Shown piece after piece: positions 1 to 49,181 of a DNA stretch of 49,181 bases. This DNA is from Sulfuricella sp. (lineage in GTDB: Bacteria; Pseudomonadota; Gammaproteobacteria; Burkholderiales; Sulfuricellaceae): the NCBI GenBank assembly GCA_028714955.1, contig JAQTLK010000008.1:9843-59023 (forward strand). Reading direction: 5' to 3'. Position 1 is the first letter of the stretch; every line of letters starts with the position of its first letter. The position numbers and the translations under genes are program-made. The notes below the pieces were generated by a model, which made no database searches, was not told the DNA's origin, and saw only the letters and a program-made list of their open reading frames with translations.

Positions 1-34
1 CCCATCCCTGCCTACCCCATTTGCCGGTTTTGCA

Positions 35-57
35 GGTCAATAGTTATTCTATTGACC
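35..57. promoter_or_regulatory. Perfect 23-bp palindrome (operator or terminator stem)
   Basis: GGTCAATAG, five bases (TTATT), then CTATTGACC: nine perfect pairs with an AT-rich centre. It lies about 50 bp beyond the stop of the SAM-hydrolase gene. No T-run follows on either strand, so a simple intrinsic terminator is not convincing. The symmetry would suit an operator of a dimeric regulator for a gene left of the window, but that gene is not visible. Confidence 0.4.
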
Positions 58-106
58 AAGAAAGCGGTGAAATATGGACCGCCCAGGCAGATTCGCAGCC
101 GATTCA

Positions 107-853
107 TCATAAGTCCGACAGGCCCCTAGTGCAGGGTTGTACCATATCTCCAATTTCAAGACCCAGCAATGCTGCCGCATGGCCGCGATTTAGTGCGATT
201 TCGATCAAGCCAATACTGTTCTCATACCAGAATGGCTGTGCGCTCGTGCTCTCCGAAAACACCGGCGCATAAGGCAACACAACCGAACGCAGGCGAAGTT
301 TTTCATCATGCGCCATCGCACCGGCGCGCAAACCAGTCATGGCATTTCCATAATGATCAATGTAAATTATTTCAGCCAAATCGCTGGCATCGAACTCGAC
401 CTGCAGCATCACCGTGCCAGCAAGTTTGCCATGAGGAAAAATCCCTTTCCCGATCTGTGCCGCAATCGGGGCGAATAGGTCCCGCCCATGAAAAGATCGT
501 GACAGATTTTCAGGACGCCAAATAATTCGCCACAATTCGACTTTTCTGGCGCGCGCAGCAACAACAGAGAGCAGCCCATTGTCTGGCCCTATATACCATT
601 TATCGTCCGCCAGCATCACCACGGCATCGCGTAGTGACCCAACACCTGGATCGACAATCGCAAGACACACGCAGGCAGCTTGAAATTGCGGCACCAAGGC
701 GGCAAGCAAGTGAGCACTTGCCTTGATATTGAAATTAGGTGCTGTGTGTAGCAAGTCAACAATATCTACCCCAGGCTCATGGGACCAGATTGCCGCCCGT
801 AACTGGCCAGAATAAATATCGGCAGCACCGTAATCCGTGAATAGCAAAATCAT
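107..853 (-). CDS. SAM hydrolase / adenosyl-halide synthase family protein (DUF62)
   Basis: About 248 aa. The family splits S-adenosylmethionine with water (adenosine plus methionine) or, in rare members, with halide; plain hydrolase is the likelier role here. Visible family blocks are the N-terminal LFTDYG, VDPGVGS, GPDNGL, FHGRDLFAP and IDHYGN. The start is the ATG giving MILLFTDYG, where the family normally begins. In-frame starts 19 and 32 codons upstream (ATG at 910, TTG at 949) would add a tail with no family similarity that I recognise. No strong ribosome site precedes any of the three, so the start is uncertain. The gene lies beyond the r-protein terminator and appears to be a separate unit. 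Confidence 0.8.
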   Translation of the reverse strand: MILLFTDYGAADIYSGQLRAAIWSHEPGVDIVDLLHTAPNFNIKASAHLLAALVPQFQAACVCLAIVDPGVGSLRDAVVMLADDKWYIGPDNGLLSVVAARARKVELWRIIWRPENLSRSFHGRDLFAPIAAQIGKGIFPHGKLAGTVMLQVEFDASDLAEIIYIDHYGNAMTGLRAGAMAHDEKLRLRSVVLPYAPVFSESTSAQPFWYENSIGLIEIALNRGHAAALLGLEIGDMVQPCTRGLSDL

Positions 854-1032
854 ATGATTTGAAGATGGCAAAGATTGCGGCCATAGATCAGGATTTCTTT
901 TGAGGCTCATTGCCTTTATGCCTGATGAAATTTGCTGAGCAGCGCTCAAATCACCAGGTCAGTAGATTGCACACAAAGTGCCCTTGTCTAGGCTTACCCA
1001 ATGTTGAGATGCAAATAATATTCGCACATAAT

Positions 1033-1060
1033 AAAAAAGCCGAGCAAGCTCGGCTTTTTT
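1033..1060 (-). terminator. Intrinsic terminator of the r-protein cluster
   Basis: Six A, stem GCCGAG, loop CAAG, stem CTCGGC, six T. The A and T tracts make it work in both directions. It lies 20 bp after the rplQ stop, so it closes the alpha operon and the whole minus-strand cluster. Confidence 0.9.
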
Positions 1061-1079
1061 ATCTAGGACTTTAAAGCAC

Positions 1080-1472
1080 TTAAGCAACGCTTTCTTCAAC
1101 AGCTTCCACACCTTCGGGTCGATCAACGAGTTCAACAATTGCCATCGGAGCATTATCACCCAGGCGAAAGCCGCATTTCAGAATACGCAAGTAGCCACCA
1201 TTCCTGGCTTGATAGCGCGGACCCAGTTCATCGAACAGCTTGACAACAATTTCACGGTCACGCAGACGGTCAAATGCAAGGCGACGATTAGCCAGAGATG
1301 CATTTTTACCTAGCGTAATCAAGGGCTCGGCAACACGGCGGAGCTCCTTGGCTTTTGGCAGCGTGGTCCTGATAAGCTCGTGGCGCAACAGGGAGTTGGC
1401 CATATTGCGTAGCATCGCCAGACGATGGCTAGTAGTACGGTTCAGTTTGCGATTAGATAAACGGTGACGCAT
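1080..1472 (-). CDS. rplQ: 50S ribosomal protein L17
   Basis: 130 aa. It starts [17 protein letters not shown], the L17 N-terminus, followed by [20 protein letters not shown]17 binds 23S rRNA near the peptide exit tunnel. Last gene of the alpha operon: rpoA ends 50 bp upstream and the intrinsic terminator follows 20 bp downstream. The C-terminal tail ([11 protein letters not shown]) is acidic and variable, as usual in this family. Confidence 0.97.
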
Positions 1473-1522
1473 AACAAATCCTTTTTTTACGAAGATTCCT
1501 GATAGCCAGTTCTAGCTGGAAG

Positions 1523-2506
1523 TCAGGGCTTTTCTAAACCGGCAGGCGGCCAGTTTTCCAGTTTCATGCCCAATGTCAAACCCTTGGAGGCCAAGACATC
1601 CTTGATTTCATTCAAGGACTTTCTACCCAGATTAGGCGTTTTCAGCAATTCTGTTTCTGATCGTTGAATCAAATCGCCAATATAATAAATGTTTTCAGCC
1701 TTGAGACAGTTGGCAGAACGCACGGTCAACTCAAGGTCATCAACTGGACGAAGCAGAATCGGGTCAACCTGCGGACTGCGCGGAGCTTCAATCTCTGTCG
1801 GCGTACCCTTAAGTTCCGCAAAAACCGACAATTGATCGACAAGAATGCGTGCCGCATAGCGAATTGCTTCTTCCGGGTCGATCACACCATTGGTTTCAAT
1901 ATCCACAACCAGTTTATCGAGATCTGTGCGCTGTTCTACGCGGGCACTTTCAACTCCATAGCTAACACGACGTACCGGGCTAAAGGAAGCATCGAGCATG
2001 ATCGCCCCAACCAGTCGTTCTTCTTCAGAAATACGACGTGCAGCCACCGGCAAATAACCGCGGCCCTGTTCGACCTTCAGTGTCATGTTGATTTTACCAC
2101 CCTTGGTCAGGTGCGCAATAACATGATCAGGGTTGATGATCTCGACATCATGGGACACCTCGATGTCACCCGCCGTTACCGGACCTTCACCACTTTTTGC
2201 GAGCGATAAGGTAGCAATGGTATTGTTATGCAATTTTAATGCAATACCCTTCAGATTCAATAGGATATCGACCACATCCTCCTGTACGCCTTCTATCGAA
2301 GAGTATTCGTGGACCACGCCAACAATCTGCACTTGGGTAATTGCATAACCCGGCATGGAAGACAGCAGGATACGGCGTAATGCATTACCAAGCGTATGAC
2401 CATAGCCACGTTCGAACGGCTCCATGGTCACTCGTGCTCGGCTCGGCGATTGGCTATGTACATCAACAATCCGGGGCTTGAGAAACTCAGCGGTACTGCT
2501 TTGCAT
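1523..2506 (-). CDS. rpoA: RNA polymerase alpha subunit
   Basis: 327 aa. The N-terminal domain (about 1-230) dimerises and nucleates core assembly. The C-terminal domain (about 245-320), with [18 protein letters not shown] and [14 protein letters not shown], contacts UP elements and activators. The start is the ATG giving [12 protein letters not shown], with AGGAA nine bases upstream. An in-frame ATG 12 codons earlier is rejected because it lacks a site and does not fit the family. It sits between rpsD and rplQ, the usual alpha-operon place. Confidence 0.97.
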
Positions 2507-2542
2507 GGATTGAAATTCCTCTAATTGGTTCTTATCGATCAA

Positions 2543-3172
2543 TTACTTCGAGTACAACTCGACCACGAGGTGCTCGTTAATTGTCGAAGGCAGTTCGGAA
2601 CGTTGTGGCTTGGCCTTGTAAGTACCCTTGAATGCTTTGGCATCCACCTCAATCCATTCCGGGAAACCGCGCTGCTCAGCAGCTGCCAACGCTCCCTTTA
2701 CACGCAAATGATTTTTTGCACGTTCCGTCACTTCAACCACATCCCCGGGCTTAACCTGGTAGGAAGGAATATTGACGCGACGACCATTCACAAGAATTCC
2801 ATTATGGCGCACAACCTGACGCGCCTCTGTGCGAGAAGCACCAAAACCCATGCGATAGGCCACGTTATCAAGGCGGCATTCAAGCAACTGAAGCAGATTC
2901 TCGCCGGTAATGCCGCGGACCCGATCGGCCTCCTGATAATAACCACGAAACTGGCGCTCCAGAATGCCATAGATACGCCGCAACTTTTGCTTTTCCCGCA
3001 ACTGAACGCCGTAACCGGAAAGACGAATGTTTTGTTTCTGGCCGTGCTGACCGGGCGCATAACTTCTGCGTTCAACCGAACATTTATCGGTAAAGCACTT
3101 TTCGCCTTTCAGAAACAGTTTTTCTCCTTCGCGACGGCACTGACGGCACTTAGGATCAAGATTTCTAGCCAA
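2543..3172 (-). CDS. rpsD: 30S ribosomal protein S4, zinc-binding (C+) type
   Basis: 209 aa. Primary 16S rRNA binder, ram/fidelity protein, and in enterobacteria the repressor of the alpha operon. The start codon is TTG, giving [12 protein letters not shown], with AGGAG seven bases upstream. Cysteines at 9, 12, 26 and 31 form the C-x2-C-x13-C-x4-C zinc site known from Thermus S4, which Escherichia coli S4 lacks. The S4 RNA-binding domain follows at about 97-160 ([22 protein letters not shown]). Confidence 0.97.
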
Positions 3173-3202
3173 AGTAATTCTCCTGCAAAAATATATGCCG
3201 TA

Positions 3203-3592
3203 CTAGATACGCCGCTTCTTGGGCGGACGACAACCGTTGTGCGGAATAGGTGTGACATCGGTAATACCGGTAATCTTGAACCCAACTGCATTCAAAGCAC
3301 GCACAGCGGACTCCCGGCCCGGACCGGGACCCTTGATACGAACTTCAAGATTTTTAACGCCGTATTCCTGCGCCGCTTTACCGGCATGTTCTGCGGCTAT
3401 CTGAGCCGCGAATGGCGTGCTCTTGCGCGAGCCACGGAAACCACTCCCACCGGAAGTGGCCCACGACAGGGCATTGCCTTGGCGATCCGTGATGGTCACG
3501 ATGGTATTATTAAATGATGCGTGAACATGCGCGATACCCTCCGCCACATTCTTTTTAACCTTCTTGCGCACACGAACGTTTGGTTTAGCCAT
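3203..3592 (-). CDS. rpsK: 30S ribosomal protein S11
   Basis: 129 aa. Platform protein of the small subunit, next to the 3' end of 16S rRNA. Diagnostic blocks are [30 protein letters not shown] and the C-terminal [15 protein letters not shown]. The basic N-terminus ([13 protein letters not shown]) is typical. It lies 30 bp from both rpsM and rpsD, within the alpha operon. Confidence 0.98.
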
Positions 3593-3622
3593 AACTTATC
3601 CTTTTACTTATCCGCAGTCAGA

Positions 3623-3985
3623 TTATTTGGTTGCGCGGATTGCCTTGCGCGGACCTTTGCGCGTCCGGGCATTAGTGCGAGTACGCTGACCACGAACAGG
3701 CAGGCCGCGACGATGACGCAAGCCGCGATAACAACCAAGATCCATAAGGCGCTTGATACTCATTGTTACTTCGCGGCGCAAATCACCCTCGACGGTAAAC
3801 TTGCCAACCTCATCTCGCAACCGTTCAACATCACTGTCGCTCAGATCCTTGATTTTGGTTGACGCATTGACACCGGCTGCGGCGCAAATCAGCTGGGATC
3901 GAGCACGACCGATGCCATAAATAGCAGTCAGTGCGATCTCGGCGTGTTGATGGTTCGGGATATTTACCCCTGCAATGCGGGCCAT
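3623..3985 (-). CDS. rpsM: 30S ribosomal protein S13
   Basis: 120 aa. S13 in the head contacts the P-site tRNA and forms inter-subunit bridges. It starts [19 protein letters not shown]. The [11 protein letters not shown] helix-turn-helix region and the [16 protein letters not shown] tail are conserved. In enterobacteria the alpha-operon leader bound by S4 precedes this gene. Here only 68 bp separate it from rpmJ, and I cannot recognise the S4 pseudoknot there. Confidence 0.98.
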
Positions 3986-4034
3986 TCAGTCACTCCAAAC
4001 AGCAAAAATTAGAATTGAAAAGTCTTGAATTCTA

Positions 4035-4050
4035 TCACTTATAGAAGTGA
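4035..4050 (-). promoter_or_regulatory. Small hairpin between rpmJ and rpsM
   Basis: TCACTT, ATAG, AAGTGA: a 6-bp stem just after the rpmJ stop, in the 68-bp AT-rich gap before rpsM. A second weak repeat (GAATTG/GAATTC) lies between it and rpsM. It may be an alpha-operon leader or a processing site. I see no convincing promoter hexamers here. Confidence 0.3.
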
Positions 4051-4053
4051 CAA

Positions 4054-4167
4054 TCAACCTTGACGCTGCTTGTGCCGCGCATCTTCACAAATAACGCGCA
4101 ATACACCCTTGCGACGCACCATCTTGCATTTCCGGCAGATCTTTTTAACCGAAGCACGTACTCTCAT
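4054..4167 (-). CDS. rpmJ: 50S ribosomal protein L36, zinc-ribbon type
   Basis: 37 aa, read directly from the sequence: [15 protein letters not shown], then [18 protein letters not shown] and QRQG. Cys11, Cys14, Cys27 and His32 are the zinc ligands of the C+ form. AAGGAG lies 8 bases before the ATG. L36 stabilises 23S rRNA folding. It stands between infA and rpsM, its usual place at the spc/alpha junction. Confidence 0.95.
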
Positions 4168-4214
4168 TTATCATCTCCTTGGAACCATTTGTCGAACAAC
4201 TGCCGACCTTTATG

Positions 4215-4433
4215 TTACTTGGCGCGAAAAATAATGCGCGCCCTGGATAAATCGTAAGGTGTCAATTCAACCGTCACCTTATCTCCAGGAAGAATGCGAA
4301 TATAGTGCATTCGCATTTTTCCTGAAATATAGCCCAACACTACATGACCATTTTCAAGCTTGACGCGAAAGGTTGCATTGGGAAGATTTTCCAACACCTC
4401 CCCTTGCATCTCAATCGTGTCTTCCTTTGCCAT
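4215..4433 (-). CDS. infA: Translation initiation factor IF-1
   Basis: 72 aa, the standard length; one S1-like OB fold. It starts [20 protein letters not shown] and contains [21 protein letters not shown]-1 occupies the 30S A site during initiation. Its place between secY and rpmJ, inside the spc operon, is common in betaproteobacteria and Gram-positives, whereas E. coli carries it elsewhere. Confidence 0.97.
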
Positions 4434-4455
4434 TCAGTAATCGCTCTGTTCAAGT

Positions 4456-5781
4456 TCAGCGGGGCAAAATGCCGCCGCCTTTAAAGTTTGCTTTTTTCAA
4501 TAAGCTTTCATACTGGTGCGACATAAGGTAAGTCTGCACCTGCGCCATGAAGTCCATCGTCACGACCACAATAATCAATAGCGATGTCCCGCCAAAATAA
4601 AATGGAACATTCCACTTTACAATCAGAAACTCGGGCAACAGGCACACCAGTGTTATGTACAGCGCGCCCGCAAGCGTCAAGCGGGCCATTATACGGTCGA
4701 TATATTTTGCCGTTTGATCGCCTGGCCGTATCCCAGGAACAAATGCACCGCTTTTCTTCAAGTTATCGGCTGTTTCCTTGGGGTTGAAAACCAGGGCCGT
4801 ATAGAAGAAACAGAAAAAAATGATTGCGGTCGCGTAAAGCATTACATATAAAGGCTGACCGGGTGATAACGCAGAACCAATGTCACGCAACCACGTCATT
4901 TTTTCGCTGCTCCCAAACCAACCGGCTAGCGTTGCCGGGAACAGGATGATACTGGATGCGAAAATAGGTGGGATCACACCGGCCATATTGAGCTTCAAAG
5001 GCAAATGTGAACTCTGTCCGCCAACAATATGCTTGCCAACCTGGCGCTTGGCATAATTTACAAGTATCTTGCGCTGGCCCCGCTCGACGAATACCACAAA
5101 GCCAGTCACCGCGATCGCAGCCACAAACAACATGATAACCAGAGGAATCGAGAAAGCACCCGTACGGGTTAACTCTAGCGTTCCTCCAATTGCATGAGGC
5201 AAGCCAGCGACAATACCCGAAAAAATGATGATCGAAATACCATTCCCAATGCCACGTTCGGTTATCTGCTCTCCGAGCCACATAAGAAAAAGAGTGCCCG
5301 TCATCAGAGTAATGACAGTCGTAGCGCGGAACATCAAACCCGGCTCGATTACCAGGCCATGCTGTGCTTCGAGGGCAATAGCAATGCCTATGCCCTGAAA
5401 CAACGCGAGTGCGACCGTGCCATAACGTGTGTACTGAGTAATCTTTTTGCGTCCGGCCTCACCCTCTTTCTTCAGTTGCTCCATCTGGGGCGAAACCACG
5501 GTCATCAACTGCATAATGATGGATGATGAAATGTAGGGCATGATTCCAAGCGCAAAAACCGTGAATCTCGATAGCGCGCCGCCAGAAAACATGTTGAACA
5601 TTCCCAGGATACCGCCCTGCTGAGACTTGAAAAGCTGCGTCAGAACACCCGGGTCAATGCCCGGCACGGGAATGTGAGCTCCAATGCGGTAAACGACCAG
5701 AGCGCCAAGCACAAAAAACAGGCGCTGTTTAAGGTCTGAAAATTTACCAGCAGTTGCGCTGGCCTGTTTGCCCTGCGCCAA
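4456..5781 (-). CDS. secY: Preprotein translocase channel SecY
   Basis: 441 aa with about ten membrane segments, the first at roughly 20-40. The plug/TM2 region reads [15 protein letters not shown], and cytoplasmic loop C5 has [16 protein letters not shown]. It forms the SecYEG channel with SecE, also in this window. The start codon is TTG, with GGAG five bases upstream, 2 bp from the rplO stop. The stop of rplO and this start are almost touching, so translation is probably coupled. Confidence 0.96.
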
Positions 5782-5783
5782 AA

Positions 5784-6224
5784 TTACTCCACACCCAGAA
5801 TGCTGCCGCCAGCCGCTTCAATCGCAGCCCGTGCGCCCTTGGTAACCTGAATACCATTTAGGGTCACAGCCTTTTCCAGCTTTCCTGTCAAAAACACCTT
5901 GGCACCAAGCGCTTCACCTGGAACCACACCCGCCTGCTTGAGAACCAGTAAGTCTATGGTATCAACAGGCAGGGCATTTAGAACGGTCATGCGCACCTGC
6001 ACAACATTACCCTTGGTCAGCGATTTAAAGCCGCGCTTTGGAAGGCGGCGCTGCAATGGCATCTGGCCACCTTCAAAACCGACTTTATGAAAGCCTCCGG
6101 TACGTGACTTTTGACCCTTGTGGCCTCGTCCCGCCGTCTTCCCCAGTCCACTTCCAATACCACGACCTACGCGACGCTTGGTGTGCTTGCTACCCAGGGC
6201 TGGTTTTAGATTATTAAGCTGCAT
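5784..6224 (-). CDS. rplO: 50S ribosomal protein L15
   Basis: 146 aa. The Gly/Lys/Arg-rich N-terminal extension ([20 protein letters not shown]) threads into 23S rRNA; the globular part follows from about residue 75. It directly abuts rpmD with no spacer and ends 2 bp before secY, so it is tightly coupled in the spc operon. Confidence 0.97.
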
Positions 6225-6413
6225 TTAAGCCTCGCACTTCAACAGGTATATGACTTTGTTGATCATGCCGCGCACCGAAGGGGTATCCTTTACCTCAACA
6301 GTATGATTCATGCGGCGCAGACCGAGGCCTCGCACGCAAGCGCGGTGTGATTCTATGGTGCCAATGGTACTTTTCACCAAGGTCACCTTCAAGGTTTTAG
6401 TAGAATTTGACAT
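6225..6413 (-). CDS. rpmD: 50S ribosomal protein L30
   Basis: 62 aa, the short bacterial form. [24 protein letters not shown] and [16 protein letters not shown] carry the ferredoxin-like fold. It lies 3 bp after rpsE and immediately before rplO. Confidence 0.95.
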
Positions 6414-6416
6414 CGC

Positions 6417-6926
6417 TTATCCCAGAATTTCTTCTACCGATTTGCCGCGCTTCGCCGCAACTTCGGCTGGCGTATTCATCGCCTGAAGGCCATTTATAGT
6501 GGCCCGAACCATATTGTATGGGTTCGTGGAACCGATACATTTGGCCAGCACGTTGTGCACACCCATAACTTCGAAAATTGCACGCATGGGGCCGCCTGCA
6601 ATAATGCCGGTACCTTCTGACGCAGGCTGCATATAGACCTTGGCTGCCCCGTGAGTGCCAGTGACCGCATGATGCAGCGTTCCACTCTTAAGATTAACCT
6701 TTACCAGGTTGCGGCGTGCTTCATCCATAGCCTTCTGCACAGCAACTGGAACTTCCTTGGCCTTGCCCTTGCCCATGCCGATCCCGCCATCACCATCACC
6801 AACAACGGTCAGTGCGGCAAAGCTCATGATACGACCGCCCTTCACCACCTTTGTGACGCGGTTTACCGAGATCATTTTTTCACGCAGACCATCGCCGCGA
6901 TCTTCCATATCCATTTTCGCCATCAT
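6417..6926 (-). CDS. rpsE: 30S ribosomal protein S5
   Basis: 169 aa. A double-stranded-RNA-binding-type domain (about 17-80, [33 protein letters not shown]) and a C-terminal domain ([19 protein letters not shown]). S5 acts in decoding accuracy at the mRNA entry tunnel. Two adjacent ATG codons open the gene. It lies 9 bp after rplR. Confidence 0.97.
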
Positions 6927-6935
6927 CGTCCCCGC

Positions 6936-7289
6936 TTAGAACACCAAGCCATTTTCACGTGCTGCTTCGGCCAAAGACTTAACCCTGCCGTGGTACCTGA
7001 AGCCAGAGCGGTCAAAAGCAACCTTTTCAATCCCCAGGCTCTTCGCCTTTTCAGCAATGCGCTTGCCAACAATCATGGCAGCAGCCGCATTACCTCCGTT
7101 TGCAAGATCTTTGCGTACCTCGGCTTCCAGTGTGGAAGCACTGGCAAGAACCCTGCTGCCAGATGAATCGATGATCTGGGCATACATATGACAATTGGTA
7201 CGGTGAACAGCAAGCCGAACCACTTTCAACTCAGCGAGTTTGGCACGGGTTTTGCGTGCCCTGCGCACACGAGCTTCATTTTTATTCAT
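6936..7289 (-). CDS. rplR: 50S ribosomal protein L18
   Basis: 117 aa. It binds 5S rRNA with L5 and L25. The basic N-terminus ([16 protein letters not shown]) and [39 protein letters not shown] identify it. Standard spc position between rplF and rpsE. Confidence 0.97.
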
Positions 7290-7303
7290 GACTCTAGCCT
7301 CGA

Positions 7304-7837
7304 TTATTTCTTCTTGGTTTCCTTGATCGCCACAACCTCGTCGGAGTAACGAACACCCTTACCCTTGTATGGCTCTGGACTACGATAAGCACGAACCTCT
7401 GCGGCGACCTGACCGACTTGCTGCTTATCGATACCCTTGATCACGATCTCAGTCTGAGACGGAGTTTCAACCTTGATGCCCGCCGGCATGGAGTGATCAA
7501 CCGGATGAGAAAAACCAAGCGACAGACTCAACACATCCCCCTTTGCTTGGGCGCGATAACCAACGCCTACGAGCGTGAGCTTTTTTTCAAAGCCTTGCGA
7601 CACACCTTTTACCATATTGGCAAGCAGGGCACGGACAGTTCCCGACATTGCGCCAGCCTGCTTGGAATCATTCGCAGCGGAACACTGCAAATTATCCCCC
7701 TCACGCACCACAGTCACATTGGAAGTCAAAGTATGATTCAGGGTTCCCAGCGCACCCTTGACGGTAATTTGGTTACCCGACAAGCTTACTTCCACGCCAG
7801 CTGGAACAACTACAGGATATTTTGCGATTCTAGACAT
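7304..7837 (-). CDS. rplF: 50S ribosomal protein L6
   Basis: 177 aa, two repeated alpha/beta domains. It starts [19 protein letters not shown]; the C-terminal block [16 protein letters not shown] is the L6 signature. It binds near the sarcin-ricin loop at the factor-binding site. It lies 11 bp after rpsH. Confidence 0.97.
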
Positions 7838-7848
7838 GCATCACCTCA

Positions 7849-8244
7849 TCATGCCACGACACACAGGACTTCACCGCCGACACCGCTGGCTCGCGCCTGA
7901 CGGTCTGTCATCACACCTCTGGAGGTGGAAACGATAGCGACACCCAACCCATTCATAACCTTGGGCAAGTCCTGACTGCCTTTATAAATGCGCAGGCCAG
8001 GGCGGCTTACGCGCTCGATTTTTTCAATCACGGGGCGTCCAGCATAGTACTTAAGCTGCACTTCAAGAACGGGCTTTCCAGCCTCATCACGAACCCCGAA
8101 GTCTTCAATGTAGCCTTCTTCCTTCAGCACGCCTGCAATTGACACCTTCACCTTAGAGGAGGGCATTGCGACTACGACCTTGTCGGCCCGCTGCGCATTG
8201 CGGATACGGGTCAACATATCGGCGATCGGATCACTCATACTCAT
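7849..8244 (-). CDS. rpsH: 30S ribosomal protein S8
   Basis: 131 aa. It starts [18 protein letters not shown] and ends with [19 protein letters not shown], the S8 signature. S8 binds the central domain of 16S rRNA; in E. coli it also represses the spc operon by binding near the rplE start. I did not identify that site with confidence here. Confidence 0.97.
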
Positions 8245-8259
8245 TGTCGTATTCTCCCG

Positions 8260-8565
8260 TTACCAACTTGCCTTGGTCATGCCCGGTATTTCTCCTCGCA
8301 TGGCCAAATCCCGCAATTTGCTGCGCCCCAGGCCGAACTTTCGGTACGTGCCGCGGGGACGCCCTGTCAGGGCACAGCGATTACGCAAACGTACCGGGCT
8401 TGCATCGCGCGGCAGTTGCTGAAATTTCTGACGCGCGGCAAAACGCTCTTCATCGCTCAATTTGACATTGTTGATGGCCGCCAGCAACTCAGCGCGCTTG
8501 GCTGCGTATTTCTTTACCGTTTCACGACGCTTAAGATCGCGATTGATTACTGATGTTTTCGCCAT
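8260..8565 (-). CDS. rpsN: 30S ribosomal protein S14, zinc-free type
   Basis: 101 aa, the long C- form without the CxxC pairs of the short zinc type. [20 protein letters not shown] opens it; [19 protein letters not shown] is conserved. An in-frame start 16 codons earlier would overlap rplE and is rejected; GAGGTAG precedes the chosen ATG. Interesting next to S4 and L36, which both keep their zinc ligands. Confidence 0.97.
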
Positions 8566-8572
8566 ATCTACC

Positions 8573-9112
8573 TCAGTTCTTGAACGGGAAGCTAAACGCA
8601 GCCAGCAAGGCACGTGCTTCTTCGTCGGTTTTGGCAGTAGTAGTAATAGTGATGTTCATCCCGCGCAACGCATCGATTTTTTCATACTCGATTTCCGGGA
8701 AAATGATTTGCTCTCGCACACCCATGTTGTAGTTACCACGGCCATCGAAGGATTTTCCTGAAATACCCCGAAAATCACGAATGCGCGGAATCGCGACGCT
8801 GATCAGGCGATCTAGAAACTCATACATCCGTTCCTTGCGCAAGGTTACCTTACAACCAACCGGATAGCCCTCGCGGATTTTAAAACCAGCGATCGATTTC
8901 TTTGCATTGGTAACCACCGGCTTTTGACCTGAAATTTTGGTCATGTCGCCAACCGCATGCTCCATTACCTTTTTATCGGCAACCGCCTCGCCCACACCCA
9001 TATTGAGGGTAATCTTTTCAATGCGCGGCACTTCCATCACGGACTTATAACCAAACTGCTCTTTCAGCTGTTTAGCCACCGTGTCCCTATAAAAATCATG
9101 CAAACGAGCCAT
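8573..9112 (-). CDS. rplE: 50S ribosomal protein L5
   Basis: 179 aa, standard length. It contacts 5S rRNA and the P-site tRNA in the central protuberance. [20 protein letters not shown] opens it; [31 protein letters not shown] and the C-terminal [15 protein letters not shown] are conserved. It lies 7 bp before the rpsN start and 9 bp after rplX. Confidence 0.97.
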
Positions 9113-9121
9113 GTCTAATCC

Positions 9122-9436
9122 TTACGCGTCAATCACTTCACCGTTCGACTTGAAGAAGCGCACTTTTCGCCCGTCTTCCAGCACTTTAATCCCCACGCGG
9201 TCAGCCTTCTTTGTGGCAGGATTGAACAGAGCCACATTGGAAATGTCCAATGGCATCTCCATTTCAACAATACCACCAGCCTGGCCCTTTACAGGATTCG
9301 GCTTTTGGTGCTTCTTGACCTTGTTGGCACCTTCAACCAAAACCTTGTTTTCCAGCATGCGCAGAATGACCCCACGCTTGCCCTTGTCTTTTCCGGCAGT
9401 AACGATTACGTCATCACCCTTGCGAATTTTATTCAT
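9122..9436 (-). CDS. rplX: 50S ribosomal protein L24
   Basis: 104 aa. An N-terminal KOW motif ([20 protein letters not shown]) lies at about 4-35. L24 is one of the two initiators of 50S assembly. It lies 9 bp after rplN. Confidence 0.97.
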
Positions 9437-9445
9437 TTCGCCCCC

Positions 9446-9814
9446 TTACAGAACTTCAGGTGCCAGCGACACGATTTTCATGAACTTTTCACCGCGTAGC
9501 TCACGCGTAACCGGGCCAAATATCCGCGTCCCGATAGGCTCAAGCTTGTTGTTCAGGAGAACCGCCGCATTGGCATCGAACTTGACCAATGAGCCGTCTG
9601 GACGGCGAACACCCTTGGCGGTACGAACCACTACCGCATTATAGACATCACCCTTCTTGACGCGACCACGCGGGGCAGCATCCTTGATGGTGACTTTAAT
9701 GATATCGCCGATTCCGGCGTAACGACGCTTGGATCCGCCCAACACCTTAATGCACATAACAGAGCGCGCACCGGTATTGTCTGCCACATCCAGCCGAGTT
9801 TGCATTTGAATCAT
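9446..9814 (-). CDS. rplN: 50S ribosomal protein L14
   Basis: 122 aa, the fixed length for this family. [20 protein letters not shown] and [22 protein letters not shown] are diagnostic. It sits at the inter-subunit face and is the docking site of RsfS. First gene of the spc operon: a 165-bp gap with a good promoter precedes it. Confidence 0.98.
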
Positions 9815-9940
9815 TTATTTCTCCAACTTAAGCCGTCAATGCCCAGTTCCTTGCAGAACCGAAGCCATCGCCAACGGTCAGTTTTGGACCCTGTGGGCAG
9901 CGACGGCCGCTTCAGGGGGTGACGCCAACAAAAGACGGCT

Positions 9941-9969
9941 ATTGTATATTGGTTTTAGCGTTAATGCAA
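9941..9969 (-). promoter_or_regulatory. Candidate spc operon promoter
   Basis: Reading the minus strand: -35 TTGCAT (9964-9969), 17-bp spacer, -10 TACAAT (9941-9946). It lies in the only long gap (165 bp) of the S10-spc series, between rpsQ and rplN, exactly where E. coli has the S10/spc boundary. Initiation near 9934 would give a leader of about 120 nt. I see no intrinsic terminator after rpsQ, so read-through from S10 is likely too. Confidence 0.65.
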
Positions 9970-9979
9970 GGAACAGTGA

Positions 9980-10240
9980 TCAAACTGCTTTTTCAACCAG
10001 CTTGCTGACGCACCATGCCTTGGTTTTTGCCATCGGGCGGCTTTCCTGGATTTCTACCAGATCGCCATCATGAAATTCGTTATTCTCGTCGTGAGCGTGG
10101 TATTTCTTCGAACGGCGAATAATCTTACCGTAAAGAGGATGCTTAACCTTGCGCTCGACGAGCACGGTTACAGTTTTGTCCATCTTGTCGCTCACCACGC
10201 GCCCTACGAGCGCACGCGTTGTTGCCTTAACCTCGCTCAT
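9980..10240 (-). CDS. rpsQ: 30S ribosomal protein S17
   Basis: 86 aa, OB fold. [21 protein letters not shown] and [19 protein letters not shown] match the family signature. Primary binder of the 5' domain of 16S rRNA. It overlaps the rpmC stop by 4 bp (ATGA). Last gene of the S10 operon. Confidence 0.97.
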
Positions 10241-10431
10241 GCTTGTCTCGCCCTCTCACTCATTATGGTACGCACCCGGGCTATGTCCTTGCGCACTTTG
10301 CCCAACTGGTCCACCTTGTTGCTCTGTTGGGTGGAAATCTGCATGCGCAGGCTAAACTGGGCCTGCAGCAATTCAACCATTTCCTGATTCAGCTCTTCAG
10401 CCGACTTGGCTCTCAATTCGCTAGCATTCAT
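10237..10431 (-). CDS. rpmC: 50S ribosomal protein L29
   Basis: 64 aa, two-helix coiled hairpin. [20 protein letters not shown] opens it; [19 protein letters not shown] is the family signature. Located at the tunnel exit, where it helps form the binding site for SRP and trigger factor with L23. It overlaps rpsQ by 4 bp. Confidence 0.96.
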
Positions 10432-10433
10432 AA

Positions 10434-10850
10434 TTAGCTACCTACATGTCGAAGGACAAAAGTGGTGGCAATCGGAAGCTTGGCTGCAGCCAGGCGGAAA
10501 GCCTCGCGCGCCAGATCCTCGCTCACCCCATCCATTTCATAAAGTACTTTGCCAGGCTGGATTTCAGCCACGAAGTACTCCGGATTTCCCTTACCATTAC
10601 CCATCCGCACTTCGGCAGGCTTGGAGGAAATCGGCTTGTCCGGGAAAATACGGATCCAGATGCGGCCACCGCGTTTGATGTGACGGGTCATGGCGCGTCG
10701 TGCCGCTTCAATTTGGCGCGCGGTCAGGCGCCCACGACCAATCGCCTTAAGACCGAATTCACCGAAATTAACCTTGTTGCCGCGCGTAGCGATGCCGGTA
10801 TTGCGGCCCTTTTGCTGTTTGCGGAATTTTTGTCTAGCTGGCTGCAGCAT
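10434..10850 (-). CDS. rplP: 50S ribosomal protein L16
   Basis: 138 aa. [19 protein letters not shown], then [23 protein letters not shown] and [18 protein letters not shown]. It organises the A-site tRNA region. It overlaps the end of rpsC by 17 bp, since the longer C-terminal tail of S3 runs past this start. Confidence 0.97.
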
Positions 10851-11547
10851 GTTTAGCTCCTGGCTTTCTCGCTCTCTTTACGGGCTCGGCAGCAGGCGCT
10901 GCCACTGGCAACTCGCCCTTGCCAAGTGCTTCACCCTTGAACACCCAAACCTTGATGCCGATTACACCATAAGTGGTTTTAGCTTCAGCAACACCATAAT
11001 CGATATCGGCGCGCAACGTGTGCAATGGCACGCGACCTTCGCGATACCATTCTGTACGCGCGATTTCGATACCATTGAGACGCCCGGCACTCATGATCTT
11101 GATTCCCTGAGCACCAAGACGCATGGCATTTTGCATTGAGCGCTTCATGGCACGACGGAACATCACGCGCTTTTCCAGTTGAGAAGCAATATTCTCGGCA
11201 ATCAGCGTCGCATCAATCTCTGGTTTGCGGATCTCTTCAATATTGAGATGAACGGGAACACCCATCATTTTCTTTAATTCAGTTTTCAGGGCTTCGATGT
11301 CTTCGCCCTTCTTCCCGATTACCACACCTGGGCGCGCACTATAAATCGTGATCTTTGCATCGCGCGCCGGCCGTTCGATCATGATGCGTCCGACCGCAGC
11401 ATGTGCAAGTTTCTTTTTCAGGAATGCACGCACCTTGATATCTTCTTGCAGCATGCCAGCAAAATTCTTGCTATTGGCAAACCACTTGGACGACCAGTTT
11501 TTCAGCACGCTCAAGCGAAAGCCAGTTGGATGTATCTTTTGTCCCAT
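10834..11547 (-). CDS. rpsC: 30S ribosomal protein S3
   Basis: 237 aa. An N-terminal KH domain with the GKKGED loop (about 75-85) is followed by the S3 C-terminal domain. S3 has mRNA helicase activity at the entry tunnel together with S4 and S5. A low-complexity Ala/Pro/Lys tail ([20 protein letters not shown]) ends the protein and creates the 17-bp overlap with rplP. Confidence 0.97.
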
Positions 11548-11571
11548 AATATTCCTCTTCTGCCCTAGCGG

Positions 11572-11904
11572 TTAGTCGCCAACCGTAACGGTTATATGGC
11601 AAGTCGGTTTCAGGATGCGCGCACCACGGCCCTTTGCTCTGGCACGGAAACGCTTGAGCGTGGAACCTTCGTCCACACAGATGGTTGAAACTTTCAACTC
11701 GTCGATGTCAGCACCTTCGTTGTGCTCTGCATTGGCTATTGCCGACTCGAGCACCTTCTTGATGATGACTGCACCTTTTTTCGGGCTGAAGGCCAGGATG
11801 TTCAGGGCACGCTCAACCGGAAGACCACGAATCTGATCTGCGACCAGTCGGCCTTTTTGTGCCGAGAGGCGGGTACCACGCAATACTGCACTAACTCTCA
11901 TCAT
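11572..11904 (-). CDS. rplV: 50S ribosomal protein L22
   Basis: 110 aa. The beta hairpin that lines the exit tunnel reads [21 protein letters not shown] (about 80-100) and looks wild type. [21 protein letters not shown] opens it. Two adjacent ATG codons stand at the start. It lies between rpsS and rpsC. Confidence 0.97.
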
Positions 11905-11910
11905 GTTCTC

Positions 11911-12186
11911 CTATCTCTTCGCCTTCTTGTCCGCAGCATGCCCTTTGAAGGTGCGCGTCAAGGAGAACTCGCCGAGCTTGTGTCCTACCATATTCTCATT
12001 TACGAAAACCGGAATATGCTGCTTGCCATTATGCACAGCGATGGTCAGTCCAACAAAGTCAGGCAGAACCGTGGAACGACGAGACCAGGTTTTAATCGGA
12101 CGTTTGTCATGCGTTGCACGGGCAGCATCGACCTTTTTGACCAAATGCGCATCAACAAACGGGCCTTTTTTAATAGAACGAGCCAT
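11911..12186 (-). CDS. rpsS: 30S ribosomal protein S19
   Basis: 91 aa. [19 protein letters not shown] and [33 protein letters not shown]. It pairs with S13 in the head of the small subunit. It lies 5 bp after rplB. Confidence 0.97.
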
Positions 12187-12191
12187 AGCTA

Positions 12192-13025
12192 TTACCTCTT
12201 ATTCGAAGGACGACGACGCACAACCATATTCTGAGTGCGTTTGTTCCGCCGTGTACGGTAACCCTTGGTCTGCGTACCCCATGGACTCACCGGATGACGG
12301 CCTGCAGCGGTCTTCCCCTCGCCACCACCATGAGGGTGATCGACCGGGTTCATCACCACGCCGCGAACAGTAGGACGCACGCCACGCCAGCGCATTGCAC
12401 CGGCTTTGCCGATGGAACGCAGGCTATGCTCAGAATTGCCGACTTCACCGATCGTCGCCTTGCAATCCACGTGCACACGGCGAATCTCACCGGAACGAAG
12501 ACGCAACTGCGCATATGCACCCTCGCGCGCTAGCAACTGAATGGAAGTACCTGCCGAACGGGCGAGTTGTGCCCCCTTACCGGGCATCATTTCGACACAG
12601 TGAATCGTAGTGCCGACCGGAATATTGCGAAGCGGAAGGGTATTGCCGGCCTTTATAGGCGAATCCGAGCCACTTACCAGTTGCATACCAACGGTTGCAC
12701 CCTTAAAAGCGATCACATATCGACGCTCACCATCGGCGTAGCACAATAACGCCAGATGTGCACTGCGATTTGGGTCATATTCAAGCCGCTCTATCTTTGC
12801 CGGGATGCCATCCTTGTTGCGACGAAAATCAACGAGGCGATAGTGCTGTTTATGACCACCGCCCTGATGACGAACGGTGACACGGCCATTGTGGTTACGC
12901 CCGGCGTTCTTTGATTGGCTCTCAAGCAGCGGAGCATATGGCGCACCCTTGTGCAGATCGGGATTTACCACCTTCACAACCGCACGGCGCCCCGGGGATG
13001 TCGGTTTAACTTTAATCAGTGCCAT
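12192..13025 (-). CDS. rplB: 50S ribosomal protein L2
   Basis: 277 aa. One of the proteins closest to the peptidyl transferase centre. [21 protein letters not shown] (about 42-62) and the C-terminal [15 protein letters not shown], with its conserved His, are diagnostic. It lies 10 bp after rplW. Confidence 0.98.
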
Positions 13026-13035
13026 ATCTACTCTC

Positions 13036-13347
13036 CTACTCGCCTGCCATGAAATTAAGCTCTTGGCCCGGCTTCAAAGAAACATAAGCCTTCTTCCAGC
13101 CCTTGCGGCGACCCAGCATCCTTCCTGAGCGCTTTTGCTTGCCCTTTACGTTGGCCATCTGTACGCCAGCCACTTCAACCTTGAACAACATTTCAACAGC
13201 AGCCTTGACTTCCGGCTTGGTCGCGCTCCCGACCACACGCAACACAACCTGTTGATATTTGTCTGCCACCATGGTGGCCTTTTCAGAAACCTGTGGTGCA
13301 AGAATGACTTGCATCAAACGCTCTTGTGTAGGGGTATTCGCGCTCAT
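13036..13347 (-). CDS. rplW: 50S ribosomal protein L23
   Basis: 103 aa. Core fold [20 protein letters not shown] and [37 protein letters not shown] at the end. Docking site for trigger factor and SRP. The chosen ATG overlaps the rplD stop by 4 bp and has GAGGAG upstream; a second ATG 11 codons in is also possible. Confidence 0.96.
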
Positions 13348-13964
13348 CCCAGCATCTCCTCGAATTTCTTGACTGCGGCACGGGTCATCAGCACATTGGG
13401 AAAACGCACCAGATTGACAGGGTCGGCATGCTGGGCCTCCACTATCAATACGTGAGGCAGATTGCGTGAAGACAGGTAGAGGTTTTCGTCCACGCTGTCC
13501 GTCACCACCATGACACTGTCAAACCCAAGAGATTTGATCTTCTGTGCCATCTGCTTGGTTTTGGGAGAGTCGATCTTGAATTCGTCCACTACCTGGAGGC
13601 GCCCCAGACGAGCCAATTCAGAAAGAATGGCCTGCATCCCGGCGCGATGCATCTTCTTGTTCACTTTGTGAGAGAAGTTTTCATCCGGGCCATTGGGAAA
13701 CGTCTTACCACCGCCGCGCCACAAAGGGCTGGATGCCATACCGGCACGAGCGTTGCCAGTGCCCTTCTGACGAAAGGGCTTGCGCGTGCTTTTGGCAACC
13801 TCGCTACGGCCCTTCTGAGCCCGGGTCGCCATGCGTGCATTGGCCATATAGGCGATAATTACCTGATGCACCAGATCTTCATTAAACTCGCGCCCAAATG
13901 CGATATCGGAAGCATTAACGCTCGCAGCCGCCTGACCATCGTTATTTATAAGTTTCAGTTCCAT
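13344..13964 (-). CDS. rplD: 50S ribosomal protein L4
   Basis: 206 aa. The internal tunnel loop reads [21 protein letters not shown] (about 62-82) and looks wild type. In E. coli L4 represses its own S10 operon through the leader; see the palindromic promoter region upstream of rplC. The start overlaps the rplC stop by one base. Confidence 0.97.
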
Positions 13965-14608
13965 TATGCACCTGCCTTCACGCCGGGACGAATCAGCACA
14001 TCACCACCCTTAGAACCTGGAATCGCGCCTTTAATCAGCAGCAATTGACGCTCGGCATCAACGCGCACGATTTCAAGATTTTGCGTGGTGCGACGAACCG
14101 CACCGAGATGACCAGCCATCCGTTTACCAGGAAAGACGCGACCAGGATCTTGCGCCATGCCGATAGAACCGGCGCTGTTATGTGAACGAGAGTTACCGTG
14201 GCTGGCACGGTTGGAACTGAAGTGGTGGCGCTTGATTGCGCCAGCGAAACCCTTGCCTTGCGTGTTTCCGGTCACATCAACCAGTTGCCCCACACGAAAC
14301 AGTTCAGCGCTGACGCTGCCGCCAACGGCAAATTTAGCCAAATCGTCGGCACTGGCATCAAACTCCTTCAGTACGCGTCCGGCTTCCACGCCAGCCTTGG
14401 CAAAGTGACCGGCGGCAGCCTTGGTCACACGACCGACACGACGCTCACCGCTTGTCAACTGAACTGCCGAGTACCCATCGATTTCCGTGGTTTTAATCTG
14501 GGTCACACGGTTACCGGAGACATCGACCACACTTACCGGGACGCTTGTTCCATCATCAGTAAAGATGCGCGTCATGCCGACCTTGCGACCTATAAGTCCG
14601 AGGCTCAT
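13964..14608 (-). CDS. rplC: 50S ribosomal protein L3
   Basis: 214 aa. [20 protein letters not shown] opens it. The W-finger/extension [20 protein letters not shown] includes the Gln that PrmB methylates in E. coli. Two adjacent ATG codons occur; AGGA lies eight bases before the chosen one. A 127-bp gap containing a promoter within a palindrome separates it from rpsJ. Confidence 0.97.
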
Positions 14609-14670
14609 CATTATTTTCCTTAACAATGCCGATTGCGATTGACCGGCGGTTTTATACAGCAAAGAACCAT

Positions 14671-14714
14671 GCGGCTGAAAAAAATTGTGGATTATACACA
14701 GTTTTTTCAGCCGC
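14671..14714. repeat. 44-bp palindrome between rpsJ and rplC
   Basis: Outer arms GCGGCTGAAAAAA and TTTTTTCAGCCGC pair over 13 bp; inside them TGTG and CACA pair around GATTATA. In the transcript from rpsJ it would fold into a long hairpin. The -10 box TATAAT sits at its centre. Confidence 0.85.
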
Positions 14715-14719
14715 TACAA
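14691..14719 (-). promoter_or_regulatory. Candidate internal S10 promoter before rplC
   Basis: Minus strand: -35 TTGTAG (14714-14719), 17-bp spacer, perfect -10 TATAAT (14691-14696). Starting near 14684, the transcript would begin with the right-hand arm of the 44-bp palindrome and have a leader of about 75 nt before rplC. Its presence means rplC and the genes after it need not depend only on str read-through. Confidence 0.6.
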
Positions 14720-14735
14720 ACTTGCTTGATATTTA

Positions 14736-15044
14736 TTACAGTTTGATTTCTACATCCACACCAGCGGGCAGGTCCAGCTTCATCAAAGCATCGACGGTTT
14801 TGTCGGTCGGGTCAATGATGTCCATCAGGCGAAGGTGCGTGCGAATCTCAAACTGGTCACGCGAGGTCTTATTGACATGCGGAGAGCGCAACACGTCAAA
14901 ACGCTCGATACGGGTTGGCAGGGGCACAGGACCACGCACGACAGCACCAGTACGCTTTGCGGTTTCGACGATTTCAAGTGCCGACTGATCAATGAGACGA
15001 TAATCGAAGGCCTTGAGGCGGATACGGATTTTTTGGCTTTGCAT
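14736..15044 (-). CDS. rpsJ: 30S ribosomal protein S10 (NusE)
   Basis: 102 aa. [19 protein letters not shown] opens it; [20 protein letters not shown] is diagnostic. It works in the 30S head and, with NusB, in antitermination. An in-frame start 15 codons upstream is rejected because it runs into the hairpin between tuf and rpsJ. TTTGGA lies upstream. Confidence 0.97.
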
Positions 15045-15063
15045 ATTTTTTCCAAAGAGCGTA

Positions 15064-15087
15064 GCGGCGGGAACACCCTCCCGCCGC
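15064..15087 (-). promoter_or_regulatory. Strong hairpin between tuf and rpsJ
   Basis: GCGGCGGGA, six-base loop, TCCCGCCGC: nine perfect GC-rich pairs in the 53-bp gap. No T-run follows on the minus strand, so it looks more like an mRNA 3'-end stabiliser or processing site for tuf than an intrinsic terminator. Confidence 0.55.
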
Positions 15088-15097
15088 AATAATTGAA

Positions 15098-16288
15098 TTA
15101 CTCGATTACCTTGGCAACCACACCTGCGCCAACGGTACGACCGCCTTCGCGAATGGCGAAGCGCAGCCCCTCTTCCATGGCGATCGGCTGGATCAGCGCT
15201 ACGTTGATCGAGACGTTGTCGCCAGGCATCACCATTTCCGTGCCGGCTGGCAGTTCGATCGCGCCGGTGACGTCGGTGGTGCGGAAGTAGAACTGTGGTC
15301 GGTAGCCCTGGAAGAACGGGGTGTGTCGGCCTCCTTCATCTTTGGAGAGAACGTAGATCTCGGCCGAGAACTTGGTGTGCGGGGTGATGGAGCCCGGTTT
15401 GGCCAGCACTTGCCCACGTTCGACTTCTTCTCGCTTGGTGCCGCGCAGCAATACGCCTACGTTGTCGCCTGCCTGCCCCTGGTCGAGCAGCTTGCGGAAC
15501 ATTTCCACGCCCGTGCAGGTGGTCTTGAGGGTGGGCTTGATGCCGACGATTTCGACTTCTTCTCCGACCTTGATGACGCCGCGTTCGATTCGGCCCGTGA
15601 CCACGGTGCCGCGCCCGGAGATGGAGAACACGTCTTCCACCGGCATCAGGAAGGGGCCGTCTATGGCGCGTTGCGGTTCGGGTATGTAGCTGTCGAGGGC
15701 GTCGGCCAGCTTGAGAATGCTGGGTTCGCCGATGTCGCTCTGGTCGCCTTCGAGGGCTTTCAGGGCGCTGCCGATGATGATGGGGGTGTCGTCGCCGGGA
15801 AAGTCGTATTTGGAGAGCAGTTCGCGCACTTCCATTTCGACCAGTTCAAGCAACTCGGGGTCGTCGACCATGTCGGCTTTGTTCATGTAGACGATGATGT
15901 AGGGTACGCCGACCTGACGGGCGAGCAGGATGTGTTCGCGGGTCTGCGGCATGGGGCCGTCGGCGGCCGATACCACCAGGATGGCGCCGTCCATTTGCGC
16001 GGCGCCAGTGATCATGTTCTTGACGTAATCGGCGTGCCCCGGGCAGTCGACGTGGGCGTAGTGGCGCTTGGCGGTTTCGTATTCAACGTGCGCGGTGTTG
16101 ATGGTGATGCCGCGCGCCTTTTCTTCCGGCGCGCTGTCAATCTGGTCGTAGCCTTTGGCTTCTCCACCAAATTTCTTCGACAGGATCGTCGTGATCGCCG
16201 CCGTCAAAGTCGTCTTGCCATGATCCACGTGGCCAATCGTCCCCACGTTTACGTGCGGTTTGGTACGCTCAAACTTGCCTTTTGCCAT
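15098..16288 (-). CDS. tuf: Elongation factor Tu (copy A, str operon)
   Basis: 396 aa GTPase delivering aminoacyl-tRNA. G1 GHVDHGKT (19-26), G3 DCPGHADY, G4 NKAD, G5 SALKAL, then two beta-barrel domains. It appears identical base for base to the second copy at 31668-32858, from start codon to stop codon; flanking bases differ at once. The gene is visibly more GC-rich at wobble positions than the r-protein genes around it. Fourth gene of str, between fusA and rpsJ. Confidence 0.98.
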
Positions 16289-16318
16289 GTCAGTTTCCTC
16301 TCAATTTCTAGTAAACAG

Positions 16319-18412
16319 TTATTTCTTGTTCATTACGGCTTCAGCGACGTTCTTCGGCGCCTCGGCGTAGTGCTTGAATTCCATCGTATAGGTTGCCCGC
16401 CCCTGAGTCAGCGAACGAAGCGTGGTGGAATATCCAAACATTTCAGCCAACGGAACCTCGGCCCGAATTGCCTTGCCTCCGCCCGCCATGTCTTCCATAC
16501 CTTGAATCATGCCACGTCGTGACGACAAGTCACCCATGACATCGCCCATTTTTTCTTCCGGCGTCTCGACTTCCACCGCCATCATGGGTTCAAGCAAAAC
16601 CGGGTTGGCTTTCCGCATTCCATCCTTGAAGCCCATGGACGCCGCCATTTTGAATGCATTTTCATTGGAGTCCACGTCATGGTAGGAACCATCAAACAGC
16701 GTAACCTTGACATCAACGACAGGGAAGCCAGCCAGAACGCCATTCGGAAGAGTGTCGCGCAGTCCTTTTTCCACTGCGGGAATGTATTCTCGCGGCACGG
16801 TACCACCCTTGATAGCATCAATAAACTCGAAACCCTTGCCGGCCTCGTTTGGCTCCATCTTGAGCCAGACATGGCCGTATTGGCCACGCCCACCTGATTG
16901 CTTGACAAACTTGCCTTCGACCTCCACAGCCTTGCGAATCGCTTCCCGATATGCGACCTGCGGCGCACCCACGTTCGCCTCGACACCGAATTCGCGGCGC
17001 ATACGGTCAACGAGAATTTCCAGGTGAAGTTCGCCCATGCCGGAAATGATCGTCTGGTTGGTTTCCTCGTCCGTCCGAACGCGGAAGGAAGGGTCTTCTT
17101 GCGCCAGACGGTTGAGCGCAATGCCCATCTTCTCCTGGTCGGCCTTGGTCTTGGGCTCGACGGCGACATGAATAACCGGCTCGGGGAAAACCATGCGTTC
17201 GAGGGTAATCACATGATTGATGTCACACAAGGTATCACCCGTGGTCGCTTCCTTCAGGCCGACCGCAGCAGCGATATCGCCGGCGCGCACTTCCTTGATT
17301 TCCTCACGCTGATTGGCGTGCATTTGCAGAATGCGGCCGATACGCTCCTTCTTGCCCTTCACCGGGTTATAAACCGTATCCCCGGAATTGATGACGCCCG
17401 AGTAAACACGGAAGAAAATCAATTGTCCGACGAATGGGTCAGTCATGATCTTGAAGGCCAGACCGGCAAATGGTTCATCGTCGCTTGCCGAGCGGGTGCC
17501 GATTTCCCCATTTTCAAGCACCCCCTCGACCGGCTTCACGTCGGTAGGTGCAGGCATATACTCAATAACGGCATCCAGCATCGCCTGGACACCCTTGTTC
17601 TTGAATGCGGAACCGCACATCATTGGGACTATTTCGTTTGCCAGCGTGCGTTGACGCAAACCTTTCTTGATTTCCGCAACAGACAAATCACCCTCTTCCA
17701 GGTATTTGTTCATCAGCTCTTCCGATGCTTCGGCTGCGCTTTCCACCATTTTTTCGCGCCATTCGGTACAAGTCGCCAGCAGCTCGGCGGGGATTTCACG
17801 CTCTTCAAATTTCATGCCCTGAGACGCCTCATCCCAATAAATGGCCTTCATCTTGATCAGGTCAACCACCCCGGCAAAGGTATCTTCAGCGCCAATTGGC
17901 ACTTGCAGCGGTACAGGGTGCGCTTTCAGGCGGCTCTTCATCTGGTCATAGACCTTGAAGAAATTGGCGCCTGAACGGTCCATCTTGTTCACGAAAGCCA
18001 GACGCGGCACATTATACTTGTTTGCCTGACGCCAAACCGTTTCGGACTGCGGCTGTACGCCACCCACTGCACAGTAAACCATGCACGCGCCATCAAGCAC
18101 GCGCATGGAACGCTCTACTTCAATCGTGAAGTCGACGTGTCCTGGGGTATCGATAATATTGATGCGATGCTCGGGAAAGGACTTGTCCATTCCCCTCCAG
18201 AAACAGGTTGTAGCGGCGGAAGTAATGGTAATTCCACGCTCCTGCTCCTGCTCCATCCAGTCCATGGTCGCAGCGCCGTCATGCACTTCGCCAATTTTGT
18301 GAGACACACCAGTGTAGAAAAGAATACGCTCGGTGGTCGTGGTTTTGCCGGCGTCAATATGGGCGCTGATGCCGATATTACGGTAACGTTCGATTGGAGT
18401 TTTACGTGCCAC
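16319..18412 (-). CDS. fusA: Elongation factor G
   Basis: 697 aa translocase GTPase. G1 [20 protein letters not shown]3 DTPGHVDF, G4 [11 protein letters not shown]; domains II to V follow, with [11 protein letters not shown] in domain IV and the C-terminal [21 protein letters not shown]. The start codon is GTG (VARKTP), with AAGG ten bases upstream. It lies between rpsG and tuf. Confidence 0.98.
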
Positions 18413-18445
18413 AGCTATGCAACCTTAATTTGACTAGTACTAATA

Positions 18446-18919
<474 letters not shown>

Positions 18920-18939
18920 CTACACCTCAATCAATCAAT

Positions 18940-19317
18940 TTAAGCGGCTTTAGGACGTTTCGCGCCGTACTTGGAACGGCTCTGTTTGCGATCTTTCACG
19001 CCCGCGGTATCGAGGCTGCCGCGCACTGTGTGGTAACGCACGCCGGGCAAGTCCTTGACACGGCCACCGCGAATCAGCACCACCGAGTGCTCCTGCAGGT
19101 TGTGCCCCTCGCCACCGATGTAACTGATTACCTCGAACCCGTTGGTCAGGCGCACCTTGGCAACCTTACGCAAAGCGGAGTTTGGCTTTTTCGGCGTGGT
19201 GGTGTAAACACGAGTGCAAACACCGCGACGCTGCGGGCAATTCTCCAACGCAGGCACCTTGCTTTTCTCTTTCTGCAGGGTGCGCGGCTTACGCACTAAT
19301 TGGTTAATGGTTGGCAT
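18940..19317 (-). CDS. rpsL: 30S ribosomal protein S12
   Basis: 125 aa. Decoding-centre blocks [19 protein letters not shown] and [18 protein letters not shown] carry the lysines whose loss gives streptomycin resistance elsewhere, so the sequence looks wild type. The Asp in KDLPGVRYH is the RimO methylthiolation site. AGGA lies nine bases before the ATG. First gene of str. Confidence 0.98.
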
Positions 19318-19343
19318 GCGTTAAATTCCTAAATAAAAATGAC

Positions 19344-19362
19344 GGGACGGCCAGGCCGCCCC
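19344..19362 (-). terminator. Hairpin plus T-rich run in the str leader (attenuator-like)
   Basis: On the minus strand GGGGCGGC pairs with GCCGTCCC (one G-T pair) around a three-base loop, and ATTTTTATTT follows within 3 bases. It lies between the candidate str promoter and rpsL. It could end rpoC transcripts or attenuate str. Confidence 0.5.
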
Positions 19363-19414
19363 TGAATTCAATCCTGTGCCCGGAAAAATTCAACCGGATG
19401 TAAAAAGACTCAGG

Positions 19415-19439
19415 ATTCTATTGAGTTAACACCACGCTG

Positions 19440-19443
<4 letters not shown>
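19415..19443 (-). promoter_or_regulatory. Candidate str operon promoter
   Basis: Minus strand: perfect -35 TTGACA (19438-19443), 17-bp spacer, -10 TAGAAT (19415-19420). The -35 box overlaps the rpoC stop codon (19440-19442). Initiation near 19408 gives a leader of about 90 nt containing the GC-rich hairpin. This is one of the two best promoter matches in the window. Confidence 0.75.
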
Positions 19444-23639
<4,196 letters not shown>

Positions 23640-23722
23640 GAAAACCTCCGGTTTTGGCTTCCCGCCATCAGCTTGCAGCTGTCAGCTAAAATCTCTAAAT
23701 ACAATAATTACATCATGGGCCC

Positions 23723-23756
23723 CGTCAGCATTCGGGGGCACTGTCGAACGCTGACG
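23723..23756 (-). repeat. Hairpin with GCTGAC repeats in the rpoB-rpoC gap
   Basis: CGTCAGCATTCG and CGAACGCTGACG pair over 12 bp with one mismatch around a 10-base loop. Related words (GCTGTCAGC, AGCTGACAGCT, GCTGACAGC) recur several times across the 136-bp spacer 23640-23775. It resembles a small intergenic repeat rather than a terminator, since no T-run follows. Confidence 0.6.
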
Positions 23757-23775
23757 ACTAATCGCTGACAGCCTA

Positions 23776-27909
<4,134 letters not shown>

Positions 27910-27945
27910 TGAGATCTCCATGGAGTACCTGCTACTGCAGAGGAT

Positions 27946-27979
27946 AGAAGAAACGTCACGGCTGCGCCGCGTTTCTTCT
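27946..27979 (-). promoter_or_regulatory. rpoB leader hairpin (possible RNase III site)
   Basis: AGAAGAAACG and CGTTTCTTCT form ten perfect pairs; the 14-base loop can itself fold as CGGC-GCA-GCCG. It lies 36 bp before the rpoB start, after the rplL terminator. In E. coli an RNase III site lies in the same spacer, so processing is a reasonable inference. Confidence 0.5.
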
Positions 27980-28008
27980 AGCTTCTGGTGAAATGGGGCG
28001 AGAAGCGG

Positions 28009-28036
28009 AAAAAGGCTGGTGGTTTCCCACCAGCCT
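28009..28036 (-). terminator. Attenuator-type terminator between rplL and rpoB
   Basis: On the minus strand AGGCTGGTGG, loop GAAA, CCACCAGCCT, then five T: ten perfect pairs with a GNRA loop. It lies 22 bp after rplL. In E. coli a partial terminator here lowers rpoBC expression relative to the L7/L12 genes, and this one is placed to do the same. Confidence 0.85.
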
Positions 28037-28058
28037 GAATCCGCGCTTCAAAAACCGA

Positions 28059-28433
28059 TTACTTGATTTCGCAAGTCGCGCCGGCTTCGATCAGCTGCTT
28101 GGCGATAGCATCGGCATCAGCCTTGGACACGCCTTCCTTGACGGCCTTGGGAGCGCCATCCACCAGATCTTTGGCTTCTTTAAGGCCAAGACCGGTAATC
28201 GTGCGAACCACCTTGATGGTGCTAACCTTGTTGTCGCCGGCACCGGTCAGGATGACGTCAAATTCGGTTTGCTCTTCAGCGGCAGCGGCAGCGCCACCAG
28301 CGCCTGGCGCAGCAACCGCCATGGAAGCGGCAGAAACACCAAACTTGACTTCAAATGCCTTAACCAGGTCATTCAGTTCCATTACAGTCATCGCGCCTAC
28401 GGCTTCGAGAATGTCTTCTGCAGTAACAGCCAT
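28059..28433 (-). CDS. rplL: 50S ribosomal protein L7/L12
   Basis: 124 aa stalk protein. An N-terminal dimerisation domain (1-35), an Ala/Gly-rich hinge ([14 protein letters not shown], about 41-54) and the C-terminal factor-binding domain with [21 protein letters not shown]. Four or six copies bind L10 on the ribosome. It lies 53 bp after rplJ. Confidence 0.97.
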
Positions 28434-28486
28434 TTCAATACTCCTAAATTCAAATCTTTATGACAGTGATTACGCGGCTTCGCGGA

Positions 28487-28978
28487 TTAAGCTGTTTCGC
28501 GCTGTTTGGCCAGAGCAGCCAGTACACCGGCAAAACCGGACACAGGGGCCTGCATGACGCCCAGCAGTTTTGCCAGCAGTTCATCGCGGCCCGGGATGGA
28601 TGCCAACGCTTGCACACCGGCCTTGTCCAGCACCTTGCCTGCATATGAACCCGCTTTCAGCACCAGCTTGTCGTTGCCCTTCGCAAAATCGTTCAGTATT
28701 TTGGCAGCAGCGACCGGGTCAGCCGAAACACTATAGATCAGCGGGCCGGTCATCTGTTCCGCCAAGGGCGCGAACGGGGTGTCTGCGACAGCACGGCGCA
28801 CGAGGGTGTTCTTCACGACACGCAGAAACACGCCCGCTTCACGGGCTTTGCTGCGCAGTGCGGTCAGATCGGCAACTTTTATGCCATTGTACTCAGCCAG
28901 CACTACGGTCTGAGCCTTGGCAATCTGTTCCGCAACCTCGGCAACGACGGCTTTTTTATCTTCCAGATTGAGACTCAT
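28487..28978 (-). CDS. rplJ: 50S ribosomal protein L10
   Basis: 163 aa. [20 protein letters not shown] opens it; [21 protein letters not shown] and [13 protein letters not shown] are diagnostic. It anchors the L7/L12 stalk and, in complex with it, represses its own leader. AGGAGG stands upstream of the ATG. Confidence 0.97.
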
Positions 28979-29007
28979 GAGCCTTTCCTCCTATCAAGCC
29001 AACAAAA

Positions 29008-29029
29008 GGCATATGCTCGCGCACATGCC
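29008..29029 (-). promoter_or_regulatory. Hairpin just before the rplJ ribosome site
   Basis: GGCATATGC and GCACATGCC pair over nine positions with one mismatch around a TCGC loop, about 20 bp upstream of AGGAGG. It is a candidate for the structure through which L10 binding is passed on to the rplJ start. Confidence 0.4.
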
Positions 29030-29129
29030 ACCCTACGGCGACCTGATCAGAATTCCGGTGTTTTGCTGGTTACAGCTCAACATCCTTGGCCTTACTCTGC
29101 ATACAGAGAATTACCTGGGATTCCTTCTC

Positions 29130-29215
29130 GGGGGCACACCGTCTGCGTAGGGAGCCTGCCTGCTGCCCGGCTATTAAACCTCGAACTTGCGTTCTCCGTC
29201 CCCACGGTCTTGGAC
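29130..29215 (-). ncRNA. L10-type ribosomal protein leader
   Basis: The minus strand carries CCAAGACCGT, an internal TTTAATAGCC, then CCTACGCAGACGGTG, where ACCGT pairs with ACGGT. This order matches the L10 leader family as I know it from bacterial rplJ operons. It lies in the 271-bp rplA-rplJ gap, about 150 nt upstream of rplJ. Exact ends are approximate. Confidence 0.6.
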
Positions 29216-29219
29216 TGCA

Positions 29220-29237
29220 GCCGGCGCGTGCGCCGGC
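29220..29237 (-). terminator. GC hairpin after rplA
   Basis: GCCGGCGC-GT-GCGCCGGC, a perfect 18-bp palindrome 12 bp after the rplA stop. No T-run follows, so it is more likely an mRNA end-stabiliser or pause than a full terminator. It abuts the L10 leader. Confidence 0.4.
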
Positions 29238-29249
29238 AACCCCAATTCC

Positions 29250-29945
29250 TTAAGCTGTCAGCGTGGCCTGGTCCACGCGAACACCCGCCCCCATGGTGCT
29301 GGAAACGGCGATTTTCTTGAGATATACGCCCTTGGCTGCGGTTGGCCGGGCCTTGTTCAAGGCATCGACCAGCGCCAGCAGGTTTTCCTTGAGCGCGTCT
29401 TCATCAAAGGAAGCGCGACCAATCGTACACTGCACGATGCCGCCCTTGTCGGTACGATATTGAACCTGACCCGCCTTCGCGTTCCTGACGGCCTCAGCCA
29501 CATTCGGCGTCACGGTGCCGACCTTGGGGTTAGGCATCAGGCCGCGAGGGCCGAGAATCTGGCCGAGGGCACCCACAACGCGCATGGCGTCGGGCGTGGC
29601 GATCACTACGTCGAAATCCATTTTACCGGCCTTGATGTCAGCAGCCAGGTCGTCGAAACCAACGATATCCGCGCCGGCATCCTTTGCCGCCCTGGCATTG
29701 TCGCCCTGCGCAAACACGGCGACGCGCACGCTCTTGCCGGTACCGCGTGGCAGCACAACGGAGCCGCGCACTAGCTGGTCGGATTTGCGCGCATCGATGC
29801 CAAGATTCACGGCCAGGTCGATGGACTCGTCAAATTTCGCGTTGGCGTTCTTTTTTACCAATGCCAGCGCATCGCCCAAGGGATACAGCCTGGTGCGATC
29901 TACCGATCCCTTGAGTGCTTTCATACGTTTGGACAGTTTTGCCAT
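29250..29945 (-). CDS. rplA: 50S ribosomal protein L1
   Basis: 231 aa. [20 protein letters not shown] opens it; [21 protein letters not shown] is the L1 signature. L1 forms the mobile stalk at the E site and represses rplKA. An in-frame start 22 codons upstream lies inside rplK and is rejected. One base separates it from the rplK stop. Confidence 0.97.
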
Positions 29946-29946
29946 G

Positions 29947-30378
29947 TCACACTCCCTCCACTTCGATACCCATGCTGCGCGCACTGCCGGCAATGGTGCG
30001 CACCGCTGCATCCATGTCGGCAGCAGTCAGGTCTGGCATTTTGGTGGTGGCGATTTCTTCCGCCTGGGCGCGCGTCAGCTTGCCGACCTTGTCGGTATGT
30101 GGGCGCGGGCTACCCTTCTGAATGCCGGCCGCCTTCTTGATCAGGATGGTTGCGGGCGGAGTCTTCATGATGAAGGTGAAGCTCTTGTCCGCGTAGGCGG
30201 TAATCACCACCGGAATGGGCAGACCGACTTCGATACCCTGCGTTGCAGCGTTGAACGCCTTGCAGAATTCCATGATGTTCAAGCCGCGCTGACCCAGAGC
30301 CGGACCAATCGGCGGGCTGGGATTTGCTTTGCCAGCCGGCACTTGCAGCTTGATGTAGCCAATAATTTTCTTTGCCAC
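29947..30378 (-). CDS. rplK: 50S ribosomal protein L11
   Basis: 143 aa. It binds the GTPase-associated rRNA and is needed for RelA activation. The start is GTG ([16 protein letters not shown]), with AAGGAG nine bases upstream. A TTG two codons earlier is too close to that site. [18 protein letters not shown] and [13 protein letters not shown] are diagnostic. The spacer to nusG (30379-30560) holds two small inverted repeats (TGTGCC/GGCACA, CCGGAA/TTCCGG), possibly the L1 target region, but no clear promoter. Confidence 0.96.
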
Positions 30379-30560
30379 TTTCAACTACTCCTTATGTATG
30401 GGTTATAACGGACACCGGACTGAAAACCGGGGCTTCCCTACGCTGAAATGTTTCCGCGCCAAGAGCCGATGCCCTCCCCGTAATACCTGTGCCAGACTTG
30501 CCGGCACACCCTTCGGCCTGACCGGAATCCCGCGTTCCGGCCCACCGTCAAACCAGATTC

Positions 30561-31094
30561 TTATGTCTTTTCGACCTGACCGAAATCAAGCTCGACGGGC
30601 GTTGCACGGCCAAAAATCAGCACCGATACCCGCAGCTTGTTCTTGTCGTAATTGACTTCTTCCACCGTCCCATTGAAATCGTTGAATGGGCCCTCGGTAA
30701 CGCGCACCGCCTCTCCCACCTCGAACAAGACCTTAGGCTTCGGCTTTTCGACCCCCTCCTGGATCTGCTGCAGAATGGCGGCCACTTCCTTGTCGCTGAT
30801 TGGCGTGGGCTTGTTGCCGCTGCCGCCGACAAAGCCGGTTACCTTGGGCGTGCTTTTCACCAGATGCCACGTCTCATCGGTCATTTCCATCTGGGCGAAT
30901 ACATAACCAGGAAAGAACTTGCGCTCACTGATTGATTTCTGGCCGCCCTTCATTTCAACCACTTCTTCCTGCGGCACCAGAATTTCGCCGAACTTGTCCT
31001 GCATCCCGGCACGCTCGATGCGCTCCAGCAACGCACGCTGCACACTCTTCTCGAAGCCCGAGTAGGCGTGTATCACATACCAGCGCATTGTCAT
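30561..31094 (-). CDS. nusG: Transcription elongation/termination factor NusG
   Basis: 177 aa. The NGN domain starts [19 protein letters not shown]; the C-terminal KOW domain is [21 protein letters not shown] (about 124-144). It links RNA polymerase to Rho or to S10. The start is the ATG ten bases after GGGGAG; an in-frame start 14 codons upstream overlaps secE and is rejected. Cotranscribed with secE, 5 bp upstream. Confidence 0.97.
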
Positions 31095-31099
31095 TTGAT

Positions 31100-31453
31100 T
31101 TAAGCTCCCCGCCCTATCAGCAACTGCACCAGCCACATCAGGCTGGCATCAACCACCCACAAAAACAAGGCCACGACAATGACCAGAACGAACACCACGC
31201 CCGTAGTCTGTATCGTTTCCTTGCGGGTTGGCCACACCACCCTGCGGGTTTCGGCGACCGCCTCCTTGCTGAATGCAAAAAACCGCTTGCCCGGCTGCGC
31301 CGTCCAGGCCACACCGGCAGCACCGGCAGCACCGGCCAGCACCAACAGCAAGCGCAGCACAGGAGCCAAACCCGAAAAATAGTAATAACCGGCGACCCCT
31401 GCCATAAGCAGAAGGAATGCCAGGCCCAGCTTGATCTTGTCTGTTGTTGTCAT
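31100..31453 (-). CDS. secE: Preprotein translocase subunit SecE
   Basis: 117 aa, the long three-segment form: TM1 about 8-26, TM2 about 32-52, TM3 about 86-108. The conserved amphipathic block [21 protein letters not shown] precedes TM3. It clamps SecY. The start is ATG giving [10 protein letters not shown]; no strong ribosome site is visible. It lies 61 bp after tRNA-Trp, a classical arrangement. Confidence 0.95.
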
Positions 31454-31514
31454 GTGTATTTGTTTAGCCACTGCAAAGCGGAACATTTACCACACCCGCA
31501 TTGCCGGCTGTGAA

Positions 31515-31590
31515 TGGCAGGCCAGGAGGGCCTCGAACCCCCAACCCTCGGTTTTGGAGACCGATACTCTGCCAATTGAGCTACTGGCCT
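31515..31590 (-). tRNA. trnW: tRNA-Trp (CCA)
   Basis: 76 nt with encoded CCA. Acceptor AGGCCAG pairs with CTGGCCT, anticodon loop CTCCAAA gives CCA, and the T loop is GGTTCGAGGCC. It lies between tuf and secE, its usual place in proteobacteria. A 12-bp palindrome TTCTCGCGAGAA lies immediately upstream. Confidence 0.95.
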
Positions 31591-31606
31591 AATTTTCTCG
31601 CGAGAA

Positions 31607-31663
31607 GTCAGAAGCAAGGGGTGAGACACGGGAGTTTTACCCCTCACTTCTCACTCCTCACTG
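31607..31663. repeat. Intergenic CTCACTCC-type element, copy 1
   Basis: Contains TTTTACCCCTCACT followed by TCTCACTCCTCACT (31635-31662). The second copy at 45797-45824 matches over 28 bases with two differences. The bases before it (AGAAGCAAGGGGTGAG) also resemble the left part of copy 2. It fills the tuf to tRNA-Trp gap. Confidence 0.7.
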
Positions 31664-31667
31664 ATTT

Positions 31668-32858
31668 TTACTCGATTACCTTGGCAACCACACCTGCGCC
31701 AACGGTACGACCGCCTTCGCGAATGGCGAAGCGCAGCCCCTCTTCCATGGCGATCGGCTGGATCAGCGCTACGTTGATCGAGACGTTGTCGCCAGGCATC
31801 ACCATTTCCGTGCCGGCTGGCAGTTCGATCGCGCCGGTGACGTCGGTGGTGCGGAAGTAGAACTGTGGTCGGTAGCCCTGGAAGAACGGGGTGTGTCGGC
31901 CTCCTTCATCTTTGGAGAGAACGTAGATCTCGGCCGAGAACTTGGTGTGCGGGGTGATGGAGCCCGGTTTGGCCAGCACTTGCCCACGTTCGACTTCTTC
32001 TCGCTTGGTGCCGCGCAGCAATACGCCTACGTTGTCGCCTGCCTGCCCCTGGTCGAGCAGCTTGCGGAACATTTCCACGCCCGTGCAGGTGGTCTTGAGG
32101 GTGGGCTTGATGCCGACGATTTCGACTTCTTCTCCGACCTTGATGACGCCGCGTTCGATTCGGCCCGTGACCACGGTGCCGCGCCCGGAGATGGAGAACA
32201 CGTCTTCCACCGGCATCAGGAAGGGGCCGTCTATGGCGCGTTGCGGTTCGGGTATGTAGCTGTCGAGGGCGTCGGCCAGCTTGAGAATGCTGGGTTCGCC
32301 GATGTCGCTCTGGTCGCCTTCGAGGGCTTTCAGGGCGCTGCCGATGATGATGGGGGTGTCGTCGCCGGGAAAGTCGTATTTGGAGAGCAGTTCGCGCACT
32401 TCCATTTCGACCAGTTCAAGCAACTCGGGGTCGTCGACCATGTCGGCTTTGTTCATGTAGACGATGATGTAGGGTACGCCGACCTGACGGGCGAGCAGGA
32501 TGTGTTCGCGGGTCTGCGGCATGGGGCCGTCGGCGGCCGATACCACCAGGATGGCGCCGTCCATTTGCGCGGCGCCAGTGATCATGTTCTTGACGTAATC
32601 GGCGTGCCCCGGGCAGTCGACGTGGGCGTAGTGGCGCTTGGCGGTTTCGTATTCAACGTGCGCGGTGTTGATGGTGATGCCGCGCGCCTTTTCTTCCGGC
32701 GCGCTGTCAATCTGGTCGTAGCCTTTGGCTTCTCCACCAAATTTCTTCGACAGGATCGTCGTGATCGCCGCCGTCAAAGTCGTCTTGCCATGATCCACGT
32801 GGCCAATCGTCCCCACGTTTACGTGCGGTTTGGTACGCTCAAACTTGCCTTTTGCCAT
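31668..32858 (-). CDS. tuf: Elongation factor Tu (copy B, tRNA-secE unit)
   Basis: 396 aa, the same protein as the copy at 15098-16288 and, by line-by-line reading, the same 1191 bases. It follows tRNA-Thr and precedes tRNA-Trp and secE, like tufB of E. coli. The flanks are unrelated to those of copy A: the upstream region reads TCTAGTCGTCC-type sequence here, and the downstream side carries the CTCACTCC element. Confidence 0.98.
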
Positions 32859-32892
32859 GATCTAGTCGTCCTCATCTAGCGCGAAATTAAAA

Positions 32893-32968
<76 letters not shown>

Positions 32969-32974
32969 GCAACC

Positions 32975-33048
32975 TGGAGCGGGTGAAGGGAATCGAACCC
33001 TCGTCGTAAGTTTGGAAAACTTCTGCTCTACCATTGAGCTACACCCGC
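32975..33048 (-). tRNA. trnG: tRNA-Gly (TCC)
   Basis: 74 nt with encoded CCA. Acceptor GCGGGTG/CACCCGC, anticodon loop TTTCCAA gives TCC. Six bases separate it from tRNA-Thr, so the two come from one precursor. Confidence 0.95.
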
Positions 33049-33104
33049 AGTTTTACTTATCGACCACAAACAGCCATCCGGCCGTCTCAGCACCCTAATA
33101 TCCT

Positions 33105-33189
33105 TGGTGGTGGGGGAAGGATTCGAACCTTCGAAGGCAGAGCCGTCAGATTTACAGTCTGATCCCTTTGACCGCTCGGGAACCCCACC
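33105..33189 (-). tRNA. trnY: tRNA-Tyr (GTA)
   Basis: 85 nt with encoded CCA and the long variable arm of class II tRNAs. Acceptor GGTGGGG/CCCCACC, anticodon loop CTGTAAA gives GTA. First gene of the tRNA-tuf unit. Confidence 0.95.
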
Positions 33190-33203
33190 GAATGAAGCGC
33201 GCT

Positions 33204-33232
33204 ATTCTCTGTTTTTTCGCGCAGGATGTCAA
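33204..33232 (-). promoter_or_regulatory. Promoter of the tRNA-tuf unit
   Basis: Minus strand: perfect -35 TTGACA (33227-33232), 17-bp spacer with an A-tract, -10 GAGAAT (33204-33209), then a GC-rich start region (AGCGCGC). A GC-rich discriminator of this kind is a known mark of stringently controlled stable-RNA promoters. It lies about 15 bp upstream of tRNA-Tyr. Confidence 0.75.
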
Positions 33233-33263
33233 CTGCAACGTGGAGAGAAATTTAATTCGTCCA

Positions 33264-34022
33264 TCAGTCCTTGCCAATACCCCTGACGACATACCGATGA
33301 CGGCGGCTGATCGGCAGCCTTTCCTCCAGGCCACGCAGCACCGCGACCCAGGGGGAAGCGCCCGTCTCGGCGTCTTCCCCGTGGCCTTGTTTTTCGAAAC
33401 CGGCAACGTATTCCCTTGCAACGATGCAGTTGCGGTGAATGCGCAAAAAGCGCGGAGCAAATTCCTGTTCCAGATGAGTAAGGGATTCTTCGCTCAGAAA
33501 TTCGCGCGCCAGCGTTCTGATCGTGACATATTTCTGCTCCGCGCGCAGGTAAACGATATCTTCCACCGGGATGAGGATGATCTTGCCGCGTTCGCTCACG
33601 CTCAGGTGTTTGCGCGATTGCTGCGCCAATGCGCCAAGACGCTCCGGGGCAAACGCCTGAGCCTTGCGCAGCGCGGCAAGCAGGCGCTCCTTGCGTACTG
33701 GCTTGAGCAGATAATCCACCGCATTCACCTCGAAAGCCTCGATGGCGTGCTGGTCGAACGCGGTGCTGAAAACGATAGCGGGCGGCGCCGGCAGCCTTTG
33801 CATGTGCCGCGCCAGTTCGATGCCATCCATTACCGGCATGTGAATATCGAGCAATGCCACGTCAACTGCATGGCTTTCCAGCCATTCCAGCGCCATCTTC
33901 CCGGACCCGGCCTCTTCAACCACCATGACCGGCATCTCGGTGGCGCAATCCGCTAGCACATCGCGCAGGCGATTGCGCGCCGGAGTTTCGTCGTCCACGA
34001 TCAGGATTCTTAGTGGCGTCAT
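33264..34022 (-). CDS. algR: LytTR-family response regulator, AlgR type
   Basis: 252 aa. Receiver domain 1-120: acidic pair D10-D11, phospho-acceptor D59 in LLDIHMP, conserved Thr in FSTAF and K107 in YLLKP. The LytTR DNA-binding domain spans about 140-245 (IVYLRAEQKYVTIRT; FLRIHRNCIVAREYV). Its start overlaps the end of the kinase gene by 4 bp (ATGA). The argH-algZ-algR order is that of Pseudomonas, where the pair controls alginate and type IV pili; the targets here are unknown. Symbol by homology. Confidence 0.88.
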   Translation of the reverse strand: MTPLRILIVDDETPARNRLRDVLADCATEMPVMVVEEAGSGKMALEWLESHAVDVALLDIHMPVMDGIELARHMQRLPAPPAIVFSTAFDQHAIEAFEVNAVDYLLKPVRKERLLAALRKAQAFAPERLGALAQQSRKHLSVSERGKIILIPVEDIVYLRAEQKYVTIRTLAREFLSEESLTHLEQEFAPRFLRIHRNCIVAREYVAGFEKQGHGEDAETGASPWVAVLRGLEERLPISRRHRYVVRGIGKD

Positions 34023-35041
34023 CCCGCCTCTGCCCTGGTATAAGGAATGACGATATGGACTTGGTACGAATTGTCGCTTACCCTGGTCGTCAGGCTTGCC
34101 TCGGCATCGAAATGCAGCGCCAGCCGCTCGCGGATGTTGCCCAGCGCCATTTTGTTGCCGCCATGGTGCCCCCCCTCGTTGCGATAGGGATTGCGCAGCA
34201 GCAGGTGAACCTGGTTGCGGCTGCTATATATATCGACGCTGATTTCTCCTGGCTCGACGGCGGGCTCGATGCCATGGTACACGGCATTTTCCAGCAAAGG
34301 CTGTAGCACCAGGGGGGGCATCAAGGCGTCCTGCGGCATTTTCTCGATGCGCCACACCACCCGCAGACGCTCGCCGAGGCGCAACTGTTCCAGCCCAAGA
34401 TACTGGCGGCATAGCGTCACCTCCTGCTCGAGACTGACCAGTTGGCGGTTATCCGCCATCAGCACGTGGAACAGGTCAGCCATGTCTTCCAGCGCCGTCT
34501 CGGCGCGCCGGGGATCGCTGCGGATCAAGCTCAATACTGCATTGATGCTGTTAAAAAGGAAATGCGGGCGTATACGCGCCTGCAGCGCCTGCAGGCGGGC
34601 TTCGCTCAAAGCGGGGGACAGCGCGCGGCTGCGCAGATTGAAATATCCCAGCAGGATGGCGGTCGCCAGCAAGGTAAACAGCCAGTAGCGCTGCAACTGG
34701 AACGGCTGTGTCGTCCCCAGCAAATCGCGGCTGAAGCCGTGAACCAGGGTAACCAGCAGCAACTCCAGCCCCGTCACGGCCGCGATGCCGCCAGGATAGG
34801 GCAGGCGCACGAACAAGCGGCGCCCGGCGCACAGCGCCAGCAGGCTCAAAAGCAGGAGCGGCTGCACCACTACCGAAATCGCCATCAATTCCTGCCAGGC
34901 AGCCTGGAAAGTCGCAGCCTTCAGAACAGCCGCCACCACGCCCATGCCATTGGCGATCAGGAGGATGCGCAGGCTCACGCCCAGATTGCAAAAATTGGGC
35001 AGAGTGACCGGAGGGCGCTGAATTTGATTTATACTTGCCAT
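34019..35041 (-). CDS. algZ: LytS/AlgZ-type membrane sensor kinase
   Basis: 340 aa. Four N-terminal membrane segments (about 25-42, 52-72, 84-102, 118-136). The His-kinase block QARIRPHFLFNSINAVLSLI carries H160, and the ATPase region has PPLVLQPLLENAVYHGIEP and ALGNIRERLALHF. It is the cognate kinase of the downstream regulator. The start is the ATG 30 bp from the divergent argH start. The frame stays open far upstream, but that part is only the complement of argH. Confidence 0.88.
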   Translation of the reverse strand: MASINQIQRPPVTLPNFCNLGVSLRILLIANGMGVVAAVLKAATFQAAWQELMAISVVVQPLLLLSLLALCAGRRLFVRLPYPGGIAAVTGLELLLVTLVHGFSRDLLGTTQPFQLQRYWLFTLLATAILLGYFNLRSRALSPALSEARLQALQARIRPHFLFNSINAVLSLIRSDPRRAETALEDMADLFHVLMADNRQLVSLEQEVTLCRQYLGLEQLRLGERLRVVWRIEKMPQDALMPPLVLQPLLENAVYHGIEPAVEPGEISVDIYSSRNQVHLLLRNPYRNEGGHHGGNKMALGNIRERLALHFDAEASLTTRVSDNSYQVHIVIPYTRAEAG

Positions 35042-35071
35042 GTTCCTAATTCTGAATAAGACTCCCCCGCG

Positions 35072-36463
35072 ATGCAAGATCAAAATCCGGCTCAGGCCTG
35101 GTCCGGCCGCTTCAACGAGCCAGTCGCCGAACTGGTCAAACGCTACACAGCTTCGGTGGAATTCGACCGCCGTCTGGCCGAATATGACATTCAGGGCTCT
35201 CTCGCTCACGCTCTCATGCTTAATGCTGCCGGCATCATCGGTGCGGATGATCTTTCCGCCATCCAGCGCGGCATGGCACAAATTCAGGCAGAAATTCGCA
35301 ACGGCCAGTTCGCCTGGTCGCTTGATGCGGAAGACGTCCACCTCAATATCGAAAAACGCCTCACCAGCCTGGTGGGCGATGCCGGCAAGCGCCTGCACAC
35401 CGCGCGCTCGCGCAACGACCAGGTGGCGACCGACGTGCGCCTGTGGCTGCGTGCGGAAATTGACGCACTGGTCGCGCTGGTCAAAAACCTGCAAGGCGCC
35501 CTGCTGGATCTGGCCGAACAGCATGTCGACACGGTGATGCCCGGCTTCACTCACCTCCAGGTCGCCCAGCCGGTCGCCTTTGGCCATCACCTCATGGCCT
35601 ACTACGAAATGCTCAAGCGCGACGGCGAGCGCCTGCGGGACTGCCGCAAGCGCGTCAACCGCCTGCCGCTGGGGGCCGCCGCCCTGGCCGGGACCAGTTA
35701 CCCCATCGACCGCGAGATGGTGGCGCGCGAACTGGGCTTCGACGGCGTGTGCGAGAACTCGCTGGACGCCGTCTCGGACCGCGACTTCGCCATCGAATTC
35801 ACCGCCTGCGCCGCGCTGGTGATGACTCACCTCTCGCGCCTGTCCGAAGAACTGATCCTGTGGATGAGTCCACGCTTTGGCTTCATCGACATCGCCGACC
35901 GCTTCTGCACCGGCTCATCCATCATGCCGCAGAAGAAAAACCCCGACGTGCCTGAACTGGTGCGCGGCAAAACCGGGCGCGTCAACGGCCACCTGGTGGC
36001 GCTGCTGACCCTGATGAAATCCCAGCCGCTGGCATACAACAAGGACAACCAGGAAGACAAGGAACCGCTGTTCGATACGGTGGACACCCTCAACGCCACG
36101 CTGCGCATCTACGCCGACATGATCGGCGGCATCACGGTGAACAAGGACGCCATGCGTCAGGCGGCGCTCCAGGGCTATGCCACGGCCACCGACCTGGCCG
36201 ACTATCTGGTGAAGAAAGGACTGCCCTTCCGCGATGCACACGAGGCGGTGGCGCGCGCGGTACGGCATGCGGAAAGCAGGAAATGCGACCTGAGCGAGCT
36301 GCCGCTGGAGGAGTTGCGCCAGTTTTCGCCCCTGCTCGAAGCTGATATTTTTGCCGTGCTGACGCTGGAAGGCTCGCTCAACAGCCGCAACCACATTGGC
36401 GGCACCGCGCCCGGGCAGGTCAGGCTGGCAATACAGCGGGCAAGAAAGGTGCTGGGCGAGTAA
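35072..36463 (+). CDS. argH: Argininosuccinate lyase
   Basis: 463 aa. Last step of arginine synthesis: argininosuccinate to arginine plus fumarate. [16 protein letters not shown]-like block ([13 protein letters not shown]), [13 protein letters not shown] and the fumarase-superfamily signature [12 protein letters not shown] with its catalytic Ser loop are all present. Monocistronic by context: divergent from algZ (30 bp between start codons) and convergent with the soluble kinase gene (17 bp). A TATACT -10-like box lies at 35030-35035, without a good -35. Confidence 0.97.
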
Positions 36464-36480
36464 GCCCAAGCGCAGGCGCC

Positions 36481-37188
36481 CTATGGCAAATACAGCGAGA
36501 ATACCGCTCCACCATAGACCCCGCCGTTGGCCAGGCGAGTGAACCCGACCTTGTCGTGATTGCGGTGCAAGGCGGCGACGGTGGCGGAGAAATACAAACC
36601 CAGCCCGGTTCCGCCGCCACCCAGGTCGAGCTTGGCGTGCGCGCCGCCGCTTTGAAGGATCTCCGCGGGATAGCCGGCGCTGTCATCTTCCACCCGGAAG
36701 CGCAGAAAGCCCTCCTCCAGTGACGCGCTCAGCAGGACTTTACCCTTCGCATAATGCAGCGAATTATGGACTGCATTGACCAGGATGCCGCGCACCATCT
36801 CGCGGTCAAAAAAACCATATAGGCCCTCGCAACTCCCGATGTCGATGTCGATCCCGCGCTCCTCCATCAGCGAACGGGTTTCGACCGCGATCTCCCGCAA
36901 CACGTCACAGGCCTCGTGGTAATCGATATCAAGCTCGTAACGGCCCTGAGCAATGCGGTAAAGCGCCAGCACATGGGCAAGGCGCTGGCCGATCTGCGAG
37001 CTGCCATACTTTATCCGGCTCAGTGATTTTTGGGCGTCAGGGTTGCCCAGCGCCCAGGGTTCGCTGCTCGCCCTTTCTATGGCATTGAAATGCAGGAAAA
37101 GCAGATTTTTGATTTCATGGATATTCGCGGCAAAGACGGTAGCGAAATCGATGTCCATGCCTGTGCCATGAGGGCCTCGTTCTGTCAT
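36481..37188 (-). CDS. Soluble sensor histidine kinase
   Basis: 235 aa with no membrane segment and no recognisable sensor domain. The H-box has NIHEIKN with His24. The N-box is VNAVHNSLHYAKG and the G-box is GGGGTGLGLYFSATVAALH near 195-213. The start is the ATG overlapping the upstream response-regulator stop by 4 bp, so the two are translated together and are probably partners. The signal must come from the TPR-containing partner or another protein. Specific function unknown. Confidence 0.8.
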   Translation of the reverse strand: MTERGPHGTGMDIDFATVFAANIHEIKNLLFLHFNAIERASSEPWALGNPDAQKSLSRIKYGSSQIGQRLAHVLALYRIAQGRYELDIDYHEACDVLREIAVETRSLMEERGIDIDIGSCEGLYGFFDREMVRGILVNAVHNSLHYAKGKVLLSASLEEGFLRFRVEDDSAGYPAEILQSGGAHAKLDLGGGGTGLGLYFSATVAALHRNHDKVGFTRLANGGVYGGAVFSLYLP

Positions 37189-38834
37189 CCCTTGACCCCG
37201 AATTTGGCGGAAAGATCCTTGTAAAGCGTGGCCAGCATGCGATATTTCTTGTGTTCCGGGTCGCGCTCCCTGACGGCATCCAGATATCCGCGCGCCACAT
37301 GCGCCAGCGCCTCGTCCCAACCGTTCTGGCCGATATAAGTCAGGATGGCATGGGCAGCATTGAGCACCACCACATTGTTGTTCCCGAGCTGGTTCGCCGC
37401 CTGCATCAAAAGTTCCACCGAGCCCTTCAGGTCGCCCGCCTGGGCGAGTTTCACGGCGCGGTTGTTGAGGGCGATCACTTCGCGCGAGGAGTTGTTTATC
37501 AGTTCCTTGCCCTGATCGTGCAATCCCATGCGCTGGAACATCTGTTCGGTGCGCTTCAGAATGGCGGCATTGTCATGATTATCCTTCACCAGGTTCCGGG
37601 CAATTTTTTCGCCTGTCGCCTGGTCGCCGAGCTGGTAGCAGGCATGCACCATATCCAGCGCCACCGCTTCGGGTTTCCTGGCGGTGTCCTCGAACAATGT
37701 CCGCGCTTCATTGAAAGCCTGCTCCGCCGCCGCCTGGTCGCCTGCCTTGGCGTAAATCATGCTGTCCATCACCGCCGCATGCAGCCTCACTTCGGCGGAA
37801 TGATCGAACGCCTTGCGGGCATTGCCCATCACCGACAAGGCTTGGGCATATTCCCCCTTGTCGAGGAATACCCGGCTCAGGTTGGCATAATCCTCCGGTT
37901 CCGCGAAATCGGAGAATTTGCCGAATTCCAGCACCGACTCGAAGGCATTCTGCGCGGTCGCCAGATCCTCGTTGTGATAGGCGGTTTCGCCCAGGTCTTT
38001 CTGGCGCTGCAGCATGCGCGGCGACTTGGCCACCGCCGCCATCAGCACGCGCTGGGTGGCGGCCTCGTCGCCCAGGGCTGCATGCGTTTTTGCCAGCCAG
38101 TCGTAGGCTGACATGTAGTTGGGATGATCTGCGACAATCTGCTGAAAGCCCTCCGCCGCGGCTACAAAGTTTTCCTCGAAAAACTGCGCCTTGGCCAGAC
38201 CCATTCTCGCCCACGGGATTTCCCGCATGGTCAGGATGTGCTGATAGGCCTGGCGCGCCCCGGCAAAATCCGAAAGCAGCAACAGCAGCTCGCCCCTGAG
38301 GCGCAACAAATCAAGCAGATAAGGCCCCGGCGCCTGCAAACGCTGGTCGCATACCCGCACCGCCTGGCGAAGCTCCTGGTTCTCCATCAGGTCGTAAATC
38401 GGCGCCAGAAACGATTTCTTGTTCACCAGGCGTTCGAGTCGCAGGCGCAACACCTCGCCGCTGAAAGGCTTGATCAGGTAATCGTCGGGCGCCAGCTCGA
38501 CGGCGCTCACCACTTTCTCATAGCTGCGCTCGGCAGTCACCATCATGAAGATGGTGGCGCTCCTGATCATCCGCCGGCGCTTCAGCTCTTCCAGCAATTG
38601 CTGGCCATCCTTGCCTTCGCCCAAGGAATAGTCGCACAAAATGATGTCATAGACACGGCGTTCGATCTTGTTGATCGCATCCGCCGCATTCGCCGCCATA
38701 TCGATCTTGACGCCACCCAGGGTACTGATGGTAATGCGCAGCGAGGAGCGCACGCCGATAATATCGTCGATCACCAGGAAAGTCTTGTTCTGGAAATCGG
38801 CCGGAACATTTTTTGCGCTGGGGAGAGCGGCCAT
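37185..38834 (-). CDS. Response regulator with C-terminal TPR repeats
   Basis: 549 aa. Receiver domain about 16-135: acidic pair D23-D24, phospho-acceptor D68 in ILCDYS, Thr100 in MMVTAE, K122 in YLIKPF. From about 170 to 540 there are helical TPR-type repeats (for example AGARQAYQHIL, ATAQNAFESVLEFGKF, AAAEQAFNEARTLFE, KGSVELLMQAANQLG). There is no DNA-binding or enzymatic output, so the output is probably protein-protein contact. It lies 6 bp from cyaY and is coupled to the kinase gene behind it. Confidence 0.85.
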   Translation of the reverse strand: MAALPSAKNVPADFQNKTFLVIDDIIGVRSSLRITISTLGGVKIDMAANAADAINKIERRVYDIILCDYSLGEGKDGQQLLEELKRRRMIRSATIFMMVTAERSYEKVVSAVELAPDDYLIKPFSGEVLRLRLERLVNKKSFLAPIYDLMENQELRQAVRVCDQRLQAPGPYLLDLLRLRGELLLLLSDFAGARQAYQHILTMREIPWARMGLAKAQFFEENFVAAAEGFQQIVADHPNYMSAYDWLAKTHAALGDEAATQRVLMAAVAKSPRMLQRQKDLGETAYHNEDLATAQNAFESVLEFGKFSDFAEPEDYANLSRVFLDKGEYAQALSVMGNARKAFDHSAEVRLHAAVMDSMIYAKAGDQAAAEQAFNEARTLFEDTARKPEAVALDMVHACYQLGDQATGEKIARNLVKDNHDNAAILKRTEQMFQRMGLHDQGKELINNSSREVIALNNRAVKLAQAGDLKGSVELLMQAANQLGNNNVVVLNAAHAILTYIGQNGWDEALAHVARGYLDAVRERDPEHKKYRMLATLYKDLSAKFGVKG

Positions 38835-38840
38835 GTTTTG

Positions 38841-39158
38841 TCAGGTTTTCATTTCGACTGTTTGACCGGCCTGTGCGCTCACATCGCGGCCAAGAGCAGC
38901 GAAAAGTTCGCTGCCGTCGCGCGTGTTGCGCCAGGCATCGTCTTTCCAGACATAGTGATATCCGCCAGACTTTGCCGCCACCCACAATTCCTGGCTGGCC
39001 GACTGACGGTTGATGATGATTTTGCTGCCATTCTGAAATTCGAGTTCGAGAATGCCAGCGCTGGTTTCAAAATCGATGTCCGCGCCGCTGGCCTCGATGG
39101 CCTGTTCGATGCGAGTCAGGGTTGCGTCAACTAATTGGGTAAATTCGGTTGGGGTCAT
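38841..39158 (-). CDS. cyaY: Frataxin homologue CyaY
   Basis: 105 aa. MTPTEFTQLVDATLTRIEQAIE opens an acidic first helix. The beta sheet includes LELEFQNGSKIIINRQSASQELWVA, followed by GGYHYVWKDDAWRNTRDG, the frataxin signature. CyaY binds iron and regulates IscS in iron-sulfur cluster assembly. It is divergent from lptM, as in E. coli. It probably begins the operon that includes the response regulator and the kinase. No strong ribosome site. Confidence 0.93.
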   Translation of the reverse strand: MTPTEFTQLVDATLTRIEQAIEASGADIDFETSAGILELEFQNGSKIIINRQSASQELWVAAKSGGYHYVWKDDAWRNTRDGSELFAALGRDVSAQAGQTVEMKT

Positions 39159-39216
39159 GACGGCGGCCAGTATGTTAAGATTTCGCGCACACGCTTTACT
39201 AACCGGGAAGAATACT

Positions 39217-39330
39217 ATGCGGCCTGCTTTGATGCTAGTTCTGTGCGCCCTGCTGCTCGCCGGCTGCGGCCACAAGGGGCCGCTCTACCTGCCGCCGCCG
39301 CCCTCCTCCTCGCAACAGGACCACAAGTGA
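39217..39330 (+). CDS. lptM: LPS translocon lipoprotein LptM (YifL)
   Basis: 37 aa. MRPALMLVLCALLLAGC is a short lipoprotein signal peptide with lipobox LAGC and acylated Cys17. CGHKGPLYLPPPP is the family motif. LptM helps LptD mature in the outer membrane. GGGAAG lies upstream of the ATG. Its stop overlaps the lysA GTG start by 4 bp (GTGA). Position next to cyaY and a diaminopimelate gene is conserved. Confidence 0.92.
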   Translation: MRPALMLVLCALLLAGCGHKGPLYLPPPPSSSQQDHK

Positions 39331-40574
39331 ACCCCTTTCAGCCTATCAGCGGCGAACTCCATGCCGAATCCGTACCGCTCAGCCGCATCGCACGGGAATA
39401 CGCCACACCCTGCTACGTCTATTCGCGCGCCGCGCTGACTGCGGCTTACCAGGACTTCGACATGGCCTTCGCCGGACGCGAGCATCTCGTTTGCTACGCC
39501 GTCAAGGCCAATTCCAACCTCGCCATTCTCGACCTGTTCGCCCGGCTGGGCGCCGGCTTCGACCTGGTCTCCGGCGGCGAGCTGCAGCGCGTCCTGGCGG
39601 CGGGCGGCGACCCGCGCAAGGTGGTTTTTTCCGGCGTGGGCAAGCGCGCGGACGAAATGCGCCAAGCGCTCGAAGCCGGCATCCTGTGCTTCAACGTGGA
39701 ATCCGAAAGCGAACTGCTGCGCCTCAACCAGGTCGCAGGCAGCATGGGCAAAAGCGCACCGGTCAGCCTGCGCGTCAACCCCGACGTAGATCCCAGGACG
39801 CACCCCTACATATCCACCGGCCTCAAGGGCAACAAGTTCGGCGTCGCCCATGACGATGCCCGGCGCCTCTACCGCCTGGCCAACGAACTGCCCCACCTCT
39901 CCATCCAGGGCATCGACTGCCATATCGGCTCCCAGATCACTGATCTGTCGCCTTTTGCCGACGCCCTCGACAGGGTCCTGGAACTGGTCGACAAACTGGA
40001 GCAGGACGGCATCACACTACACCACCTCGACCTCGGAGGCGGTCTCGGCATCCGCTACCAGGACGAAACACCGCCACCCGCAGCGGAATATGTTCGAACC
40101 CTGCTGGACAAGCTCGCGGCACGCCCCCACAAGATCATCATCGAGCCCGGCCGCGCCCTGGTGGGCAATGCCGGCCTGCTGCTCACCAAGGTGGAGTATC
40201 TCAAGCACGGCGAGAGCAAGAATTTCGCCATCGTCGACGCCGCCATGAATGACCTGGCCCGCCCCGCCCTCTACGACGCCTTCCACGACATCCAGCCGGT
40301 ACGCCCCGGCGCTGGCGCGCAGCAATGCTATGAAGTCGTCGGCCCGGTGTGCGAAAGCGGTGACTTTCTCGGCCATGACCGCCACCTCGCGCTGGCCGAA
40401 GGCGACCTGCTGGCCATCCTGTCCGCCGGCGCCTACGGCATGAGCATGAGCTCCAACTACAACACCCGCCCGCGTGCCGCGGAAGTGATGGTGGATGGCG
40501 ACAAGTCCTACCTGGTGCGCGAACGCGAGCAGGTTGCCGCGCTATTCGCCGGCGAGCGGCGGCTACCGGATTAA
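39327..40574 (+). CDS. lysA: Diaminopimelate decarboxylase
   Basis: 415 aa PLP enzyme; last step of lysine synthesis. PLP lysine K60 in CYAVKANSN, HIGSQ, HHLDLGGGLGIRY, EPGRALVGNAG, catalytic CESGDFLG and GAYGMSMSSNYN. The start is GTG within GTGA, with AGGA six bases upstream. The frame is open farther upstream, but that overlaps lptM. Downstream lies a long inverted repeat. Confidence 0.96.
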   Translation: MNPFQPISGELHAESVPLSRIAREYATPCYVYSRAALTAAYQDFDMAFAGREHLVCYAVKANSNLAILDLFARLGAGFDLVSGGELQRVLAAGGDPRKVVFSGVGKRADEMRQALEAGILCFNVESESELLRLNQVAGSMGKSAPVSLRVNPDVDPRTHPYISTGLKGNKFGVAHDDARRLYRLANELPHLSIQGIDCHIGSQITDLSPFADALDRVLELVDKLEQDGITLHHLDLGGGLGIRYQDETPPPAAEYVRTLLDKLAARPHKIIIEPGRALVGNAGLLLTKVEYLKHGESKNFAIVDAAMNDLARPALYDAFHDIQPVRPGAGAQQCYEVVGPVCESGDFLGHDRHLALAEGDLLAILSAGAYGMSMSSNYNTRPRAAEVMVDGDKSYLVREREQVAALFAGERRLPD

Positions 40575-40581
40575 AAAAGCG

Positions 40582-40676
40582 ATTAACCACGGGGTTCACG
40601 GGGAACACTGGGCAAACCGCGGATTGTTCGAATTGGTTTTGCCTTCCCCGTGACCCCCGTGTTCCCCGTGGTTAAT
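40582..40676. repeat. Long inverted repeat with CACGGGG units, lysA-lnt gap
   Basis: ATTAACCACGGGG (40582-40594) and CCCCGTGGTTAAT (40664-40676) are exact complements. Between them CACGGGG/CCCCGTG words repeat several more times (TTCACGGGG, CCCCGTGACCCCC). A transcript would form a long imperfect hairpin. It may end lysA messages, but its repetitive build suggests a dispersed intergenic element. Confidence 0.75.
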
Positions 40677-40697
40677 TTTCTTTTCCAAGGATCAAGC

Positions 40698-42158
40698 TTG
40701 CTCAAACTCCTGATAGCCCCGTCACTCGGCATCCTGTCGGTGTTCAGCTTCGCACCATTCTATCTCTACCCCCTCCCGCTGCTCGCGCTGGCGGGCCTGT
40801 TTCATCTCTGGACACAGGCGCCGACAGCCCGGCGTGCGGCACTGGACGGCTTCACCTTCGGCTTGGGATTTTTCGGCGCCGGGGTGAGCTGGGTTTATGT
40901 CAGTCTGCACGATTTCGGCGGCATGCCACTGGCCGCGGCGCTGGCCGCAACGGCGCTGTTTTGCACGGTACTGGCTTTATTCCCGGCTTTGACCGGCTGG
41001 CTGCAGGGCCGCTGGCGAGGCTCGCGCGTCATGCGTCTGCTGGTGCTGATGCCCGCATTATGGAGCCTGAGCGAATGGCTGCGCGGCTGGGTGCTGACCG
41101 GCTTTCCCTGGCTGTCAGTGGGGTATTCACAAGTGCCCGTCAGCCCCCTGGCAGGCTTTGCGCCCATCCTTGGCGTCTATGGCGTTTCGCTGGCAGTAGC
41201 GGTCGGCGCTGGCGCCCTCGCATTACTGGCGCAACGGCAGCAGCGCCGCAATGCCCTCGCTATTCTCGCGCTGCTGGCTGGCCTCGGGCTGGCACTCAAG
41301 CAAGTGCCATGGGTTCAGCCTGTCGGCACGCCGGTTTCCGTTTCCCTGGTGCAGGGCAACATCGCCCAGGACATGAAGTGGCTCCCGGAAAAAGCGCGCA
41401 ACACCCTTGAAACCTATGCCCGCCTGTCCGCTGCCAGTCGGGGGCGACTAATCGTGCTGCCAGAAACCGCGCTGCCGATGTTCTACGACGATGTGCCAAC
41501 CGCCTATCTTGATCAGATGGCACAACTGGCACGGCAACGCGGCGGGGATCTGGTAGTAGGCATCCCCGAGGAAAAAGATGCGGGACAGTATTTCAACAGT
41601 GCATTCAGCTTCGGCTCCTCGACTTCCCAGCTTTACCGAAAATACCATCTCGTCCCATTTGGGGAATATCTGCCGCTGCGCCCGATTTTTTCCTGGGTGC
41701 TGAATATTCTGCACATCCCACTGTCCGACTTCGCGCGCGGCGCGCAGGTACAGCAAGCGATGGCGGTGGCAAACCAGCACCTGGCCGTGGACATCTGTTA
41801 CGAAGACGTGTTCGGCGAGGAAATCATCCGCCAGTTGCCGCGCGCCACCATTCTCGCCAACCTTACCAACGATGCCTGGTTCGGTCACTCCCTGGGACCC
41901 TGGCAGCACTTGCAGATCGCCCAAATGCGCGCGCTGGAAACCGGGCGCTTCATGCTGCGCGCCACCAATACCGGCGTGACGGCCATCATCGACCAGCGCG
42001 GACAGGTAACGCGGCTCGCCCCGGTTTTCACCGCCACCGTGCTGGAAGGCAGCGCCCAAGGCTTCGCGGGCGCCACGCCCTACGTCCGCTTCGGCAATTT
42101 GCCGTTATTGTTGCTGCTTGCCCTGCTGCTGGCAATGGCCCGCAAGTTCAGGCAATGA
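40698..42158 (+). CDS. lnt: Apolipoprotein N-acyltransferase
   Basis: About 486 aa inner-membrane enzyme that adds the third acyl chain to lipoproteins. About six N-terminal membrane segments lead into a nitrilase-type domain. Catalytic triad: Glu in LPETALPMF, Lys in [14 protein letters not shown], Cys in [11 protein letters not shown]. The start is taken as TTG with AAGGA six bases upstream. A GTG 16 codons earlier lies inside the inverted repeat and is less likely. C-terminal TM at the end ([14 protein letters not shown]). Confidence 0.94.
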
Positions 42159-42409
42159 GCTGGCACTGCTACCTGCTGGAATGCGCCGACGGTACACTTT
42201 ATACCGGCATTACCAACGACCTGGAAAAACGCCTGGACGCACACAACGGCGGCAGCGCATCAAAATACACCCGCTCGCGTCTGCCGGTGCGCCTGGTTTA
42301 CGCCGAGCCTCATGCCGATCGCGCCGCGGCCTCGCGCCGAGAAGCTGCGGTCAAAAAACTGAGCCGCACCGCCAAGCTGGCACTGGCGGCGGAAAGTGCA
42401 AACAGTTGA
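42155..42409 (+). CDS. GIY-YIG domain protein (YhbQ-like)
   Basis: 84 aa, one GIY-YIG fold. [21 protein letters not shown] matches the core, with YLL and YTG for GIY and YIG; the Arg of EKRLDAHN and the Glu of SRREAAVKK fit the catalytic Arg and Glu. Such small proteins are DNA-processing nucleases in some cases. It overlaps the lnt stop by 4 bp (ATGA), so it is expressed with lnt. Confidence 0.88.
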
Positions 42410-42723
42410 TCCTAAATCCGGCAGTGGGCATAGGGCGCAAAACCTTCGGGCATTGCGCCGCATGTAAAATGCCCCGACTCACCCCATGCCTGACCACCAT
42501 CGAATCTGGCCGGGCGGAACTTATTTTTCGCCGTCAATTTGCTGGAAACCAATAGGGTCTGGCTATGTAGCACGACGCCCTCGCCCGGAAGATGTCGCCC
42601 GTAGTTTTGGATTTTTCTGCATCGCCCACCACTTTCCCGCCCCTCACATAAGCTTCAGCGGGCATTTCCCCGCACCCCTGAAATGCAGTAAAATCAGCGC
42701 TTTTCTTTCCTCTGCTTCCTTAC
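42410..42723 (+). other. 314-bp gap before glyQ
   Basis: No credible gene. It holds a nested inverted repeat at 42426-42474 and, 30 bp before glyQ, a -10-like TAAAAT (42689-42694) without a good -35. No T-box: that leader would need a specifier loop and a TGGN motif before a terminator, which I do not see, and T-boxes are not expected in this group. Confidence 0.5.
42426..42474 (+). repeat. Nested stem (possible structured RNA)
   Basis: Outer arms GGGCAT (42426-42431) and ATGCCC (42469-42474); inner arms GGCGCAA (42434-42440) and TTGCGCC (42453-42459) with a 12-base loop. All 13 pairs are perfect. No T-run follows. It is 17 bp after the GIY-YIG stop, so it may mark the 3' end of the lnt message. 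Confidence 0.55.
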
Positions 42724-43641
42724 ATGCTGACTTTCCAGGACATCATTCTCACCCTCCAGCGCTACTGGGCCGAACGCGGTTGCGCCTTGCTTCAGCCCTA
42801 TGACATGGAAGTCGGCGCCGGCACCAGCCACACCGCCACTTTCCTGCGCGCCATCGGGCCGGAAGCCTGGAAGGCCGCCTACGTGCAGCCTTCGCGCCGC
42901 CCCAAGGACGGTCGCTATGGCGAGAACCCCAACCGCCTGCAGCACTACTACCAGTACCAGGTGGTCCTCAAGCCGGCGCCGGAAAACATCCTTGAACTCT
43001 ATCTCGGCTCCCTGGAAGCGCTCGGTTTCGACCTCAAGACCAACGACATCCGCTTCGTCGAGGATGATTGGGAAAATCCCACCCTCGGCGCCTGGGGGCT
43101 GGGCTGGGAAGTGTGGCTGAACGGCATGGAAGTGACCCAGTTCACCTACTTCCAGCAGGTGGGCGGCATCGACTGCAAGCCCATCACCGGCGAGATCACC
43201 TATGGCCTGGAACGCCTGGCCATGTATTTGCAAGGCGTGGACAACGTGTTCGACCTGACCTGGACGAAAGGGCTCACCTACCGCGACGTCTATCACCAGA
43301 ATGAGGTGGAGCAGTCGGCCTACAACTTCGAGCACAGCGACGTGGAGTTCCTGCTGACTGCCTTCAACGCCCACGAGAAACAGGCCAAGCACCTGATGGA
43401 ACAGCAATTGGCGCTGCCCGCCTACGAACAACTGCTCAAGGCCGGCCACGCATTCAACCTGCTGGATGCCCGCGGCGCTATCTCCGTCACCGAGCGCGCC
43501 GCCTACATCGGCCGCATCCGCAACCTGGCGCGCAGCGTCGCGCAGAGCTACCTGGACAGCCGCGCCCGCCTGGGCTTCCCGATGGCGCCCAGGGAATGGG
43601 CCAACGAAGTTTTGGCGCAGATAGAAAAGAAGGCGGCATGA
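42724..43641 (+). CDS. glyQ: Glycyl-tRNA synthetase alpha subunit
   Basis: 305 aa class II catalytic subunit. [20 protein letters not shown] opens it; [42 protein letters not shown] and [12 protein letters not shown] are diagnostic. It works with GlyS as an alpha2beta2 enzyme. Its stop overlaps the glyS start by 4 bp. Confidence 0.98.
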
Positions 43642-45746
43642 GCATGACGACCAAAAACCTTCTCGTCGAACTGTTTGTCGAAGAACTGCCGCCCAAGGCG
43701 CTCGGAAAACTGGGCGAAGCCTTTTCCGCCGGCCTGTTCGAATCCCTCATGGCACAGGGACTGACAAGCGAAGATTCGCGCGTCACCCCCTACGCCTCGC
43801 CGCGCCGCCTCGCAGCGCATGTCACCCGGGTCGCCGCGCAGGCGGCAGACAAGCCGGTGTCTTACAAGCTCATGCCGGTGAGCGTGGGGCTGGCTGCCGA
43901 TGGTCGGGCCACCCAGGCATTGCTGAAAAAACTGGCCGGCATGGGCCTCGACGCGGGTGTCGTCTCCCGTCTCAGGCGCGAAGGAGAAGGCAAGGCGGAA
44001 GCCCTGCTCTTCGACACTGAAATTCGCGGCGCAACGCTCGTCAAGGGCCTGCAACAAGCGCTGGAAGAGACTCTGGCGAAACTGCCCATCCCCAAAGTGA
44101 TGAGCTATCAGCTTGCCGACGGCTGGAGCACGGTCAATTTCGTGCGCCCGGCCCACGCCCTGGTCGCGCTGCATGGCGCGGACGTGATTCCGGTTTCGGC
44201 GCTCGGCCTTGCCGCCGGTCGCATCACCCGCGGCCACCGTTTCGAGGCCGCCACCGATTTCCTCTCTCTCAGGGATGCGGACAGCTACGCCACGCAAATG
44301 GAAAACGAAGGCGCAGTCATTCCCTCCTTTGAAAAACGCCGCGCCGACATCGTGCGCCAGCTGCATGAAGCCGCCGCAAAAATCGGCGGCGTGACGCCGA
44401 TCGGGGACGATGCCCTGCTGGACGAGGTAACCGCCCTGGTCGAGCGTCCCAACGTGCTGCCCGGCCATTTCGACGAAAGTTTCCTCGAAGTGCCGCAGGA
44501 ATGCCTGATTCTCACCATGAAGGCCAACCAGAAATATTTTCCCCTGCTGGATAATTCGGGCAAGCTGACCAACCGCTTCCTGATCGTGTCCAACATCCGT
44601 CCCGCCGATCCGTCCGCGGTGATCGGCGGCAACGAGCGGGTAGTGCGTCCGCGCCTTGCCGATGCCAGGTTCTTCTTCGACCAGGACCGCAAGAAAACCC
44701 TGGCATCCCGCGTCGCCAGGCTCGCCAACGTGGTGTATCACAACAAACTCGGCAGCCAGATGGAGCGGGTGCAGCGCCTCGCCAAGCTGGCCGGGGAAAT
44801 CGCCCGCCGCCTCGGGGCCGACGCGGCTCAGGCCGAGCGTGGCGCCTACCTCGCCAAGGCCGACCTGGTCACCGAGATGGTCGGCGAATTTCCTGAACTG
44901 CAGGGCATCATGGGCCGCTACTATGCTGCTCACGATGGCGAACCCGAAGCCGTGGCGCGCGCCATCGAGCAGCACTACTGGCCGCGCTTCGCCGGCGACG
45001 CCCTGCCCCAGGACAACATCGCCGCGTCCGCCGCCCTGGCGGACAAGCTCGATACCCTGGCGGGCATTTACGGCATCGGCCTGGTGCCCACCGGCGACAA
45101 GGACCCCTTCGGCCTGCGCCGCCATGCGCTCGGCGCGTTGCGCATCCTGATCGAAATGCAGCTGCCGCTGGACCTGGTTTCCTTGCTGAACCTGGCCAAA
45201 GGACAATTCCCGGATGAAGTGATCGCGGAAAGCGTGGTTCAGGATGTGCACGGCTTCATGCTGGAACGACTGAAAGGCTATCTGCGCGACAAGAACTTCG
45301 AGCCGGATGAAATTGAAGCGGTGATCAGCCAGAATCCCACCCGCATCGACCTGGTCGCGCCGCGCCTGGACGCTGTGCGCGAATTCCGCAAACTGCCCGA
45401 AGCCGCCGCGCTGGCGGCTGCCAACAAGCGCATTCAGAACATCCTGAAGAAAACCGCCGCGCCAAGTGGCGATGCCGATCCGGCACTGATGCAGGAGACG
45501 GCGGAACGCGAACTGTTCGAGGTGGTGAACCGCCTCGCGCCCCAGGTCACCTCCCTGCTCCAGAACGAGGATTACGCTAGCGCCCTGACCCAGTTGGCCG
45601 GCGCGCGCCAGGCGGTGGACAGCTTCTTCGACAGCGTCATGGTAATGGCGGATGAACCGCTGATTCGCAACAATCGCCTCGCATTGCTGAAATCCCTCGG
45701 CGACCTGATGAACCAGGTGGCCGATATTTCCAAGCTTGCAGCTTGA
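43638..45746 (+). CDS. glyS: Glycyl-tRNA synthetase beta subunit
   Basis: 702 aa. [20 protein letters not shown] opens it; [34 protein letters not shown] and [20 protein letters not shown] are diagnostic. The C-terminal part has the DALR-type anticodon-binding region. The start is the ATG of the ATGA overlap with glyQ; an ATG two codons later is also possible. Confidence 0.97.
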
Positions 45747-45830
45747 CAGTAAGGAGTGAAGAGTGAGGAGTGAGGAGCAAAGGCGGTGTGCGGTGATTTT
45801 ACCCCTCACTCCTCACTCCTCGCTCCTCGC
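45747..45830. repeat. Intergenic CTCACTCC-type element, copy 2
   Basis: Left arm GTAAGGAGTGAAGAGTGAGG with further GAGTGAGG units (45750-45778) pairs imperfectly with the right arm of CTCACTCCTCACTCCTCGC (45804-45830). TTTTACCCCTCACTCCTCAC matches copy 1 (31635 on) except for one base. It fills the glyS-gmhB gap and may end glyS messages. Confidence 0.75.
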
Positions 45831-45839
45831 CGGAAAACC

Positions 45840-46382
45840 ATGAAGCTCATCATTCTCGACCGCGACGGCGTCATCAATTTCGATTCCGAGCATTTCATCA
45901 AAAGCCCGGAAGAGTGGAAGCCCATTCCCGGCAGCCTGGAAGCCATTGCCAGGCTCAACCAGGCAGGCTACCGGGTGGTGCTGGCCACCAACCAGTCCGG
46001 CATCGGGCGCGGCCTGTTCGACATGGCCACGCTCAACGCCATCCACGACAAGATGCACAAGGCGCTGGCCCAGGTCGGCGGCCGCATCGACGCACTGTTT
46101 TTCTGCCCCCACACCGCGGATTCCAGGTGCGATTGCCGCAAGCCCAAGCCCGGCATGTTCGAGGAAATCAGCCGGCGCTTCAGCGTGGACCTGACGGGCG
46201 TGCCCGCCGTCGGCGATTCCCTGCGCGACCTGCAGGCGGCCGCCGCCATTGGCGCCCTGCCAATTCTGGTACGTACCGGCAAAGGGGAAAAGACCCTCGA
46301 AGCCGGCAGCCTGCCGGAAGGCACCCTGGTGTTCACGGATCTGGCCGACGCGGTGCGCCACCTGACCATTTCTATCGCATGA
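45840..46382 (+). CDS. gmhB: D-glycero-D-manno-heptose 1,7-bisphosphate phosphatase
   Basis: 180 aa HAD-family enzyme of LPS inner-core heptose synthesis. Motif I ILDRDGVIN with D7 and D9; motif II ATNQSG; zinc loop CPHTADSRCDCRKPKPG with Cys, His, Cys, Cys; motif III VGDSLRDLQAA. The start is the ATG giving MKLIILDRDG, since the earlier frame is repeat sequence. It overlaps the plsC start by 4 bp. Confidence 0.95.
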   Translation: MKLIILDRDGVINFDSEHFIKSPEEWKPIPGSLEAIARLNQAGYRVVLATNQSGIGRGLFDMATLNAIHDKMHKALAQVGGRIDALFFCPHTADSRCDCRKPKPGMFEEISRRFSVDLTGVPAVGDSLRDLQAAAAIGALPILVRTGKGEKTLEAGSLPEGTLVFTDLADAVRHLTISIA

Positions 46383-47128
46383 TGGTCTGGCCGCGCTCCC
46401 TGTTGTTCGCCTTGGGCATGTTGCTGCTCACCCCCTTATTTTCAGTCATCGCCTTGCTGACTTTTCCCCTTCATCCCCTGACACGTTCCCGCATCATTGC
46501 CGGCTGGGCCAAAAGCATGCTGTGGTGGGTCAGGGTGACCTGCGGCCTGAAATACCGCATCATCGGCGCGGAAAACATTCCTTCCACCCCCGTTGTCATA
46601 CTCGCCAAGCACCAGTCCGCATGGGAAACCCTGGCCTTCCAGTGCATCTTCCCCCCCGTGGTCTGGGTCATGAAGCGCGAGCTCCTGAAAATTCCGTTCT
46701 TCGGCTGGGGGCTGGCCATGACCAGCCCCATTGCGATAGACCGCGCCGCCGGCAAGGAGGCCCTGAAACAGATCACCGAACAGGGCGGAAAAAGGCTGGC
46801 GCAGGGTTTCTGCGTGGCGGTTTTCCCCGAAGGCACGCGGGTGAAGCCGGGAAGCCGGGGAAAATACAACATCGGCGGCGCTTTCATGGCTGTCCATAAT
46901 GGCGCCACGGTGCTGCCCCTGGCGCATAATGCCGGGGAATTCTGGGGCAAGAATGCCTTTCTCAAATATCCCGGCACCATTACCCTGAGCATCGGCAAGC
47001 CGATCCATGCGGCAGGCATGAAAGCGGGCGCGCTCAATGCCATGGTGGAAGAATGGATCGAAGGGGAAATGCAGCGTATCGCGCGCGACTTTGAAGGTGG
47101 ACCGCTTGCACCGCATACTTCTCGGTAA
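46379..47128 (+). CDS. plsC: 1-acyl-sn-glycerol-3-phosphate acyltransferase family protein
   Basis: 249 aa membrane enzyme making phosphatidate or a related acyl transfer. One or two N-terminal membrane segments (about 8-30). Motif I is AKHQSAWET, so the catalytic pair reads H-x4-E rather than the usual H-x4-D. Motif III FPEGTRVKPG and motif II-like IPFFGWGLAMTSPIAIDR are present. Two ATG codons overlap the gmhB stop. Confidence 0.9.
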   Translation: MMVWPRSLLFALGMLLLTPLFSVIALLTFPLHPLTRSRIIAGWAKSMLWWVRVTCGLKYRIIGAENIPSTPVVILAKHQSAWETLAFQCIFPPVVWVMKRELLKIPFFGWGLAMTSPIAIDRAAGKEALKQITEQGGKRLAQGFCVAVFPEGTRVKPGSRGKYNIGGAFMAVHNGATVLPLAHNAGEFWGKNAFLKYPGTITLSIGKPIHAAGMKAGALNAMVEEWIEGEMQRIARDFEGGPLAPHTSR

Positions 47129-47810
47129 CGAGGAAGTCTCCTACCTGCTGCGGCGCAGCCCGCGCCGCCGCACCGTCGGCCTCAGGGTAGACCCGTCCGG
47201 GCTGACCGTCAGCGTACCCAGCCGAACGCCGCAACGCGCCTGGGAAGCCATACTGCGAGAAAAATCCGGCTGGGTGCTGGGCAAGCTCGAAGCAATGCGC
47301 GCCTGCAGCGTTCCAGCCGTCAACTGGCGTGACGGCGAGTGGCTGCCCTTTCTCGGCAGCCCCATCGAGCTGGTGGTGGAGCAAGGAACGCCACGCGCGC
47401 GCCCCATCCTTGGCGACGGACAATTGCGGGTCGCGCTGCCCGACCCGTCCGATACCTCCGCGCTCGAATCCCGCATCGTGCAATGGTATCGCCGCGAGGC
47501 GCTGGCCTTTTTCCAGCACCGGGTCGAAGTTTATGCGCGCCAACTTGGCGTGCGCGTGGCGCGACTGGGCCTGAGCAGCGCCCGGACGCGCTGGGGAAGC
47601 TGCACCAGCGGCGGCAATATCCGCCTCAACTGGCGCCTCATCAAGGCCCCGCCATCAGTGATCGACTACGTGGTCGCCCACGAGCTGGCCCATCTTGTCG
47701 AGCTGAATCATTCCCCATCATTCTGGCAAATCGTCGCCCGCCTGTGTCCGGACTACGCCATGCAGCGCGCCCTGCTCAAGGAACAGGCCGCTCATTACCA
47801 CCGCTTTTGA
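47106..47810 (+). CDS. YgjP-type zinc metallopeptidase (DUF45)
   Basis: About 234 aa. The zinc site is VAHELAHLVELNHSPSFW (HExxH plus downstream His), preceded by TRWGSCTSGGNIRLNWRLI, the signature of this family. The substrate is unknown. The start is uncertain: TTG at 47106 has AAGGTGG five bases upstream, GTG at 47097 gives three more residues. Either start overlaps the end of plsC by a few codons, so it belongs to the gmhB-plsC operon. Confidence 0.88.
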   Translation: MHRILLGNEEVSYLLRRSPRRRTVGLRVDPSGLTVSVPSRTPQRAWEAILREKSGWVLGKLEAMRACSVPAVNWRDGEWLPFLGSPIELVVEQGTPRARPILGDGQLRVALPDPSDTSALESRIVQWYRREALAFFQHRVEVYARQLGVRVARLGLSSARTRWGSCTSGGNIRLNWRLIKAPPSVIDYVVAHELAHLVELNHSPSFWQIVARLCPDYAMQRALLKEQAAHYHRF

Positions 47811-47854
47811 GATATTTCGCCCTCATGCCCGATTCAGGGTTTTTCCATCGCGCC

Positions 47855-47874
47855 AGGCACGTTATGATGTGCCT
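47855..47874. promoter_or_regulatory. Operator-like inverted repeat before the chemotaxis receptor
   Basis: AGGCAC, eight bases, GTGCCT. The spacer contains TATGAT (47863-47868), a -10-like box on the plus strand, so a bound dimer would cover the promoter core. No good -35 is visible. It lies 33 bp upstream of the receptor ATG. Confidence 0.4.
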
Positions 47875-47907
47875 ACAAAATCATAACCATAGACGGGGGA
47901 ACCCACC

Positions 47908-49089
47908 ATGAAACCGAGTATTCTGCGCAATCTGCTGCTGTCCTTTCTCGCGCTTGGCCTGGTAATGGGAGCGGTATTCCCGTTCTTTGCCAACATCTTC
48001 GTCGAGTGGAAGCCGGGCATGCTGCTGTGGTTCTGCGTCAGCGCACTGGCAGCCGGCATCATTCTCGGGCTGGCCAATTACTGGCTGGTCAACTGGGTGC
48101 TGCTATCCAAGCTGAGGCGCATTTCGCAAGTATCCACGGCGATCAGCAACAAGGACATCAGCCTCCGCTGCACCATGGAAAGCGACGACACGATCGGGGA
48201 AATCGTCTCCAGCTTCAACAGGATGGCCGACAACCTGCGCGACCTGATCGGCGAAGTGGCCGGCATGAGCGGCTCCGTGAACCGCGATGCCAACACCATC
48301 CAGGAACTGATGAGCGGAGTGCGCAACCGTTTCGAGGTGCAGCATCAGACGGTGGCCAGCATCAACGCCAGCACCGGGACGCTGTCGGAAACGGTAGCGC
48401 AAATTTCCGGCAGTGCCAGCCAGGTCTCCGAGGCGGCGCGCAGCGCATCGGACCTTGCCAAATCGGGCGGCAACATCGTTCAGGAAACCATCCAGGGCAT
48501 GCGCCAGATCAACGAGTCGGTCACGCTGGGATCCTCCGCGGTGGATAGCCTGGGGCGCAAATCGGACGAAATCGGCGCCATCGTGGCTGTCATCAACGGC
48601 ATTGCGGAGCAGACCAACCTGCTCGCGCTCAACGCGGCGATCGAAGCGGCTCGCGCCGGCGAACAGGGACGCGGATTCGCGGTGGTGGCGGACGAAGTGC
48701 GCAAACTGGCGGAAAAAACCGCGCAGGCCACCAAGGAAATCAGCGAAATGATCCAGAGCGTGCAGCAGGAAACGCGCAACGCGATTTCGACCATGCAAAG
48801 CGGCACCGAGCAGGTGCGCGGCGGGGTGGAGAAAGCCACCGAGGCTGGCCAGGCGTTGCAGGAAATCGTGCGCAGCGTGGAAAGGGTGTCCGAAATGATC
48901 GAGCGCATCGCCACCAGCGCCGCAGCGCAGAACCAGATGGTATCCGGCGTGCGCCATCACGTGGATGAAATCAGCCAGATGGTGCAGGAAGCCTCCGTGG
49001 ATACGATTGCCAGCGAACAGGCCGTGAGCAAACTGGCAAACCTCTCCGCCAAACTCGACGGTGTCATCAAGCAATTCAAATTGCATTGA
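47908..49089 (+). CDS. Methyl-accepting chemotaxis protein, minimal sensor
   Basis: 393 aa. Two membrane segments (about 8-30 and 38-62) with almost no periplasmic loop, then HAMP (about 63-115) and the signalling domain with the hairpin tip [20 protein letters not shown] and [21 protein letters not shown]. No C-terminal NWETF-type CheR tether. With so little outside the membrane it likely senses membrane state, energy or a cytoplasmic partner. GGGGGAA precedes the ATG. Confidence 0.94.
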
Positions 49090-49181
49090 GTTCGCCATCA
49101 GGTTAGTGCGCACGGCAGCGCCGAATGAACCTGAAAACCGCATTTCAACCATGGAGCACACCTGGTGCACAAGGACAGGCA
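49090..49181 (+). other. Window end after the receptor gene
   Basis: No clear gene or terminator in the last 92 bases. A reading frame opens at 49125 (MNLKTAFQPW) and stays open to the edge, but it has no ribosome site. AAGGACAGG at the very end looks like a ribosome site for a gene starting just beyond the window. Confidence 0.3.

Follow-up and report, generated by a model that had tools for sequence, protein, structure and literature searches.

In Escherichia coli, the S10 leader exerts L4-dependent attenuation in addition to translational control. Control can also act during initiation, as for codBA and upp of the same species, where reiterative (slippage) initiation responds to UTP. For RNA polymerase, it was shown in vitro that the enzyme, after RNA release, can restart at nearby promoters (PMC6978380). 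Within the accessible part of the table of ribosomal-protein leaders in PMC7247131, no betaproteobacterial rplC leader is listed, and the only L4 motif upstream of rplC is archaeal. The open-access literature yielded nothing directly comparable for promoters nested in terminators. It also held no published description of a control element at the junction of rpsJ and rplC presented here, in agreement with the first-pass annotation of this DNA, which knew of none.

Architecture of the rpsJ–rplC spacer

The window, meaning the whole analysed stretch of 49,181 nucleotides, belongs to a draft genome of 2.49 Mb from Sulfuricella sp. Its closest named locus is that of a Sulfuricella denitrificans MAG, with an L3 identity of 85%. 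The genes fusA, tuf, rpsJ, rplC, rplD and onward follow each other on the minus strand, with rpsJ ending at 14736. The spacer behind rpsJ contains the arrangement TTGTAG-17 bp-TATAAT, also on the minus strand and within or touching a 44-bp palindrome (14671–14714), and a second hairpin that starts 23 bases downstream of the palindrome. The features are, in the direction of transcription:

14714–14719, minus strand: −35-like hexamer TTGTAG; most relatives retain its leading TTG, likewise 17 bp from the −10 hexamer
14702–14714, minus strand: outer 5′ arm GCGGCTGAAAAAA, found only in read-through RNA
14686–14700, minus strand: inner stem TGTG/CACA (TGTG 14700–14697, CACA 14689–14686) with the loop TATAATC
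14691–14696, minus strand: −10 hexamer TATAAT in the hairpin loop (TATAAT, TATACT or TACAAT in relatives)
14684–14686, minus strand: expected start site of transcripts from the internal promoter, placed solely by its distance from the −10 hexamer
14671–14683, minus strand: outer 3′ arm TTTTTTCAGCCGC, part of read-through RNA and also of RNA from the internal promoter
14628–14647, minus strand: second hairpin GCCGGU-CAAUCGCA-AUCGGC with the loop CAAUNGNA, adjoining the rplC ribosome-binding site
14617–14621, minus strand: rplC Shine-Dalgarno sequence AAGGA, followed by the tandem start codons ATG ATG of rplC (14611–14606)

The outer arms form a perfect 13-bp stem with 18 nt between them, and a small internal loop (C / A,U) divides the inner from the outer stem. 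In relatives, the inner stem comprises 5 bp, is richer in G+C and is immediately followed by the U-tract. Perfect inverted repeats of at least 13 bp with a gap of at most 30 occur three times in the window as opposed to 0.05 times per shuffled window, and the fold reaches a z of −4.2 on the plus strand. Hence, the first-pass annotation, which had described TATAAT 17 bp from TTGTAG in a 44-bp palindrome, was correct, the inverted-repeat count being far above chance. Its distinction between two RNAs likewise holds: read-through RNA contains the whole hairpin and RNA born at the promoter the 3′ arm only. Pairing of the U-run of the promoter-born RNA with the rplC Shine-Dalgarno sequence is weak and appears in few minimum-energy folds. 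As a separate observation, the neighboring tuf–rpsJ spacer (15044–15097, minus strand) harbors a hairpin of 10 bp (GCGGCGGGAGGGTGTTCCCGCCGC) that is rich in G+C and lacks a U-tract.

TTGTAG matches TTGACA at three of six positions, and a strict promoter scan of the window did not return the TTGTAG/TATAAT site among its calls. Since a crude promoter score did not distinguish the spacers from shuffles, the case for a promoter rests on conservation. Herein, the exact TATAAT lies 17 bp from the upstream hexamer, in the 16–18 bp range of sigma-70 hexamers, and the pair is conserved in relatives. In our reading, the spacer holds a sigma-70 promoter that lies inside the operon and serves the S10 genes led by rplC; its activity we infer from the sequences. 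The T-run where transcription should begin does not vary within the Sulfuricellaceae-like family, which also fits a control of initiation: a start at or just before the six to seven T could permit slippage and render rplC UTP-responsive, the T-run being kept for this purpose. The start position would suit such a mechanism, but a terminator U-tract explains the T-run equally well, and in other Betaproteobacteria the run often has just 3–4 T. Slippage control is hence regarded as highly improbable.

Conservation and recurrence of the hairpin around the promoter core

The comparison comprised a first set of 109 betaproteobacterial rpsJ–rplC spacers and a second set of further spacers from the same order. 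In the Sulfuricellaceae-like family, 15 of 17 genomes carry the promoter core, with one of the three −10 forms listed above, within the hairpin, and most show TTG 17 bp upstream of the −10 hexamer (TTG-17-TATAMT). Two family loci (L015 and L018) have a short spacer without promoter and hairpin, and both are absent in Gallionellaceae, which makes the element dispensable.

The arms were aligned for 14 genomes of the family and G048, a member of another family of the same order. In this alignment, made by hand and thus biased toward structure, 188 of 210 cells are paired, compared with 162 ± 4.8 upon permutation of the 3′ arms among species, a control that preserves the register but not sequence relatedness. 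Two-sided differences between the arms number 253 versus 60 ± 29 after permutation, with none of 5000 permutations being as good. G-U accounts for 58% of the non-Watson-Crick cells, where 41 ± 3% is expected. An alignment of related spacers had been suggested by the first-pass annotation, which counted a lack of conservation of the arms or hexamers in close relatives, together with a missing transcript start, against its reading; the alignment instead reveals compensatory arm changes, and both the arms and TTG-17-TATAMT are conserved.

Covariation and the excess of G-U favor selection on an RNA hairpin over a DNA-binding site. An operator bound by a dimeric repressor over the −10 hexamer, or a cruciform extruded by supercoiling, would agree with a palindrome that is perfect as DNA in the window and centered on the −10 hexamer. 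However, the half-sites drift between species while pairing persists with over-represented G-U pairs, and the genome lacks a second copy of the site, unlike what a regulon would show. Hence, this explanation is very unlikely. Whole-genome pattern counts gave roughly one palindrome core for each genome of the family, and a dispersed palindromic repeat (REP/MITE) was rejected on this ground. A palindrome that arose by chance or from a mobile repeat, with TATAAT being coincidental, can point to other palindromic repeats that do enter these spacers in relatives. Against this stand the covariation, the single copy, the conserved −10 hexamer and spacing, and the enrichment over controls, so that such an origin is barely credible. 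A DnaA box (TTATACACA, 14693–14701, plus strand) was also discarded, being lost in relatives with TATACT.

Intergenic inverted repeats that form long hairpins from heptamer-like units (GAGTGAG..., GTGAAC..., GTAGC...) were seen elsewhere, at positions 45752–45830 of the window and at L021, L101 and L212; L040 and L108 contain similar ones with other units. By their appearance, the heptamer-unit repeats could be short palindromes of one family that are mobile or expanding.

The layout recurs across Betaproteobacteria with unrelated arms. Of the −10-bearing rpsJ–rplC spacers, which are not phylogenetically independent, 27 of 47 (57%) place the hexamer in a local hairpin at ≤−5 kcal/mol and 17 of 47 (36%) at ≤−8 kcal/mol; with shuffled flanks, these shares are 8% and 2%. 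Other intergenic TATAATs, taken from 400 kb of each of three genomes, lie in such a hairpin in four of 38 cases at ≤−5 kcal/mol and in none of 38 at ≤−8 kcal/mol (Fisher, about 1e-5). These three 400-kb controls reject the layout as a general feature of strong promoters in these genomes. Ten Azoarcus/Methylophilus-type genomes contain 12 copies of the core CGGTATAATCCG; judged by position, each genome seems to have one at the rplC site, with two further copies in all. The arms vary by clade, for example GGGTCGGATATAATCCGACCC, GGCCGGTATAATCCGGCC and CGCGAGTATGATCTCGCG, which suggests that the layout arose or was rebuilt repeatedly.

At the same junction, Neisseriales-type loci (L025, L028 and L063) and several gammaproteobacterial ones (L188, L189, L195, L225 and L227) have a promoter-like site with a strong hairpin behind it, in most cases accompanied by a U-tract. 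The strong intrinsic terminator before rplC in the Neisseriales-type and similar loci is likely an attenuator within the operon. At another kind of gene, the tRNA-Arg promoter at G005 C1:802925 (L124), TATAAT is enclosed in a long imperfect palindrome with a partly similar surround.

A possible terminator or processing element

With an approximate form of the d'Aubenton-Carafa score, 30% of the spacers contain a predicted intrinsic terminator (score >0) as opposed to 0.9% of shuffles, and many of these terminators have the −10 hexamer in their loop. Spacers scoring above 0 include two of the Sulfuricellaceae-like family (L005 and L009) and Azoarcus-type loci. In the family, U4–U7 directly follows the inner stem. 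For the window itself, the scan found no canonical intrinsic terminator: the score is low, and the inner stem has 4 bp before a mismatch. In addition, the outer arms, situated past the U-tract and not needed for termination alone, clearly covary. Because of the weak, low-scoring inner stem and these covarying outer arms, termination by the hairpin is uncertain in the window; in relatives, their sequences make it likely.

The main rival to termination is an ordinary internal promoter whose hairpin serves as an RNase III site or protects the 3′ end of the tuf–rpsJ mRNA. Herein, no termination would take place, which would accord with the weak terminator formed by the inner stem in the window, with the outer arms kept by covariation beyond the U-tract and with the very high stability of the full read-through hairpin (−30 kcal/mol in G005). 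The U-tract that invariably follows the inner stem in the family and the strong terminators at the same spot in other Betaproteobacteria speak against processing or stabilization without termination, and we consider it possible but rather doubtful.

The second hairpin and the proposed mechanism

Each of the 109 spacers in the first set, whether or not it has the palindrome, carries the loop CAAUNGNA on a 6-bp stem. Among 37 diverse sequences, 99.5% of its cells are paired and two-sided changes occur at all six pairs; the two-sided cells number 53 versus 14.7 ± 4.1, and slid registers fail. Hence, the element at 14628–14647 is what is expected of a ribosomal-protein leader, namely a covarying RNA fixed beside a ribosomal-protein gene. 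Most spacers of the second set carry the hairpin as well, with L216 and L220 being without it and L207 and L223 having a variant loop.

In four genomes of the family, the rplC site is the top match of a covariance model by a wide margin. In a class-wide scan, for which the rplC site was called by comparing positions, it ranks first in G109, G121, G120, G146, G125, G161 and G140, all from families outside Betaproteobacteria. Gammaproteobacteria with short rpsJ–rplC spacers are mostly without the hairpin; the short spacer L226 has it. Rfam contains no family that matches the CAAUNGNA hairpin, and a known RNA family or the described L4-type S10 leader was dismissed for lack of an Rfam match. The 23S rRNA of two relatives has no stem-loop equivalent to CAAUNGNA, although mimicry need not involve the loop.

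The first-pass annotation had proposed the palindrome as a target of L4 control moved inside the operon. The palindrome makes a poor L4 target; the leader-like feature of the spacer is the CAAUNGNA hairpin, which is present even where the palindrome is missing. The idea of control within the operon survives for this candidate, which by position and covariation appears better suited to autogenous control than the palindrome.

At the level of sequence, the promoter core and its hairpin are conserved with covariation, the layout recurs and the second hairpin is conserved. Promoter activity, termination or processing, and the ligand are what we infer from this. In the preferred reading, an internal sigma-70 promoter, whose −10 hexamer is the hairpin loop, would give rise to another transcript, which covers the S10 genes beginning with rplC. 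Polymerase arriving from str–tuf–rpsJ would copy both arms, so that the upstream RNA could fold into the hairpin, which would attenuate or end this transcript or protect the 3′ end of the tuf–rpsJ mRNA. RNA born at the promoter would begin at about 14685 without the 5′ arm and escape the hairpin. On both RNAs, the CAAUNGNA hairpin would lie next to the rplC ribosome-binding site, and this hairpin is the likelier target of feedback by L4 or L3. We hold this combination of a promoter nested in a read-through-only hairpin with a CAAUNGNA leader hairpin to be a reasonably probable explanation of the whole locus, and both hairpins probably serve to separate and tune ribosomal-protein transcripts.

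A more tentative extension is a relay. Polymerase from str–tuf–rpsJ would be stopped by the hairpin with the −10 loop, released and restarted there, leaving EF-Tu and S10 transcriptionally separate from, but physically coupled to, the remaining ribosomal-protein genes. The rplC transcript would then be tuned by an undescribed CAAUNGNA leader common to Betaproteobacteria and some Gammaproteobacteria. We think this relay on the whole unlikely; restart at a promoter in a terminator loop would represent an extreme case of nearby restart. In either form, the locus suggests that many Betaproteobacteria control the main ribosomal-protein operon after rpsJ and not before it. The element is compact, as promoter and hairpin use identical bases. 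The locus further provides a natural system in which to test polymerase recycling between neighboring operons, and its CAAUNGNA hairpin is a strong candidate leader RNA of a ribosomal-protein gene for which Rfam has no entry.

Promoter, hairpin and terminator are each of a known kind; as far as the tools used here show, their full overlap, its recurrence and the companion hairpin are apparently undescribed. The region resembles the E. coli S10 leader in that genes of the S10 operon are preceded by a promoter, a hairpin with a U-tract and a leader structure that is conserved, and feedback on ribosomal-protein synthesis would be the likely purpose. It differs by lying after rpsJ, by enclosing the −10 hexamer in the hairpin and by matching no Rfam family. 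An intrinsic terminator with an internal promoter between operons likewise unites hairpin, U-tract and promoter in one intergenic region, whereas here they share the same bases: the loop is formed by the −10 hexamer, and the inner 3′ arm fills the interval from this hexamer to the start. Like the ribosomal-protein leader candidates of PMC7247131, the hairpin at 14628–14647 is short, covarying, located in cis and placed beside a ribosomal-protein gene.
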